Counted from the first letter of the stretch, positions 1 through 64,000 are shown. The stretch is DNA of 64,000 nucleotides from Vulcanisaeta souniana JCM 11219 (GCF_026000775.1 NZ_AP026830.1:248001-312000), one strand, 5' to 3'. Program-made: numbers and translations. The notes: generated by a model not told the origin, from the sequence alone.

Positions 1-1533
1 ACACTTGGCCCTAAGGGCATGGATAAGATGCTGATTGACAGTCTTGGTGACATAACAATTACCAATGACGGAGCCACAATACTTGATGAAATGGATGTAC
101 AGCACCCAATCGGTAAGTTACTAGTTGAGATCTCTAAGACGCAGGACGACGAGGTCGGCGATGGAACAACAACTGCCGTCATACTAGCCGGTGCACTGCT
201 TGAGGAGGCTGAGAAATTACTCGACAAGAACATACACCCCACCGTGGTAGTTTCAGGATTTAAGAAGGCACTTGATGTGGCCATGGAGCACCTAAGGAAA
301 ATAGCCATTCCTGTAAAGAGGGATGACGTGGCCACACTAAAGAAGGTGGCGTCCACGGCAATGCACGGTAAGATAAGCGAGACCGTTAAGGACTACTTCG
401 CGGAGTTAGCCGTTAAGGCAATGCTACAGGTCGCTGAGGAGAGGAACGGAAAATGGGTTGCTGATCTAGATAATGTGCAGATCGTTAAGAAGCACGGTGG
501 TGCTCTCGAGGACACCCAATTAGTTTATGGTATAGTTGTTGACAAGGAAGTAGTGCATGCGGCAATGCCTAAGAGGGTTGTTAATGCCAAGATTGCTTTA
601 CTCGATGCGCCACTTGAGGTTGAGAAGCCAGAGATTGATGCAGAGATCAGGATCAATGATCCTAATCAGATAAGGGCGTTCCTAGAGGAGGAGGAGAACA
701 TACTAAAGTCCTATGTTGATAAGTTCAAGGCCCTTGGAGTGAACGCAGTCTTCACAACAAAGGGCATTGATGATATGGCCCAGTACTACCTTGCCAAGGC
801 AGGTATCCTGGCTGTCAGGAGGGTTAAGAGAAGCGATATTGAGAAGCTCGTTAGGGCAACTGGCGGTAGATTAGTGACTAACATTGAGGATATGACCGAG
901 GCAGATCTTGGCTTTGCCGGTTTAATTGAGGAGAGGAGGATTGGAGACGAGAAGATGGTGTTTGTTGAACAGTGCAAGAATCCGAAGGCCGTCAGTATAC
1001 TGATTAGGGGCGGCTTCGAGAGGCTTGTCGATGAGGCCGAGAGGAACTTAACCGATGCGCTTAGTGTGGTGTCTGATGTTATTGAAGAACCCTACGTAGT
1101 GCCTGGCGGTGGAGCACCTGAGGTGGAGGTTGCTAAGGTTGTTAGGCAATTCGCGGCCAAGGTTAGTGGTAGGGAGCAGTACGCAGTGGAGGCCTTTGCC
1201 AATGCCGTTGAGGTAATTCCAAAGACACTCGCTGAGAATGCTGGCCTAGACGCAGTTGATGTATTGACTGAGCTTAGGCACATACATGAGAGTAGGGAAG
1301 ACGGGTGGAAGTACGGTATTAATGCCTTCACTGGAAAGGTATCTGACATGTGGGCTATTGATGTAATAGAACCACTTTCCGTCAAGTTACAGGCACTTAA
1401 GGCCGCTGTTGAGGCCACAACAATGGTACTTAGGATTGATGAGATAATCGCCGCAAGTAAAGTGGAGAGTGGAAAGAAGGAGGAGGGTAAGGAGGGCGGC
1501 GAGATCGGAGGCTCTCCAGGTTCATTTGAGTAA
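1..1533 (+). CDS. Thermosome (group II chaperonin) subunit, 5' end outside window
   Basis: ATP-driven protein-folding chaperonin of the cytoplasm, built as a double ring of such subunits. The frame is open from base 1 (TLGPKGMDKML), so about 40 N-terminal residues lie outside the window. ATP-site signatures are visible: GDGTTT near visible residue 53 and VPGGGAPE near residue 367. The C-terminus is a Lys/Glu/Gly tail (KKEEGKEGGE) as is usual for thermosome subunits. The ATG at 19 is an internal Met of the conserved GMDKML motif, not the start. It is convergent with the TadC-like gene, overlapping its end by about 12 bases. Which paralog (alpha, beta, gamma) it is cannot be told from this fragment. 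Confidence 0.97.
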   Translation, partial: TLGPKGMDKMLIDSLGDITITNDGATILDEMDVQHPIGKLLVEISKTQDDEVGDGTTTAVILAGALLEEAEKLLDKNIHPTVVVSGFKKALDVAMEHLRKIAIPVKRDDVATLKKVASTAMHGKISETVKDYFAELAVKAMLQVAEERNGKWVADLDNVQIVKKHGGALEDTQLVYGIVVDKEVVHAAMPKRVVNAKIALLDAPLEVEKPEIDAEIRINDPNQIRAFLEEEENILKSYVDKFKALGVNAVFTTKGIDDMAQYYLAKAGILAVRRVKRSDIEKLVRATGGRLVTNIEDMTEADLGFAGLIEERRIGDEKMVFVEQCKNPKAVSILIRGGFERLVDEAERNLTDALSVVSDVIEEPYVVPGGGAPEVEVAKVVRQFAAKVSGREQYAVEAFANAVEVIPKTLAENAGLDAVDVLTELRHIHESREDGWKYGINAFTGKVSDMWAIDVIEPLSVKLQALKAAVEATTMVLRIDEIIAASKVESGKKEEGKEGGEIGGSPGSFE

Positions 1534-2283
1534 TAAAAATAAACTTATTAAAATACTTAAAATAGCCACCGTAAAAAATACAGGCACATTTACGTTAATC
1601 TCAAAATCCCTCTTAATTATCCTTAGGAAGGAAAATAATGCCATTGATGTCATTGACTGTATCATTACGACAAATAATACGTTCCAGTGAATACCTAGGA
1701 ATTGTAGGGACTTCGCTACTGCGGGTACGGCAAACAATAATACGTAGTAACCAAGCATTATTGTTCTAACACCCCTACTTAACGCACTGGTCGTTGCCTT
1801 ATCACTTGAATACCTAATTGCAAGTATGTACCTGGAAAGGCCAACCTCTGCCTTCGATAAATCACCCTCTAGTTCCTTAGATAATAGGAAGTCCAATAAA
1901 TCATAGCGGGCATTGTTCAATACCCTTAGTAGATAGAGCCATCTTTGGGCGCTATCTGCACCAAGTACACTCATTATTAATGAGCCATCGCCACCCAAAA
2001 CCTCATTTATGAAGCCATCATTGATACCCGTAGCATTCAACAGTTCGTTATTTAACCTATTCCTAAACTTCATAAGTATTCTCCGGGTGATAAATACGGT
2101 TATTGAAACAAACAGGGGTAGGGTTAATGATAAGTAGGGATTCGTAAGGGCAGAGAATACGAATAGAGCTATGGGGCCCATGGTCACTATACCGACCATT
2201 ATGGTTAATGATTTTTCCAACGAGTCAAGTACCTCCTGCGTCCTAGCCTTAGCTTCACCCAACAGGTACTCATTAATGCTCAT
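1522..2283 (-). CDS. TadC / type II secretion F-domain-like membrane protein
   Basis: Likely the polytopic membrane platform of an archaeal type IV pilus-like machine. At 253 aa it has two hydrophobic hairpins in the N-terminal half (around residues 25-70) and two more segments at the C-terminal end (about 175-250), separated by a charged helical cytoplasmic region. That is the layout of one T2SSF module; archaeal FlaJ/TadC proteins often carry two. The start overlaps the stop of the upstream ATPase by four bases, so the two are translationally coupled, and the pairing supports the assignment more than the sequence does. No class III signal-peptide pilin is seen nearby. The 3' end overlaps the thermosome gene tail to tail. 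Confidence 0.65.
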   Translation of the reverse strand: MSINEYLLGEAKARTQEVLDSLEKSLTIMVGIVTMGPIALFVFSALTNPYLSLTLPLFVSITVFITRRILMKFRNRLNNELLNATGINDGFINEVLGGDGSLIMSVLGADSAQRWLYLLRVLNNARYDLLDFLLSKELEGDLSKAEVGLSRYILAIRYSSDKATTSALSRGVRTIMLGYYVLLFAVPAVAKSLQFLGIHWNVLFVVMIQSMTSMALFSFLRIIKRDFEINVNVPVFFTVAILSILISLFLLLK

Positions 2284-3884
2284 TCTGGATCACCGAGATT
2301 GCCCAAGGCATTGTTTAGCTGGATTGAGTAGTTAACATAACTATTTCCGTAATGCCTCATCTTGGTTATGATATTAGTAATGACATCGATCTTCCCTTGG
2401 TCTGGATTAAAGGATTGAGGATATATAATAGACTTAACCCTACGTGTGGATCTTACTCTCTCCATGGTCACTAATACGAATTTGCTTAAATCAATAAGAT
2501 CACTCAGCAGAAACGCCCTTAACCTAGTCACTAGGGATTCAATACTCTCTGCATGTGTTGTAGCCATTACTTGGAGCCCAGCATTGAAACCGTGTATTAA
2601 TGCCTCAAAGTGCTCCCTCTCCCTTAATTCACCAATTATTAATATACCATAACCCCTATGTAGTGACTTCAGTACCTCCTCCGTCTTGCCAATTAGTGAT
2701 TTAACCTTAACACTGGGTGTAGGTAGCTCCAGGGATTCGTCTGTCTCATCTATGTAAATTCTCCTTAAGTTCAGAGGTAGCGCCATATCCAGTGCATTTA
2801 ATAACGTGGTTTTTCCACTTGATGGAGGGCCCATTATTAGGATATTATAACCACTACGTACCGCCATAACTAGCCTCCCAGCCTCAACAGCATTCACTGA
2901 ACCGGCTACAACCAAGTCACTTATTGTGAATGGCTTCTTATGAAGCCTAACATGAACAGACACACCCTCAACTAACGGCCACCTGTCCACAGTTACCCTA
3001 AGTCTCTTGCCATTAATTATGATTGAAAACTTCCCACTTGGGTTATCTGTGGAGATCCTGATACCGCTTATATTAGCGATCCTGAGAAATTGCCTTGCAA
3101 TTACCTGTGGATCAGCATTCAAAACCCTACAAATACCATACTTACTATGGTTTATGTACATGGAATCCTGAGTTATGAAAATATCCTCAACATTAGCATT
3201 CAAGATAATGGGTGCTAAATCCCCTAGACCAATACTGGCAAGTAATAATGATGCCCTTAGTGAATCATTGATTATGAATCTTGACAGGAATCTCTCCCTC
3301 GAGCCTAATAATGATGATAGGGAATAGTCACCACTGGGGACGACCCTCCTGGTCAACTCAATGAGGTAGTTTAAGTATTCATTATCGATCCTAATTAATT
3401 CAAGCAAGCAATCATCATTATCATTAACTAATCTAGACAGGAAAATCGCAGAATCATTTGTCATTGCTAAATTCCTGTCAACTATTAATGAAAAATCGTT
3501 CATGCCAATGATAAAACCCTCCTTAAGCATCACCACTTTCATTGAATCATTAATCCTCCCCTTAGTTAACGCATTAAGGAGCCTATAAATGAAGTACCTG
3601 GAGCCTAACTTGCGCGTGGTATGGAGTAAAGACCCTAAGTCTAATGAACCACAGTTATTCAAGGTCTCAAGGATATCCGCATCAACTCTACCTGCAATAG
3701 CCGTGTTAGAAAGAACCCTTGTAAAGTTGCATTTATTGATCGATGGACACCCAAGGCAATTAAGAACCTGGTGCGCAATTATTAGCCGGGCAAGCGTGGT
3801 ATTTCGATACCTAGAGGATTTTAAGGGGGCAAGCATATGAATCAGGATTAAATACCTCAACGAGATATAAAAGGAGGTTTCCAT
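2280..3884 (-). CDS. Type II/IV secretion system ATPase (archaeal pilus/GspE family)
   Basis: Hexameric secretion ATPase that would power assembly or export by a type IV pilus-like machine at the cytoplasmic face. The C-terminal half shows Walker A (GPPSSGKTTLLNAL), Asp-box-like residues (YIDETDESLELP) and Walker B (GILIIGELRERE), then the ATTHAES segment typical of VirB11/GspE proteins. The N-terminal ~220 residues are poorly conserved and Leu/Asn-rich, and may bind a system-specific partner. The ATG at 3884 lies 17 bases downstream of the TFB stop, so TFB, ATPase and TadC-like genes may be one transcript. No pilin or prepilin peptidase is in the window, so the substrate is unknown. Confidence 0.85.
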   Translation of the reverse strand: METSFYISLRYLILIHMLAPLKSSRYRNTTLARLIIAHQVLNCLGCPSINKCNFTRVLSNTAIAGRVDADILETLNNCGSLDLGSLLHTTRKLGSRYFIYRLLNALTKGRINDSMKVVMLKEGFIIGMNDFSLIVDRNLAMTNDSAIFLSRLVNDNDDCLLELIRIDNEYLNYLIELTRRVVPSGDYSLSSLLGSRERFLSRFIINDSLRASLLLASIGLGDLAPIILNANVEDIFITQDSMYINHSKYGICRVLNADPQVIARQFLRIANISGIRISTDNPSGKFSIIINGKRLRVTVDRWPLVEGVSVHVRLHKKPFTISDLVVAGSVNAVEAGRLVMAVRSGYNILIMGPPSSGKTTLLNALDMALPLNLRRIYIDETDESLELPTPSVKVKSLIGKTEEVLKSLHRGYGILIIGELREREHFEALIHGFNAGLQVMATTHAESIESLVTRLRAFLLSDLIDLSKFVLVTMERVRSTRRVKSIIYPQSFNPDQGKIDVITNIITKMRHYGNSYVNYSIQLNNALGNLGDPE

Positions 3885-3901
3885 GCTTAATTATTACCGT
3901 G

Positions 3902-4726
3902 TTAATCACGGCATAGCCTATGCACGTAATCCCTCAGGGTAAATTGACTAACCTGGGTAGCCCTGGCCACATCCTCTATTTTCAATTTATAGCCGAACTC
4001 CCTGCTAATGCAATAAATAATTGCCGCTGCCAATGTTGATGGACTCTTTGACTGCATCATGGGCTTCCTTAATTTGCCAAGGAACTTCTCGGCTTCAGGA
4101 TACATGGTAACCCAGGAATCACCAAATAACTTTGTAAGGCCTGACTTAACGTACGATAGTAACCTATCCCTAAGGCTATACTTGACCTTAACGATTGCCA
4201 GGGACTCCCTTATTGACTCAAAGGTGAGCTTATGACCTCTTGACTTGCAAACATTTATGACATGCTTGGTATTTACTGGCAGGTTGTGCGAGAGTATTAC
4301 ATAAAGCATGGCAGCGACGGCTGCTTGATAATACGTGGCTGATACATTGTCTGCATTCATTATTTTTCGGAATATAAGCTTCGCCTCCTCCACATACTGA
4401 TTATCAATACCGAGGGACCTGGCAATGAATGCCATACACTCATATGCCCTATACATTGAATAGCTTTCGTGTTTCAGCCTGAATCTATCATTTATGACCT
4501 TCAATCTCTTATATATACTCAACCTCACACTGTTATTGCTCCTTATGTTTCTATCTATGGTTCTCCATATTGGCGATAAATCAATCTCCTCACTGTCTAA
4601 TAATGGTGATGATTGTGTATATGTATCGTAAACGTATACAGAGCCCAAAACACTACCACAATCCATACATACATACTCTCCATCTCTCTCAATTATCCTT
4701 GAACTTCCGCAGTATGGGCACTTCAT
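3902..4726 (-). CDS. tfb: Transcription initiation factor B (TFB), short variant
   Basis: General transcription factor that binds TBP-TATA complexes and recruits RNA polymerase. The N-terminal zinc ribbon is clear (CPYCGSSRI...CMDCGSVLG, residues 3-28), followed by a linker and two cyclin-like repeats (about 75-165 and 175-270) ending in the helix-turn-helix QVSQFTLRDYVHRL. At 274 aa it is shorter than typical archaeal TFB (about 300-330); the B-reader/linker region (YDTYTQSSPLLDSEEIDLSPIWR type) is unlike the usual strongly conserved one, so this may be a secondary TFB. A TATA-like run (TTATTAAAATA) lies about 30 bases upstream of the ATG. The secretion ATPase follows on the same strand. Confidence 0.92.
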   Translation of the reverse strand: MKCPYCGSSRIIERDGEYVCMDCGSVLGSVYVYDTYTQSSPLLDSEEIDLSPIWRTIDRNIRSNNSVRLSIYKRLKVINDRFRLKHESYSMYRAYECMAFIARSLGIDNQYVEEAKLIFRKIMNADNVSATYYQAAVAAMLYVILSHNLPVNTKHVINVCKSRGHKLTFESIRESLAIVKVKYSLRDRLLSYVKSGLTKLFGDSWVTMYPEAEKFLGKLRKPMMQSKSPSTLAAAIIYCISREFGYKLKIEDVARATQVSQFTLRDYVHRLCRD

Positions 4727-4833
4727 GACATTAATGCCTATTTTCGTATTTTAATAAGTCCAGTGCTTATATTATGTATAGCTCAGGGTTATTAAAATGC
4801 AGTAGGGTGTGGGAGTTAGCTGAAAGTTTCGGC

Positions 4834-5184
4834 TTACTTAATCACCTTTAAACCAACGTAAACCTTCTCGCCAACCCTAGCATCATTTTTAAAATTATTA
4901 ATATCCATTATAAGTCCACCAATTGATATCTTCACGGAGTTTCCACCCACGTAATAAACAACCCCATTCATGTAGACATCCCAATTGGATGCGTAGTTCG
5001 GGTCCTTATCATTACTAATACTAACCTTGACATTACTACCCTGTTTAATGTCAACACCAACAGCATCCCTAGGATATTCGAGACCCAGGGATACGCCGGA
5101 GTCACCCTCCATATCGAGCCTAACCACACCCCTGTAACCAGTTTCCTTGACATTAATAACCCTGAAATCACCGCTTAATTGCAT
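4834..5184 (-). CDS. Probable RNA polymerase subunit Rpo8 (RpoG)
   Basis: A 116-aa, beta-rich protein beginning MQLSGDFRVINV and ending in VYYVGGNSVKISIGGLIMDI...VGEKVYVGLKVIK. The length, all-beta pattern, basic/acidic spacing and the C-terminal block resemble crenarchaeal Rpo8, an OB-fold subunit of RNA polymerase; this is recognition from memory. The frame stays open upstream to about 5433, but that part would overlap the divergent Lsm gene, and a start at 5184 leaves a shared 58-bp intergenic promoter region with an AT-rich element centred near 5212. If not Rpo8, it is a small OB-fold protein of unknown function. Confidence 0.5.
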   Translation of the reverse strand: MQLSGDFRVINVKETGYRGVVRLDMEGDSGVSLGLEYPRDAVGVDIKQGSNVKVSISNDKDPNYASNWDVYMNGVVYYVGGNSVKISIGGLIMDINNFKNDARVGEKVYVGLKVIK

Positions 5185-5242
5185 TGATACGTGATAAGGA
5201 AAAATACTAAAAAAGCTTATCTTATGTAAGTACCGATTGATT

Positions 5243-5665
5243 ATGTCATTACTGGCAGACGTAACGAGGAGGTTTAACGCGGAATTGCTAAACATGATCA
5301 ATAAGGAGGTCAGGATAACCACAAGTACGGGTACAACGTACCAAGGAACCCTCGTTGGTATAGACAATTCGTTAAATGTGATGCTTGTAGACGCCGTGAA
5401 TAATAGGAACGAGAAATTCCCGAGAGTCCTCATAATGGGTCACGCAATAATAGATATAGTCCTCGTCCAAGAATTCGTGGACCTCAGGGAATTCGCCAGG
5501 TACATCGATAAGTACTTCCCCGGCATGGTTAAGTATGTGGAGGAGGCTAACATAGTCCAGGTAGGTAATGTCAAGGTGACGACAGCGGGCATTGAAGGTT
5601 CAGGACCACTGGCAAAACGTGTTAAGGAGTTATTTGATGAGTTCATGTCTAAACGAAAAACCTAG
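5243..5665 (+). CDS. Lsm/Sm-like archaeal protein with C-terminal extension (SmAP3-like)
   Basis: RNA-binding Sm-fold protein expected to form a ring. Sm1 is visible in residues ~10-55 (NKEVRITTSTGTTYQGTLVG then DNSLNVMLVDAV) and Sm2 in RVLIMGHAIIDIVL. An extra ~65-residue alpha/beta C-terminal domain follows (DLREFARYIDKYFPG...KRVKELFDEFM), as in crenarchaeal SmAP3-type proteins. ATG 5243 is preferred over the in-frame TTG at 5237 because it places the TATA-like element at leaderless spacing. It is divergent from the Rpo8-like gene. Substrate RNAs are not predictable from sequence. Confidence 0.88.
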   Translation: MSLLADVTRRFNAELLNMINKEVRITTSTGTTYQGTLVGIDNSLNVMLVDAVNNRNEKFPRVLIMGHAIIDIVLVQEFVDLREFARYIDKYFPGMVKYVEEANIVQVGNVKVTTAGIEGSGPLAKRVKELFDEFMSKRKT

Positions 5666-5745
5666 CAATGAGTAATTATTGATGATCACGCGGCGATCAT
5701 AAGATACATTTTAGAATAGCTCTGGATCTAGGGTTATTGTCAAGG

Positions 5746-7398
5746 ATGTCATTTGAGGTGTTGGATAAGGACTTAATGGGAAGGATCGGTGCATTGAGGA
5801 CCAGGACAGGCATTATTGAAACACCTGCATTATTTCCCGTGATAAATCCCGCAAAACAAGTTGTGGCACTAGACGAGATCAAGGATATTGGCTTCAACCA
5901 GGTAATAACCAATGCCTACTTGCTCAAGAGGCACTATGGTGACTTAGTCAGGGAGGTCGGCATTCACAAACTACTTGATTGGGATGGACCCATAATGACA
6001 GACTCGGGTGCATACCAACTGCTGATGTATGGTAAGGTTGAGGTGTCTCCTGACGAGATTCTTAAGTACGAAATTGACATAGGCACGGACATCGGCGTGA
6101 TACTCGACATACCGACTCAATGGGGTAGGCCTAGGGACATGGTATTACTTGAAGTCGAGGAGACATTGAGGAGGGCCAAGTCAGCCCTTGTTAAGGCCAA
6201 GATGTGGGATCCCGGGCATAGGATGTTGATGGTGGGCCCAGTACAGGGCGGTGATAAGCTAGATTTACTTAGTTACTCTGCCGAGAAAATGAGTGAATTG
6301 AATTTTGATATTTATGCCGTAGGTAGCCCAACAACGTTGCTTGAGGAGTACGACTTCTCAACAATAATGAGGATGATAGCCACTGCAAAAATGAAACTAC
6401 CACCAGGTAAACCAGTACATCTCTTCGGGGCTGGACACCCATTAATACTGCCCTTTGCCGTTGCCATGGGCATTGACCTATTTGATTCAGCGAGTTACGT
6501 ACTCTACGCCCGTGATGATAGGGTAATCCTTAGGGACAGGACAGTAAGGCTTAGTGAGGTTAAGGTTGATAGGATACCCTGCAACTGCCCTGTTTGTAGG
6601 AGGTACAGTGTCAAGGAGTTAATGAGCATGGGCAAAGCTGAGCGTGAAAGATTACTGGCAATTCATAACCTATATGTACTATGGGAGGAGCTTCAGGAGA
6701 TTAAGGCCAGGATCAAGGAGGGAACCCTTTGGGAGTACATCGAGGAAAAGGCTGGTGGTGATGCAAGGGCTAGGTCAGCCTTAATGGCATTAAGGAGAGG
6801 GTTAAGGGCTTTCCTTAGGATGATCCCCGAAGCCTCAGGGCGCGTAAGGGCCTTACACATCACATCAATTGATTCATTGCATAGGCCCGAAGTTATTAGG
6901 CATGTGGAGAAGATCCTCAATAACTACGAACCACCCAAGGGATGCCTTGTAGTTATCCTACCCGGTGAGTTCCTAGATAGACCATACATAAGGGATTCTG
7001 TACTTTCCTGGTTGTTAGATCAATTATTAACAAATAACCTGCTAAGCAAGGTAAACGTGGTTATAAATAATCCAGTGCTAGGCCCAGTGCCGTATGAAAT
7101 AAGTGAGATTTACCCACTGTCGCAGCATGAATATCCTGAACCCACACCCAATTACCTACGGTTTTTCTCCCATAACTTACTACGCAGATATCTTGAGAAA
7201 TTACTGAGGATGGGATTCACTGATGTCCTGATTATTACCAGGAGAGGACGTGAGGAATCAATGAAGAGACTAATTACAGAACTTGGTGGCTTTAGAGGCG
7301 TTATTGTGACTGGGGTTGCTTCCAGGCAGGAATTATCCTCATTAATACCCTGGATAGCTAAGATTGTGAGTAGTATTCAATGCAGTCCTCATATGTAG
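5746..7398 (+). CDS. tgtA: Archaeosine tRNA-guanine transglycosylase
   Basis: Exchanges guanine 15 in the tRNA D-loop for preQ0, the first tRNA-level step to archaeosine. The catalytic domain is intact: nucleophile region MTDSGAYQLL near residue 85, substrate loop MVGPVQGG, and the zinc site CNCPVCRRYS with the following His. The C-terminal ~200 residues are the archaeal-specific C1/C2 region; the typical terminal PUA domain is not apparent and may be encoded separately. ATG 5746 is chosen over TTG 5737 because the family starts just before the F-E-V-L-D-K-D block. QueC, which makes the preQ0 substrate, is also in this window (27062-27769). Convergent with, and slightly overlapping, the PAC2 gene. 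Confidence 0.95.
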   Translation: MSFEVLDKDLMGRIGALRTRTGIIETPALFPVINPAKQVVALDEIKDIGFNQVITNAYLLKRHYGDLVREVGIHKLLDWDGPIMTDSGAYQLLMYGKVEVSPDEILKYEIDIGTDIGVILDIPTQWGRPRDMVLLEVEETLRRAKSALVKAKMWDPGHRMLMVGPVQGGDKLDLLSYSAEKMSELNFDIYAVGSPTTLLEEYDFSTIMRMIATAKMKLPPGKPVHLFGAGHPLILPFAVAMGIDLFDSASYVLYARDDRVILRDRTVRLSEVKVDRIPCNCPVCRRYSVKELMSMGKAERERLLAIHNLYVLWEELQEIKARIKEGTLWEYIEEKAGGDARARSALMALRRGLRAFLRMIPEASGRVRALHITSIDSLHRPEVIRHVEKILNNYEPPKGCLVVILPGEFLDRPYIRDSVLSWLLDQLLTNNLLSKVNVVINNPVLGPVPYEISEIYPLSQHEYPEPTPNYLRFFSHNLLRRYLEKLLRMGFTDVLIITRRGREESMKRLITELGGFRGVIVTGVASRQELSSLIPWIAKIVSSIQCSPHM

Positions 7399-8168
7399 TG
7401 CGGCGGTCCCTCCTTCCTCTTTATACTTTCCTGGATCTCCTTTAATTCCTTGTCAATCATATCGGCTAGTTCCTTTAGCCTGCTCACATCAACCTCAATG
7501 CCCGTTAATTCCTTCAAGAATTGAATTGCAACAATAGCCGCATTGGGGTCTGCGCGGAAAGGCTCGGCATACGGCAATATGGAAATTGCCGGTATACCCA
7601 GTCTCTCTAGTTCATTCATTAGCAGTGCGAGGGGCCCCACTATTGCGTAGTTCAATTCCATAAGCTTAATGCCACCCAGGGACTGTCTTTTTCTATATTC
7701 CGTGGTTACCGCAACCCTTAATTGATCAGCATCCTCACCCCTCAGTCTATTGTCCAGCCCCCCAAAGAGTATTGCCTCCTTAAAATTATTGATGTACACC
7801 CAATGGGCAAGTGCCCTGGTAACTTCATGAGCGTACTTAGTCATGAAGTCCCCATCCCAGTGAATAATGGATATTGTGAATTCAGGACCTGGGCAATAAT
7901 AAATCTCGCCAGGCGTCGATAACATGTTGGTATTAATTACGTAGGCACTGAAGGGAGGTTCCCTCGGCATAACCAGGAATCCAACCCTACGGCAATTAAG
8001 GGAATTAGACAGGTGTTGAACGACCAGATAGCCAACCATGCCGATACCAGCAAATCCCGTGAGGAAGTAGGTGGGTCTCATTATTGGTTCCATGACATTA
8101 ATCCTTACGCTATTCACGGCAATAACAACACCTAAGCCAGGTATTAAAAGCATTAGCATTACGTACAT
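7389..8168 (-). CDS. PAC2-family protein (proteasome assembly chaperone-like)
   Basis: Member of the PAC2 family (COG2047-like), cytoplasmic proteins related to eukaryotic proteasome assembly chaperones; the archaeal role is not firmly established. The hallmark N-terminal segment TYFLTGFAGIGMVGYLVVQHL is present, then alternating strands and helices and a charged C-terminal helix ending KEIQESIKRKEGPPHY. Several in-frame ATGs exist (8168, 8159, 8153, 8093). A TTTAAAAT element at 8176-8184 lies at leaderless distance from 8153-8159, so the true start may be slightly inside the coordinates given. It is divergent from rps17e, and that TATA-like element is positioned to serve both genes. Confidence 0.85.
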   Translation of the reverse strand: MYVMLMLLIPGLGVVIAVNSVRINVMEPIMRPTYFLTGFAGIGMVGYLVVQHLSNSLNCRRVGFLVMPREPPFSAYVINTNMLSTPGEIYYCPGPEFTISIIHWDGDFMTKYAHEVTRALAHWVYINNFKEAILFGGLDNRLRGEDADQLRVAVTTEYRKRQSLGGIKLMELNYAIVGPLALLMNELERLGIPAISILPYAEPFRADPNAAIVAIQFLKELTGIEVDVSRLKELADMIDKELKEIQESIKRKEGPPHYI

Positions 8169-8208
8169 AACATAAGATTTTAAAGGGAGTTAATAATACG
8201 GTAAGTCA

Positions 8209-8439
8209 ATGGGACGAGTAAGGCAAAAATTCATAAAGAGTCTTGCGAGGAGGTTGCTTGAGGTCTACCCAGATAAGTTTACTGACGATTTCGAGAACAA
8301 TAAGAGGATGGTTTCCGAGTTAGCCGATATATCCAGCAAACCTGTTCGTAATAAAGTGGCTGGTGAAATAACAAGAATAATGAGGAGAATGAAGGAGAGT
8401 ACTGAGGAGAAACCAGAGATAGAGTTGGAGGAACAATAA
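8209..8439 (+). CDS. rps17e: Ribosomal protein eS17
   Basis: Small-subunit ribosomal protein found in archaea and eukaryotes. The 76-aa sequence is the family core: [18 protein letters not shown]...[33 protein letters not shown], followed by an acidic tail. The usual archaeal length is 60-80 aa. A TATA-like box about 27 bases upstream implies a leaderless message. The Hsp20 gene follows 34 bases downstream on the same strand. Confidence 0.97.
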
Positions 8440-8473
8440 AAGTTTATAAGGTTTATATTAAATCTAGCACTGT

Positions 8474-9019
8474 ATGTCGTGGTTTGAAGATATAGATAAC
8501 TGGTTCAAGAGAATTCAAAAGTATTTCGAGGAGCTTGAACGGGAGATGGAGGAGGATATGGAGAGGATGATGAGGGGAACCGCGCCAGAGGAAGAGGAAG
8601 AGAAGCGTAGCGGTAAGGCCAAGCCTAAGTATTACTATTACGGCTTTGAAATTTCAATAGGTCCCGATGGCAAACCCAGGATCAAGGAGTTCGGCAACGT
8701 AAGACCCAGGGGCGAAAGACCAATTATAGAGGAGGACATTGAACCATTAACTGACGTCATTGAGGAAGAAGACTCAGTAAAGGTTATAATGGATATGCCC
8801 GGCGTCGATAAGGACAAGATAAGTATTAGGGTTAGTGATGATGGTAGGAAGTTAATTATAAGCGCCAGGAACAGCGATAGGAAGTACTACAAGGAGGTTG
8901 ACCTGCCAGTCGAGGTTGACCCAAACCAGTCAAAGGCCACCTACAGGAATGGCGTACTGACCGTGGAATTAAAGAAAAAGAGCACTGGAAAGAAGGGGTT
9001 CGAAATCCGAGTTGAATAA
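8474..9019 (+). CDS. Small heat-shock protein, Hsp20/alpha-crystallin family
   Basis: ATP-independent holdase chaperone that forms large oligomers in the cytoplasm. The N-terminal arm (residues 1-60) is acidic and amphipathic (WFKRIQKYFEELEREMEED). The alpha-crystallin domain spans about residues 90-175, with VKVIMDMPGVDKDKISIRVS and YRNGVLTVELKKK. The C-terminus GFEIRVE carries an I-x-V element like the family's anchoring motif. Its own TATA-like element (AAAGTTTATAAGG) precedes the start, so it may be transcribed separately from rps17e. Confidence 0.95.
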   Translation: MSWFEDIDNWFKRIQKYFEELEREMEEDMERMMRGTAPEEEEEKRSGKAKPKYYYYGFEISIGPDGKPRIKEFGNVRPRGERPIIEEDIEPLTDVIEEEDSVKVIMDMPGVDKDKISIRVSDDGRKLIISARNSDRKYYKEVDLPVEVDPNQSKATYRNGVLTVELKKKSTGKKGFEIRVE

Positions 9020-9065
9020 CTTCTCTGTAGTAAATCCTTAAAACTTAAATTTCCCAGCCCATCCT

Positions 9066-10811
9066 GTGTTATTGGGTGATCAACCTGGAAATGATAGGAG
9101 AAGGTGGGTTATAGGGTCTGCATGGCCGTACATATACACAGTGCCTCACCTAGGCAACCTAGTTGGTTCTATACTATCGGCTGATGTATTTACGAGGTAC
9201 CTGAGGCTTAGGGGCGATGACGTGATCTTCGTGTCTGGTTCTGACGAACATGGAACACCAATTGAGGTTGAGGCATTACAGCTTGGCATAAGGCCTAGGG
9301 AGTTAACGGATAGGATGCATGAGATAATAAAGAGGCTTTTTGAGTTATGGGAAATAGGCTTTGATAATTATACTAGGACTGAGTCAGAGGTCCATAAGGA
9401 GTTCGTTAAGGGGTTCTTTATGAAGCTCTATAATAATGGTTACGTGTTCACTAAGGAGGATGAGGTACCCTATTGCCCTAAGGATAAGATTTACCTACCC
9501 GATAGGTTCATAATAGGCACATGTCCCTACTGCGGTTATGATAAGGCACGCGGAGACCAGTGCGAGAATTGCGGCAGATTATTGGAACCGAAGCTCCTAA
9601 TAAACCCAAGGTGTGCAATATGCGGCTCTAAACCGACCTGGGTCAAGACAAGGCATTGGTACCTGGACCTAACGAAGCTTGAGGATAAGGTTAGGAAGTA
9701 CGTGGTGGAAAACACAGCATTACCCGAGAATGCCAGGCAAATGAGCCTGGGTATGCTGAAGGAGGGATTAAAGCCAAGGGCCATAACAAGGGATAATAAG
9801 TGGGGCATTGAGGCACCATTTCCTGGTGCAGAGGGTAAGACGATATATGTATGGCTTGAGGCTGTGCTAGGGTACATATCGGCCACAATAGAGTACCTTA
9901 GAAGCAAGGGCAATGAATCCGAGTGGAGAAGGTACTGGCTTGATCCCAGCACGAGGGTCGTGTTCTTCGTGGGTAAAGATAACATACCATTCCATGTAAT
10001 ACTACTGCCCGCAATGCTCATAGCCTCTGGGGATCCGTATGTAATGCCGTACACCACGGCATCAACCGAGTACCTACTATTTGAGGGTAAGAAGTTCTCC
10101 AAGAGCCAGAGGATTGGCGTTTGGGCAGACGAGGCACTTGCCTTGATGCCAACTGATTACTGGAGGTTCGTATTAATATACCAAAGACCAGAGGGTAGGG
10201 ACACGAGCTTCTCCTGGCATCAAACCCTGGAATTAATAAATTCAATACTTAATGACGTAATTGGTAACTTCATACACAGGGTCCTTTCATTCATCATCAT
10301 GAGGTTCAATGGAGAGGTACCCAGTGGTTCATTAGGTGATGCTGATATTAAGTACAGGGATGAGGCACTAAATCATTTCAGGAGTTCTGAGGAGCACTAT
10401 GAAAGAATTGAGCTTAAGGATGCACTGTTGGAGACAGTAGAGATTGCTAGGGTTGGCAATAGGTACCTAAACGAGAGACAGCCCTGGGAACTAATAAAGA
10501 GCAATAGGAATGAAGCGGGGGCGGTCATGCTTAATGCGTTCCACATGGTTAAGATGCTATCCATTGGGCTGTGGCCTGTGATGCCAAGGTCTATGGAGGA
10601 TCTATGGGCCATGTCAGGTTTCGGTAAGTTGACCTGGAAGGATGCATACGAACCACCCAGGCCTGGAATAAGGGTTAGTAATGTGAGGCCATTATTCAGG
10701 AAGATTAGCTATGATGAGTTCAAGGAAATGATGAAGAAACTAGATGATATAAGGAATACTAAGGACAAGGGTAAGTACCCATGGACTCAGGTATACATGG
10801 TCAATCAGTAA
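9066..10811 (+). CDS. metG: Methionyl-tRNA synthetase
   Basis: Charges tRNA-Met with methionine. Class I signatures are present: the HIGH region appears as [17 protein letters not shown] near residue 20, and KMSKS as [12 protein letters not shown] near residue 340. Zinc-knuckle cysteines lie in the connective-peptide insertion ([27 protein letters not shown]). The anticodon-binding helical domain occupies the last ~180 residues ([21 protein letters not shown]). At 581 aa it lacks the C-terminal tRNA-binding EMAP-like domain, which in archaea is often separate. The start is a GTG at 9066; no ATG lies before the conserved VIGSAWPY block. Confidence 0.96.
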
Positions 10812-10877
10812 TACGTGAGAGATACCGATAAAAAACACGTGGTAGTAAAATAAATTGCGAAAACCCGTTACTGATCA

Positions 10878-11417
10878 ATGGCGGTTCTCGCAAGAAATGA
10901 GTTACTAAAACTCATTAAGGATGGAGTATTATCAATAGAACCCTTTAGTGAGGATGTTGTTAGGGAAAATGGACTTGATCTAAGAGTAGGCACTGAATAC
11001 GCAATATACGCCTTCGATGGACAAGTAATAGATCCATGCGAACTGGAGAGCACAAGGCATTTGTTCAGTATTGTTGAAGCTAAGGACGGTAGAATCGTAA
11101 TACCACCAAGAAGTTTCGCATTACTAACTACCATGGAGTACGTGAAGTTCCCAAAGGACGTAGTCGGCTTCTGCAACCTACGTTCAACTCTCGCCAGATA
11201 CGGCCTCAGTGTACCACCGACAATAATTGACGCGGGCTTCGAGGGCAACGTGACGATAGAGGTCATAAACAATAGCGGTAACTACATGGTTCTTAGGCCC
11301 CGCATGAGATTCCTACACGTGGTTCCGGTTAGAGCTATTGGCGAAGCGAAGTACCTTGGTAAGTACCTGGGACAGAGGGGAGTCACGCCGCCAAAGGGCA
11401 TGAAAGGCGAGTGCTGA
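10878..11417 (+). CDS. dcd: dCTP deaminase / dUTPase-superfamily protein
   Basis: Homotrimeric nucleotide enzyme that deaminates dCTP to dUTP, or in bifunctional forms releases dUMP. Family blocks are visible: RENGLDLRVG, IVIPPRSFALLTTMEYVKFP, CNLRSTLARYGLSVPPTIIDAGFEGNVTIEVIN, with the general-base Glu in the last block. The 179-aa length matches archaeal Dcd. The Ser-Arg-Ser active-site segment reads LRSTLARYG, and deaminase versus pure dUTPase activity cannot be decided from this. Convergent with the fucose-isomerase-like gene, only two bases apart. Confidence 0.85.
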   Translation: MAVLARNELLKLIKDGVLSIEPFSEDVVRENGLDLRVGTEYAIYAFDGQVIDPCELESTRHLFSIVEAKDGRIVIPPRSFALLTTMEYVKFPKDVVGFCNLRSTLARYGLSVPPTIIDAGFEGNVTIEVINNSGNYMVLRPRMRFLHVVPVRAIGEAKYLGKYLGQRGVTPPKGMKGEC

Positions 11418-11419
11418 GT

Positions 11420-12610
11420 CTATGGTGTATACTTAACGACTTCCATACCAAGGACACTGGCTATGGTCTCCAGCTCTCTAGTTACGTTGCCGGGTATTAT
11501 GACGTGGTGATTATACGGTGCCAGTCTAAGGATGACTGATGAATTAATGCCAAGATCGAGCACTGCCTGCGTTCTGCACATCCTATCACTCAGTAACCCT
11601 GACTCAATAACCTTAGCGTTGAAGATCCCCATCCTCCTGAAATCACTTGAGACGGAAACTCCAGTTACCTCATTAAATAGCAACTTACCAGTTAAACCAT
11701 AACTAAACCCTGATTCAAAGTGTGTAACTGCCCTGGCATTGCTAACCATGTTAAGGGCTATGGTGCAGTGGGCCATCGTGACTCTACTTCCCTCAATGCG
11801 GTTCGTATTTGCAATCCAACCACTATAACCAGTTAACTCCCTTGCAATGATCATGGAGAACAACGCCCTTAAGTCGGCTTCGCATGCTGCTATCAACCCC
11901 TCCTCATTGAGCCTAGCCAGCGCCAGGCATGGAGTGACCCTATGCTTGACCAGGTATGGGAAGCAATTAATGGCTAGGGCATCATACTTACCATAAAGAC
12001 TACGCATGGCGGCATATATCTCACCAACGTTCCTAAGTTTCTCATCACTAACCTCAAACTTAACCCTACCTTTGGTGTGGTTCATGAATTCGGTGGCGAT
12101 CTTCTCATCAGCATTGTTTATCAATTCCTCAAGGTTCTCCATGGGTATGGTATCAACCCTAGCCTCAACCCTATCCTCAAACGCCTTGGCCACGTTATCC
12201 TTAGCTCCAACACCAAGCAGGGCAACCCTAACACCTAGTATTGATGCAATGGCTCTGGTAACTCTCAATGCATAATCGATACCGCTTAGATCATCTAGAT
12301 GTAGAATCCCTGAGTCAATACCAATTTCACTAAGTATGGCTTTCGCGTCAAGGGCCGAGGCCAGGCTATTAAAATCTGGGTGAGAAACGAGTAATAATCT
12401 ACGTAACCCATAATCTTCAGCAAACTCCCTAACCAGGCGACTAACACCACCAGACAGTATTAAGGCTGTGACGAACGCATTATTAATATCCAACCCTCTT
12501 AGTTCATCGGTACTAGTTACAATCCTATCAATACCCCTAACTGCGGGAACTCTGTCCCTGTGCAACGAGGACACAAATCCCAAAACAATAATTCTCCTCA
12601 TACCACTCAA
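11420..12610 (-). CDS. L-fucose/L-arabinose isomerase-like protein
   Basis: A 396-aa protein whose C-terminal half looks like the fucose-isomerase-type domain: CEADLRALFSMIIARELTGY, MAHCTIALN, VSSDFRRMGIFNAKVIESGL, MCRTQAVL. The N-terminal ~180 residues form a Rossmann-like alpha/beta region with LILSGGVSRLV and LLLVSHPDF. Family members isomerise aldoses and ketoses, but many archaeal homologues are uncharacterised, so the substrate is open. The start overlaps the stop of the dehydratase gene by four bases, indicating an operon. A sugar kinase (35509-37053) and a class II aldolase (43211-43786), the other enzyme types of a fucose-like pathway, lie elsewhere in the window, unlinked. Confidence 0.6.
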   Translation of the reverse strand: MSGMRRIIVLGFVSSLHRDRVPAVRGIDRIVTSTDELRGLDINNAFVTALILSGGVSRLVREFAEDYGLRRLLLVSHPDFNSLASALDAKAILSEIGIDSGILHLDDLSGIDYALRVTRAIASILGVRVALLGVGAKDNVAKAFEDRVEARVDTIPMENLEELINNADEKIATEFMNHTKGRVKFEVSDEKLRNVGEIYAAMRSLYGKYDALAINCFPYLVKHRVTPCLALARLNEEGLIAACEADLRALFSMIIARELTGYSGWIANTNRIEGSRVTMAHCTIALNMVSNARAVTHFESGFSYGLTGKLLFNEVTGVSVSSDFRRMGIFNAKVIESGLLSDRMCRTQAVLDLGINSSVILRLAPYNHHVIIPGNVTRELETIASVLGMEVVKYTP

Positions 12611-13563
12611 TAATTCTCAAGGGCCTTCATAAATAGTTCTGGGTCAATATTACCGCCAGTAACCATGACAACGACCTTCTTACTCACCAACTGACTCCTC
12701 AACTTCATGGCAGCGGCCAACGCAGCAGCACCCGCCAGCTCCGCGACCTGCCCAGCGTTAAGGGCTAATTCCTTAATGGCCCTGAGCATCTCATCATCAC
12801 TAACGAGAACCACATCATCAATCCTACCCCTCAATATGCTGAACGGCAACTCATAGGCCCTAGCCGTGGCCAAGCCCTCAGCAATAGTCCTAGCATAACC
12901 CACGGAGACTAACCGACCCTCCTTAAGCGATAAGTAAACACTTGGCGCGCCCTCGGCCTGTACACCTATGACCTTAATTGATGGACTAACGGATTTATAG
13001 ACAATCACGGCACTCGAAGCCCCCGAGCCACCGCCTATTGGGTTAATCACCACATCAACGTCAGGCAAATCCTCAATAACCTCTAGGTGCATCGTACCAA
13101 CCCCTGGATAGAGCAGTGGCTCATTGGTGCTATGCACGAATAGTAAGCCCTCCCTATTGGCAAGGCTCATTGCGTAGTCCAAGGCCTCATCAAACACCTT
13201 ACCGTGAAATACTATTTCAGCGCCCAAGTCCTTTAAAGCCTCAACCTTAACCCTGGACACGCCCTCGGGCATTACTATCACGACCCTGGCACCAATCAAC
13301 TTACCGGCGTAAGCAACGGACTGCGCGTGATTACCCGTGGACGCCGCAATCAACCCTCTCCTCTGCGCCTCATCCCTCCTAACCATCACGAAATACACAC
13401 CACCCCTAACCTTAAACGCCCTGGTTGGCTGAAGATTCTCAAGCTTCAGGTAAACATCAAAGTCAAGCAACCTAGATAACTGACGTGAATAGACGAGGGG
13501 AGTCCTCAGCAAGTACCTACTAATCACCTGCCTAGCCCTATAAACGTCCGACAACGAAAACAT
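12607..13563 (-). CDS. Threonine/serine dehydratase-like PLP enzyme (fold type II)
   Basis: Beta-elimination enzyme of the threonine dehydratase/serine racemase group; it would convert threonine (or serine) to the 2-oxo acid and ammonia. The PLP lysine lies in NLQPTRAFKVRGGVYF near residue 50. The Asn-loop is AASTGNHAQSVAYAG, the phosphate-binding glycine loop NPIGGGSGASSA, and a C-terminal VMVTGGNIDP is present. There is no C-terminal ACT regulatory domain, so it is the short catabolic type. ATG 13563 is preferred over 13572 because a TATA-like CTTATTTAG lies about 27 bases upstream. First gene of a two-gene unit with the fucose-isomerase-like protein. Confidence 0.88.
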   Translation of the reverse strand: MFSLSDVYRARQVISRYLLRTPLVYSRQLSRLLDFDVYLKLENLQPTRAFKVRGGVYFVMVRRDEAQRRGLIAASTGNHAQSVAYAGKLIGARVVIVMPEGVSRVKVEALKDLGAEIVFHGKVFDEALDYAMSLANREGLLFVHSTNEPLLYPGVGTMHLEVIEDLPDVDVVINPIGGGSGASSAVIVYKSVSPSIKVIGVQAEGAPSVYLSLKEGRLVSVGYARTIAEGLATARAYELPFSILRGRIDDVVLVSDDEMLRAIKELALNAGQVAELAGAAALAAAMKLRSQLVSKKVVVMVTGGNIDPELFMKALENY

Positions 13564-13701
13564 TAGAAGCATTAACGCTACACCCTAAATAAGCTTTACA
13601 ACCCGCGGTGAAGTCCTACCGAAATTTAAACAGAACATTGGGTAACAGCGCATCACCCTTATTTAATTCCTACCTAATCACGAAGCTAAAAACCAAACCT
13701 A

Positions 13702-14044
13702 CTCGATTCACTTTCTCTGAATAGCCGAAGTTAAAAAAAAGTCCCGTGAAATAATAGATTCTGATGGTTATGGGTTTGGGAAGGGGGTGGTTGTTGGTGG
13801 TTTTGGTTGTTGTCGCTGTCCTTTCCTTGGTCTTTGCTTTCCACGTGGCTAATAGGTTGGGGGGTGAGGTCGTTGGTCAGGCAAGTCCTAATGCCGTAGG
13901 TGGGTCAGCATTGGTAAGTATTAACGTGCCTATTTACGTTGTTGGGCCGGCAACACTCATTCAGGGATTAATCAACGCGGGCATAAACCAATCAACAATC
14001 AAACCAACAACCACAAACCAATTAACAACCCTACCAAACAATAG
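13702..14044 (+). repeat. 343-bp inverted repeat, left arm
   Basis: This arm matches the right arm (17025-17366) in inverted orientation. Base-by-base comparison finds one difference, an A8 run here against A7 there, upstream of the start codon. It contains the promoter region (GAAGTTAAAAAAAA about 30 bases before the ATG at 13764) and the first ~94 codons of the gene, ending precisely in codons for LTTLPNNS. Identity stops abruptly at both edges. The arms enclose about 2.98 kb. Confidence 0.97.
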
Positions 14045-15335
14045 TGTTGTTGTTATTGATTGGGATTCTTTATTGAGCTATTCGGGTAGTGATTACTCGG
14101 TAATTACTGGCGTCCTGAATGTACTATTTAGGAGGGGTGACTTGGTGATTATTCACGTATCAAGTACTGAGGAAAGCCCATTGGCAATGTTGGCCTTGGC
14201 TCAGTCATGGGCCAAGGCCTACGGCAGTAAAATAACGACCTACCCAATCATCGCCGGGCAGTACCTCTCAGCCTTCGGCAGCAAAAACGCACTAGTATTC
14301 GGCAGTAGCTACAAAACCAAAGACATAATAGGCATAATAACTAACTACCAACGAACAATCAGTACATGGGGTCGTGAAGTAGGGTCAAACCAGGTATCGC
14401 CTCTTAATATTTACGAACAATATGAGTTACAGAGTACGACATTAACGAATGTTGATCCGTGCCAGAAGTATGTTCAAAATGAGAATAGCCTAGGCGGTGT
14501 CGTCTTTGATTATCAACCTTATTATAATGGCGTTGATACCGAGGCTTATAATGATGGCAATGGCACCCTTTACTACGATACGTGCATATTCGTTTATAAC
14601 GGCAATGGGGAACCATATATACCCGCCGGCGCTGCGCCGTATTACTCTGTGGCAACTGCCGCATGGATCGCCTATTCACCGTCAAGCACCATGATTAGTA
14701 ACAATGGCTACATAAACTACTTCATAGGCACCATGGACCATGAGCTGGGGTGGGATGATTACCAAAGCGGCACCACTAATTCATACCTAGAGTATGAGAG
14801 TGGTGCGAACCCGGCATCAACGTCATCAAATTACGTCGTGAGATTCACAGTCGAGTTTGGAACTGGTGGTGTGAATATGGCATTCGAGGTTGAGTATAGT
14901 GAATCGCCATCATCCGTCAGGATTCAGAGTGAGAATACAGCGCCAACTACGAATACGGCAGCTTTTAATAACACCTGGCGGTTCTACATGGGTGAAAGCC
15001 AACAGGCTAATCAGAAGTACATAGTGGCATTCGCCGAGGACGCCGATGAGTGGGTACTACCGCAGGGGCTCAATACTTATCAAACCGCCACCTTTAACAA
15101 TGAATTAGGCGTTAATCTAGTCACGTCGGTGCAGGACATACCGTGCACTGCATGGGTCTATAACTACGAGGTTATATGGACCCAAATCCAGTGGGTACTA
15201 CAGTACAACCCAGGTTCATCACCACCAACAGGCTTCAGCGCTCAGATAGTAAATCAACAAAGCCCGTACGACATAACCGGAGTAACATCATACAGCGAAT
15301 CCATACCATACACCTGCGGTGACATAATAACATAG
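13764..15335 (+). CDS. Membrane-anchored extracellular protein, inverted-repeat paralog A
   Basis: Unknown function. Residues 5-30 are a strong hydrophobic segment (GWLLVVLVVVAVLSLVFAF) after a short basic N-terminus: a signal anchor or uncleaved signal peptide. The rest (523 aa) is predicted outside the cell, rich in Ser, Thr, Asn, Tyr and Gly. Landmarks shared with paralog B are a Rossmann-like block (VVVIDWDSLLS, AQSWAKAYG), DPCQKY, EAYNDGNGTLYYDTC, SNNGYINYFIG, and near the end TGVTSYSESIPYTCG. Four or more cysteines are conserved between the two, suggesting disulfides. The first ~94 codons are identical to paralog B at DNA level and the remainder is diverged. Surface-layer accessory or adhesin-like roles are guesses. 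Confidence 0.8.
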   Translation: MVMGLGRGWLLVVLVVVAVLSLVFAFHVANRLGGEVVGQASPNAVGGSALVSINVPIYVVGPATLIQGLINAGINQSTIKPTTTNQLTTLPNNSVVVIDWDSLLSYSGSDYSVITGVLNVLFRRGDLVIIHVSSTEESPLAMLALAQSWAKAYGSKITTYPIIAGQYLSAFGSKNALVFGSSYKTKDIIGIITNYQRTISTWGREVGSNQVSPLNIYEQYELQSTTLTNVDPCQKYVQNENSLGGVVFDYQPYYNGVDTEAYNDGNGTLYYDTCIFVYNGNGEPYIPAGAAPYYSVATAAWIAYSPSSTMISNNGYINYFIGTMDHELGWDDYQSGTTNSYLEYESGANPASTSSNYVVRFTVEFGTGGVNMAFEVEYSESPSSVRIQSENTAPTTNTAAFNNTWRFYMGESQQANQKYIVAFAEDADEWVLPQGLNTYQTATFNNELGVNLVTSVQDIPCTAWVYNYEVIWTQIQWVLQYNPGSSPPTGFSAQIVNQQSPYDITGVTSYSESIPYTCGDIIT

Positions 15336-15386
15336 TTTAGCTAGTAATGCTTTATCTTCCTCAAAATGGTGATTTCTTGGTCTTAA

Positions 15387-15530
15387 TCAATATTCCAATG
15401 CGTGGGCCAGGGTCAATCCTTCGAGGACTAAGGCTGGGCTGTCGTGGACTGAGACCCTACTAAGATCCGCAACATCCAGCGCATTATCTTCCAACAAACA
15501 CGAAGTGCATAAAGGCAAGAGGGAAAAGGG
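15387..15530 (-). pseudogene. Possible gene remnant between the two paralogs
   Basis: The 320-bp gap between the convergent paralogs has no full gene. On the minus strand an open stretch ending in TGA at 15387 encodes text that looks coding (LCTSCLLEDNALDVADLSR, then PALVLEGLTLAHALEY) with no start and a stop just upstream. A second open stretch directly beyond the stop of paralog B (about 15558-15654, +1 frame) reads SYEFNYQVYISNLSSYYPAP and resembles the composition of the paralogs' C-termini. Both could be leftovers of recombined cassettes, or chance. Confidence 0.25.
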
Positions 15531-15655
15531 AAATGTTTGCTCTTAGATTCTTGGGTTATGAGCATGGGCCTGCATTGAAATCTGCGTAGAGTGTGGGTGC
15601 TGGGTAGTAACTGCTTAAGTTGCTTATGTAAACCTGGTAATTAAACTCATAAGAC

Positions 15656-17305
15656 CTATTTACTCAGGAATGGACATATTATGGGCACCGCATATGACGT
15701 TACACCGGTTACGTAGGAATATGGTGAGCCATATATGTATGATTGACCTGATATGCTAGCTGCTGTGCTTGATTGCGGGGTAACAATGACCACCCACTTA
15801 ATATCGGCCCAGATAGTTTGATAAACCTCATAGGCGCATGGGTATTGTGCCGTGACCACATTATTCTCAAAATCAACATTGAACACAGCCGTGTTCTGCG
15901 ATGTTAAACTTGATAAGTATATGTTAGCCGGTGTTAGGTCTTCAAAGGAATTTGGGAAATCCCGCTGATTAGCACCATAACCTATGTTGAAGATCCACGT
16001 AATGTTAGCCACCTCTACAGTCCAGCCATTAAAACTTGTTGTCTCGGCAGGGCTAAGTGAACCACTAATACTCTCACTAGTACCGGTGGGTAATGATATG
16101 CTAACACTAACGCTTGGAATTCCCGTAACGGTTACACCAAACGACACGGTGTAGCTAGCCGTATTACTTGTTGATGGTGGATTCCACGAACTAGGACTGA
16201 ACGTACCACCACCTTGATCACCAATGAATGCGTTGGTTGCACCGGCGCTGTATTGTTGATATCCGTAATAATAATCAATAGCCCCTAGCTGTGAAACAAT
16301 ATAACCATTATTACCATACATAGTTGAGGATTCATAATAATTCTCATAGCCAAGAACCTGAGCCGCTAGATAATAAGTTGGGTTATATCCACCTAGCTGC
16401 TCCTCATTAATCGAGTTAGCCACGGCGAGACATGTATCCCAATAGAACGTTCCATTGCCGTCGGTATACCCCTCTACACCACTATCCGATATACCAACCC
16501 ACATTGGTGTTGTCCATATGAGGGTACTACTGCTTGTCGAATAAACACCAGGTGCGGGGTTTGAATAAGAACCGCCAATGTATTTCTCATACTCGGCATA
16601 ACATGGATCTTTCAACCTAAGGATAGGCTTCATAATACCTACTATGAACTGCGGTAGTTGGTTTAGGTATATTGGGCCTATGATCAGGCCTCTTGGTCTA
16701 ACCCACTTTACAACGAACACCGCTGGCTCTCTATCGCTCACTGGGATTACTGGGTAAGCAATTAAATAGTCTGGGACTTCCTCCCTGAGCATTACGCCGT
16801 TTAAAATCAACCCATTATTAATTGCCTTAGCCCATGAATAGGCTAGTACGAATTCGATGATGCCCTCATCACTTGCGTTTGCATATATACCAACAATATC
16901 ACCCCTGGCAATTGCGTTAGCCAGCCCGTGAATCACCGGGCTTGTTAGGTTAACCTTGACCTTATCACCTGAGTCGTTCATTATGATGCTCGGTTTTATT
17001 ATTGACCAGTCGATGATTATTATGCTATTGTTTGGTAGGGTTGTTAATTGGTTTGTGGTTGTTGGTTTGATTGTTGATTGGTTTATGCCCGCGTTGATTA
17101 ATCCCTGAATGAGTGTTGCCGGCCCAACAACGTAAATAGGCACGTTAATACTTACCAATGCTGACCCACCTACGGCATTAGGACTTGCCTGACCAACGAC
17201 CTCACCCCCCAACCTATTAGCCACGTGGAAAGCAAAGACCAAGGAAAGGACAGCGACAACAACCAAAACCACCAACAACCACCCCCTTCCCAAACCCATA
17301 ACCAT
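15656..17305 (-). CDS. Membrane-anchored extracellular protein, inverted-repeat paralog B
   Basis: Convergent paralog of the 13764-15335 gene, 549 aa, with the same first ~94 residues including the hydrophobic anchor at residues 5-30. After LTTLPNNS the sequence diverges but stays homologous: IIIIDWSII, VLAYSWAKAI, DPCYAEY, EGYTDGNGTFYWDTC, NNGYIVSQLGAIDYYYGYQQYS and TGVTSYAVPIICPF align with paralog A. It carries a segment, DREPAVFVVKWVRPRG, with no clear equivalent in A. Function unknown; predicted membrane-tethered and external. Its promoter lies in the repeat, so the two copies should be regulated alike unless sequence beyond 17366 matters. Confidence 0.8.
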   Translation of the reverse strand: MVMGLGRGWLLVVLVVVAVLSLVFAFHVANRLGGEVVGQASPNAVGGSALVSINVPIYVVGPATLIQGLINAGINQSTIKPTTTNQLTTLPNNSIIIIDWSIIKPSIIMNDSGDKVKVNLTSPVIHGLANAIARGDIVGIYANASDEGIIEFVLAYSWAKAINNGLILNGVMLREEVPDYLIAYPVIPVSDREPAVFVVKWVRPRGLIIGPIYLNQLPQFIVGIMKPILRLKDPCYAEYEKYIGGSYSNPAPGVYSTSSSTLIWTTPMWVGISDSGVEGYTDGNGTFYWDTCLAVANSINEEQLGGYNPTYYLAAQVLGYENYYESSTMYGNNGYIVSQLGAIDYYYGYQQYSAGATNAFIGDQGGGTFSPSSWNPPSTSNTASYTVSFGVTVTGIPSVSVSISLPTGTSESISGSLSPAETTSFNGWTVEVANITWIFNIGYGANQRDFPNSFEDLTPANIYLSSLTSQNTAVFNVDFENNVVTAQYPCAYEVYQTIWADIKWVVIVTPQSSTAASISGQSYIYGSPYSYVTGVTSYAVPIICPFLSK

Positions 17306-17366
17306 CAGAATCTATTATTTCACGGGACTTTTTTTAACTTCGGCTATTCAGAGAAAGTGAATCGAG
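17025..17366 (-). repeat. 342-bp inverted repeat, right arm
   Basis: Reverse complement of 13702-14044 with one single-base length difference in an A run. It covers the promoter and first ~94 codons of paralog B. Bases on either side (GCTCG against ACTCG outside; CATAATAATC against TGTTGTTGTT inside) show that the homology ends within one or two bases. Confidence 0.97.
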
Positions 17367-17683
17367 CAAGTTCAGTTTTTCAGTCCTGTAACTAATACCT
17401 ACTTGAGTGATTGACGATTTATTGCCTAAATGTGACGTAGAATTCGATGAATAATGGTTAGCTTAAGAGCCGTATAGTGTAATCGTTATTCATGAAGCCC
17501 ATTTTTCATTATCCACATTACTTCCTCTAGAACGAGGGATGTGGGTATTAAATCATGAAATTTCGCTATCAAGAGTCTCTCATAAGGGCGTTGGAAGTCA
17601 ATGAACGAGTAATTCAAGGGACGAAACCCAAATTAACTGGGAACAAACCCAGTGCATTAAGAAACAGGGAAAAGAATGACCCG
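17367..17683. other. Intergenic region, no gene found
   Basis: Between the right repeat arm and tRNA-Ala. Only short open frames occur; one on the plus strand (from about 17555) runs through the tRNA and is not credible. A 12-base direct repeat CAGGGAAAAGAA occurs at 17665-17676 and again at 17760-17771, flanking the tRNA. Confidence 0.6.
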
Positions 17684-17760
17684 TGGTGGACCGGCCGGGA
17701 TTTGAACCCGGGTTCTCCCGCGTGCGAGGCGGGCATCCTTCCAGGCTAGACTACCGGCCC
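17684..17760 (-). tRNA. tRNA-Ala (anticodon CGC)
   Basis: The minus strand folds as a standard cloverleaf: acceptor GGGCCGG/CCGGTCC with the G3:U70 pair that identifies alanine tRNAs, D-stem GTCT/GGAT, anticodon stem CCCGC/GCGGG around the loop CTCGCAC (anticodon CGC), T-stem CCGGG/CCCGG with loop TTCAAAT. Discriminator A and a CCA are encoded. No intron is seen, although tRNA introns are frequent in Thermoproteales. Confidence 0.96.
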
Positions 17761-17864
17761 AGGGAAAAGAACGGATTATTGGGAATTTAAGCTTTTAGCC
17801 TTGGGTTGTTGCGGTGATGATTTTGTTGTTTTTGAGTGGGTTATTGGCTTATGTGTGTCTCGTA

Positions 17865-18347
17865 TCATGGGGAGTATTTCTTATTTAATTCATCAACTAT
17901 GCGTATTACCTCTTCATAGGGTGGTTCAACACCTGGGTTATCGCTAACCCACTTGTGGACTACAGTGCCTTTGGGGTCGAGTATGAGTACGGCCCTTTTG
18001 GCGACGCCCTTAAGGCCGAGTAGGTTCTCGTGGACGATTCCATACTTCGTAATCATCTCTTTATTGAAGTCGCTTAATAATGTGAAGTTTAGCCTATTTG
18101 CTTCCTTAAATGCCTTGAGTGTGAATGGTGTGTCCACGCTTACAGCTATAACCTCGGCATTTGCCTTGTTTAGTAGCGCCATCCTATCCCTGAAGGTGCA
18201 TAACTCCTTTGTGCATACTGGAGAGAAGGCTGCTGGGAAGGTTAGTATGACTACGAACCTCTTACCGAGGAATTCGGATAACTTCCTTGGTTTTAACTCC
18301 GTGTCCAGGAGCTCAAAGTCCGGAGCCTTTTCCCCAATCTCAACCAT
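17865..18347 (-). CDS. Peroxiredoxin (AhpC/TSA, BCP-like)
   Basis: Thiol peroxidase that reduces hydrogen peroxide and organic peroxides. The thioredoxin fold is marked by GEKAPDFELLDTE near the N-terminus. The peroxidatic site is TFPAAFSPVCTKELCTF (Cys near residue 45), with a second Cys five residues later and the distal Arg in GVAKRAVLILD. The frame continues upstream to 18401, but ATG 18347 gives the family start (MVEIGEKAPDF), and AATTATTTAAGG lies about 30 bases before it. 160 aa, normal for the BCP/Prx-Q-like class. The electron donor is not evident nearby. Confidence 0.93.
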   Translation of the reverse strand: MVEIGEKAPDFELLDTELKPRKLSEFLGKRFVVILTFPAAFSPVCTKELCTFRDRMALLNKANAEVIAVSVDTPFTLKAFKEANRLNFTLLSDFNKEMITKYGIVHENLLGLKGVAKRAVLILDPKGTVVHKWVSDNPGVEPPYEEVIRIVDELNKKYSP

Positions 18348-18533
18348 GATGGTCGGGTAACCATGGCGTCCCAACCTTAAATAATTGAGGTTATAGTTCA
18401 TAAATTAGTAATAGGCATTAGGGTTGTTACAAAATTAAGAATTAAGGATGAATTAGGGTGTACGGGGATTAGTAATAAGTTTGTAAGGGATTCTGAATAA
18501 GCATTATTTAACGGCCCAATTGCGCACTCATCA

Positions 18534-19439
18534 ATGTCGGATAATGCCGAGGGTAGGAGGCCAAGGAATGCGGGCATCAGTGGTAGGAGGAGGTTCCTAA
18601 CCATGTTGCTAACCGCTGGTGCTGCCGCCATGCTCGCAAGCATGTTACCCAATACGATAACCAATGATGGTCAAGACATTGAAGGCGCTTTCGCCAATAA
18701 TTCTGCAACTTCTTCCGTAATTAATGAATCCAGTGCAAATCAATTAATCACTAATGGGTCCGCGGTCAACATAACCGTACCAACCACATCACACATATCA
18801 GCCATTAAGACCTTCCCCACAAACAGGACGCAGCAGGTAAACGTCAGTTCAGTTTCTGTAGGCAATGCCGTAAATAACACGGGTAGTACCAGTAATGTTA
18901 CTAACGTAAGTCTAACGCCACTGGATGACTGGTATATCGTACAAATAGGGCCCACACCTCAGGTAAATGTCGGCAGTTATACGCTGGTAATTGATGGGCT
19001 CGTGAATAATCCATTGAGCCTGACCTACCCTGAGTTAACGAGTATGCCTACTAAAACGATCCTAGACACAATACAGTGCGTTTCAGATCCGTACTTCCTA
19101 AGGGCAGTAGTTGAGTGGACTGGCGTGCCGTTGAAGTACGTGTTGAATCTTGCAGGTATCCAATCAGGTGCAACTAAGGTAATACTCTATGGGGCTGATG
19201 GGTACACAAGTGATTTACCGTTGTGGAAGGCAATGGAGGATGACACACTGATCGCATTCATGGCTGATGGACAACCACTATTAAGGACCCACGGTTATCC
19301 TGTAAGATTGGTCGTACCTAGGTGGTGGGGTTATAAGTATGTGAAATGGCTGGTTAAGATCACGGTGAGTAACGAGAATTACCTGGGTTATTGGGAGTCG
19401 AGGGGTTACCCAGACGTTGCTAGGAAGAACGGTGATTAA
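18534..19439 (+). CDS. Tat-exported molybdopterin oxidoreductase (sulfite-oxidase/MsrP-like)
   Basis: Extracytoplasmic molybdenum enzyme of the sulfite oxidase fold. The N-terminus has a twin-arginine signal (SGRRRFLTMLLTAGAAAML, residues ~16-40), then a ~90-residue Ser/Thr/Asn-rich linker likely to be glycosylated. The catalytic domain (about 125-295) contains YTLVIDGLVNNP, the molybdenum-ligating Cys in TIQCVSDPYF, ADGYTSDLPL and LVVPRWWGYKYVKWL. Family members reduce methionine sulfoxide or oxidise sulfite; the substrate here is unknown. The next gene starts two bases after the stop and encodes a His-containing membrane protein, a plausible haem-b electron partner as in MsrPQ-type pairs. 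Confidence 0.88.
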   Translation: MSDNAEGRRPRNAGISGRRRFLTMLLTAGAAAMLASMLPNTITNDGQDIEGAFANNSATSSVINESSANQLITNGSAVNITVPTTSHISAIKTFPTNRTQQVNVSSVSVGNAVNNTGSTSNVTNVSLTPLDDWYIVQIGPTPQVNVGSYTLVIDGLVNNPLSLTYPELTSMPTKTILDTIQCVSDPYFLRAVVEWTGVPLKYVLNLAGIQSGATKVILYGADGYTSDLPLWKAMEDDTLIAFMADGQPLLRTHGYPVRLVVPRWWGYKYVKWLVKITVSNENYLGYWESRGYPDVARKNGD

Positions 19440-19441
19440 CA

Positions 19442-19945
19442 ATGCAGTCTCTGCGTTTTGGTGATTTACGCATTAATAAGACCACCTTGATATACCCTGG
19501 TGTTCTAACGATGGTCTTAGCGATGTATTTTAAGTCATGGTTCATTGCAGTACCTGGTATTGTGATGGCGGTTTACCCAGCCCTTGGTATCGATATTTCC
19601 GACTCAATCTACTCACCGAGTTTTCAAAGGAGGACTGCATGGATATTACTTGCGCTGTCCATTGCCGAGGCAATTACGGGGTTTGGTGCTGGGCCCACGA
19701 CTTCGTCCATAGTGTACTCCTTAACGTTTGGCGCCTTGACGAGGGGGCTATCCCTTCAATTGCACATATTATTAATTGCACCGCTATCGCTCTTCTTCAT
19801 ACTGCATATAGCCAGTGGCATTGGTCTTGCGTTAATAAGGAGGAGGATTACCTGGAAACCACTTTACACTTACGTCATACCCTCAATGCTCATAGCACTC
19901 TTTGTAATCACCATGTACCTCTACAGCTTATTAGTGATTATTTAA
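19442..19945 (+). CDS. Membrane protein, putative cytochrome b-like partner of the molybdoenzyme
   Basis: 167 aa with about five transmembrane helices (roughly residues 15-30, 33-48, 65-85, 110-130 and 142-165). Two histidines sit in one hydrophobic stretch, LQLHILLIAPLSLFFILH, fourteen residues apart, the spacing by which cytochrome b proteins ligate two haems on one helix. With the two-base gap to the Tat-exported molybdoenzyme this suggests a quinol- or haem-linked electron partner. No strong similarity to MsrQ is claimed. Confidence 0.55.
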   Translation: MQSLRFGDLRINKTTLIYPGVLTMVLAMYFKSWFIAVPGIVMAVYPALGIDISDSIYSPSFQRRTAWILLALSIAEAITGFGAGPTTSSIVYSLTFGALTRGLSLQLHILLIAPLSLFFILHIASGIGLALIRRRITWKPLYTYVIPSMLIALFVITMYLYSLLVII

Positions 19946-20016
19946 TTAAGCACGGTATCGACGTTACCTCGCATTTTTGCTTAGGGTGATACATAGGTTT
20001 TTAACCCATTGATTTA

Positions 20017-20328
20017 ATGAGTATGTTAATGAGTAATGATAAGCAGCCGGTGCAAGCAGGGCAGGTTATTAACCAGGAAATGCTCGTGACCGGGATACTA
20101 ACGTCAATCAAACCATTGATACAGGTGGTGCTGGCGGATCTCGTTAATGACCCAAACCTAAGGAAGATAGTTATAGCGTCAGTACTTTCAGTCATAAACG
20201 ACAGGGAGTTCAGGTCATCACTTAAGGCCTTAATAATCGAGATACTGCGCGATGAGAATGTTAGGCGTGAACTACGTGACTTCCTAAGGGATGTTGGTAA
20301 CCCACTGCGTCTCCTGTTACCTCCGTAA
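20017..20328 (+). CDS. Conserved-looking small helical protein, unknown
   Basis: 103 aa, not recognised. Mostly amphipathic helix with no transmembrane segment or cysteines: LVTGILTSIKPLIQVVLADL, NDREFRSSLKALIIEILRDE, VRRELRDFLRDVG. In-frame ATGs at 20017, 20023 and 20029 precede the helical part; the first gives a TATA-like TTTTTAACC about 25 bases upstream. Codon use matches neighbours, so it is probably a real gene. Confidence 0.55.
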   Translation: MSMLMSNDKQPVQAGQVINQEMLVTGILTSIKPLIQVVLADLVNDPNLRKIVIASVLSVINDREFRSSLKALIIEILRDENVRRELRDFLRDVGNPLRLLLPP

Positions 20329-20410
20329 AACCTGGATTAATTTGGGATTTTGTTATTTTTACTGGTGTGCCGGGATTCATTTATTTTAACACCACATTAA
20401 AAAGGCATTA

Positions 20411-20779
20411 ATGAGTTCACAAGTAGACCCAATACAGATAGCCCGATTACCCGAGAACCAGCGTGAGCAACAGATAAGATCGATACTCCAAATGCTATTC
20501 ACACTTAAGGAGGACCAGGCATTCCAGGCGCTTCGCGGAGTCATTGAGACCCTCGCCAAGAAGGCTACCGATGATGAGTACATTAATTGGTGCAAGACCA
20601 CAATGAGAATCCTAGCGTCATATCCAGACGAAGTCGTTAAGGCAGGGCTGGCATTAAGGAGTAGGGCAGTCTCCAGCCTGGATAAGAACCTACAGAGTAG
20701 GGATCAGGCAATTGTGGGCAGGGTTTTGCAGCTTCTTGATGAGGGCGCGCGGCAGAAGTTAATGAGGAATATGAAGTGA
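20411..20779 (+). CDS. Small helical protein, unknown
   Basis: 122 aa, not recognised. All-helical and hydrophilic, with segments such as QQIRSILQMLFTLKEDQAFQ and RVLQLLDEGARQKLMRNMK; no signal or membrane segment. A TATA-like run (ATTTATTTTAAC) lies upstream, consistent with its own leaderless transcript. The following PP-loop gene starts 61 bases later on the same strand. Confidence 0.55.
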   Translation: MSSQVDPIQIARLPENQREQQIRSILQMLFTLKEDQAFQALRGVIETLAKKATDDEYINWCKTTMRILASYPDEVVKAGLALRSRAVSSLDKNLQSRDQAIVGRVLQLLDEGARQKLMRNMK

Positions 20780-20840
20780 GTGTCCTCGGCTTCGTCAAAA
20801 GAATTAAATTTATCTTCCTCATTCTTAAACCCGTGGCAAA

Positions 20841-22676
20841 ATGCCCTCAGTGATTTATTGGTGCGATGACTTAAACGTGCCAGTGCTTAGTAAGGACTTA
20901 GGGGCTAGGCACTGTTCATCAATGAGTATTGTTAGGGTTACCAAGCCCGGCGATGTTAGGCCTGCCTTCCCCGTTGATATCGATGTTACAAGGAGGGCGG
21001 TGATTAATGAGTTTGGGAGTGAGGAGTTAGCCAAATTACTAATACCTAATGATGAGGTCGTTCTCCTTAATAAAATACCTGGTTATGCGGACCAAGCTGA
21101 TGAGGTAATTGTGAGGGGTAGGGTGGTTGGTCATAGGTTTTACGACGTAGAGAGGAGAATGTGGAGGTTCAGGCCATTGCACGAGGGCATTACTGAGATG
21201 ATTAATCGGGGCCTTGGTTACTGGGCCATAATAAAGTTGGATAGACTTCCTGAGAGATTCGATGTTCATAAGGAGTTAATCATCAGGGGAAACCTACCCG
21301 GCGAGAGGTATGTGCACGTCGCAGTGTCCGCAAAGGATGGTAAATACCACGGTATTGCTAAGACAATGAGGGGCAGCAGGCTCAGGATAATTAAGAGCTG
21401 GATGGCGAAGGGACCATTACCAAGCCCTAAACCTAGCACATTAAAGGACTTCATTGAGTTGAATAGGGAGTATATAGAGCATAAGGCGGGGAAGGCCGTG
21501 GAATTCCTGAGGAAGGTCTTCGATGAGTATAAGAGGCCTGTCGTGGTTTCATACTCAGGCGGTAAGGACTCCTTGGTAGCCCTTGACTTAACGGCAAGGG
21601 TAGGCGTTAAATTCCATTTATTATTTAACGACACAGGCCTTGAACCACTGGAGTCCTATGACAATGTTAAGGAGGTTGCAAAGTCCTATAATGCTGAGTT
21701 AATCATAGCCTCAGCAGGGGATAAGTACTGGAGGGCTATTAGGGAGTTCGGGCCACCGGCCAGGGATTACCGCTGGTGCTGTAAGGTGATAAAGCTCGGC
21801 CCAATAACTGATGAGATGCTACGCAAGTTTCCAATGGGTTTCATCAGTGTCGTTGGCCAGAGGGCCTTTGAGTCGTTTCAAAGGGCTAGGTTGCCCAGGG
21901 TTTCGGTTAGTAAGTGGGTTACTAAGGATATCGTTGTTGCCCCAATACAGGACTGGACGGCACTGGAGGTCTGGGGCTACATACTGCTGAGAAACCTGCC
22001 CTATAACAAGGCCTATGAGTATGGCTTTGATAGGCTTGGCTGCGTCATATGTCCGGCAAATGAGTTGGGTGAGTTTGAGATTGTACGTGAGAGATATCCT
22101 GGGATTTACACGAGACTTCACGAGGTCCTCACAGAATTCTCACATAGTCGGGAATTGCCGAGGGAATTCATTGATTACGGTCTCTGGCGCTGGAGGAGGG
22201 GCTTACCAGGCGATATCCGTAGTCGGGTTAAGGTAAGCCTCAGGGTTAAGTACCCAGTTAGGCTTAGTGGTGATGGTGAGTCGTTGATTATTGATGTTGA
22301 TAAACCCATCAACACGAGCACCTTCACGGAGTTCTTAAAGATGCTCGGTTCAGTGGAGGGCACTGACGGATCATACATTGTGAGGGGAAAGTTTGGAGAG
22401 GCTGAGGTCAGGGTTGGGCAGGGTAACAAGGTGCTTATTTCCTCGGCCAGTAAGGAGTTGAGGATTCATATTGCAGGCTTTGTGGCTAGGGCATCAATAT
22501 GCGGTGAGTGCAATCTATGCATTAACTGGTGCCCAACAAAGGCCCTGAGGCGCGTTGGTTCTGGCCCATCATTCATTGTTGATGAGAGTAAATGCATAAA
22601 CTGCCTGTTTTGTTCCAAGGCATGCCCATCAGCTCAATACCTAGTATACCGTAACCCTGAAATTCACGGAACCTGA
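20841..22676 (+). CDS. PUA-like / PAPS-reductase-family PP-loop / ferredoxin fusion
   Basis: 611-aa multidomain protein. N-terminal: CDDLNVPVLSKDLGARHC, a two-Cys element, then a PUA-like beta region (about 60-120). Middle (about 225-450): PP-loop SYSGGKDSLVALDL, YRWCCKVIKLGP and the GCVICPA block of PAPS reductase-family enzymes. C-terminal (about 550-605): two ferredoxin 4Fe-4S motifs, CGECNLCINWCP and CINCLFCSKACP. The PP-loop activates by adenylylation; in this archaeal group (MJ0066-like by memory) the substrate is unsettled and could be sulfur transfer or RNA modification rather than PAPS reduction. No sulfate-assimilation genes lie nearby. Confidence 0.8.
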   Translation: MPSVIYWCDDLNVPVLSKDLGARHCSSMSIVRVTKPGDVRPAFPVDIDVTRRAVINEFGSEELAKLLIPNDEVVLLNKIPGYADQADEVIVRGRVVGHRFYDVERRMWRFRPLHEGITEMINRGLGYWAIIKLDRLPERFDVHKELIIRGNLPGERYVHVAVSAKDGKYHGIAKTMRGSRLRIIKSWMAKGPLPSPKPSTLKDFIELNREYIEHKAGKAVEFLRKVFDEYKRPVVVSYSGGKDSLVALDLTARVGVKFHLLFNDTGLEPLESYDNVKEVAKSYNAELIIASAGDKYWRAIREFGPPARDYRWCCKVIKLGPITDEMLRKFPMGFISVVGQRAFESFQRARLPRVSVSKWVTKDIVVAPIQDWTALEVWGYILLRNLPYNKAYEYGFDRLGCVICPANELGEFEIVRERYPGIYTRLHEVLTEFSHSRELPREFIDYGLWRWRRGLPGDIRSRVKVSLRVKYPVRLSGDGESLIIDVDKPINTSTFTEFLKMLGSVEGTDGSYIVRGKFGEAEVRVGQGNKVLISSASKELRIHIAGFVARASICGECNLCINWCPTKALRRVGSGPSFIVDESKCINCLFCSKACPSAQYLVYRNPEIHGT

Positions 22677-22716
22677 GTTTATTACCTTATTAATTATTTA
22701 GTGAGTGTTTTTATTG

Positions 22717-22929
22717 ATGGATAAGGAGGAGGCCGTTAGGGCCATTTACCACCTAGTTAATTGGTTAGTGAACCCAAATGAGGAGTTTAGTACAGTGCTT
22801 CAGTACTTGAATGAGTTATGTATGGAGTTTGGCACCTGCGTTAAGGTTGATGAACCGACGAGGGTATCAGTCATGAAGGCAATTATAGAGGTTGTGATGG
22901 AGTTACTTAGCAAATGCGATAAAAATTAA
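22717..22929 (+). CDS. Small helical protein, unknown
   Basis: 70 aa from ATG 22717 (a GTG at 22705 is the alternative). Not recognised. Helical, acidic, three cysteines (LNELCMEFGTCVKV and a C-terminal Cys). It follows the PP-loop/ferredoxin gene by 40 bases and may be co-transcribed. Coding status rests on codon use and position only. Confidence 0.4.
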   Translation: MDKEEAVRAIYHLVNWLVNPNEEFSTVLQYLNELCMEFGTCVKVDEPTRVSVMKAIIEVVMELLSKCDKN

Positions 22930-22945
22930 TTCCAGTAATACTTAC

Positions 22946-23469
22946 TTAATCAATGGGTTGGTTAGAGGAGCTTAGGGGTAGAATAGAAATAACACGGAGA
23001 AAGGTATCACAGTCCTCATTGACGTATAGCCATAAAGCCGTTGCAACACTATCGAGGACGCCCCTGAAAAACCTCTCCTCAAGCTCCTTTAAGTCGCCCT
23101 CAAACCTATTACCCAAATACTCACCATCCAACAATGCCTTGAGTCTCTTGAAATCAACTATCCCAGCAAACACCAACTCACCATTAATGAAAATACTCGG
23201 TACAGACCTAACATCTCTAACTTATTGATTAATCTATAGTCAATGTGTGCCATTGTGGGTGAGACCCTCGATGATTGGTAGTTGTTCCTCAGTAATTCAT
23301 GGGTGGCTAGGTCCACGTCACCCGTGACCACTAGGTCGTAGTGCCGCTGAAACCCACTCCTTGGTACTGCTGCTGTATATGCAGTAATGCCGAGCAGCAG
23401 CTTTAGGCGGTGCATAGATTTAACAAGCCCAACGCACCTCCTTAATTCCTTGATTAGTGCCTTGGGCAT
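22946..23469 (-). pseudogene. Thioredoxin-fold-like gene broken by one frameshift
   Basis: Two overlapping minus-strand frames join into one protein. Residues from MPKALIKELRRCVGLV to HIDYRLINKLE are in one frame; from about 23218 the other frame continues DVRSVPSIFINGELVFAGIV, the cis-Pro loop and last strands of a thioredoxin/glutaredoxin-like fold, then a helical tail. Loss of one base near 23215-23222 would explain it. No CxxC is seen, so even the intact protein would not be a classical oxidoreductase. Sequencing error remains possible. Confidence 0.6.
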
Positions 23470-23490
23470 TATCTTTGCGGTTGTTGTTTT

Positions 23491-24102
23491 GTGTCCTCTA
23501 ATTTTAAGTTGGTGTTTTTGTTGTTTTGTTTGATGGGCCTCGCCAGGTTTTTAATTGCCGGCTTCGTCGGTGCTCTGCTTTTCCTATCCCTTTACTTCCT
23601 CGTTATTTGGCTTCAGTCTAGCTTGATCGCAAACCCAATGTTCATGGGTAGCCTCGGTTTGGGTTCACCGTTTATAATTCATGTTGGTTGTGTTGGGATT
23701 AACCCAGTGCCAATAATCATCGACGCCGTTGTCTTAGCCGTACTCGCTCTGAGCCTCGACTCAGTGGGTGGGTTAATTAGGGCTTTGAAGCTGACGATGA
23801 CCTCCTCAGTAATCATAGCCTCAATAGCCTCATTTGCCTACTCAATCGTGATTCATAGCCTAAGCGGCTTGGTCATTTACGAGGTCAACTCACTCACCAT
23901 GCTCGCGGCTTTGATGATCGGCGTGATTGCAATGATGGCAATCTGCATTATGGCCAAAGCCACTGAGTGCCTTAGGCCCAGTGCGCTGGCTTTAATCACC
24001 TACGCCAATGCATTGATCATAGACTACCTAGTCGATGCCCTGAACTCAGTGACTATAGCCACCGCGAAGGGGCTATTCCGAATTCACTGGCGTATTCCCT
24101 GA
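23491..24102 (+). CDS. Polytopic membrane protein, unknown
   Basis: 203 aa, GTG start, about six hydrophobic segments (roughly residues 7-22, 24-42, 72-90, 100-118, 125-150 and 155-180) and few charges. Not recognised. Its end overlaps a small minus-strand open frame. It sits in an accessory patch with the broken thioredoxin-like gene and the PaRep2b protein, so it may not be under strong constraint. Confidence 0.45.
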   Translation: MSSNFKLVFLLFCLMGLARFLIAGFVGALLFLSLYFLVIWLQSSLIANPMFMGSLGLGSPFIIHVGCVGINPVPIIIDAVVLAVLALSLDSVGGLIRALKLTMTSSVIIASIASFAYSIVIHSLSGLVIYEVNSLTMLAALMIGVIAMMAICIMAKATECLRPSALALITYANALIIDYLVDALNSVTIATAKGLFRIHWRIP

Positions 24103-24223
24103 GTGAGGAGTCCAGCATGAGCGCGTACCTAAGCCCAACCCTCCTCCTCACTGCCTCCAGCCAGTTCCTGACCATAGACCCGCTTATTGGCACGCCCTGG
24201 AGAGTCTGGTTCACCCACGTCAT
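24053..24223 (-). other. Possible small protein or gene fragment
   Basis: An open frame of 56 codons (MTWVNQTLQGVP to GIAPSRWL) with a protein-like sequence (VRNWLEAVRRRVGLRYALML), overlapping the end of the membrane-protein gene by about 50 bases. No promoter stands out. It could be a remnant of a larger accessory gene. Confidence 0.2.
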
Positions 24224-24308
24224 GCATAGCCCCAACGCCGGTGTGTGCCGTAGGCTAACGTATTTTTAAGGCACTAGGAAATCCAGTACTCCGTGAGCGG
24301 GGGGAGAA

Positions 24309-25856
24309 GTGCAAATTGAGGTAGGGAGTGGAAGCCAGCCCGTGGGCTCCGGGCCAAGGATTTGCCGGGGTGTCAAGTCAGGTAAAAGGCTGGTGTGTGG
24401 CGAGCCAGTAAACGACCCGAGGGTTGTTGATGAGGCAATGAGGCTAGTCGACGAGTTCCTAAGTAGGGTTGAGAGGCACAAAGCCGTGCTGCTGAGTGAT
24501 TCGAGCACGCCGTTTGACTACGCCGTTGATGCGCTAAGCAACTGGCTTTCAACAATTGAGGGGAGAATCAAGGATAGTAATGACGAGGGCATCGCTAATT
24601 TGAGGAAGGCAATGCGTGAAGCAGGCAAGAAAATGCTCGAGTTGGCTAGGCGAGCAAGGGAGGAGTGGCTCAGCACCTATCGGGAAGAACTCGGGGAGTT
24701 GCTTGGGAAGCTGAGGAGTGGTGAGGCGACGGTAGTAATACGCGGTGAACCACTCAACATTGATAAGCCATTCACAGTACTCCTATACACTGACCACCTG
24801 GCGGTTAAGGTCGAGAGAGTTGCTAAGTCGGGAAGCATAACAGTGAGTATAACGCTGACCGGGCTTGATGGTGTGCACGTGATTACGCCAAAGCTATTCA
24901 GCGATGATTTGTTAAGGCCGATGCAGTATGGGCTGCTCATGACCGACGCCACAATCGATAAGGGCTACCCGCAAATGGATACTAACCAACTTTGGCAGGC
25001 CATTATCTGGCCGTTAACATGGCCCGGGAGGAACTACGTGTTCATAAGTAGCTTAGGTATTAATGATGGTGATGTAAAGATTACGTGGCAATTGACGGCT
25101 ATTGACCATAGAGGTGTCTTCGGGAGTAAGGCTGAGGTCGCTGAGGAGGTGCTTAGGCTCGATGACAATGCATTCATAACCTTCCTGCTCTCCGCAGTCC
25201 TAGGCGATGGCAGTGTTGATACAGAGAAGGAGAGGGAGAGCATTAGGCTCACAATCGGCAATTCGAAGTATGGGCTGTGGAGGGGCATTGTCGAGAGGAT
25301 GGTGAGCCTTGGCTTCAAGGAGCACGATAATAAGCGCTTGAAAGTGAAGGTAATCGGTATTTACTCCTCGAGGGCCGTCGCGCTGGCTCAGAGGTGGCTT
25401 GGCGACCCATTGATTAGGGCTTTGGTCGAGGACTTGAGCCAACTGCCCGATGCAGAGAAGCTTAGGCGATTATTGACGCTGGCAAGCTTGAGGATTAAGC
25501 CGTTGGGTAGATCATCAATCGAGGTCATTGATGGCATAAGGATGAGCGTACAAATGGTCGGCAGAGGCTGTGTTGCGTTGAAGATTACACGTAAGTATCG
25601 CGAAGACGCATTGGTAATCCAGGAGAGACTAAGGAGTGCTGGCTACAACGCCATGCTTAGGGAGTTAAAGGATGGGTTCGTGGTCTCCATAATCAATGAC
25701 GAAATAAAGATGCACCCAGGGCTGGTCGCCGAGGTCTGCAAGATACTTAGGAGGATGCACGAGGAGGCAATAAGCGAGGGGAATAAAAGAAGGGCTTGGA
25801 GGGTAGCTAAGGCAATGAAGAAACTAAACTGCCCCGCCCAGGGCCCACGGGCCTAA
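24309..25856 (+). CDS. PaRep2b-family-like protein
   Basis: 515 aa with a GTG start. Resembles the PaRep2b proteins that are dispersed in Pyrobaculum and relatives: the block VLGDGSV near residue 297, LIRALVEDLSQLPDAEKLRR and LKITRKYREDALVIQERLR are the parts recalled. The GDGSV motif and paired alpha/beta layout recall LAGLIDADG-type DNA-binding folds, but catalytic residues were not established. The base composition is visibly richer in G and C than neighbours. PaRep families are repetitive and often degenerate; this copy is full and uninterrupted. Probably a mobile or recently duplicated gene. Confidence 0.6.
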   Translation: MQIEVGSGSQPVGSGPRICRGVKSGKRLVCGEPVNDPRVVDEAMRLVDEFLSRVERHKAVLLSDSSTPFDYAVDALSNWLSTIEGRIKDSNDEGIANLRKAMREAGKKMLELARRAREEWLSTYREELGELLGKLRSGEATVVIRGEPLNIDKPFTVLLYTDHLAVKVERVAKSGSITVSITLTGLDGVHVITPKLFSDDLLRPMQYGLLMTDATIDKGYPQMDTNQLWQAIIWPLTWPGRNYVFISSLGINDGDVKITWQLTAIDHRGVFGSKAEVAEEVLRLDDNAFITFLLSAVLGDGSVDTEKERESIRLTIGNSKYGLWRGIVERMVSLGFKEHDNKRLKVKVIGIYSSRAVALAQRWLGDPLIRALVEDLSQLPDAEKLRRLLTLASLRIKPLGRSSIEVIDGIRMSVQMVGRGCVALKITRKYREDALVIQERLRSAGYNAMLRELKDGFVVSIINDEIKMHPGLVAEVCKILRRMHEEAISEGNKRRAWRVAKAMKKLNCPAQGPRA

Positions 25857-25937
25857 AACAATTTCCTTATTCCCTTAACTTACTTTATTTGGCTTAATGA
25901 ATTGTTGGGTACCTTCAGAGAGTGCGCCTGAGACTTG

Positions 25938-27072
25938 ATGATGGCTCGTGTCCCTGATCATCTTCATCCTCATTATTTCTATTCGCCGCTGAGGCTATTA
26001 TGAATTTCGTTAATCTATGGCAGGAGGAGGGTGAGCCGTGGGAATTGGCCCTTGATCATATTATCGAGGCAAAAAAGTTTTTAGGCAATTTATTAATGCC
26101 CCATCATGGCGAAGCATTGCTGCTGTGCCGAGTGCCGCGTATGGGTTAAATGCATTATTATCTGCCATGGAGTTTAGGCCTGGTAGTAACGTGGTCATTA
26201 GCTCGCTCAACTTCCCAACGGGTGTCTTCTCATTCCACGCTCTTAGGTCCCGCGGCTTAATTAAGGAGGTTAGGATCGCGAGGTCCGTTAATGGGTACGT
26301 GCCTCTGGAGGAGTATGAGAGGCTCATTGATGATAATACTGTTGTTGTATTTGTTGATTATGTTTCTTGGATAACGGGGTATAGGGAGAGGGTTAGGGGG
26401 ATTGCTGAGATTGCGCATGCGAGGGGTGCGGTGTTAATAAGTGATGCGTTTCATGCAGTCGGTGTTTTGCCAATTGATGTAACTAAGGATGGTGTTGATG
26501 CTTTAATTACGGGTTCATATAAGTGGTTGCTTGGCCCGCATGGCGCCGGTTTTGTCTACGTTAGTGACGAGTTATTGAGTAGGCTTAAGCCTTCGTTATC
26601 GGGTTGGATGGGGATTGATGATAACCAAGTGAGTAGGAGGTTGAGGGGTGAGAAATTGTTTGAGAAACCGATAGACGTAAGCACGTACATACCTGCCAGG
26701 GACGCCGCGAGGCTTGAGTGGGGTACGTGGCCGGTAATCGCGTTCGAAGGGACTTTGGCATCCATGAAGTTACTGCTTAAGTACGAGGTGCCTCATAGGT
26801 TTGAGGAGCATACTAGCAGGTTAATTATGCACCTGGCGGATTCATTAGGGGATTTAGGGCTGAAGGTAACGACGCCGCTTGATAGCCACGCGGCGATATT
26901 GACCTTCGAGTACTCAGATCCCTACGGACTTGCTGAATTCCTCGGTAGGAATGGTATTGTGGTCTCTCCGAGGCCTGGTATCATCAGGGTGTCACCGCAT
27001 GGTTATAACACTGTTGAGGAGGTTGAGAGGTTGATTGAGGCTTTGAGAGCGTACATTAGGTCTAGGGCTTGA
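25938..27072 (+). pseudogene. Class V aminotransferase-like gene with disrupted 5' end
   Basis: From 26080 on the frame is continuous and looks like a PLP enzyme of the cysteine desulfurase/isopenicillin-N-epimerase group: SWRSIAAVPSAAYGLNALL, ISDAFHAVGVLPIDVTKDG, with the PLP lysine in ITGSYKWLLGPHGAGFVYV. Upstream, matching N-terminal text is split: MARVPDHLHPHYFYSPLRLL ends in TGA at 26001-26003; MNFVNLWQEEGEPWELALDH runs in another frame from 26000; and the main frame meets a stop at 26053. The second switch lies in A6/T5 runs near 26071-26082. A protein starting at GTG 26125 would lack about 60 residues. Decayed gene or assembly error; the exact start is unclear. Confidence 0.7.
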
Positions 27073-27769
27073 TCGTCGATTTCTTCCTTAATAACCACCA
27101 ATCACTCCCATTACTTATTGCCTCTTCGAGTGGATCCTTAATACCCAATTCATTAAATGCCCTCTTCCTGGCTAGGCACCCACTGCATTGGCCGCATGGT
27201 ACATCGTAATTATTATGGCAGGACCACGTGTACTCAAAGGGCACGCCCAATTTAAGGCCTAGCCTAACGACATCGGTCTTGCTTAACCTTGAAAGTGGCG
27301 CTATTACCCTGAGCCCCCTAGCCCTGCCTATGTAGGTACCTATTGTTAACGCTCTCGAGATTAACCTCCTGAATTTCCTCGATGTGTCTGGGAAGTACTT
27401 CGTGTCGTCGGCGTTATGGCCGGCCACTATTGTATCTATTCCAAGTATCTCTGCGTAGTACGCGGCGACGGCATATATTATTGCGTTCCTAGCGGGTATC
27501 GTACTTGGGTGAGCACTTCTTAGATGGCTCGGTCTTTCATCATCACTATTCCATAGTTCATCAACCTCCCTCATGAATGGTAGGTCAACCTCAATCAATT
27601 TCGTATTTGTTAACCTGGCGAGTTCCCTCGCCGACTCCCTCTCACGTTCTCCTCTGCCTGGGTAATTTATTGATAGGGCGGTCACGTCATAACCCCGAGA
27701 CCTAAGTAGATATAGCGCCACGGCTGAGTCAACGCCTCCAGATAATAGCAATATGGCCCTTTTTCCCAT
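27062..27769 (-). CDS. queC: 7-cyano-7-deazaguanine (preQ0) synthase QueC
   Basis: Converts 7-carboxy-7-deazaguanine to preQ0, the base inserted by archaeosine TGT (gene present at 5746-7398). The PP-loop is ILLLSGGVDSAVALYLL at the N-terminus, TIPARNAIIYAVAAYYAE and GHNADDTKYFPD follow, and the zinc site is CHNNYDVPCGQCSGCLARKRAF, all standard for the family. 235 aa, full length. The 3' end overlaps the broken aminotransferase tail to tail by about 10 bases. Confidence 0.93.
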   Translation of the reverse strand: MGKRAILLLSGGVDSAVALYLLRSRGYDVTALSINYPGRGERERESARELARLTNTKLIEVDLPFMREVDELWNSDDERPSHLRSAHPSTIPARNAIIYAVAAYYAEILGIDTIVAGHNADDTKYFPDTSRKFRRLISRALTIGTYIGRARGLRVIAPLSRLSKTDVVRLGLKLGVPFEYTWSCHNNYDVPCGQCSGCLARKRAFNELGIKDPLEEAISNGSDWWLLRKKSTIKP

Positions 27770-27862
27770 GTATCAATGGTGCTGTAGCCATGGTTAATAA
27801 GTAGTTTGTTATTGTTCACTGAGGTTATGCATTAAAATCAAGGCGCCGCTCCATTAGTTAAT

Positions 27863-29248
27863 ATGGTCAGGGATTCCCTTGGTGAGGCCATAATTCATTA
27901 CGCCCTCAATGTTAAGTTTGAGGACCTCGATCAACAGGTCATTAATGAAGTTAAGCGTAGGGTACTCGACGGCTTTGGTGTTGCCCTAGCGGCATTTGCC
28001 GCTGAGCCCGTTAAGATAGCCAGAAGTGTTGCCAAGGGTCACCGGTCAAACGTGGAGGCCACGCTATGGGGTACGCTCGATACGTCATCGATTGAGTGGG
28101 CGGTATTTACCAACGCTCTCATGGTTAGGTACCTTGATTATAACGATACGTACCTGGGCAGGGAGCCCCTCCATCCAAGTGACATGATACCGGCATTGCT
28201 CGCGGCTGCCGAGTACAGGGGATTAAGTGGTAAGGACTTAATAACGGCAATAGCCGCTTCGTATGAGATAGGCGTTAGGCTTTGTGATGCAGGTAGTCTT
28301 AGGCTTCATGGCTGGGACCACGTTAACTACATAGGCATTGCCGTCACGGCAGGGCTCGCAAAATTAATGGGGCTTAATGATGATGAGGCCTTGAATGCCT
28401 TATCGATCGCCACGGTACCCCACGCAGCCATGAGGCAGTCCAGGGTTGGTGAACTAAGCCACTGGAAGGCCGCTGCAACGGCTAACTCCTCCAGGAATGC
28501 CGTATTCGCGGTTTTACTGGCCAGGGAGGGCTTCACAGGGCCAGATGCGCCGTTGAAAGGCGAGATGGGTTTCATAAGGCAGTTATTGGCTGGAGAGTTC
28601 AATGATAAGTTGATCCTAGATTTGAATTCCATGCCAAGCCCCAAGAGGATCCTCGACACCTACATAAAGCCACACCCAGTGGAGTACCACGCACAGTCAG
28701 CAGTTGATGCGGCTAAGATGATTAGGCAGGAGTACGGTAAGGCCATTGAGCCTGACGATGTAGAGTCAATAACCATAGACACCTTTAAGGCCGCCTATGA
28801 CATAATAGTTAAGGATCCCGAGAAGTGGGATCCGAAGACTAAGGAGACCGCGGACCATAGCCTAATGTGGGTTACGGCGGTAGCGCTGCTTCACGGAACT
28901 GTGGAACTGCAACATTACAGGCCCGAGAATATACGTGACCCCAGGGTACTCTCATTAATGAGAAAGATGAAGGTTAATGTGGATCCAGAGCTCGACAAGC
29001 TATACCCATCGGCAATACCCAATAGGATAACCGTGAAGTTCAAGGACGGTAGAGAATTAACGGTCCGCGTGGATCACCCCAGAGGTCATCCCAAGAATGC
29101 GATGAGCGATGAGGAGGTTGAGGATAAATTTAGGAGGTTGACCGACGGCCTACTAACACTAAACCAAGTGAACACCGTGATAAGTCTCATGAAGAATCTC
29201 GAGAATTTAAAGGATATTAAGCAAGTTCTCAAGGCAATAATAGTATAG
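27863..29248 (+). CDS. MmgE/PrpD family protein (2-methylcitrate dehydratase-like)
   Basis: 461-aa protein of the PrpD family: N-terminal all-helical domain (DGFGVALAAF, TNALMVRYLDYNDTYLGREP, HPSDMIPALLAAAEY) and a C-terminal alpha/beta domain (IKPHPVEYHAQSAVDAA, ADHSLMWVTAVALLHG). PrpD dehydrates 2-methylcitrate, but archaeal members are mostly untested and no other methylcitrate-cycle genes are here. The catalytic-region residues DYND and HPSD are kept. It stands alone between divergent queC and top6B. An 18-bp perfect palindrome lies just after its stop. Confidence 0.85.
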   Translation: MVRDSLGEAIIHYALNVKFEDLDQQVINEVKRRVLDGFGVALAAFAAEPVKIARSVAKGHRSNVEATLWGTLDTSSIEWAVFTNALMVRYLDYNDTYLGREPLHPSDMIPALLAAAEYRGLSGKDLITAIAASYEIGVRLCDAGSLRLHGWDHVNYIGIAVTAGLAKLMGLNDDEALNALSIATVPHAAMRQSRVGELSHWKAAATANSSRNAVFAVLLAREGFTGPDAPLKGEMGFIRQLLAGEFNDKLILDLNSMPSPKRILDTYIKPHPVEYHAQSAVDAAKMIRQEYGKAIEPDDVESITIDTFKAAYDIIVKDPEKWDPKTKETADHSLMWVTAVALLHGTVELQHYRPENIRDPRVLSLMRKMKVNVDPELDKLYPSAIPNRITVKFKDGRELTVRVDHPRGHPKNAMSDEEVEDKFRRLTDGLLTLNQVNTVISLMKNLENLKDIKQVLKAIIV

Positions 29249-29252
29249 GGTA

Positions 29253-29270
29253 TGATGAATTAATTCATCA
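29253..29270. promoter_or_regulatory. 18-bp perfect palindrome
   Basis: TGATGAATTAATTCATCA, five bases after the PrpD-family stop. Perfectly self-complementary without a loop, which suits a dimeric DNA-binding protein better than a terminator. It is ~170 bp upstream of top6B. No second copy was noticed. Confidence 0.35.
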
Positions 29271-29436
29271 AACTTAAAGCAAGGGCCTTGGTTGCATTAA
29301 TTCTTTTATCATTTGAATGGCTTAATGGGACAGTGAGGACTTGCGTTATTATGGGCGTTGTTGGTTATTGATAACTTTTGCATATTATAAAATGCATAAA
29401 GTTTAAATTGGCTTCCGTCTCCTAGGTTCTAGAATC

Positions 29437-31053
29437 ATGGGAACTAGCGATATTGTTAAGTTTGAGGCATTATCGCCGGCTGAGTTCTTTAGGCGTAATC
29501 GAGAGATAGCGGGATTCAGCAACCCAACTAGGGCTATTTATCAGACGATTAGGGAACTCGTTGAGAACAGCCTCGACGCCACCGAGACATTCAAGATCCC
29601 GCCAAGCATAAAGATCTACATTGATTATGCTAATCAATCCAAAAGTTGGATCAGTATTTACGCTGAGGATAATGGCATTGGGATACCCGGTAATGAAATA
29701 CCGAATGTATTCGGCAGGGTATTCTACAGCAGTAAGTATAGGATTAAGCAGCACAGGGGTATCTTTGGACTTGGCGCCAAGATGGTGGTTCTATATGCCC
29801 AGTCAACCACTAATACGCCAATACTAGTTAGGAGCGCTCCATTAAAGAGTGATGCTATTTATGAGTATCAATTGATGATAGACATAACGAAGAACGAACC
29901 GGTGATAGTTTCACAGAGGACTATCGAGAATAAGCATGGATGGCATGGCACGGCAATAAAGGTGGTCCTTGAGGGCGATTGGATTAAGGCCAAGCGGAGG
30001 GTTGAGGAGTACCTTAGGAGGACAGCCATGGTGGCGCCATACGCGGAGTTCATCCTCAGGGGGCCCGACGAGGATGATGTCATTAAAATACCCAGGGTAA
30101 CAACGAAGATGCCTGACCCACCCAAGGAGGGCTTGCCCCATCCCAAGAGCGTCGATGTTGAATTAATAAAGCAGTTAATACAGAGGGATCCGAATGTACC
30201 AATCTTCGAATTCCTCATTGAGAATTTTGACGGTGTAGGCGAGATAATCGCAAAGAAGTTCCTTGATTTTGTTGGGCTACAGCCAGACATGCCAGTAGGT
30301 AAGCTCATGAATGATGAATTGATCAATTTCGTTACCAAGATGAGGGAGTTCAATGAATGGAAGAGACCGAGGGCTGATTGGTTATCGCCAATAGGCGAGG
30401 ACATATTGGCAGAGGGGGTGAGATTTGTATTGAGGCCAGAGGTGGTGTTTACGGTAACCAGGAAGCCTAGTTCATACATGGGTAATCCCTTCATTGTTGA
30501 GGCTGCCCTTGCCTGGGGAGGCGCCATCGAACCAAGTGATAAACCCACCATTTACAGGTTCGCCAATAAGGTGCCGCTGATCTACGATGAGGGTAATGAC
30601 ATAGTTAGGAAGATAGTTGATGAGATAGACTGGACCCAGTACAGGGTTAAGTTTCCAGCGCCACTGGCCATCGTAGTCCATATATGCTCAACGAAGATAC
30701 CATACGCAAGCGCTGGTAAGGAGGCAATCGCCGAGGTACCTGAGATAGAGAATGAAGTGAGGAACGCGGTTAGGGAGGTTGCAAGGAAGCTCAGGCTTTA
30801 CATAACGAGGAAGGAGAAGGAGCAGGAGCTCCTCATGAAGTACGCAATATTCAGCATGTACGGTGAGGAGGTTGTCAATGCTCTCTCGTACGTAAGCAAG
30901 GCAGACCTTGATGAGTTAAGGAGCAGCATTAATGCGTTAATAAGGGAGAAATTGAGAATAAAGAGCCTAGAGGATTTATTGACAAACCATTCAATTGAAG
31001 GTGATGAGGATGGTAATAATAATGAGGATCAGAAACACGAGCCGTCATCATAG
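29437..31053 (+). CDS. top6B: DNA topoisomerase VI subunit B
   Basis: ATPase subunit of the type IIB topoisomerase that relaxes supercoils and decatenates. GHKL motifs: N-box IRELVENSLDATE, G1 EDNGIGIP, and the RGIFGLGAKMVVLYA loop. An H2TH region (about 225-300) and the transducer domain with the switch lysine region follow. At 538 aa it is a normal length. TATA-like AAGTTTAAAT lies about 30 bases upstream. The C-terminal tail is acidic and low-complexity (EGDEDGNNNEDQKHEPSS); its last codons lie opposite a probable C/D-box sRNA on the other strand. Subunit A is not in the window. Confidence 0.96.
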   Translation: MGTSDIVKFEALSPAEFFRRNREIAGFSNPTRAIYQTIRELVENSLDATETFKIPPSIKIYIDYANQSKSWISIYAEDNGIGIPGNEIPNVFGRVFYSSKYRIKQHRGIFGLGAKMVVLYAQSTTNTPILVRSAPLKSDAIYEYQLMIDITKNEPVIVSQRTIENKHGWHGTAIKVVLEGDWIKAKRRVEEYLRRTAMVAPYAEFILRGPDEDDVIKIPRVTTKMPDPPKEGLPHPKSVDVELIKQLIQRDPNVPIFEFLIENFDGVGEIIAKKFLDFVGLQPDMPVGKLMNDELINFVTKMREFNEWKRPRADWLSPIGEDILAEGVRFVLRPEVVFTVTRKPSSYMGNPFIVEAALAWGGAIEPSDKPTIYRFANKVPLIYDEGNDIVRKIVDEIDWTQYRVKFPAPLAIVVHICSTKIPYASAGKEAIAEVPEIENEVRNAVREVARKLRLYITRKEKEQELLMKYAIFSMYGEEVVNALSYVSKADLDELRSSINALIREKLRIKSLEDLLTNHSIEGDEDGNNNEDQKHEPSS

Positions 31054-31086
31054 TCAACTCAGACACACCAGCAGACATCATTTAAG
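31025..31086 (-). ncRNA. Probable C/D-box sRNA overlapping the 3' end of top6B
   Basis: On the minus strand the boxes come in order: C ATGATGT (31075-31081), 12-nt guide CTGCTGGTGTGT, D' CTGA (31059-31062), 7-nt spacer, C' ATGATGA (31045-31051), 12-nt guide CGGCTCGTGTTT, D CTGA (31029-31032). Spacing and box sequences are those of archaeal methylation-guide RNAs. The C' box covers the top6B stop codon on the opposite strand. Guide targets were not identified. The D' to D half resembles 25928-25957, including the guide core GGCTCGTGT. Confidence 0.6.
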
Positions 31087-31123
31087 GTATAAACCTAAAA
31101 CGGGGCTTATAAGCCCACCCTCT

Positions 31124-31549
31124 TTATTTCGTCCAATAACTTTTACTGGACAGTTTTTCATCAATTGCTTTACTTAGTACGTAGAGGACCCTTATTGTGC
31201 TCTCACTACTCGAACCAACTCTAAACAAATGCGTTATATCTTCTCTCTTATCACTATTTCCGAAATTTGAAACACCGAGAAATTTACCTAGTAATGCCTT
31301 AGCCACATCCTCTTCTCTGAAGGGTAACACCATAACGGCAATCTCATTGCATATGTCATGTAGATAATCAACATGCCAGAACCTATTAACAACCTTACTG
31401 AGGTGCCTAATTATGCGTGCGGCGCATGCATTGCCACAGGAACCAACGTAAGCATAAAGCCCATTACCTATTGTGAACTTCCTACCCCTGGTGATCACAT
31501 TACCATCCCTGCACTGGAATATAACCACGTAACTTAGCGCCTTTACCAT
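31124..31549 (-). CDS. DUF123 / GIY-YIG-like protein
   Basis: 141 aa of the DUF123 family, related to GIY-YIG nucleases. Signature GLYAYVGSCGNACAARIIRH then FWHVDYLHD, with the GIY-YIG equivalent reduced to GLYAYVGS. Function is uncharacterised; many archaea and some bacteria carry one copy. The start overlaps the end of the upstream membrane-anchored protein by seven bases, so the two are probably co-transcribed. Confidence 0.8.
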   Translation of the reverse strand: MVKALSYVVIFQCRDGNVITRGRKFTIGNGLYAYVGSCGNACAARIIRHLSKVVNRFWHVDYLHDICNEIAVMVLPFREEDVAKALLGKFLGVSNFGNSDKREDITHLFRVGSSSESTIRVLYVLSKAIDEKLSSKSYWTK

Positions 31550-32226
31550 ACGTAGGTCACATTAACAACGGCACTCTCCGGTATTTCACCATTAACCATG
31601 GTACCAGCATTAGTTGGCGGGTAGTACTCAGTGGCATAGCATGTAAACCCGAGGGTGAGTGTATATGTTGAGTTCGGCAGAAGTGGGACAATTAGTTGTC
31701 CGTATTGACCAGCTTCATAGGCATATGTTGAGCTCTCGTAGGTGTACACGGCAGTCATTGGGATTGATGGCATTGCCTGAGCCATTATGTATACGTAGTA
31801 CGAGACCGAGCCTGAGATTACCTGGGGATTTGATAACCTATACGTTATCTCTAGATAACCAGGTTCCTTTGTTTCAAAATAGAGTTCCCTAGTTGATTGA
31901 AGCGAATAGCTGTTGCAGTTCATTATTGATAATGTGGCGTTTAAAACTAGGTTACTCGTAATAATCTCCCTATGGTTTAATGAGTCCTGGTATTGTATCG
32001 AGCCCTCATTGGCCATACACTCATTCAACTCCTGAAGCACTGTCGTATACTTAACAAGAAGGTTCGTATAATTATTTAGTAATTCATCGTATTTAGTTGA
32101 ATTAACATAGGCATTACCTGCCACGACTTCGTTCTTAATGATATAAAGGGAATGCACTAAATACACGAGTACTATCGCTAGTGCCAGTGCTAGGATTACT
32201 ATGATTAGTGTCTTTATGTTGGGCAC
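31543..32226 (-). CDS. Membrane-anchored coiled-coil/beta protein, unknown
   Basis: 227 aa, not recognised. One N-terminal transmembrane helix (TLIIVILALALAIVLVYLVH, residues 5-25), a short helical stalk (YDELLNNYTNLLVKYTTVLQELN), then a beta-rich, probably external domain with several N-x-S/T sites and three cysteines. Likely tethered to the outer face of the membrane. Coupled by overlap to the DUF123 gene; the functional link is unclear. Confidence 0.6.
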   Translation of the reverse strand: MPNIKTLIIVILALALAIVLVYLVHSLYIIKNEVVAGNAYVNSTKYDELLNNYTNLLVKYTTVLQELNECMANEGSIQYQDSLNHREIITSNLVLNATLSIMNCNSYSLQSTRELYFETKEPGYLEITYRLSNPQVISGSVSYYVYIMAQAMPSIPMTAVYTYESSTYAYEAGQYGQLIVPLLPNSTYTLTLGFTCYATEYYPPTNAGTMVNGEIPESAVVNVTYVW

Positions 32227-32321
32227 CTACGGATAATAATGAAGGGTAAAATAAAAGTTAATTCATCGTAATGCGGAGATAGGCTTTTATAATTTCATAG
32301 AACCTGCAATAATGATTAGAC

Positions 32322-33371
32322 GTGTCGTTACCAAGTTACTGTAACGAGCCTGAGGTTCTCGTTAGGATCGCTAATGAACAGACGAACCCTGAGTGGGGCA
32401 TACCTCCAGAAAAGAGGTCCACGGATCTGCACCTTAGGTATGGCTTTGTGGTTATTGATAAGCCAAGGGGCCCAACAAGTCATGAGGTCGCTGCATGGAT
32501 CAAGAAGATGCTTAATCTCGATAGGGCAGGCCACTCTGGTACGCTTGATCCAAGAGTTTCCGGCGTGTTGCCGATAGCGCTTGGAGAATCAACGAAGGCA
32601 ATGCCTGCGATTAATAACCTGGATAAGGAGTACATAATGGTTATGAAGCTTCACGGTGATGTAGATGATGGCAAGTTAAGAGCTGTCCTTAGAGAGTTCA
32701 CGGGCGCCATATACCAGAGACCGCCATTGAGGAGTGCGGTTAAGAGGCAGTTAAGGGTTAAGCATGTTTATGAGCTTGAGCTTCTCGAGAGGGATGGTAA
32801 GTATGCATTAATAAGGATGAATGTGGAGTCGGGGACGTACGCAAGGAAGCTTGCTTATGATATTGGTGAGGTTCTTGGAGTTGGCGCCAACATGAGGGAG
32901 CTCAGGAGAATTAGGGTTGGTTGCTTCACTGAGAAGGAGGCAATTACGTTGCAGGATCTTAAGGATGCATACACGCTCTATAGGGATTATGGCATTGAGG
33001 ATCTCCTGAGAACTTATGTAAAATCTGTTGAGTACATGGTCGGACATTTACCCAAGGTCTGGGTCAGGGATTCTGCAGTCGATGCGATTTGTCATGGAGC
33101 CGCATTGGCTGTTCCTGGCATTGTTAAGTTAACGAATAATATAAAGAGGAAATCATTAACGGCAATCATGACTTTAAAGAATGAACTAGTGGCTCTAGGC
33201 TATGCGGAAATGACAAGCGATGAAATAATGAATGCCCAGCGAGGTATTGCAATTAAGACTACCAGAGTAATTATGAAAAAAGGCACGTATCCATCAATGT
33301 GGAAGAAAACGAAAGCAGAGGGTAAGGTTGAGGAGAAGCAGCAAGACAATACCAAGAGGAAGGAGCAGTAA
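32322..33371 (+). CDS. cbf5: rRNA/tRNA pseudouridine synthase Cbf5
   Basis: Catalytic subunit of H/ACA ribonucleoproteins, which convert uridines in rRNA to pseudouridine under guide-RNA control. The catalytic Asp is in GHSGTLDPRVSGVLPIALG near residue 75; the KP motif is DKPRGPTSHEVAAW and the second block GTYARKLAYDIGEVLG. A C-terminal PUA domain (about 240-320) contains WVRDSAVDAICHGAALAVPG and RGIAIKTTRVIM, and a basic tail follows. GTG start at 32322. A probable C/D-box sRNA lies 35 bases after the stop. Confidence 0.96.
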   Translation: MSLPSYCNEPEVLVRIANEQTNPEWGIPPEKRSTDLHLRYGFVVIDKPRGPTSHEVAAWIKKMLNLDRAGHSGTLDPRVSGVLPIALGESTKAMPAINNLDKEYIMVMKLHGDVDDGKLRAVLREFTGAIYQRPPLRSAVKRQLRVKHVYELELLERDGKYALIRMNVESGTYARKLAYDIGEVLGVGANMRELRRIRVGCFTEKEAITLQDLKDAYTLYRDYGIEDLLRTYVKSVEYMVGHLPKVWVRDSAVDAICHGAALAVPGIVKLTNNIKRKSLTAIMTLKNELVALGYAEMTSDEIMNAQRGIAIKTTRVIMKKGTYPSMWKKTKAEGKVEEKQQDNTKRKEQ

Positions 33372-33404
33372 TAGCTTTATTACTTCAATTATGATTAAGA
33401 GCTA

Positions 33405-33462
33405 TTGATTGATGAAAATCAAGAATCGCTGATCGATGAGGAACAGCGGATCACCTGATTTT
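33405..33462 (+). ncRNA. Probable C/D-box sRNA downstream of cbf5
   Basis: Boxes in order on the plus strand: C TTGATGA (33409-33415), 13-nt guide AAATCAAGAATCG, D' CTGA (33429-33432), C' TCGATGA (33433-33439), 15-nt interval ending GCGGATCAC, D CTGA (33455-33458), followed by a T-rich stretch (TTTTTCTTT). The total of about 55 nt is typical for archaeal guides; the D'-C' spacer of zero is tighter than usual. Targets were not identified. It sits in the 150-bp gap between cbf5 and the radical-SAM gene, where no protein gene fits. Confidence 0.55.
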
Positions 33463-33522
33463 TCTTTCCCTCTAAAGTCTGCAATTTAAATTGGAGTACA
33501 TAAGTAGGAATTAGGCGATTAA

Positions 33523-34680
33523 GTGATTAATCAACTGGAGTTCTTCCTGGATGAATGCCCAGCATCCCCACTTAGCCACATACTGGCTCTGCAAGGTAGT
33601 GTCGAGGACAATAACGAACTTCCATACCTAAGCATGAGCTCCATCAATGACGTAACTATTTACCTAACCCACGCATGCAACCTGGAATGTAGACACTGCT
33701 ACTTATTAGCGGGTAAGCCATTAAGTAATGAATTAGGTACCGATGATTGGTTACTAATACTTGATAAATTAAGGGATCTTGGAGCTAAGTATGTCTACCT
33801 ATTGGGTGGTGAACCAATGCTATTAATCAGAAGGGGTTTATTGAAAATAATAAGTCATGCGAAGGACCTCGGTTTCTACGTATCAATGAGCACTAATGGT
33901 ACATTGGTTAATAGGGAGAATGCGCTTCAACTTAAGAGGGCTGGACTTGATCAAGTTCAGGTGAGCCTTGATGGTCCGAACCCTGCAGTTAATGATGTGA
34001 TTAGGGGTTTTGGTAGTTTTAATAAGGCCGTTAGGGCCGTCGATATGCTTAGGGAGGTTGGTATTGCCGTGTCGCTATCATACACCGTAATACCTGGTAA
34101 TGCCTATTATGTAGTCGACATGGTTAGGTTAACGGAAAGGTTAGGCGTCCCAGTGCTCACCTTCATACGCGTTCAAGAGTTTGGTAGGGCCCGTGAAAAC
34201 GGCCTATCGCTTAGTAATGAGTTGGCAAGGATGGTAATTAATGACCTAATGCGCATTAAGACCAGGGTTAAGCTTGTCCTGAATGGCTTTAGGTTTAGTC
34301 TCAGTGATCTATACAATGCGTATAAGAGGTCCAAGGAGAAACTTAATGCCCTTAGGATCATTAATTACTCGACATGCCCCGCGGGCAGAAGCAGATTCGT
34401 AATAGATTCAGACGGTAGTATCTATGGGTGTGAACTGGCCATGAATAAGGAGTTCTACGAGGGCAATGCGCTTAGGGATGATCTTAAGGTCATCTGGAGG
34501 AACGGTTTTAGATCGTTTAGGAATAGGAACTATGTGAGTATAAAGCCATGCAGTACCTGCCCAATGGCTGACCTATGCAATGCTGGTTGCCCTGCCCGGG
34601 CATTTACAGCCTTCGGCTCCGTAAATTCACCTGATCCTTATTGCCCAATTGTTGGGAGATTGATTAATAAATCCAGGTAA
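33523..34680 (+). CDS. Radical SAM protein with SPASM-type C-terminus
   Basis: Radical S-adenosylmethionine enzyme. The CxxxCxxC cluster motif is THACNLECRHCYLLAG near residue 55, followed by YVYLLGGEPMLL and SMSTNGTLVN. A SPASM-like auxiliary-cluster region closes the protein: STCPAGRSR, GCELAMNKE, and CSTCPMADLCNAGCPARAF. Such proteins modify ribosomal peptides, mature quinohemoproteins or act in the alternative haem pathway; which applies here is open. GTG start, preceded by a TATA-like AATTTAAATTGG. The GNAT gene follows 22 bases later. No short precursor peptide gene was found in the upstream 150 bp. Confidence 0.85.
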   Translation: MINQLEFFLDECPASPLSHILALQGSVEDNNELPYLSMSSINDVTIYLTHACNLECRHCYLLAGKPLSNELGTDDWLLILDKLRDLGAKYVYLLGGEPMLLIRRGLLKIISHAKDLGFYVSMSTNGTLVNRENALQLKRAGLDQVQVSLDGPNPAVNDVIRGFGSFNKAVRAVDMLREVGIAVSLSYTVIPGNAYYVVDMVRLTERLGVPVLTFIRVQEFGRARENGLSLSNELARMVINDLMRIKTRVKLVLNGFRFSLSDLYNAYKRSKEKLNALRIINYSTCPAGRSRFVIDSDGSIYGCELAMNKEFYEGNALRDDLKVIWRNGFRSFRNRNYVSIKPCSTCPMADLCNAGCPARAFTAFGSVNSPDPYCPIVGRLINKSR

Positions 34681-34702
34681 TGATTATTCCCTGCCTGGTG
34701 TA

Positions 34703-35506
34703 ATGATTATTGATGTATTTAGGGAACTGAATAGGAACATCCTTAGCCTGGTCAGGAGGGCTTATTTAATGGATCCTGTCAGGTATGTCTACCTGTACTA
34801 CGACATTGTTTACTACCCAGAGTTCACGGAGGCTTACCTAAACGTGACTAATAACGACATAGTTGGCTACCTATTAATATTCAGGGGATTACGATACACG
34901 GCAATTCACATAATCGGTAATGCACCCCTCAATGCCTTTAATGAAATTCCACTAAGCAACCACCTAATGATTCATGCAGAAACCGAGCCTAAGCACGTGA
35001 ATCATTTAATCAATAAGCTATCCAGTAAAGGCACGATATCATTATCCAGAGACTTAACAATGATTTGTTGGAGTAATTCCTTTAGAGAGTTCATTATTAA
35101 TGATGGTGTTGTTATTCGCAGATTATCGATTAATGACATTAGGGAATTCCTTAGGGTAAAGAGTATACAGGGAACGCGGATAAGTAAGGCTGAGGCGTTA
35201 ATTAGGTTATCATCGCCTCATTGGCATTATTATGGATTATTCATGAATAGTGAATTAGTGGCCATTGCAGGTACGTACTTGAAGCTACCGGAGGTTTGGG
35301 TTGTGGGTGATGTATTCACAATCCCTAATTACAGGAATAGAGGATTCGCAAAGGCAGTAGTCTCTGCAATAACTAAGGATGTAATTAATAGTAGTGCCGT
35401 GGCGATGCTTCACGTTGATGAAGATAACACACCAGCAATTAGGGTCTACAAAAGGCTTGGTTACATTGCGGTTCAAGAGATGATACTGTTGAATTATAAT
35501 CCTTAG
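34703..35506 (+). CDS. GNAT-family acetyltransferase
   Basis: 267 aa. The C-terminal half is a GNAT fold with the acetyl-CoA loop FTIPNYRNRGFAKAVVSAI and AMLHVDEDNTPAIRVYKRLGY, as in FR47/RimI-type enzymes. The N-terminal ~130 residues are a divergent, probably degenerate second GNAT-like half (YLNVTNNDIVGYLLIFRGLRY). It would transfer acetyl to an amine on a protein, peptide or small molecule. Adjacent to and probably co-transcribed with the radical SAM gene, suggesting the same product. Convergent with the sugar kinase. Confidence 0.82.
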   Translation: MIIDVFRELNRNILSLVRRAYLMDPVRYVYLYYDIVYYPEFTEAYLNVTNNDIVGYLLIFRGLRYTAIHIIGNAPLNAFNEIPLSNHLMIHAETEPKHVNHLINKLSSKGTISLSRDLTMICWSNSFREFIINDGVVIRRLSINDIREFLRVKSIQGTRISKAEALIRLSSPHWHYYGLFMNSELVAIAGTYLKLPEVWVVGDVFTIPNYRNRGFAKAVVSAITKDVINSSAVAMLHVDEDNTPAIRVYKRLGYIAVQEMILLNYNP

Positions 35507-35508
35507 AA

Positions 35509-37053
35509 TTATAATTTATTGATTGATTTCATTAATTCCTTATTATTTTTATAATATTTCATGAATACTAAATATTTTTCGTCATATAGCTTTCTTAGAT
35601 CTCTGATTGGCTCATATACCTGTTCATTTTTTCTTGTGCTCTTTATATCATTAAGATTAACTGCGCCTAAGCCATAGGCCGCTAACATAGCTGCTCCCTT
35701 TGCTGTTATATGCCTTGGATTCTTTACAGTAATCACCTTAATATTCAATATATCAGCTATTATTTGCGGCCATATTTTTGATTGGGCGCCTCCGCCGCCC
35801 ATTATTACGTAATCAACATTATGATTTATGAACCTTAAATAAGACTGAAACGCCCACTTAATATTTAACGCTACGCCTTCCATAACAGCCCTCACAATAT
35901 CGCTCCTTGAATTATATATACCTAGATTGAAAAATCCACCTCTAAGGTATGGATCTTCAACAGGTGCTCTTTCTCCAAGTAACCAGGGTAAGAATAGCAA
36001 TCCATTTGACCCCTCTACCGATTCTAAACAAAGCCTATCGATCTCGTCGTAATCCTTAATGGAGAGAGTTTTCATGGTGTAATCAAGGCAGCTCCCCGCA
36101 TTTTCCTGTTCAACTGGTACATAGTATTTACCAGGGAGTGCCGAGGGTAGCGATGCAATATTATGGAATATATCTGTTTTCTTAAATGGTACGTGCGTTG
36201 TTATCCATGACGATGTTCCAATGTATAGGTGCGTTTCGTAATAATCAACAGCGCCGACACCTATTGGTGAGCATGGTAGATCACCACAACCAGCAATCAC
36301 CCTAATGTGACTCGGCAATCCTATTTCCTCAGCCACTTTGGGGTCTATTGAACCAACAATAGTAGTTGGTGAAACTAGATCAGGCAATTTATCTCTGGGT
36401 ATACCAACAAGTCTTAACAACGGTTCATAATAAACCACATTATTTGGGTTCCTATTATCAGTAATCCACAATAAGACTGATGTATCCCAGGATGCGGCAA
36501 TCTTACCTGTTAATTTCATTACTATGAAATGAATTGCGTCAAGAAACTTATGCGTCTTATTGAATATGTCAGGCATGTTATTTTTTATGTAGAGAATATG
36601 GGCTATGGAATCCTTACCCGACCTTGTCGGTGCTCCGCCAGTTACGTGTATCCACATCCATAGTTTATCTATACGGTATCCAGATATTGATGGAAAGTTC
36701 CCAATCAATTTCTTTATTTCGTCCTTACCCCTTGTATCCATCCATATGATGGCATTATACAATGGATTTCCATCCTTATCAATTGGTATTGTATCCGACC
36801 ACTGTCCAGTAACACCAATAGCCATTATTTTATTAACATCAATTTTCATATTAGTAACAATATCCCTTAGGGAATCCTTAACAGCACCCCACCATGCTAA
36901 TGGGTCTTGTTCTACCTTTCCATCCTTACCAAGAATTAATGGATAATACCTAGTGGATGATGCTATTAATGTTCCATCCCTACTAAATAAAGCAACTTTA
37001 CATGAAGATGTACCGAGGTCAATACCAATATAGTATTCACTTAATGAAGCCAT
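35509..37053 (-). CDS. FGGY-family carbohydrate kinase
   Basis: Phosphorylates a sugar or polyol with ATP; looks most like xylulokinase/gluconokinase types. FGGY landmarks: N-terminal phosphate loop YIGIDLGTSSCKVALFS, IWMDTRGKDEIKK, IAGCGDLPCSPIGVG, and C-terminal VIMGGGGAQSKIWPQIIADI. 514 aa, complete. ATG 37053 (MASLSEYY) is preferred over 37065, giving only a short gap or overlap with the decarboxylase gene. AT-rich codon use (AAT, ATA, TTA) differs from the first 13 kb. It is the only intact member of a three-gene cluster with a decarboxylase and an MFS transporter. Confidence 0.9.
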   Translation of the reverse strand: MASLSEYYIGIDLGTSSCKVALFSRDGTLIASSTRYYPLILGKDGKVEQDPLAWWGAVKDSLRDIVTNMKIDVNKIMAIGVTGQWSDTIPIDKDGNPLYNAIIWMDTRGKDEIKKLIGNFPSISGYRIDKLWMWIHVTGGAPTRSGKDSIAHILYIKNNMPDIFNKTHKFLDAIHFIVMKLTGKIAASWDTSVLLWITDNRNPNNVVYYEPLLRLVGIPRDKLPDLVSPTTIVGSIDPKVAEEIGLPSHIRVIAGCGDLPCSPIGVGAVDYYETHLYIGTSSWITTHVPFKKTDIFHNIASLPSALPGKYYVPVEQENAGSCLDYTMKTLSIKDYDEIDRLCLESVEGSNGLLFLPWLLGERAPVEDPYLRGGFFNLGIYNSRSDIVRAVMEGVALNIKWAFQSYLRFINHNVDYVIMGGGGAQSKIWPQIIADILNIKVITVKNPRHITAKGAAMLAAYGLGAVNLNDIKSTRKNEQVYEPIRDLRKLYDEKYLVFMKYYKNNKELMKSINKL

Positions 37054-37055
37054 AG

Positions 37056-38456
37056 TTATTCCCACGGATTATACAGCCAATCAATTACGTACTTTAAAAT
37101 AAGGTCTAGCTGATCCTTAGGCAGAAACGCTGTTGCTCCATAGATGGGCGCCATGCCAGTTGTAGGTTGGCCCTTCTCTATGGCGTCCTTTATTGATTCG
37201 CGTAAATCATTTATGAAGCTCTCTTTAACACCTGGTAAAGTGTGCCTATACGTGAGTGCTATATGAAATCCTGGTGGATTTATTAAACCTATTAAGTGCC
37301 AATTCCTCTGTGCCATGTAATCCATTATAACGTATGGATTTATGGAATCTGAGGATATGGCAATTATCCACAGTGGGTCACCAAGTATCTTCAATTCACT
37401 TATTTTCCTAGTCTCATTAACTATGTATTTACCGGTCTCAAGTATCTCCTTTGTTATTTTCATATAACCCTCCTCACCGAGATAGAGCATTGCAGCCCAT
37501 GTGGCGGCTATGGTAAAGCCAGGCTTACTACCCAGTGTTGTTGGTGTGAAGTAAATACCCCCAGTCCAGTCACCAACGGTATATACCTGATAACTAAATA
37601 GCTCTGGGTCCCTATAAAGTATTACCGAGGAACCTTTAGGAGCATATCCGTATTTATGAGTATCTAAGTTAATCGAAGTCACTCCCTCTACGGCAAAGTC
37701 GAATTGCGGTATATCATAACCCAATTTGCGCGCAAATGGTAATATGAATCCTCCCAATGCAGCATCAACATGCATACTGATCCCATGATCCATAGCTACC
37801 TCAGCCAACTCCTTAATGGGGTCTATAGTTCCCTAGGGAAAATTCGGCGCAGAACCCATGATTGCTATTGTGTTTTTCGTAATAGCGTTCTTAACCTTCT
37901 CCACATCAACCCTAAATTTATCATCAAGATCTACGATCTTCACCCTTATGTTAAAGTACTCGGCAGCCTTAAGGAAGGCTGCATGCGCAGATTTAGGAAT
38001 AATTATTTCGGGCTCTATGATACCCTTCTTATGCCTATAGTAATCCCTATAGGTCTTCATTGCTAATAAAATGCTTTCAGTACCGCCCACAGTTATTGAA
38101 CCTCTCACATTGCCGTCTCCATGAAGCATATTAGCGCACATGGCCACAACCTCACTCTCCAACTTAACTAAGCTTGGCCAAACATCAGGATGCAATGGAT
38201 TGGCAAGTGGATATATTGAAAAGACCTCCTCATATAAAGACACTAAATCATCGCTCCCATTATAGACAGCACCCGATACTTTACCGTTTTTCCATGATTT
38301 ATCTTCCTCAGATGCCATTTTTCTCAAAATGGAAAGTAATTCATCCCTACTAACTCCTTTGGATGGTAACGACCTAAATTCAGGAAAAGCCCTCTTATAG
38401 GGCTTGAATAATTTTCCTAACCCAGCCATAAGATTAGATATATCAGATAATGCCAT
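37056..38456 (-). pseudogene. Group II PLP decarboxylase / sphingosine-phosphate-lyase-like, interrupted by one TAG
   Basis: A single reading frame from ATG 38456 to 37056, broken only by TAG at 37833-37835 (context SAPNFP-TAG-GTIDPIKELAE). Upstream: HPDVWPSLVKLESEVVAMCA, VGGTESILLAMKTYRDYY. Downstream: HVDAALGGFILPFARKLG, and the PLP lysine block TSINLDTHKYGYAPKGSSVI. Homologues have an aromatic residue, often Tyr or Phe, at the stop position, so TAT/TAC to TAG is a simple explanation. Without readthrough the product lacks the PLP lysine and is inactive. ATG 38456 has TTTTTAAATAAATT ~30 bp upstream. The FGGY kinase follows immediately. Confidence 0.85.
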
Positions 38457-38784
38457 TACTCTGAAATCTATTAATTTATTTAAAAATATCATAAATATAT
38501 AAAATATAATACTTTATTTAAATCAATAATTTCGAGAACAGATATTTTTCCCTTGTAATATTACACATGATTGCAATAATTTCTCTTTTTAAACGAACGC
38601 AATAACCTCCCCTATTTTATTATAAATATATCACGATATTGAATTTATACTACGAGATATATTTATTTAAGTTTATAAAAGAGTTAGTGAAATAGAATTC
38701 TTAAAATTACTGATATACATGTTATATAAATATTTTATTTATAATAAGTATTTAAAAGAATTAAGTAAATATTGTTATTTTTAT
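38457..38784. other. AT-rich divergent intergenic region
   Basis: 328 bp between the divergent decarboxylase and MFS genes, strikingly AT-rich (long A/T runs, many ATATAT and TTTAAA words). Several candidate TATA boxes face each way, e.g. TTTTTAAATAAA just before the decarboxylase and TATTTAAAAGAA about 30 bases before the MFS start. No protein or RNA gene seen. Confidence 0.6.
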
Positions 38785-40036
38785 ATGAATATGATATATG
38801 AAAACCGCTGGAGATGGGTCGTGCTCTCTGGTTATACTCTTATTGCTATGTCGTCTCAGATTATATGGCTAAATTTTGCAGGTATTGCTGTGCCGCAAAT
38901 GGTATCTTTATTTCATACGAACTTAACAATGATAGGATTAATGGCCGCCATATGGCCATTAATATTCATTCCTCTTTCAATACCTGCAGGCTTCATAGTT
39001 GATAAATATGGGTTTAAGCTTGCGGTATCGATAGGTGGTGCATTACTCGCGTTATTCTCCTGGTTGAGGCTACTTGCCAGTACTAATTTCTATACTATTA
39101 CTTCTATTTCAAAGCCTAGCCGGTACAAGTCAACCCTTTATATATAATGGCATAACTAAGCTTGCTAATAATTGGTTTCCTGAAAATGAACAAACATTAG
39201 CAAATGGTATTGGCACAATGGGGCAAATAATCGGTATGGTATTAGCATTAGTAATAACGCCCATCATGGTTCCTAAACCTTCATTTCACGACTTAATTCT
39301 AAACATAATTACATTCTCGTTAATAGTTACTATATCCTTACTTTTCTTTATCACTACGGCGCGCGAGTCACCAGTTAAGGGAAGAGCTCGTGAGATTATC
39401 TCGCAGCAAAACTTCAGCCTTCAAATAAGGACTATTATTAGGCAACGAAACATCATAATATTAATGATACTATTCTTAATAGGAGTTGGTGTATTTAGCG
39501 CCCTGGCTCAATGGATTGAATCAATACTATATTCTAGAGGTATAGCAACGCTCTATGGAGACCTTGCTGGAATGTCAATGCTCATAAGCGGTATAATTGG
39601 AATGGTGGTAATACCATTCATTTCCGATAAGTATCATATGAGGAAGGGAATAATACTAATTAATCTATCATTATTAATTTTCTTATTTGCCCTGTTTTCA
39701 TTGAGAACCATATATATTATTTACTTGGTTATTTCAATAGGGATTGGTTTTCTATTATTATCATTAGCACCTGTTGGTCTTCAATTATCCCTCGAGACAG
39801 TAGGTGGTGAATCAGCGGGTGTAGCAGCTAGCTTATTATGGCTAGCATCACAGGTCGGAGCATTCACCATAATTATAGTAATGAGCGATTTATATTATTA
39901 CTCAATTACGTTAGGCAGGGTGCTAAAGATGTATTATCTTATTTATGATCCCTGGTTCATACCAATAATATTCATAATGATACTAGGCATAATTTCATTA
40001 ATATTTAGTGCATTTCTAATTGAACCTAAAAAATAA
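38785..40036 (+). pseudogene. MFS transporter with a single frameshift
   Basis: Major facilitator transporter split between frames. From 38785: RWRWVVLSGYTLIAMSSQII, helices 1-3, ending in LLASTNFYT. From about 39105 the next frame continues LLFQSLAGTSQPFIYNG, then the remaining helices to FSAFLIEPKK at 40036. The frames overlap between 39074 and 39147, and gain or loss of one base near 39095-39110 restores one ~415-aa protein with about 12 helices. The PAGFIVDKYGF loop is the MFS helix 2-3 signature. Substrate unknown; divergent partners are a decarboxylase and a sugar kinase. The site has no long homopolymer. Confidence 0.8.
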
Positions 40037-40157
40037 CCATTAATTTTTACATAATCGAGTACTTATTCAATATTAAATCTCGCGATATTAAATCATCACC
40101 GCATAAATATTTACCAATTGAAATGAAAACGATGCGATTCGTGGGCTTTTCAATTAC

Positions 40158-40245
40158 TGGTGCGGGGGGTGGGATTTGAACCCACGCAGGCCTTCGCCAG
40201 CGGATCTTGAGTCCGCCCCCTTTGACCTGGCTCGGGCACCCCCGC
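40158..40245 (-). tRNA. tRNA-Leu (anticodon CAA)
   Basis: Class II tRNA on the minus strand: acceptor GCGGGGG/CCCCCGC, long variable arm (TGGCGAAGGCCTGC region), anticodon stem CGGA/TCCG around loop CTCAAGA (anticodon CAA, reads UUG), T-stem GTGGG/CCCAC with loop TTCAAAT. Discriminator A and CCA are encoded. No intron seen. Confidence 0.95.
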
Positions 40246-40358
40246 AAGATCAATAATTCCGTGCTCCCTTTTTAATCTTTGCCTTATGAGTCAATGTCAA
40301 GAATTATGGTAATTTGATTTTAGACTCGCGTTATATGAGGTTACGTACTTTTGTACTT

Positions 40359-42134
40359 TCATTTATTACATTGTAATCCACCGATTAATCCTCCCATGTT
40401 GTAATAATTCGTGGAATTTACGATAATACCTATTGGGTAAAGGGACTGCGAACCGCTTGTACTCGTTACCTTTGGGCTTCCAATAAATGTGACGTATAAT
40501 GGCGTATACTGTGAGGGTAAGTAGACGTACACAGTGGCGGTTAGGCCAAAGTTGTACTGGTTCACGAGTGCCGTATTCACAAATGCGCCGGCTATGGTTA
40601 AGGCTGAGGAAACCCCTATGCTAAGGGCATTTATAAATGTTAAAAGTGTTTGACTTAAATCCATGGCTTCCGCTATTTCAGGTGCTGCCAAGGCAAATAA
40701 ACCGCCTATCATAAATGTCCAGCCAATTATGTTTGGGCTATAAGCACTTGTTATTGATGACAACGAGTATCCTATGTAGTATTGATTACCTGAATACCCT
40801 GTAAGCGGTGGTGCTGGCCCGCAGTATGAGCTTACTGTTGAGTATGCATCGTCAAGGTTGATGAGTATTTTTCCGTAATTTCTCGCCACATAGATTATGC
40901 CTAGGAAGGAGCCTGTCATTGAGCCATTGCCAACGTCCAGGTATGGGTAGACGTAGAGGTATGAGCCGGAGAAGTCCGTGGGCAGCGGCGCCAGGGTTTC
41001 CGTACCATTAGCCCAGAAGCCCGTTGGCTCAGAGTAAAATGAGGTAGCTTCATATTCCTGGAAGGCCACGTAAGCGACGTAGGAGGGCAAGCCAATGTAG
41101 AAAAACCCGCTGCCCGGCATGGTGTAGTAAATAATGCCTGAGCTTACCCCTTCATTTAAAGAGCCATATCCAATCTGCACGGCGACAATGCCGTTGGACA
41201 TGAGAATAGTGTACGTATTACTAAATGTGTATGTTGGGCCCACAAGCACAAGCCCGTTAGGGACGTTTATACCACTCTCATTAAGCACGCCAAAGAGTCC
41301 CGAACCCTTCTGCGCAGTCCCGCCAATATTGCCAATTATTATTTTTGCGTTGATGTTCCATAAATCAGAACCCCAACCAACGAACATTAAGGGTATGCCA
41401 CCCTCAAACTCACTACATTGCTCGAGGACCCAATAGTAAGTAACAGTCTCGGTACTTGACGGTATTGGTGGATACGCAATGTTACTGCTTGATGAGCAAC
41501 TGCCTACGTACGTGAATCCAAATGGGTCATTACTACCATTGACCTGACCCGCCTGGGTGCTCTGCGTACTTACCTTCACAGCGGTGCCTTTGAGGGGTAT
41601 CGCGTGGACTGGCCTTACTTTGTTGAATTCCGCATTTATCGATATTTCTATAGGCTTTTTCTCGATTATCCAGCTTGGGTTGTAGGGTATTGCCGCTATC
41701 ACGGTCCAGGTCTCGTTATTACTTCCGTAGGTTATGAAGGCCATTAGTGACGGCATGACGTTATTACCGTACTCGCCTAGCCAGATAGTGGCTACCTCGC
41801 TCATTATTGCGCCGGTCAAGTTTATGCTCACTGTGCCTACTCCGTAGTAGTAACCCACCGTGTATATCCTCCTTGGTGTTATTGCGAATAGGCTTACGGT
41901 GAATGGGGCTGGAGTCCCGTTCACGTAGCCGTGGACTACTACCGTGGGTGCCGGGAGCATGGTTACGTTGTAGTAGTTTATTTCGTAGGCCTGCCCTGCG
42001 AGCGTCATGAAGAGCCTTGGTTGAGTTGATACTTGGGCTTGGGCTAGGGCTATGATGGTTATGGATAAGGCCGCCATCGAGAGCATCACTAGGGCTATTA
42101 GGCGTGGGTTACGGACCCACCTGGGCATAGACAT
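40359..42134 (-). CDS. Large exported protein, unknown
   Basis: 591 aa from ATG 42134. A basic N-terminus and hydrophobic stretch (LIALVMLSMAALSITIIALAQAQ, about residues 11-33) form a signal peptide with a likely cut after AQA. The mature part is beta-rich, with N-x-S/T sites, a Cys-containing middle (YVGSCSSSSN, VLEQCSEFEGG) and a hydrophobic patch near the C-terminus (LFALAAPEIAEAMDL to LTIAGAFVNTALV) that may insert in membrane. Not recognised; probably cell-surface. The stop is 110 bp from tRNA-Leu. Confidence 0.7.
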   Translation of the reverse strand: MSMPRWVRNPRLIALVMLSMAALSITIIALAQAQVSTQPRLFMTLAGQAYEINYYNVTMLPAPTVVVHGYVNGTPAPFTVSLFAITPRRIYTVGYYYGVGTVSINLTGAIMSEVATIWLGEYGNNVMPSLMAFITYGSNNETWTVIAAIPYNPSWIIEKKPIEISINAEFNKVRPVHAIPLKGTAVKVSTQSTQAGQVNGSNDPFGFTYVGSCSSSSNIAYPPIPSSTETVTYYWVLEQCSEFEGGIPLMFVGWGSDLWNINAKIIIGNIGGTAQKGSGLFGVLNESGINVPNGLVLVGPTYTFSNTYTILMSNGIVAVQIGYGSLNEGVSSGIIYYTMPGSGFFYIGLPSYVAYVAFQEYEATSFYSEPTGFWANGTETLAPLPTDFSGSYLYVYPYLDVGNGSMTGSFLGIIYVARNYGKILINLDDAYSTVSSYCGPAPPLTGYSGNQYYIGYSLSSITSAYSPNIIGWTFMIGGLFALAAPEIAEAMDLSQTLLTFINALSIGVSSALTIAGAFVNTALVNQYNFGLTATVYVYLPSQYTPLYVTFIGSPKVTSTSGSQSLYPIGIIVNSTNYYNMGGLIGGLQCNK

Positions 42135-42246
42135 CAACTCAGTACTTACTTACGGATTTTTTTACCTTAGTTGTTCATAAAAGGTGAGCCGAGCAGGATT
42201 GAACAGTGGCTTGGCCGAGGCTTCGCGGCATTGATCGACTTGGTTT

Positions 42247-43116
42247 TTACCTATTTCTCGATAATGGCTTTAAGACCTTCCTTGGGTTGTCGTCCACGAT
42301 CTTCTTCATGACCTCCCTCGGTATTGGTATGTTTAGGAATTCCCTTAGGTTTGCCTTTATGTCGTGAACCCCAGGGCCTGGGTAGTCACTGCCGTAAATT
42401 GCCTTGTCGCCTATCTCCGTAAGCCTTGGCAGGTACTCCAGGACCCTTCTCGGTGGTATGCTTGAGAGGTCGGCAATTATGTTCGGCCTTATCCTGATTA
42501 ATTGGAACGCCGTGGGTACCCAGTTGGGCCTGCCCACGTGGGACATTATTATTGTCAGCCTTGGGAAGTCCACCGCAACGTCATCCACGAATATTGGGTC
42601 ACCATACTTATTCCTAGCCCTTGAGAAGGCGCTTGTTCCAGTGTGTATATACACCGGTAGTCCGTGGTCCTCTGCAAATTGATAAACAAGCTCAAGCTGC
42701 CTTAAACCACCCTCCTCCGGCCTATACGCGTTTGGCTTGAGCCACATGTGCGGTGGATGCACCTTAATCGCACTTATGCCGGCCTCGTACTGTCTCTCAA
42801 GCCAGTACCTGGTCTCCTCGATGGATAGTTCATTAGCCTCCACGCCACCTATCACGGCAAATCTATCCGCGTAGTCCTTAACAGCATCAATCACCCTTAT
42901 TGCGTAGTCCTCCTTTACAGTACCCAGCTTTCTCGCTGGGAATGCCATGACACACACATAGTCAATGTTTGTCTCGTCAAGAGCCTTGGCAACGTCCTTC
43001 ACACTCATTAAAATTGCTTCACGAGGCGCACCCCATTCTCTCATCGCGAAATTCATCAGTTCCTCGGTTATTGTCTCCCTAAATACGATATGCGTGTGAG
43101 CATCGATATAACCCAT
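42247..43116 (-). CDS. Amidohydrolase-2 family (ACMSD-like) metal-dependent hydrolase
   Basis: TIM-barrel metal enzyme. N-terminal metal motif is YIDAHTHIVF; AIKVHPPHMW, VYIHTGTSAF, IIMSHVGRPNW and YGSDYPGPG supply the remaining metal ligands and the catalytic Asp. The family includes decarboxylases (ACMSD, o-pyrocatechuate types) and hydrolases; the substrate cannot be told. 289 aa, complete. Divergent from the class II aldolase gene, which suggests but does not prove a shared pathway. Confidence 0.88.
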   Translation of the reverse strand: MGYIDAHTHIVFRETITEELMNFAMREWGAPREAILMSVKDVAKALDETNIDYVCVMAFPARKLGTVKEDYAIRVIDAVKDYADRFAVIGGVEANELSIEETRYWLERQYEAGISAIKVHPPHMWLKPNAYRPEEGGLRQLELVYQFAEDHGLPVYIHTGTSAFSRARNKYGDPIFVDDVAVDFPRLTIIMSHVGRPNWVPTAFQLIRIRPNIIADLSSIPPRRVLEYLPRLTEIGDKAIYGSDYPGPGVHDIKANLREFLNIPIPREVMKKIVDDNPRKVLKPLSRNR

Positions 43117-43210
43117 CAGCTTCCCAACTTGGGTTTATGTGTTTATACGTTTTTGCTATATTTAGAATCTGGTTATGTTTTTATGCACCCGTTAATGTAT
43201 TTTGCCTAGT

Positions 43211-43786
43211 ATGAATGAGCAATCATTGAGGGAGTTAATTGCTGAGATCTTTAGATTGGCATACACGAGGAGGTTAGTTGACCTACTTGGCGGCAATGCA
43301 AGTGCCAGGTTGAGCGGTGACGAGGTTTTGATAACGCCAACGTCAACGCCTAAGGTCATTATAAAGCCGCAGAACATTGTTAAGATTAGGCTTGATGGAA
43401 CCGTGGTGTCTGGAGGAAAACCCAGTAGTGAGTGGAGGATGCACGTGGCTATTTACAGAGTTAGGGATGATGTAAGGTTCGTGCTTCACACGCACCCACC
43501 AAACATATTGGCACTAACGAGGGCTGGGCTGAAGATAGATATGTCACTTAGTGAGGCGATTTCATACGTTGGTGAGGTCATCGATGTGCCCTTCCTAAGG
43601 CCTGGAAGTAATGAATTGGCCGAGGCCGTGAGTAGGGCTTTATCGAGGAAGAACGTAACTGCAGTCATCCTTAGGAATCATGGATTGGTTACGGTGGGCG
43701 TAACGCCATACGAGGCATTCAATAGGGCGGAGGTACTTGAGGACCTTGCGTATATAACATTAATGTCGAGTTGCCACGGTAAGTAG
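43211..43786 (+). CDS. Class II aldolase/adducin family protein
   Basis: Zinc-dependent aldolase or epimerase of the fuculose-/ribulose-phosphate group. Blocks: LLGGNASARLSGDEVLITP, the phosphate loop PSSEWRMHVAIYR with the catalytic Glu, and zinc ligands in LHTHPPNILALTR and ILRNHGLVTVG. 191 aa from ATG 43211; a TTG at 43202 is the alternative. Substrate unknown; an FGGY kinase and an isomerase-like protein elsewhere in the window would fit a ketose-phosphate aldolase. Confidence 0.88.
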   Translation: MNEQSLRELIAEIFRLAYTRRLVDLLGGNASARLSGDEVLITPTSTPKVIIKPQNIVKIRLDGTVVSGGKPSSEWRMHVAIYRVRDDVRFVLHTHPPNILALTRAGLKIDMSLSEAISYVGEVIDVPFLRPGSNELAEAVSRALSRKNVTAVILRNHGLVTVGVTPYEAFNRAEVLEDLAYITLMSSCHGK

Positions 43787-43787
43787 T

Positions 43788-44492
43788 TCACAGGTTAACG
43801 AGGACTTCAACCTCATCGCCATCTTTGAGACTCAATTCATCCCTTAATCTATAGGGTGATATTACCTCGATCGTGTCAAAGCCATGGTGTGTCCTCTCGA
43901 TTACCAACACGGCGCCTGGCAGGCCGTGTATAGAGGCTTTGAAGCACTTAACACCACCGTAAGTTCTCACGCCGTTGCTGAAGCCCTCTATGTATATTCC
44001 GGGCAGTACATCTAGGTATAATTTGTATTTAGCGTATTCAGGTTTCAACTTGATATTTAGGGTTCCTGGGTACGGTTTAAACCCAAGCTTTTCAATGAAT
44101 TGTTTAACATAACCATCAAGGCTCATGTAGAAACTACCTTCACCTAACCCAGAGATGACATTGCCCACGAGCCTAATCACCAGTCTCTCATCAAGGTATT
44201 GCCTAATCGTGTCTATAACGAATCGAAGAGCCTCCGAAGCCCTCTGTGTAAACTTAATGGTTAATTGCCCATTAACAGACGCCTTAACTATTAATCCTTC
44301 GTCAGTGAGCCTATTTATGATTTTGAATACGTTCTGAGGTGTCGTCCCTATGTCATTAGCAAGCCTCGTTAGGTTTATTGCTGTGTAGTCCCTATCGTTG
44401 ATTCCGTACTTAACCAAGAGAATTAGGTATGGGATCCTGCGGAGTAGCTTGTAGTCAATGCCCAGTGATGCCCGGCTTACAGTATTTTCCAT
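43788..44492 (-). CDS. ribK: CTP-dependent riboflavin kinase with N-terminal HTH
   Basis: Makes FMN from riboflavin using CTP, the archaeal replacement for bacterial RibF. The C-terminal domain (about 100-234, DUF120/RibK fold) shows VISGLGEGSFYMSLDGYVKQ, PYPGTLNIKL and TYGGVKCFKASIHGLPGAVL. The N-terminal ~90 residues are a winged helix (LARLANDIGTTPQNVFKIINRL type), as in RibK/RibR proteins that also act as transcriptional regulators. Full length, convergent with the aldolase gene, separated by one base. Confidence 0.92.
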   Translation of the reverse strand: MENTVSRASLGIDYKLLRRIPYLILLVKYGINDRDYTAINLTRLANDIGTTPQNVFKIINRLTDEGLIVKASVNGQLTIKFTQRASEALRFVIDTIRQYLDERLVIRLVGNVISGLGEGSFYMSLDGYVKQFIEKLGFKPYPGTLNIKLKPEYAKYKLYLDVLPGIYIEGFSNGVRTYGGVKCFKASIHGLPGAVLVIERTHHGFDTIEVISPYRLRDELSLKDGDEVEVLVNL

Positions 44493-44556
44493 AGACTCAG
44501 GCTTTTTGGCATAAAACCCACTTATTAACGCTTTCCTTGGGATTAAACCTCACTTG

Positions 44557-44626
44557 TTCAATCAGAGTGAGACAGTCTCATCAAATTTAACCCTAATTCA
44601 GTGGCTGCCCTGCATCATCACTTAGG
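44557..44626 (-). ncRNA. C/D-box sRNA, D-guide complementary to conserved 23S rRNA segment
   Basis: Minus strand, in order: C GTGATGA (44615-44621), 13-nt guide TGCAGGGCAGCCA, D' CTGA (44598-44601), 13-nt spacer, C' TTGATGA (44578-44584), 12-nt guide GACTGTCTCACT, D CTGA (44562-44565). The D guide is complementary to GTGAGACAGT, a nearly universal stretch of 23S rRNA shortly before the sarcin-ricin loop. The D+5 rule points at the A of GTGAG. No protein gene occupies this gap between ribK and the HTH gene. Confidence 0.7.
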
Positions 44627-44654
44627 CTTTATCCTGGTTTCTGTGCTTAAAAGC

Positions 44655-44948
44655 CTAAGCTTCCTCCGTAGGTCCCTCTCCTTCCATGAACTCCTCCTTA
44701 ATCTCTTGCTCAAGTGTCTTCAGTGCCTCTTGGGCGTTATCAGAGGCCTTCCAATAAGCGACCTTGCCTCTCTTGATCTCCCTGATCAATCCATCTCTTT
44801 GTAGAAGCTTGAGCGCATAGAAGACTTGGCTGTGGCTTAGGTTCGTTTTCTTAACGATCTCGTTAGTGGGTAATTCACCCTCCTTAATCAATAACTCCAG
44901 GATCTCCTTCTTTCTCTCAACGATCCTAACGGTCTGCTTGCGAGGCAT
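44655..44948 (-). CDS. Winged-helix DNA-binding protein (ArsR/MarR-like)
   Basis: 97-aa transcription regulator. Residues 10-70 form a winged helix: KKEILELLIKEGELPTNEIV, KTNLSHSQVFYALKLLQRDGLI with recognition helix at SHSQVFYALKLL, then a wing and a C-terminal acidic helix (LEQEIKEEFMEGEG) that may dimerise. No ligand-binding cysteines. A single small regulator upstream of ribK and downstream of HMG-CoA synthase; the target is unknown. Confidence 0.82.
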   Translation of the reverse strand: MPRKQTVRIVERKKEILELLIKEGELPTNEIVKKTNLSHSQVFYALKLLQRDGLIREIKRGKVAYWKASDNAQEALKTLEQEIKEEFMEGEGPTEEA

Positions 44949-45002
44949 TACGGTGATTTTTAACTGTTTATTTTTAAAGATTAAGATACCGACAAATCGG
45001 TA

Positions 45003-46052
45003 TTATTGTATCACCTTAATTAGGTTCCTAAACCTCAGATAAAGTGCGTAATCTATGTACGACTTATTCTCGAGGTAATAACTAACTGTTCTAGCCCTGC
45101 TGGCCCTCTCGGGCAGTAGGTCTGTGGTAACTAGGCTGAAGGCATTGGAACCTGCGCCGCTGCCGAAGGATACCATGAGTATCCTGGAACCAGGTTTTGC
45201 ATTCTCCAGTATGTTGGCCAGTCCTATCAGTACTGCACCATTGTATGTATTGCCTATCCTGTCAACAACTATACCGAGCTTAACCTTCTCGAGGGGTATA
45301 CCGAGCATTTGGGCAGCCCTTATTGGAAACCTGGCGTTTGGTTGGTGAAACACCACGTAATCAAAATCACTTGGCTTGAACCCGGTTGCCTCCATAAGCG
45401 CCTTCGCGGCATTCACAATATGCCTAAAGTAGGCTGGTTCTCCTGTGAATGACTCACCATGCACCGCATAGGGTATGCCGTCCCTACGCCAGAAGTCCGG
45501 TGTATCGGAGTTATAAGCATATATGTATTCGATTTCGGCTACGACGTTCTCAGAACCAATTATGTAGGCAGCGGCGCCACCGGACACGGTATAGTCGAGG
45601 TGGTCCCCCGGCTCTCCGTGGCTATGATCAACGCCCACGGCAAGACCATACTTGATGAGTCCGCTCTTAACGAGTCCCGTAGCATTAACAACGGCGTCCG
45701 AACCTGCCTTACACGCGAACTCCATGTCCACGGCAAAGGACTGTTTCTTCATTCCTAGGGCATCAATTAATATTGATGCTATTGGCTTGACTGCGTAGGG
45801 CTTTGATTCTGTACCAACGAATACCGATCCCAATTCTCTAGGGTCAATGCCTGCTCTCCTCAGTGCATTCCTTGAAGCCTCCACGGCCATTGTTACTGCA
45901 TCCTCATCAGGCCCGCCAACACTCCTCTCCTCAACCCAATATAAGTCCTTGATCCTTAATGGATCATCGCCCCATACCCTAGCGATCTCCTTTGTGCTTA
46001 TTCTGAACCTTGGTATGTAGACGCCCCAGCCTACAATGCCTACCTTGCTCAC
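45003..46052 (-). CDS. Hydroxymethylglutaryl-CoA synthase
   Basis: Condenses acetyl-CoA with acetoacetyl-CoA to HMG-CoA, entry to the mevalonate pathway for archaeal isoprenoid lipids. N-terminal [15 protein letters not shown], nucleophilic Cys in [13 protein letters not shown] near residue 113, [20 protein letters not shown], and catalytic His in [11 protein letters not shown] are all present. 349 aa, standard for archaea. In many archaea it is followed by a thiolase and a DUF35 scaffold protein; here the next gene on the strand is the winged-helix regulator. Confidence 0.96.
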
Positions 46053-46460
46053 AGTACCTGTTGTTTTATTTCCTTAATAAAATTTAGGGTTCACAGTTAC
46101 CTTCTGAAGGTGCTAATTTTCTTAATGCAAGTTATTTTCTTTCTTGTTCTTTTATTTTTGACATTCTTAACCTAGGTTCTGAGCAATACACATTGGTAAT
46201 TATTGTCCTTAAAAATAATTAAAGGTGCTTATAATGAGCATTATTTAAAATTAATGATCTGCATCATTTTATTGGTCATTGCACGATGTTCAATGCAATA
46301 ATTAGTATTATGAAATATTTGTGGTTAGCACATTCGGTAATTAAATTAGGTAATAAGTGGAATTGAACTTATTAGTAAACGCATGATATTGACTCATTGA
46401 ATTAGCATGGTGAAGATAATTATATAAGCTGAGCCGAGGATTAAGCAGTGAGGATTAATC
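46053..46460. other. Intergenic region upstream of the CDC48 gene
   Basis: About 400 bp between divergent HMG-CoA synthase and CDC48/VAT. AT-rich; only frames shorter than 20 codons. Contains a TATA-like TATATAAG (46421-46428) upstream of VAT and a small inverted repeat ATGAT-CTGC-ATCAT near 46253-46266. No C/D-box pattern or tRNA seen. It is longer than most promoters here, so it may hold regulatory sites. Confidence 0.5.
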
Positions 46461-48710
46461 ATGGGTTCTAATAATAATGAGGTAAGTCTCAGGGTTGCGG
46501 AGGCTAGGACGAGGGATGTTGGTAGACTCATTGTTAGGATACCACAACGCTACATGAGGGCGCTTGGTATTGAGCCTGGGGAGTACGTTGAGATAGTTGG
46601 TAATAAGCGTAGCGCCTATGCCCAGGTATGGCCTGCCTACACTGATGATGAGGATAAGGACTACATAAGGATGGACGGTGTATTAAGGCAGAATGCCGGT
46701 GTTAGTATAGGTGATGTTGTTAAGGTAAAGAGGGCAAGCCTAAGGTCTGCGCAGAGAGTCACCATTGCACCGGTGGGTGAGTACATCAGGGTCGACCCAG
46801 ACTACCTAAAGAGGGCTTATCTGCTTGGTAAGCCCGTTTGGAAGGGCTCAATCATTGAGATACCGTATTACACGGGCTCCATTAGGTTCATGGTGACCAG
46901 CGTGACGCCAGGCCCAGCGGCATATGTCGGCATAGACACAGAGGTGCAGGTAAGAGAGGAACCTGTTAGGGAGATGGAATTAACAATGCCAAGGGTTACC
47001 TGGGAGGACATAGGTGACCTTGAGGAAGCCAAGAGAAAAATCAGGGAGTTAATTGAGTTACCGTTGAGGCATCCCGAAATATTCAAGCACCTTGGTATTG
47101 AGCCTCCTAAGGGTGTCTTGCTCATTGGTCCTCCGGGTACGGGTAAGACGCTTTTGGCGAAGGCCGTGGCTTCAGAGGCCAATGCCTACTTCGTATCAAT
47201 CAATGGCCCAGAAATCATGAGTAAGTATTATGGTGAGTCTGAGGCTAAGTTGAGGGAGATTTTTGAGGAGGCTAAGAAGAATGCTCCTGCCATAATCTTT
47301 ATTGATGAGATTGATGCCATTGCTCCGAAGAGGGAGGAGGTTACGGGCGAGGTGGAGAAGCGTGTCGTTGCTCAGCTTCTCACACTAATGGATGGTTTGC
47401 AGGAAAGAGGCCAAGTAATCGTAATAGGAGCAACCAATAGGCCGGAAGCCGTAGACCCAGCACTAAGAAGACCAGGAAGATTCGACAGAGAGATATACAT
47501 AAGCATGCCTGATAAGAATGCCAGGAAGGAGATATTGCAGGTACACACGAGGAGTGTGCCTTTGTGTACTGAGGAAGATGTTAAGGAGAAAATGTGCGAT
47601 CCTAATAGCGATATTGTGAGTATTGATGAGTTGGCGGAGATGACTCACGGTTACACTGGGGCTGACCTAGCGGCACTCGTTAAGGAGGCTGCGATGATAA
47701 GGCTTAGGGAGGCTATAGAGAAGAAGGAGATTGATCTTGAGCAGTCGGAAATACCGTCAGAGCAATTGGCAAGGATTAGGATTAGGAGGAGGGACTTCCT
47801 TGAGGCAATGAGGTACATACAACCAACAGTACTAAGGGAGGTCATTGTAGAGGTTCCCGAGATTCATTGGAATGATATTGGTGGTTATGACAATGTGAAG
47901 CAGGAGCTTAAGGAAATGGTTGAATGGCCGCTTAAGTACCCGAGGTACTTTGAGGAGCTCGGTGTTGATCCACCTAAGGGTATTTTGTTGTTTGGTCCTC
48001 CTGGTACTGGTAAGACTTTGTTGGCTAAGGCTGTGGCTACGGAGAGTAATGCGAATTTCATTGCGGTTAGGGGTCCGGAGATTTTGAGTAAGTGGTTTGG
48101 GGAGAGTGAGAGGGCCATTAGGGAAATATTCAAGAAAGCCAGAATGGCAGCACCATGCGTAATATTCTTCGACGAAATAGACGCAATAGCACCAGCAAGA
48201 GGTTTGAGAGTTGATAGTGGGGCCACTGATAGAATAGTCAATCAGTTATTGGCCGAGATGGATGGGATTGCACCCCTGAAGAATGTAGTCGTTATTGCAG
48301 CAACAAATAGGGCGGATATAATGGACCCGGCACTGCTTAGGCCCGGCAGGTTCGATAGAATTGTATATGTGCCACCGCCAGATGAGAATGCTAGGTTCGA
48401 AATACTTAAGGTACATGTCAGGGGTTTGAGGTTATCTGACGACATTAAGGACAGTGATTATAAGTATCTCAGGGATTTGGCGAGGAGGACTGAGGGCTAT
48501 ACAGGCGCCGATTTAGCGGCATTGGTTAGGGAGGCCGCAATGCTGGCACTTAGGGAAACAATCAGGAGTAATACTGATCAAGTGAAGCCTGTTGGGATTG
48601 AGCACTTCGAGGAGGCTCTGAAGGTTGTTCCACCGTCACTGGCTAAGCAGGATATCACTAGGTTTGAGGAGATGGCGAGGAATTTAAGGAGGGCATTAAG
48701 GGGTCTCTGA
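46461..48710 (+). CDS. AAA+ ATPase CDC48/VAT (p97 homologue)
   Basis: Hexameric unfoldase that extracts and unfolds substrates, often for the proteasome. N-domain (residues ~1-180; [17 protein letters not shown]) with double-psi barrel, then two AAA modules. D1: Walker [19 protein letters not shown], Walker [16 protein letters not shown]2: Walker [19 protein letters not shown], Walker [15 protein letters not shown], plus arginine-finger and RPGRFDR blocks in both. 749 aa, full length. PAC2 and thermosome genes elsewhere in the window complete a small protein-quality set, though unlinked. Confidence 0.97.
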
Positions 48711-49406
48711 CTTTTCATATGTTACTCTCTTCCTTACAAATTCATCTACTAAGTAAATGGGTCTTGCAGGTACGCCGGCAACAACCACGCCTGGTGGTAC
48801 GTCCTTAGTTACCACGGAGCCTGCCGCTACCACGGCATTTTCGCCGATTTCAATACCGGCTATTAGAGTTGAATTAGCCCCTATAACCGCGTTCCTTCTT
48901 ATCCTAACCCCATCGAGTCTCTTGCTTGGTGGGTATTTATCATTGGTTATAACCACATTGGGACCCAGGAATACGTTATCCTCTATTACGGTACCCCTTG
49001 GTATGTAGACCATGCTCTGTACACTAACGTTGCTTCCAATCACGGTTTCTCCATCTATAATAACGCCCGAACCAATCCTAGTACCACTACCAATCTTTGT
49101 TCTTTCTCTAATTAATGCATTATGGCCAGTCTCTACGTTATTACCGACTTCCACATCCTCATAGATAATAACATTACTCCTGATTATGCACTCCTTACCT
49201 ATCACGGCGCCATTACTATTTTCACTCATTAATTCATTGAGGTTCGTCCTATTCCTCATATTCATGAGCTTCGCCCTAATTGGGTGTCCTATGACTACGA
49301 AGGGTTCTATTATTGTGCCCTCATTAATTATTGAAGGCCCCAGCACCACTACCTCATTACTAATACTTCCACTAAGTACCTTGGCTTTTGGTGATATGTA
49401 TGCCAT
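48696..49406 (-). CDS. Hexapeptide-repeat (left-handed beta-helix) acyl/nucleotidyl-type transferase
   Basis: Trimeric LbetaH protein, probably an acetyltransferase acting on a sugar nucleotide. Many [IV]-G-x hexapeptides run through the sequence ([40 protein letters not shown]) and the acetyl-CoA end block is [20 protein letters not shown]. 236 aa from ATG 49406 ([10 protein letters not shown]); the frame extends to 49448 but a palindromic TATA at 49425-49434 argues for the inner start. It shares that promoter region with the coiled-coil gene. The 3' end overlaps VAT by 15 bases. Confidence 0.88.
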
Positions 49407-49424
49407 TGGTATATTGTCATGAGA

Positions 49425-49434
49425 TAAATATTTA
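49425..49434. promoter_or_regulatory. Palindromic TATA box in a divergent promoter
   Basis: TAAATATTTA reads identically on both strands and is centred about 24 bases from the acyltransferase ATG (49406, minus) and about 30 bases from the coiled-coil ATG (49459, plus), the correct distance for leaderless transcripts both ways. The intergenic space is only 52 bp and has no other good box. Confidence 0.5.
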
Positions 49435-49458
49435 AGTAATTCCTGCACATTTATTGTA

Positions 49459-50037
49459 ATGAGTTATTATCCAACACCACCGCCCCCGCGTGAAGACCCA
49501 ATAACTAGGGTACTTAGGGAGCTTATTAACCTCAGTAATAAGGTTGATCAATTATCCAAGGACTTAGGTGATCTTAATGCTAAGGTTGATGGGCTTGAGA
49601 CCAGGGTTAATGAGATCGAGAAGTCATTGTCAAGCATTATTAAGGCCCAGGAATTAATTGCAGGGATAACGCCGCAGAGCATGACTGAATTAGCCAGTAT
49701 GCTATCTAATACCCTGAGGGAACTGACTAGGATTGAGGCTTCATTAATTGCGTATAGGGATTCCATATCTTCAATACAAGGTAAGATCGAGAATGCTGTG
49801 GATCTCCTTGCAAAGGCGTCTACGGACCTAAGGGAGTACAGGACATTGGATGTTAGTCAGGTTGTTGAGATTACTAATCAATTATCCAACGTTGCTACTA
49901 GGCTTGCGGAGCTTCAGAGGCTTATTGAGGAGCAGGGTATTAGGTTGATCTCTGAGTATAGAAAAAGTTCTGAGACTATTGAAGGTCTTAAGTCAGTTAT
50001 TTTGGATCTTTTGGATAAGGGCATTGGTAAGTCCTGA
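49459..50037 (+). CDS. Coiled-coil protein, unknown (192 aa)
   Basis: Not recognised. Starts with a proline-rich stretch (MSYYPTPPPPREDP) then is almost wholly alpha-helical with heptad patterns: LINLSNKVDQLSKDLGDLNA, KVDGLETRVNEIEKSLSSII, LATRLAEL-type repeats to the end. No membrane segment, no cysteine. Followed 73 bases later by a much longer coiled-coil protein with a similar logic, so the two may form one filament or scaffold. Soluble cytoplasmic location is inferred. Confidence 0.75.
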   Translation: MSYYPTPPPPREDPITRVLRELINLSNKVDQLSKDLGDLNAKVDGLETRVNEIEKSLSSIIKAQELIAGITPQSMTELASMLSNTLRELTRIEASLIAYRDSISSIQGKIENAVDLLAKASTDLREYRTLDVSQVVEITNQLSNVATRLAELQRLIEEQGIRLISEYRKSSETIEGLKSVILDLLDKGIGKS

Positions 50038-50110
50038 CTTCTTTTTCTTTCAATTTCATTTAGAATAATAAAAGCAAAATATATTAGTTCCCTCGCTTAA
50101 AATACGTAAC

Positions 50111-51571
50111 GTGTTTAGACAGCCTAAGGAGTACGCAGAGCTTTATCAGAGGATTAACGACATAAGCAACTTACTCCAGAATCTTCAGCAGAGTGTTCAA
50201 GCATTACTAACGAATGCCAGCCAGATCCAGAAGAGCATTCAAACTATTTCAACTGGAATTGAGAAAAGTGATAAGAGTATTCAAGACGCCATCAAGGTCA
50301 TTAACTCCTCGACAGTTGACATAGCCAATAGAGTCACCCAGATGAATGCAATAGTTAATCAATTTGGCGATACAAGCAAGAAATTAATGGACTCACTATT
50401 TGACGCTCTTGACAAAATAAATAGCTTGCTCAATAAGCTCCAGGGCCTGTCGGGTAGTATGCAGCAGAGTCTCACGAGTGCGACAACGACCCTTGAGACA
50501 ATAAATAATAACGTTAAGGAACTTAATGCCAAGATCGAGGGGGGTGTTGATAAGGCGTCAATGCTTGTCTCCGAGGTCTCTAAGCTAAGTAACCTACTGG
50601 CTGAGTTGAATAAGGTGTATAATGAGGTCTTGAGTAGGGAAAAGGACCTGGAAAGCAAGCTGCTTGATGTAAGTAGGAGGGAAAGCGATGTTACCGTTAA
50701 GGAGAAAAGTATAGAGGAACTTAGGCAGAGACTGGAAAGCGATAGGAAGGCACTCGAGGAGGAGAGGGCTAAGTTAGCTGAGATGAGTAATGTAATGGCG
50801 TCCTTAGTAGTGCTATCGAATCAATTGGCCTCAAGACTGAATGAGCTTGATAATAAGGAGAAGGCATTGAATGAAAGGGAGAAGGCACTTGTCGAGAAAG
50901 AGACTAAGCTTAGGGATTGGGAGATGGAGTTGAAAGCACGTGAACAGAGGCTTGAGATGGAGGCTGTCAGGATAGATGCCGAGAACGCAAGGCTTAGGGA
51001 GTTGGAGAAGAGGGAGCAGGAGATCAAGGAGAGACTTGAGCAGTTGGCCAGGAGGGAGGCTGAGCTTAAGGAGCTTGAGAAGAAATTGAATGAAAGGCAA
51101 GAGGCACTGAATAAACTTGAGACCGAGCTTAAGGACAAAGAAGGCAAGTTAAGTACCCTAGAGAATCTACTTAAGGAGAGGGAGGGTGCGCTAAAGAACC
51201 TTGATGAGGAAATTAATAAGAGGAGGAAGGAGATCATGGAGAAACTTGAACCGCTAATGACGAAACTACTTGAAGAGGAGAAGAGGCTCACGGATTGGGA
51301 GAAGAGGCTCCTTGATAAAGAGAGGGAGTTAATGAATTACCAGAGGGCGTTGATAATTAGGGAGAATACACTGGTCGAATTAAGGGAGAAACTCGATAGA
51401 GAGAGGGAGGAGTTAGAGAGCAAGATGAAGGAGGTAACAAGGATCGAGAGTGAGTGTCAGGACATACGTAGGAAGTATGAGCAATTGCTCAAGGAGAGGG
51501 AGGAGTTAATGAAGATAATTGAGAGTAAGGATAAGGAGCTAAATCAACTAAGGGCTTTAATAAAGAAATAA
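50111..51571 (+). CDS. Long coiled-coil protein, unknown (486 aa)
   Basis: Not recognised. GTG start. Residues 10-180 are Ser/Thr/Asn-containing helix (DISNLLQNLQQSVQALL, KINSLLNKLQGLSGSMQ); residues 180-486 are highly charged continuous coiled coil (LRELEKREQEIKERLEQLAR, KELEKKLNERQEALNKLETE). There is no ATPase head, hinge or membrane anchor, so it is not an SMC/Rad50 protein. The length could give a rod of some 60 nm. A structural or cytoskeletal role is a guess from architecture and from the neighbouring smaller coiled-coil gene. Confidence 0.8.
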   Translation: MFRQPKEYAELYQRINDISNLLQNLQQSVQALLTNASQIQKSIQTISTGIEKSDKSIQDAIKVINSSTVDIANRVTQMNAIVNQFGDTSKKLMDSLFDALDKINSLLNKLQGLSGSMQQSLTSATTTLETINNNVKELNAKIEGGVDKASMLVSEVSKLSNLLAELNKVYNEVLSREKDLESKLLDVSRRESDVTVKEKSIEELRQRLESDRKALEEERAKLAEMSNVMASLVVLSNQLASRLNELDNKEKALNEREKALVEKETKLRDWEMELKAREQRLEMEAVRIDAENARLRELEKREQEIKERLEQLARREAELKELEKKLNERQEALNKLETELKDKEGKLSTLENLLKEREGALKNLDEEINKRRKEIMEKLEPLMTKLLEEEKRLTDWEKRLLDKERELMNYQRALIIRENTLVELREKLDREREELESKMKEVTRIESECQDIRRKYEQLLKEREELMKIIESKDKELNQLRALIKK

Positions 51572-51580
51572 CCTTAGATA

Positions 51581-51904
51581 TTAAATAACAATAATAAGTA
51601 CGTATGCAAACACGAGGATAATATTAACAATATTTAGCCCCAATGCAAAGAATGCGATAATTCTCTTCAGTCTTCCAACAATCAGCTCCTTATCAGTGTA
51701 TGCAGTGTTAACGTCATACCAAGACTGCTTTATGGAGAGGAATGAAACAAAGAAGCTAATTAAGGCCAGTACAAGCACGGTCAGGTCAAGTGTGAAGTTG
51801 CCCTTACTGGGCAGGTACGTGCCTGCCAATGAAGACAATAGGAGGAAGTATAGGAACACTGCAAACGTTATTGCGACCACCAACAACCTAGACATAGCCA
51901 TCAC
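51581..51904 (-). CDS. Small three-helix membrane protein, unknown
   Basis: 107 aa with three transmembrane segments (about residues 5-28, 39-58 and 83-107) and a charged loop (KQSWYDVNTAYTDKELIVGR LKR region) between the second and third. Not recognised. The start overlaps the LysRS stop by four bases, so it is translationally coupled; a functional connection to LysRS is not implied. Confidence 0.65.
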   Translation of the reverse strand: MMAMSRLLVVAITFAVFLYFLLLSSLAGTYLPSKGNFTLDLTVLVLALISFFVSFLSIKQSWYDVNTAYTDKELIVGRLKRIIAFFALGLNIVNIILVFAYVLIIVI

Positions 51905-53556
51905 CCCAATGCCTCACTTAGCCTACTCAGCACAAAGTCCTTACCCAGCATTGCCAGGTACGGCGCGATCCTAGGGCCACTCGATCTACCAAAGAATACT
52001 AAGTACGTTGCCTCAAAAAATGCCCTCTCGGCACTCTTATCTTCCCTGGGTACTCTCTTCATGGCCTCCTTAATGTTTTCTTCACTCCATACATCAATCT
52101 TCTCAAGTTCCTGGCGTAATAGCCTCAATTTTTCTCTCTGTATGTTCGATAATGATTCCTTTACCGAGGCAGGTAATTCCTCAAGCACCTTAATCCTATA
52201 GGTCTCTGGTGCATACTTGCTTACCCAATTACGGGCCTTAATCAATCTATTCCTAATTCTCTCACGGGATAAATCATCCAAGTCCTTACTTAAGATCTTT
52301 GTTTCCCTCAGTCTCTTAATAACTCTCTCCATAAGTTCATCATTGGTGAGTAACTGTGGTAATGTCTGTATTAAAGCCACGGCATGTAGATACGGCAACT
52401 GAAACGGCATTTCCTTAGGGAGCGGTTTCCTCAGTTGTGCATATTCATATGATCTAGTGATTATTTCCAGGTAATCTCTCTCCTTGGGACTTGGTTCATC
52501 TACACCGTAATAAAGTCTCTCGGCCCTATCATAAATGTCGGTATATTGATAAACAGCGTCAAGGCTGAAGGTCAGTCTCTTAGTGGGTTCATGGAATATG
52601 TATATGTACCTAAGGACCTCAGGTTCAGCGATCTCAACCCACTCCCTTGGCGTGAAGCCTATAAAGTCACTACTGCCCATGTCGCCCACGTCCTTACCAT
52701 TAACCACATAGCCAACCCACTCATACCAAGTACCTAGTGGTGGATCAACACCGTAGACCACCTTGGCGATCTCCACCGCGGAATCCCTGGAACCACCTGG
52801 CATTGCGTGGTCTTTACCATAGGGCTCAAAGTCAACCTGCAATGTGTACCAAATACCCACCCATTCAATCCTCCATGGGAGTTTACCCTCAGTCAACTTT
52901 GTTCTACCTAAATGACCGCAGTACGTGCATTTATACTCAACTTCATAATTATCAAGATCAAGCTTAGTGACCTCCGCGGTACCAATCCTACCGCAATTCT
53001 CGCAGATAGGCTCGAAAGGAATCCAATCCCTTGAGTACGGGTTCCTACCCCTATACTTATTAATGACCTCAATCAACCTCTCCCTATTCCTCATAGTCAT
53101 CACTATGAACTCCCTCATCCTAGGATGCTCCCTGTACATCTCACCGGTTGTTATAACCTCAACATTCTTTGCGAAGTAATCAAGGTAATCACCAAAGTCC
53201 CTCCAATAATGCTCAACCCAGGACTTATGGCAACCCTTGGGATCAGGAACACGCTCAAGAGGCCACTCAATGTACTTCCTACCAACCTCGGGATTCAGGA
53301 ACTGCTCGAGCTGCTTATCCTTACCCTTCCAGGGATCCACCGTGTAAAGGGTCAAGACCTGCCTAACCCCTAGGCCCGCGTCCCTTAGTTTCTCGGCTAT
53401 GACGCTATTTAGTATTATCTCGCCCCTAAGCCTACCAATATGCTGAAGCCCCGAGACACTTAGGCCACCATTAAGTATACAATCATCCCTACCTTCATTG
53501 CGGCATCTCTCGAGGACTTGGTTCGCTATCCTATCGACCCAATGAGTATAGCTCAT
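51901..53556 (-). CDS. lysK: Lysyl-tRNA synthetase, class I
   Basis: Charges tRNA-Lys; the class I form is typical of archaea. HIGH motif as GGLSVSGLQHIGRLRGE near residue 35; zinc-binding cysteines in CENCGRIG and CTYCGHLG. The KMSKS position reads GDMGSSDFIGFTPREW, without the usual lysines. C-terminal helical anticodon domain from ~residue 370. ATG 53556 (MSYTHWVDRIANQVL) is the family start; the frame opens further up to 53607. 551 aa. Confidence 0.94.
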   Translation of the reverse strand: MSYTHWVDRIANQVLERCRNEGRDDCILNGGLSVSGLQHIGRLRGEIILNSVIAEKLRDAGLGVRQVLTLYTVDPWKGKDKQLEQFLNPEVGRKYIEWPLERVPDPKGCHKSWVEHYWRDFGDYLDYFAKNVEVITTGEMYREHPRMREFIVMTMRNRERLIEVINKYRGRNPYSRDWIPFEPICENCGRIGTAEVTKLDLDNYEVEYKCTYCGHLGRTKLTEGKLPWRIEWVGIWYTLQVDFEPYGKDHAMPGGSRDSAVEIAKVVYGVDPPLGTWYEWVGYVVNGKDVGDMGSSDFIGFTPREWVEIAEPEVLRYIYIFHEPTKRLTFSLDAVYQYTDIYDRAERLYYGVDEPSPKERDYLEIITRSYEYAQLRKPLPKEMPFQLPYLHAVALIQTLPQLLTNDELMERVIKRLRETKILSKDLDDLSRERIRNRLIKARNWVSKYAPETYRIKVLEELPASVKESLSNIQREKLRLLRQELEKIDVWSEENIKEAMKRVPREDKSAERAFFEATYLVFFGRSSGPRIAPYLAMLGKDFVLSRLSEALG

Positions 53557-53660
53557 TAATGATAAGGAATCAAGGACTAATTTATAAGTTATCCCAATTA
53601 AAATCATGCCGCTGGAGAACCATTAACTACAGTTAATTAAATCGAAGGAGAACGAAGCGA

Positions 53661-53945
53661 TTAACCTCCCTCTGCAGGTGGTAGGAACACAACCTCATCA
53701 TCATCATTGAGCTTTGTAGCCAAACCATTAAGCCACTCAATAGCCTTACCATTAACCAACACCACATACTCACCCTTCAGTTTGTCATCACCGTCAAGTA
53801 CAGCCTCGGTGAACTTGGGATTGAATGTATGCGAGATCAAATCGATAAGATCACGTATAGAAAGACCATTAGTAACTTCAAGTTCTAGCTTAAATGTGCC
53901 AATAAGTTCATAAAGATCGCCGAAAAACTTAACCCTAACCCTCAC
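53661..53945 (-). CDS. MoaD/ThiS-family sulfur-carrier protein
   Basis: 94-aa ubiquitin-fold protein ending in the conserved Gly-Gly (VVFLPPAEGG) that is adenylylated and thiocarboxylated to carry sulfur for molybdopterin or tRNA thiolation. Begins VRVKFFGDLYELIG; the start is a GTG at 53945 (the frame runs on to 54035, but that part does not resemble the family). A TATA-like TTTTTATGTAC lies about 27 bases upstream. The window also encodes a molybdoenzyme (18534-19439), but MoaD versus thiolation role is not decided. Confidence 0.85.
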   Translation of the reverse strand: MRVRVKFFGDLYELIGTFKLELEVTNGLSIRDLIDLISHTFNPKFTEAVLDGDDKLKGEYVVLVNGKAIEWLNGLATKLNDDDEVVFLPPAEGG

Positions 53946-54036
53946 AAACCGAGATAAAGACACAGTACATAAAAATCTAACCCAGTGGAGGAAGGCTAAA
54001 AACCCGCAAGGAGGCGTTGAAAAGGCAAGACCCAAC

Positions 54037-54726
54037 TCACTCGCTCTTGGTCTTAATAAACCTAAAATCCTTAATTGACAGTGGGGTTTTCTTCAGTATA
54101 TCCGCCAAATCCTGGGTGCTGAGGAAGGGAATACGATAACTCGCCAAAAGCTGGAGAAACGACCTTCACCATTACGTAGGTCAAGCCTTATCAACACGCC
54201 AGTACGACTCCTCCAAAAACCCTTTTGAGTTGACACGTCATATAGGTCCACGACACTCACATCAGAGTGGTAAACCGCATCCACACATCGCACTTGCACC
54301 GAGTTCAGCCGCCACTTCCCTCAATGATTTGCCTACCTCAGCATCCTCAACAGAGAACAACCTGCCATTATACGTACCATTCCTCAGACCAGCACTGCGA
54401 TCTGCAAAGAGCTTTATCCTTCCTAAATCATTCAGGAAACTGATATTGATAAGGCCAAAATCCGTTTGACCGAATGCACTATATGACCTGAGTCCCCAGA
54501 ATATAAGTCTATCATTGGTTATGATAAGCCTGCCTCCCGTCCCTATATAATTCAAGCTTAGCTTGCATTTTTGGGATCGATTTAGAACCCAGGGAAGGCT
54601 ATAGAGCACCTGCCTCTCCAATTGATCATTCCTCCCAAAATCATAATGAGAAACCTTGCATTTCTTTTCTCCCTCCCTATTCACGTAACCACATCTCGGG
54701 CAAGTCATTCCACCAACAATTGACAT
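54037..54726 (-). pseudogene. Zinc-ribbon plus PH-like domain gene with two frameshifts
   Basis: Begins MSIVGGMTCPRCGYVNREGE, a zinc ribbon, then a beta-rich stretch with GGRLIITNDRLIFWGL, typical of PH/GRAM-like domains. Near 54295 the frame must shift: SLREVAAELG continues as VQVRCVDAVYHSDVSVVDLY in the next frame; near 54165 it shifts again to LQLLASYRIPFLSTQDLADI, ending KDFRFIKTKSE at 54037. All three parts are protein-like and contiguous in order, so one ~230-residue ancestral gene is likely. Function unknown. Confidence 0.6.
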
Positions 54727-54989
54727 TAACCACTAATGCCCTAATACTTTAAAAAACTTTATATTTTCAATAATTCCATAAATTCTTGGTCATAATTGAA
54801 TTATTATTTTTACTAAGTATAAATGGTACGGTCATGCAATGGCAGAAATTATCTATGGATTGTTCTCTGCTTATTAAATGCGCAATACACTATGTAATTA
54901 ATTTTCTTGGCTAAATACAAGGATTATTTTGCACGTGAATAATAACGATACCGGAAGTGTTTATATAGGGGTTTTTTCTTATTGCTTGT
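54727..54989. other. Intergenic region, no gene found
   Basis: 263 bp, AT-rich, between divergent genes. No open frame of note, no tRNA or C/D-box pattern. A TATA-like TTTATATAGGG lies about 25 bases before the ATG at 54990. Confidence 0.5.
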
Positions 54990-55343
54990 ATGTCTCAGTT
55001 GAGTGGGGATGAGGGTGTTTGGGCTTTGGTTGCTTGGTTGGTTCCGCTTGTTGGTGGTGTGATTGGTTTGGTGGTTAGGCCTGGTTCGGGTTATGTTAGG
55101 CATTGGTCTTACTTGAGTATTGCCTTTGGTCTTGTCATTATTGTTGTTGATGTGGTTCTTGGAATACTATCACTATTAACCATCCTAATACCACCAATGC
55201 ACATAGTAATAACGGCACTGGGTTACCTGGCTGGACTGGCATTCCTAATAGTGTGGGTAATCGGAATACTAAGAGAACGCAACTCAATCTACTGGAAACC
55301 AACAATAATATACGACGTAGCAAAAATAATAGGCGCACCATAA
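54990..55343 (+). CDS. DUF4870-like small membrane protein
   Basis: 117 aa with three or four hydrophobic segments: ALVAWLVPLVGGVIGLVV (about 11-28), YLSIAFGLVIIVVDVVLGIL (41-60), and a C-terminal pair (65-100). The HWSYLSIAF block after the first hairpin resembles DUF4870/TM2-type integral membrane proteins, function unknown. Codon use shifts from T/G-rich in the first third to A/C-rich in the last third, which is odd in so short a gene and might reflect a recombined origin. Confidence 0.6.
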   Translation: MSQLSGDEGVWALVAWLVPLVGGVIGLVVRPGSGYVRHWSYLSIAFGLVIIVVDVVLGILSLLTILIPPMHIVITALGYLAGLAFLIVWVIGILRERNSIYWKPTIIYDVAKIIGAP

Positions 55344-55440
55344 ACAAAACCCAAAACCCAAAATTAAAAACACAATAAATTCTCTCAACAATTAATACCC
55401 ATAATAAATGCGCAAGACTTGAAGGATTAATTGTAAAATA

Positions 55441-55518
55441 TGGTGCCCCGGCCGGGATTTGAACCCGGGTCACGGGCTCGAAAGGCCCACATACTTGACC
55501 GGGCTATACTACCGGGGC
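55441..55518 (-). tRNA. tRNA-Glu (anticodon TTC)
   Basis: Minus-strand cloverleaf: acceptor GCCCCGG/CCGGGGC, D-arm GTATAGCCCGGTCAAGTAT, anticodon stem TGGGC/GCCCG around loop CTTTCGA (anticodon TTC), T-stem CCGGG/CCCGG with TTCAAAT. Discriminator A and CCA are encoded, no intron seen. Confidence 0.95.
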
Positions 55519-55614
55519 TCGTAATCATTAGAAACACGTTGGTTTTTAAGTCTTTATGTCAATTGGTGCCTTGTGGGTTAATTAATTTAAGTTCGTGGTT
55601 TTGCGATTGATTTA

Positions 55615-57006
55615 ATGCCCATTACCGTATTTAGGAATTATGGTCTTTACTTTGTTAGGTTTTCGGTGAGTAGGCGTCCTAGGAGAGCTGCTTTTGTGGT
55701 TGGTAGTTTTACAGCATTCATGAAATCTATCGAACTCGGTTTTTGTGGTTCTGATTATTGTGCCTACGTTTCACTACCTCCAGGTAAGTATTATTATAGG
55801 TATTTGATTGATGGTGAGGTTGTCCTTGATGATGGGCCTGTGGAGAATGGTTTTAATGTACTTGAGCTTAGCGGGGTCGTTAGGAGGATCCGTGGAGTTA
55901 GGCGCAGGTTGTTTAGGGCGATTTATGGGATCTTTATTGATAGGTTTGGGTGTAAAAGGGAGGGCAGCCTGAGGGATAGGCTCGGTTACATTAGGTCCAT
56001 GGGCTTTGACACGATTTACTTAACGCCTATTTTCAGGGCTATGTCCTATCATAGGTATGACGTTATTGATTATTTCAACGTTGATGATGATTTAGGCGGT
56101 AATAAGGTGTTCAGTGAATTATTGAGGAGTGCGCATGACCTCGGTATTAAGGTCATACTTGACTTACCCATTCACCATACAGGTTCTAATCACCCTGCCT
56201 TTAAGGCAGCCCTGGATGGCGACCCAGGATACTCCCGTTGGTACTACATTTATGATGGCGATTATGAGAAGTTCATGGATGTCAAGAGAATGCCAAAGCT
56301 TAACATGAAGTTTGCCGGTGAATGGATTAAGGGTGTCGTGCTTCACTGGTCGCTAATGGGGGTTGATGCCTTCAGGATTGATGTCGGCGCAGGCATACCG
56401 CCCTGGTTCCTCTGGGACTTGAGGAGCTTCATTAATAAACCGTTAATTGCCGAGGTCTGGGGCGACCCATTTCTCTGGGGGAATGCCGTTGATGGAGTCA
56501 TGAATTACCAGGCCTGGGAACCACTCACTAAGTTTCTGCGTGGTGAAATAAGTGCCGACGAATTTGCGCAAGTGCTTAGCAGACAGTTGAAGCTATTGCC
56601 AAGGAACTTCTTAGTGAATTCCTGGCTCTTCATAGATACTCATGACACGCCAAGGGCAATAACAATGTTCAACGGCGATACTGAGAGGTTTAAGGCAGCG
56701 TTAGTGTTCATATACACCTGGGTTGGGACGCCAATGTTCTACTACGGTGATGAAGTAATGCTCGAGGGTGGTCCCGACCCCGATAATAGGCGGTGCATGG
56801 ATTGGAAAAAGACCCGTGAATTCAAGGACCTTCAAGAGTTCATAAGGAAGTTAACGGAATTAACGATCATGCCAAAACGCGTGATAGCAAATTCAAGCGA
56901 ATTAATTTACCAGAGTGATAATCTTGAGGTTAGATTAAGTAACGAACCACGGAAATACAGAGGTGGTATCCTAAGCGGTGAGTACTTCATTGTAAGAAAT
57001 AGATAA
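55615..57006 (+). CDS. GH13 alpha-amylase/cyclomaltodextrinase-like enzyme
   Basis: Hydrolyses alpha-1,4 glucans, probably maltodextrins inside the cell since there is no signal peptide. N-terminal ~95 residues look like a CBM48-type starch-binding beta domain (YFVRFSVSRRPRRAAFV, PPGKYYYRYLIDGEVV). The barrel follows with region I DLPIHHTGSNH, nucleophile Asp in GVDAFRIDVGAG, acid Glu in PLIAEVWGDP, and Asp in FIDTHDTPRA. 463 aa with only a short C-terminal domain. It precedes the sugar ABC transporter genes on the same strand. Confidence 0.9.
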   Translation: MPITVFRNYGLYFVRFSVSRRPRRAAFVVGSFTAFMKSIELGFCGSDYCAYVSLPPGKYYYRYLIDGEVVLDDGPVENGFNVLELSGVVRRIRGVRRRLFRAIYGIFIDRFGCKREGSLRDRLGYIRSMGFDTIYLTPIFRAMSYHRYDVIDYFNVDDDLGGNKVFSELLRSAHDLGIKVILDLPIHHTGSNHPAFKAALDGDPGYSRWYYIYDGDYEKFMDVKRMPKLNMKFAGEWIKGVVLHWSLMGVDAFRIDVGAGIPPWFLWDLRSFINKPLIAEVWGDPFLWGNAVDGVMNYQAWEPLTKFLRGEISADEFAQVLSRQLKLLPRNFLVNSWLFIDTHDTPRAITMFNGDTERFKAALVFIYTWVGTPMFYYGDEVMLEGGPDPDNRRCMDWKKTREFKDLQEFIRKLTELTIMPKRVIANSSELIYQSDNLEVRLSNEPRKYRGGILSGEYFIVRNR

Positions 57007-57184
57007 CTCGCCAAAGATCACGGATATTTAATGAACATTAATAGATTTTTAATAATGAGTATACCCTAGTATAATTATATAAATAAATATCTAATCTTTG
57101 TCTTCTTTATTTATGATCATGCATAAACTATATAAATAAATTATGATAATACTTTTAAATCTGTTCATAATACCTAAGATACGT

Positions 57185-58681
57185 ATGAGTAGGCTAGGAC
57201 TATCTACGGGCGCTATAATAGGTATAATAGTTGCTGTGATAGTGATAATAGTCGCAGTAGTGGCCGTAGTCTACCTATACAAACCCTCAAAGCCATCAAC
57301 ACCAGCGCCGCCACCAACACCGCAAAACTCATCATCAACGACACCACCACCCCCACCGCCGCAAAACACGACATCAACGCAAACGACTGCACCAGGTTTT
57401 ACAATACCAGTGTCAGATTTCACACCGCAAAATGCCTATAACTCAAGTTTTGCTCAAACCTTCTGTTCAACGGTTGGTAGTGTAACAATAACTGTCTGGG
57501 ACACCTACAGCGTTAGTGAGGATGAGGCCTTCAATGCATCATTAGCTTCCTTTGAGCAGTTGTATCCATGTATACACGTTGAGGTCACCTATGGCGTTGG
57601 TATTGCAACTAGTAACTTCATATCAGCTGCAAAGGCAGGCCAAGCCCCAATTGTATATAGGGATTCAAGCGATGATGCTGGTAAGTTATTTGCCGCAGGC
57701 CTACTGCTCAACCTAAGTGAGTACTTACCACCATCAGTATTCGACCAATACCTACCCACTGCCGCCCAGAACTTCTATCTAAGCACACCAAGTGCCCATG
57801 GTTATTATGGCCTACCTGACAATATAAACTACATAGTAATGTTCTACAACAAGCAATACATGTCATCACCACCAAACACCACAGACCAACTAATCAACAT
57901 GTGCCTGCAGGTCAACAGTACATATCACGTGTGGTGCATTGCCTATGGCGTTGGTTCCGAATGGGGTTATAGATTCGCAGCTTGGTTCGCTGGCTTTGGC
58001 GGACAAATATTTGGTCCAAACGACATGCCGCAACTTAACTCAAGCGCCATGGTCAATGCCCTGGAGTTCTGGTATAATTTAACGTATGGTCTACACATAA
58101 ATGCCCCAGATATGAGCCCAAGCCTTGAGGGGCAATTATTCACGAGTAATGAGACCGCCATCATTTTTGACGGGCCTTGGGATCTCGGGACATACTTCAA
58201 GGCCCTTGGTTGCAACCTAGGTGCCGCGCCATTGCCTGTCGTTAGTCAGACAGGGCTACATGCAAGTCCGTTCATAGGTAGTACTGGTTGGGTAATTGCA
58301 TCGCCGCAGGCCAGTGGCGCTACACCGCAGCAGTTGGAGGCTGCGTTAGTATTCATACTATACATGACTGGACCACAGGCAGATCTCAACCTATGGAATT
58401 ATGCGCATGATATACCTGCCAATCTACAGGCCTATAACCAGGCAGTTAGTCAATTAGAAACTGGGCAATTATCACCATCATGTCTCAACGGCATTATGGA
58501 GGGTATATTCGCCCAGGCTCAGTATGGCCAGAAATTCCCCAACATACCAGCAATGGCTTACTACTGGAATGCATTCCACCAATACGCAACTGCTTATTTT
58601 GCTAACCAGACAACTGCTCAAGCCGCTGCCCAGGGCATGGAGCAATACATGCTTCAGCAGATTGCTCAGTCGGGTGGTTAA
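57185..58681 (+). CDS. ABC transporter sugar-binding protein (maltodextrin-type)
   Basis: Extracellular solute-binding protein anchored by an N-terminal helix (IGIIVAVIVIIVAVVAVVYL, residues ~11-31), followed by a Pro/Thr/Ser linker (KPSTPAPPPTPQNSSSTT) as in crenarchaeal lipid- or helix-anchored binding proteins. The mature domain has the MalE-like fold: SVTITVWDTYSVSEDEAFNA, GYYGLPDNINYIVMFYNKQY, AIIFDGPWDLGTYFKALG. ATG 57185 is preferred over 57143, with TTTTAAATC about 30 bases upstream. First gene of the transporter operon. Confidence 0.92.
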   Translation: MSRLGLSTGAIIGIIVAVIVIIVAVVAVVYLYKPSKPSTPAPPPTPQNSSSTTPPPPPPQNTTSTQTTAPGFTIPVSDFTPQNAYNSSFAQTFCSTVGSVTITVWDTYSVSEDEAFNASLASFEQLYPCIHVEVTYGVGIATSNFISAAKAGQAPIVYRDSSDDAGKLFAAGLLLNLSEYLPPSVFDQYLPTAAQNFYLSTPSAHGYYGLPDNINYIVMFYNKQYMSSPPNTTDQLINMCLQVNSTYHVWCIAYGVGSEWGYRFAAWFAGFGGQIFGPNDMPQLNSSAMVNALEFWYNLTYGLHINAPDMSPSLEGQLFTSNETAIIFDGPWDLGTYFKALGCNLGAAPLPVVSQTGLHASPFIGSTGWVIASPQASGATPQQLEAALVFILYMTGPQADLNLWNYAHDIPANLQAYNQAVSQLETGQLSPSCLNGIMEGIFAQAQYGQKFPNIPAMAYYWNAFHQYATAYFANQTTAQAAAQGMEQYMLQQIAQSGG

Positions 58682-58696
58682 TCAAGGTGACTTATA

Positions 58697-59587
58697 ATGG
58701 ATCCCCTTCAAAAATTAGACCGTATTTTTATCCAATATCTTTACCTCCTCCCCATAATAGCAATTGCATTATTCCTATTCCTATATCCGGTAGCCTATGC
58801 CGTATATATTTCATTTACAAACTTCAATCTTTATCATCTATTTCATTACACATTTGTTGGTTTGAAAATATATGAACAATTATTAACAAGTAATACATTC
58901 TATACGTTATTGTTAAACACTGTAATCTGGACGGTGGGTAGTTTAATACCCATGGTACTCGTAGGGTTCATACTAGCCCTAATACTTAATCAGAGAGATA
59001 TTAAGGGTAGGAATGCCTTCTTCACGTTGCTCCTGGTTCCCTGGGCATTCCCGGCATACATATCCCTGGTGATTTGGTATGGTATGTGGAATTATGAGTA
59101 TGGAATTGTCAATAAATTCCTTGGGCTACTTGGAATACCGCCAATTAATTGGTTAACGTTTACAAACACTGCTTGGGCTGCGTTAATACTAACGAACCTA
59201 TGGTTGTCATTCCCATACTACACTGCTGTCTTTCTATCAAGCCTACAGAGCATACCCATTGAATTGTATGACATTGCCGTGGTTGATGGCGCCAATGCAT
59301 GGCATAAGTTCAGGTATATAACATTACCCTTAATGAGGAGCGCCATAGCCTTCGTTAGCGTTGGCGGCTTCGTTTTTACATGGAATAATTTTTACCCAAT
59401 ATACATACTAACCAGTGGTGGTCCTGGCATATCCACGGACATACTGATTGTCTATACATACCAAGAGGCATTCTCCTACGGTTATTATAATATAGCTGCC
59501 GCATACTCCGTGATCTCAACAATTATCCTAGCAATCATGGCCATATTAATGCTTAGGGTTGGTAGGGTTCTCGAGGCGATAACATGA
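58697..59587 (+). CDS. ABC sugar permease, MalF-type
   Basis: Inner-membrane channel subunit with six predicted helices. 296 aa. The EAA cytoplasmic loop that docks the ATPase reads IELYDIAVVDGANAWHKFRY ITLP. Partner of the following MalG-type permease, overlapping it by four bases, and of the binding protein 15 bases upstream. No ATPase subunit is in the cluster; a shared MsiK/MalK-type ATPase elsewhere is typical. Confidence 0.94.
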   Translation: MDPLQKLDRIFIQYLYLLPIIAIALFLFLYPVAYAVYISFTNFNLYHLFHYTFVGLKIYEQLLTSNTFYTLLLNTVIWTVGSLIPMVLVGFILALILNQRDIKGRNAFFTLLLVPWAFPAYISLVIWYGMWNYEYGIVNKFLGLLGIPPINWLTFTNTAWAALILTNLWLSFPYYTAVFLSSLQSIPIELYDIAVVDGANAWHKFRYITLPLMRSAIAFVSVGGFVFTWNNFYPIYILTSGGPGISTDILIVYTYQEAFSYGYYNIAAAYSVISTIILAIMAILMLRVGRVLEAIT

Positions 59588-60459
59588 GCAATAGGTACAG
59601 TTTAAAAAATAGGGTAATTAGTTGGTTTAGGCTTGGTATATCATACATCGTGCTTACGGTGACTGCAATCATAGCAATATTCCCAATATACTACATAATA
59701 ATTACATCAGTAAACCCAATACCGACCCTGGCCTCAGTAACCCTACGCTCGCTCCTACCTGAGAATACGTCCCTGGAGGCTTATTACTACATATTGTTTA
59801 AGGAACCATTCCTACTATGGCTGAGGAACAGCCTAATCCTAGCAACAGGCACGATAGTCATCACGGCAATAGTAGCCTTCATAACCGGCGCGGCTCTCTC
59901 AAGGTTTAGTGTTCCAGGAAAGACTGCCCTGATGGTGACCATCTATGTAATGACCTTCTTCCCATTCGCAGCAACTGCATTACCTCTATACCTAATGTTC
60001 GCATCACTGGGTATGCTTAAGTATGCGTGGTCCACATACGTAGGCTTAATCCTAGCCTACTCAGGGGGCAACTCAATATTTGGTTCATACCTAGTCAAGG
60101 TATTTCTCGATAGAATACCAAAGGATTATGAAGAGGCAGCATTAATTGATGGGTTAACTAGGTTTGAGGCATTTTTCAGGATCCTCCTACCAATGGCTAG
60201 ACCAATAATCGCATTCGTAGCACTACTTGCATTCATGGGGGCCTATACAGATTATGCATTGGCATACGCATTCATAGCAAAGGGTAGTATGTGGACATTG
60301 ACCCTTGGCATGTATTACCTGGCATTCGTGAATAGGGCAACGCTGTATAACGTGCTCGCGGCATTCTCTGTGCTTATGGGAATACCAATATTCGCAATAT
60401 TCATTGCGTTCCAGAAGTACCTGGTGCAGATATATGCAATGGGCGGTGTTAAGGCATAG
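59584..60459 (+). CDS. ABC sugar permease, MalG-type
   Basis: Second membrane subunit of the sugar transporter, 291 aa, six helices. The EAA loop is DYEEAALIDGLTRFEAFFRI LLP. N-terminal helix SYIVLTVTAIIAIFPIYYII and extracellular loop SVNPIPTL are typical for the type. ATG overlaps the preceding permease stop. The GH57 gene follows 68 bases later. Confidence 0.94.
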   Translation: MSNRYSLKNRVISWFRLGISYIVLTVTAIIAIFPIYYIIITSVNPIPTLASVTLRSLLPENTSLEAYYYILFKEPFLLWLRNSLILATGTIVITAIVAFITGAALSRFSVPGKTALMVTIYVMTFFPFAATALPLYLMFASLGMLKYAWSTYVGLILAYSGGNSIFGSYLVKVFLDRIPKDYEEAALIDGLTRFEAFFRILLPMARPIIAFVALLAFMGAYTDYALAYAFIAKGSMWTLTLGMYYLAFVNRATLYNVLAAFSVLMGIPIFAIFIAFQKYLVQIYAMGGVKA

Positions 60460-60527
60460 AGGAATTGAAAATAATTAAAAGAATAATTGAAAAGAAAAAT
60501 TTAAATATCTAAAAATACTCAAATAAT

Positions 60528-63306
60528 ATGACAAATAAAATAATATATCCGTCAATTCTTTTACTAATAGTAGCAGCAATACTCATAGCACCCATAACCC
60601 ATGCCCAAAGCTCATGTCCATACATAGTGTCCTTTAATGTGACACCAACGTCAGGTCCTGTGTACATAACCGTGGCAATAACAGGGCTACCAGAAGGCCA
60701 CGAGGCTTACCTACACTGGGGCATTGAGCCATATCCGGGGGTCCTGGTCAGACATTACCGATACATTAATGACTTGGAATGGGACCAGTTACGTAGCTAC
60801 CATCGGGCCTTTCCAACCGGATACCTGGGTTGCCTGGGTATTCCATGATGCAACCACGAACACCTGGATTAACTATCAATGCGTACCCTTCTGGAACTAG
60901 AACGTTGACGTTAATCCACCGAACCAGGGATATACATGGGCCTACGTCTATCCAAACGGCTCAATACTAATAACAATGCTCGGTAGGGCGCCGGACAACA
61001 TACTCCTCTGGTACGGCCTAACCTCAGGCCCTGGAAATGTACCTTGGTACACTACTAGTGGTACATCTGGAGCCATGAATGCCGCGATGACGTTTAACCC
61101 ACTTTGGGGCAATTACTCGGTTATGATAGGCCCACTCCAGCCAGGACAGTGGATCCAGTGGGTCTATTGGGACACGACGACTAATACCTGGCTCCACTGC
61201 TCAGCCAACCTAATAAGCGGTGCAGTAACATGCACACCCAATGGAAACTTCGCAATACAGGACGTGTACTCACCGTTGGTGTTCATAAATGCGACGTATA
61301 GTAAGTATGTTTACTTAGTTGGTCAGAATGCCACTGTCTACGTTCTTTTCGAGAATGAATTTGGCAAGCCTGTTACTGTTAATATGACGCTTACCGTAAA
61401 TAATGAGGAGTTTAATTACTATGATGTAACGATAATGCCGGGTTACTACATAGTGGCGTTGAACTTCACGGTGAACGTGCTGCAAGGAATATATACACCA
61501 ATGCTCACGGTGTATAGCCTTGGCACTACGTTAACTCAATCCTCATTGCCAAGTCTCTACGTACTCAATACAACGGGTAAGTCACCACTTAGCCTAGTCA
61601 TTGTGTGGAACATGCATCAGCCGCTTTACATTGAGCCAAACGGGACATGGGAGCAGGCCTGGGTCTTGCTTCACACGTGCCATGACTTCCTATGGAATGG
61701 GACATGGATCGGCGCCTATGAGTTACACGCGATCTTGCTCAGTGAGTATAATGTGAGTGCTACCATAGACTTCACGCCAGTACTTCTGTATCAGTGGGAG
61801 ACAATATTGACTGAAGGCACATTCCCATACTCACCCGTTTGGCCAAGTCCATCAACACTCAATGTAAACATGACCCAGTGTCTCGAGGCTATAAACTACA
61901 CGATAAGCCTATACAGGGAGCTTGCCCAGGAGGGTAAGGTCGAGGTACTGACCGTGCCATTTTACCACCCACTGCAGGCAATAATTTATGACAATGGTTG
62001 GCAAAGTGACCTCCTGGCTCAAATACTCATGGGTGAGGAAATGACCGAGGAGATATTCGGCGTTAAGGCAACTGGTGCTTGGACACCTGAGATGGCATTC
62101 AACATGGGCTTGGTCCACCTATATAATGAGACTGGCATTGAATTCACAATACCCGATGCCCAGGCATTCCTGCCCTATGCAACTGTGGTTAATGGCACTC
62201 CATCACCCTATGGGCCGATAATTGTTGGGGATTCAACAGGTAAGCAAATAATAGTACTGTTTAGGGATACGGATCTTTCCAATACATTCTCATTTGCATA
62301 CTTCAGTCAGTCACCGCAGGTAACCGCTAGGGAACTAATTCATTACCTCGCCAGTATATACATGCAGAATCCGGGTGCTGTAGTCGTCGTAGCGCTGGAC
62401 GGTGAGAACCCACTAATTTTCAACCCAACCACAGGACCCGCTGATTTACAGGCTATTTATCAAGTACTCTCTGAGTACCAGGGTACCTGGTTCATAACAC
62501 AGACAGCCAGCGAGGCCATAGCAACTCACAAACCCATAGCCGTTTTAACGAACTTACCTGAGTCCTCATGGGCCCTAAACCTGAACAACTGGAATAATGG
62601 CTACACAGGTAAGGTTGAGATTTGGCGCTCGGTGGCCCTGGCTAGGGAGTACCTTGTGGCGTTTACGAATGCTGTGAACATGCCAATATCACCCGTGGTA
62701 CCACCACCCTTCAACACAACGCCAAACTCGACAAAACCAATATACACACCGTGGAATTACCTATACGTTGCCGAGGGCAGTGACTGGACTTGGCAAACAG
62801 GACCTCCGAACTACGGTCCAGCGTGGTTCCAAGAGCAGGCATTAACGTACACGAGCGCCATAATTAACACCATAGAGAATTATTTGACTGAGATTAGGCT
62901 TGTTAAGTACGTGGTTGAGGATGACGCCGTAGTACTACAGATATACAACGGCCTGAACTACACATTATATGTAACGCTAGTGGTGAGTAATGGCACGTAT
63001 ACGATTGCCAAGCCCGTAGTGTTGATGCCTCACCACATAACGACAATACCCATTATAGGCATTGAAAATGCAACAACGGCTCAATTATACTCGCCGGTTA
63101 CCGAGTACGAGCTTGGCGATCACCCAATACCGATTAATCAATACGGATTCCCACTGGCTACGTTTACCCTCAGCCCAGGCAATTCGCAGGCGATGTCGGC
63201 GATGCAGGGAGGATCTAGTGAATTGATAGCAAGCCTAATAGCAATTTTACTTAGTGCATCAGTCATAATGATAATCATACTGATTCAGAAGGGCCCATTT
63301 AGGTAA
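60528..63306 (+). pseudogene. Secreted GH57 amylopullulanase-like gene with frameshift and in-frame TAG
   Basis: Signal peptide (YPSILLLIVAAILIAPITHA), two tandem ~100-residue carbohydrate-binding-like repeats (IGPFQPDTWVAWVFHDATTN and IGPLQPGQWIQWVYWDTTTN), then a GH57 domain: IVWNMHQPL, nucleophile Glu in GAWTPEMAFN, Asp in VVVALDGENP, and a C-terminal membrane helix (IAILLSASVIMIIILI). It would cleave starch/pullulan outside the cell for the ABC importer. Disruptions: one extra G in the G5 run at 60737-60741 and TAG at 60898-60900 in the same frame as the rest. Without correction the product stops after ~106 residues; an internal start at 60976 would lack the signal. Confidence 0.85.
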
Positions 63307-63337
63307 TTCCTGCTGAACGATGATGTTTAAATTAAAC

Positions 63338-63544
63338 TCATTTCTCCTCTTTAACCGATTCCCTAGATACCATTGAGTAATACCTACTAAGTACAGGGCA
63401 CCCACGGCCACCATTTAGGCAAAAGTTGATGAACTTACTCCTACTGACCCTCCAGTCCTCAGGTGGCATGAGTATGCAACGCTCGCCATCATACGTCCTC
63501 TGATAAAAAATGCACCTATTCCCACTAGATGACACAGAAGTCAC
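63338..63544 (-). CDS. Small cysteine-rich protein, unknown
   Basis: 68 aa. Cysteines in a pattern that could bind metal: RCIFYQRTYDGERCILMPPE and FINFCLNGGRGCPVLSRYY. No membrane segment. Not recognised. The frame is on the strand of the TRASH regulator, six bases after its stop, suggesting co-transcription. Confidence 0.55.
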   Translation of the reverse strand: MTSVSSSGNRCIFYQRTYDGERCILMPPEDWRVSRSKFINFCLNGGRGCPVLSRYYSMVSRESVKEEK

Positions 63545-63550
63545 GATGAG

Positions 63551-64000
63551 TTAGGCCTTATTTTTATTACTCCTGCTCAATTTCTTCTTCAATTCCCTTA
63601 AACAAGCCTCACAGCATAGGTAATACGTCCTCCTACCCCTCCTGTATATTATTGGCACCGTTATGGGTCCACCACAGTAATCACACACCAAACCAACACT
63701 AATTAACTGCCTACTCACGGGTCTCAACGCTATGTAAACCTCATCCTTATCCCTAAGCCCATCAATGATAGTTACCAACTCATTGAAGTCCCTAGCCCTC
63801 ATAATTACTATGTACCTACCATCAACCAATTTATAGCAGTCACCAAGGTCCGCATGAGGTTCCCTAGTTATTATGAATGCCCTTGGTGAATCCTCTGGTA
63901 CATCCACCGTGAATTTAATGCCCTTATTAATCAACGACCTTAATGCCCTATACACGGTCACCCTCGACACGCCGAGTCTCTCGGCTATTTCTGAAACACT
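63551..64000 (-). CDS. HTH-TRASH metal-responsive regulator, 5' end outside window
   Basis: DNA-binding regulator probably sensing a metal. The frame is open to the last base; the visible N-terminus reads SVSEIAERLGVSRVTVYRAL RSLINKG, a helix-turn-helix. A middle alpha/beta domain (YIVIMRARDFNELVTIIDGL) follows, and the C-terminus is a TRASH-type Cys motif (CDYCGGPITVP, YYLCCEACLRELKKKL) as in archaeal copper regulators (CopT/CopR-like). The metal and its target genes (copper ATPase, chaperone) are not in view. Confidence 0.82.
   Translation of the reverse strand, partial: SVSEIAERLGVSRVTVYRALRSLINKGIKFTVDVPEDSPRAFIITREPHADLGDCYKLVDGRYIVIMRARDFNELVTIIDGLRDKDEVYIALRPVSRQLISVGLVCDYCGGPITVPIIYRRGRRTYYLCCEACLRELKKKLSRSNKNKA

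Follow-up and report, generated by a model that had tools for sequence, protein, structure and literature searches.

A probable recent gene conversion tract between two members of a dispersed, putative surface-protein family in Vulcanisaeta souniana

The near-perfect inverted repeat that carries the 5' ends of two putative surface-protein genes in the hot-spring archaeon Vulcanisaeta souniana is most probably (about 78%, by our estimate) a recent tract of ectopic gene conversion between two members of a dispersed gene family that share a promoter box and a leader. The two genes, A and B, lie in the 64-kb stretch of DNA that was analyzed (the window), which comprises bases 248001 to 312000 of the single 2,432,148-bp V. 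souniana contig (Table 1). The initial annotation had described 343-bp inverted repeats, each holding a promoter and about 94 codons, and the sequence comparison across the window confirmed their coordinates and their identity: the sole difference between the arms is one A in a homopolymer, and the box, the ATG, and 94 codons are present in each. The sharp loss of identity that had been reported beyond the arms was also recovered, A and B being 33% identical in amino acids and 45% identical in nucleotides past codon 94, while a weaker extension (92%) carries the arms outward to 13688 and 17380. With 20-base seeds, the arm pair was the only repeat of at least 60 bp found in the window, and a chance origin can therefore be excluded. 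A genome-wide search for further copies found the full unit only at the A/B locus; the next-best match in the V. souniana genome covers 114 bp at 80% identity and lies at 2,097 kb.

Table 1. Features of the A/B locus, in window coordinates
Feature	Position	Strand	Remark
A-type upstream sequence	13688-13701	+	diverged counterpart beyond right arm, 17367-17380
Left arm, 343 bp	13702-14044	+	box, start, and codons 1 to 94 of gene A
Family promoter box CTCGANTCACTTTNNNTGAAYASCCRRAGTWAAAAA, gene A copy	13702-13737	+	TTCA-N7-TGAA dyad, then TATA-like A-run
Gene A, 523 aa	13764-15335	+	N-terminal TM/signal, alpha/beta domain, C-terminal beta-rich domain
Mosaic breakpoint, gene A	13865-13869	.	A-type up to 13864, B-type from 13870
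Distal end of conversion tract, gene A	14039-14045	.	return to A-type
171 bp after A, where V. distributa has B	15368-15538	.	unmatched in five genomes searched
Gene C 3' relic, last 31 codons, adjoining B 3' end	15539-15652	-	90% identical in aa to C of V. distributa
Gene B, 549 aa, paralog of A	15656-17305	-	V. distributa ortholog on + strand, tandem to A
Right arm, 342 bp, lacking one A	17025-17366	-	equivalent module for gene B
Mosaic breakpoint, gene B equivalent	near 17200-17204		
Family promoter box, gene B copy	17331-17366	-	match to 36-bp box
Spacer, B promoter to tRNA-Ala	17381-17683	.	unmatched to upstream regions of A or C
tRNA-Ala (CGC)	17684-17760	-	borders variable slot in several species

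Comparison with the sister species V. distributa (genome G008; 2,374,137 bp [PMC3035369]) showed that both arms are mosaics. Sites were typed as A-type or B-type at the positions at which V. distributa A and B differ; in that species the 5' ends of the two genes are only ~70 to 75% alike, with 54 to 56% amino acid identity over the arm-equivalent coding region. In V. souniana, both genes follow the A-type over 13688 to 13864 (59:9 sites in A and 58:8 in B) and then the B-type over 13870 to 14042 (43:5 sites in each), and past the tract A reverts to A-type (21:1) whereas B remains B-type (19:2). The break is highly significant (maximum chi-square, 0 of 20,000 permutations; Fisher P = 3e-17). 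Since the mosaic is found in both genes, neither arm is original: B has the promoter and signal of A, and A has codons ~36 to 94 of B. The proteins show the same exchange, as VsA and VsB are 100% identical over codons 1 to 94, with the two halves of this region giving 77% and 58% amino acid identity for VsA against VdA and 51% and 93% for VsB against VdB.

The tract is also young. None of 53 fourfold-degenerate sites differ between the arms, whereas between species the orthologous bodies differ at 17/178 and 18/185 (~10%) and flanking genes at 25/150 and 20/66; at 10 to 17% divergence, such identity would arise by chance with a probability of 0.004 to 0.00005. Within the tract the paralogs are thus closer to each other than to their orthologs, the mosaic ends are abrupt, the identity postdates speciation, and conversion recurs elsewhere in the family (see below). 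We interpret this pattern as ectopic gene conversion after the species split, rather than as an old duplication or a collapsed assembly, and the mosaic arm together with the fourfold sites bears out the earlier proposal that conversion holds the 5' ends identical. The direction and number of conversion events are read from one sister species, and an unsampled donor paralog could have given part of the tract. Just outside the arms, 5 of 14 bases differ between 13688-13701 and 17367-17380 and the B side is still A-like; these very few bases suggest that A's upstream region was passed to B at an earlier time and that homogenization followed in a later round.

A single recent inverted duplication of the 5' end of A onto B, with A unaltered, would agree with the A-type upstream sequence that runs past the right arm to 17380. 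However, gene A carries the B-type tract at 13870 to 14042 and hence was changed too, so that this explanation is contradicted, except if conversion had instead altered the A gene of V. distributa, and we consider it scarcely credible. Still less weight can be given to an assembly artefact, in which a collapsed repeat was entered at both places, an explanation that the initial annotation had raised. Repeats do get merged in short-read graph assemblies, and the complete V. souniana IC-059 genome, assembled with Unicycler from Illumina reads and ~30 Mb of Nanopore reads (N50, 5.7 kb), has a Nanopore depth of only ~12x (PMC9872577). However, collapse needs arms that are near-identical beforehand; arms of 70 to 75% identity would have stayed unmerged, and no chimera of two such sequences, and hence no A/B mosaic, could have come from merging. 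Moreover, one A separates the arms, their flanks are distinct, and the syntenic flanks are intact on both sides. It may still be that the assembler gave both arms the same consensus, which would mask a few single-base differences, and that at this depth a population of mixed orientations was represented by one.

The conversion tract lies in a locus that has been rearranged between species. The order in V. distributa is A(+), B(+), C(-), and tRNA-Ala, with flanks as in V. souniana, where the order is A(+), 171 bp, the 31-codon relic of C, B(-), a spacer of ~300 bp, and tRNA-Ala. Gene B in V. souniana is therefore inverted and sits in the slot held by the unrelated gene C in V. distributa; its 3' junctions show no long homology. 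The slot between the threonine-dehydratase-like gene and tRNA-Ala holds three genes in V. distributa and two in V. souniana, a B relic and an unrelated gene with the same leader type in the MAG G003, and a decayed promoter with no gene in G009; it is empty in G002 and in G004, the genome that we take to be V. moutnovskia. The relic in G003 is a C-terminal part of B on the + strand, which fits the tandem A-B order as ancestral. Two contigs of G003 break within 8 bp of the codon-94 border (L120 1-14 and L121 1-14). These breaks may reflect repeats or mixed strains, and they were not accepted as proof of switching, since C35 and C47 appear to represent two strains that are mixed in the MAG.

Gene C has moved as well and is found with different leaders in three different, nonsyntenic places in three species. 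A full V. souniana copy at 845 kb has an in-frame TAG and a damaged start, and the corresponding V. distributa site is occupied by a relic that comprises an A/B-type promoter and ~95 codons. The V. moutnovskia copy is at 340 kb, and the corresponding place in V. distributa is empty; a candidate match of VmC340 to the relic slot at 1,477 kb was discarded, as it proved to be a paralogous oxidoreductase. Within the spacer between B and tRNA-Ala, just the tRNA-proximal 64 bp recurs, beside tRNA-Ala(TGC) at 1,880 kb, and the spacer was rejected as an element or att site because only the tRNA-Ala block recurs. The tRNA-Ala(CGC) gene of the window and the tRNA-Ala(TGC) gene (L083 1565-1641) lie in a 183-bp block that is 98% identical and includes both flanks, which suggests conversion between tRNA loci within one genome. 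About 6 of the 19 to 20 distinct family slots have a tRNA gene within roughly 0.5 kb (window 17684, L031 2345, L034 10551, L125 6972, L079 9640, and L063 7703), a count that falls to 5 without the uncertain ARAGORN call at L063; a rough binomial test, tallied after the fact, gave P values of 2e-6 to 5e-5.

What the family has in common is its 5' end. The 36-bp box occurs upstream of family genes at 7, 7, and 6 sites in three genomes and at none in reversed controls, and it probably serves as promoter and operator. Most of the full-length members examined carry their own box, with Vm157 as an exception, and A and B, each with a full promoter, are probably coregulated. The promoter and leader also stand ahead of bodies with no relation to A/B (Vs2097, Vd590, Vd1698, Vm708, Vm307, and C), so that one conserved 5' module is joined to interchangeable bodies, the leader being common to the A/B, C, Vd1698-like, and Vs2097-like bodies. 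In V. distributa, the module relic Vd1077 ends at codon 94, the same border as that of the arm module.

A similar tract was found in V. moutnovskia, in which Vm157 and Vm643, ~490 kb apart, have ~315 bp in common with a handful of mismatches before falling to ~70 to 75% identity; we read it as a second, independent conversion tract. Upstream of both genes lies a copied MinD/FleN-like 3' end, and the promoter was copied as well. In the same species, a short gene that is unrelated but has the family leader lies between the promoter and the leaderless A/B-type body Vm157 (L086 6621-9114 and L039 6862-8541). The nearest relatives of successive segments disagree along A, B, and Vm643, and three V. 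souniana/V. distributa pairs (914/1010, 931/991, and 969/953) are congruent over their whole length and syntenic. Reassortment of leaders and bodies is accordingly real but slow, proceeding on an evolutionary time scale.

Seven full-length family members and a number of relics are dispersed over the V. souniana chromosome. The predicted model of A has an N-terminal hydrophobic segment, an alpha/beta domain (residues ~55 to 203), and a beta-rich C-terminal part, an architecture common to A and B. Neither protein matched a Pfam or NCBIfam family, and no relative was found among PDB sequences. The top match of the A model in a fold search was Vibrio pro-alpha-hemolysin (TM score, 0.40), followed by several beta-pore-forming proteins; a function was not assigned on this basis, since the TM score and the mean pLDDT of the model (71) are too weak. 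A viral origin of the family was considered and rejected, as neither a tblastn search of A against 50,697 phage records nor a search of the promoter box against IMG/VR gave a match. The label "surface" is putative and derives from the signal/TM segment, the domain architecture, and the position of one member, Vm981 of V. moutnovskia, in a cluster of type IV pilus genes, where a MinD/FleN-like ATPase and a secretion ATPase immediately precede it. That locus (L040 2019-13055) also has a HerA-like ATPase and is possibly a pilus or DNA transfer system.

The initial annotation had taken the locus for a surface-protein switch, in which recombination between the arms flips the interior and different cells make different proteins. 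Homologous recombination would find a good substrate in long, near-perfect repeats that flank 2.9 kb in inverted orientation, the genes are paralogs encoding putatively extracytoplasmic proteins, and the module border at codon 94 recurs in the Vd1077 relic. The interior probably does invert at some frequency. However, each arm contains a complete promoter and start, so that a flip should leave both genes expressed; the predicted products are identical in both orientations, and inversion should have little effect. The expectation that a flip would re-pair bodies and flanks therefore holds for the side on which each body lies and would fail for expression. The annotated absence of an adjacent recombinase gene was upheld: the flanking genes within ~5 kb encode HSP20, MetG, Dcd, a PALP enzyme, a peroxiredoxin, a molybdopterin oxidoreductase, a PAPS reductase, and two proteins without a family, and no recombinase was found among them. 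The closest integrase seen beside a gene with the family promoter is near Vs2097 at 2.1 Mb. There, an archaeal phage-type tyrosine recombinase (L032 9772-11225) overlaps tRNA-Gly ~2 to 3 kb from Vs2097 and is possibly the remnant of an integrated element. Gene A keeps its side of the locus between V. souniana and V. distributa, and the three other syntenic family genes are unmoved, which also speaks against a switch. Judged from the sequence, an on/off switch is probably not present, and we regard the switch hypothesis as distinctly improbable.

A cassette system, which had also been suggested, fared better as a description than as a mechanism. Between species, B is in the slot of C, C is in three places, and the slot contents vary, so that "cassette-like" is a fair description on an evolutionary time scale; as a switch, the idea lacks support, and a single expression site with silent, promoterless copies does not fit a family in which most members have a box. 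Specific machinery, with leader-targeted exchange moving whole bodies (A/B, C, and others) between slots behind resident promoters, would agree with the three slots and different leaders of C, with the presence of B in C's slot, with the unrelated body behind the same leader in the G003 slot, with the fleN-like 3' ends and promoter copies at Vm157 and Vm643, and with the proximity of several slots to tRNA genes. We nevertheless think it unlikely: the three syntenic pairs have not moved since the species split, no dedicated enzyme was seen, and generic homologous and illegitimate recombination would be enough.

In the Campylobacter fetus sap S-layer family, one promoter serves many silent copies, and inversion switches expression. 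The V. souniana locus resembles sap in its conserved 5' region, unlike bodies, inverted copies, and recombination within the 5' region, but A and B each have their own promoter. Invertons and shufflons likewise have, near surface genes, a DNA segment flanked by inverted repeats, and they depend on a dedicated site-specific recombinase that is usually nearby (PMC5903667), whereas the A/B repeats are 343 bp long and no recombinase was found near them. A further parallel lies in the conversion and concerted evolution of prokaryotic paralogs (PMC6053082), including archaeal mtrA (PMC4632066), with which A and B have in common paralogs that are closer within a species than orthologs, sharp tract ends, and a tract that is recent relative to speciation. 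The archaeal genes in the genome-wide survey of conversion were all from methanogens and mostly metabolic (PMC6053082); in contrast to the surveyed cases, only the promoter and 5' part of A and B were homogenized, and the bodies are far apart. Thermoproteales type IV pilus loci include large signal-peptide proteins (PMC4858521), which recalls the position of Vm981, but most of the family lies dispersed, at a distance from pilus genes, and pilus membership is putative.

The gene conversion reading suggests the following history. In the common ancestor, A and B probably lay in tandem, with C after them on the opposite strand, the arrangement that V. distributa has today. In the V. souniana lineage, as the sequence comparison shows, B came to sit inverted in the slot of C, leaving the C relic. 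B gained the promoter and signal of A (A-type to codon ~34) and A the codons ~36 to 94 of B, and the entire module was homogenized to identity after the species split. We hypothesize that homologous recombination of the RadA type acts where the paralogs are most alike, which would limit the tract, and that homology of the leaders aids the relocation of bodies to other slots, several of them beside tRNA genes. RadA may occasionally flip the 2.9-kb interior, changing the side of each body and leaving expression as it was.

The A/B locus provides a case, dated with the help of a sister species, of ectopic conversion and gene relocation in a surface-protein family of a hyperthermophilic crenarchaeon, and it cautions against reading every long, perfect inverted repeat at surface genes as a switch. 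The shared promoter and leader offer a simple route by which cells could diversify the surface that is met by viruses and neighbors. A broader proposal, which we offer as speculation and presently doubt, is that Vulcanisaeta practices leader-based reassortment, in which a promoter-plus-signal module of ~120 to 345 bp occupies about twenty slots, of which many adjoin tRNA genes, at least four unrelated body families are exchanged by recombination, and the A/B inversion is one live intermediate. If true, this would be an archaeal counterpart of the variable surface-protein families of bacteria.
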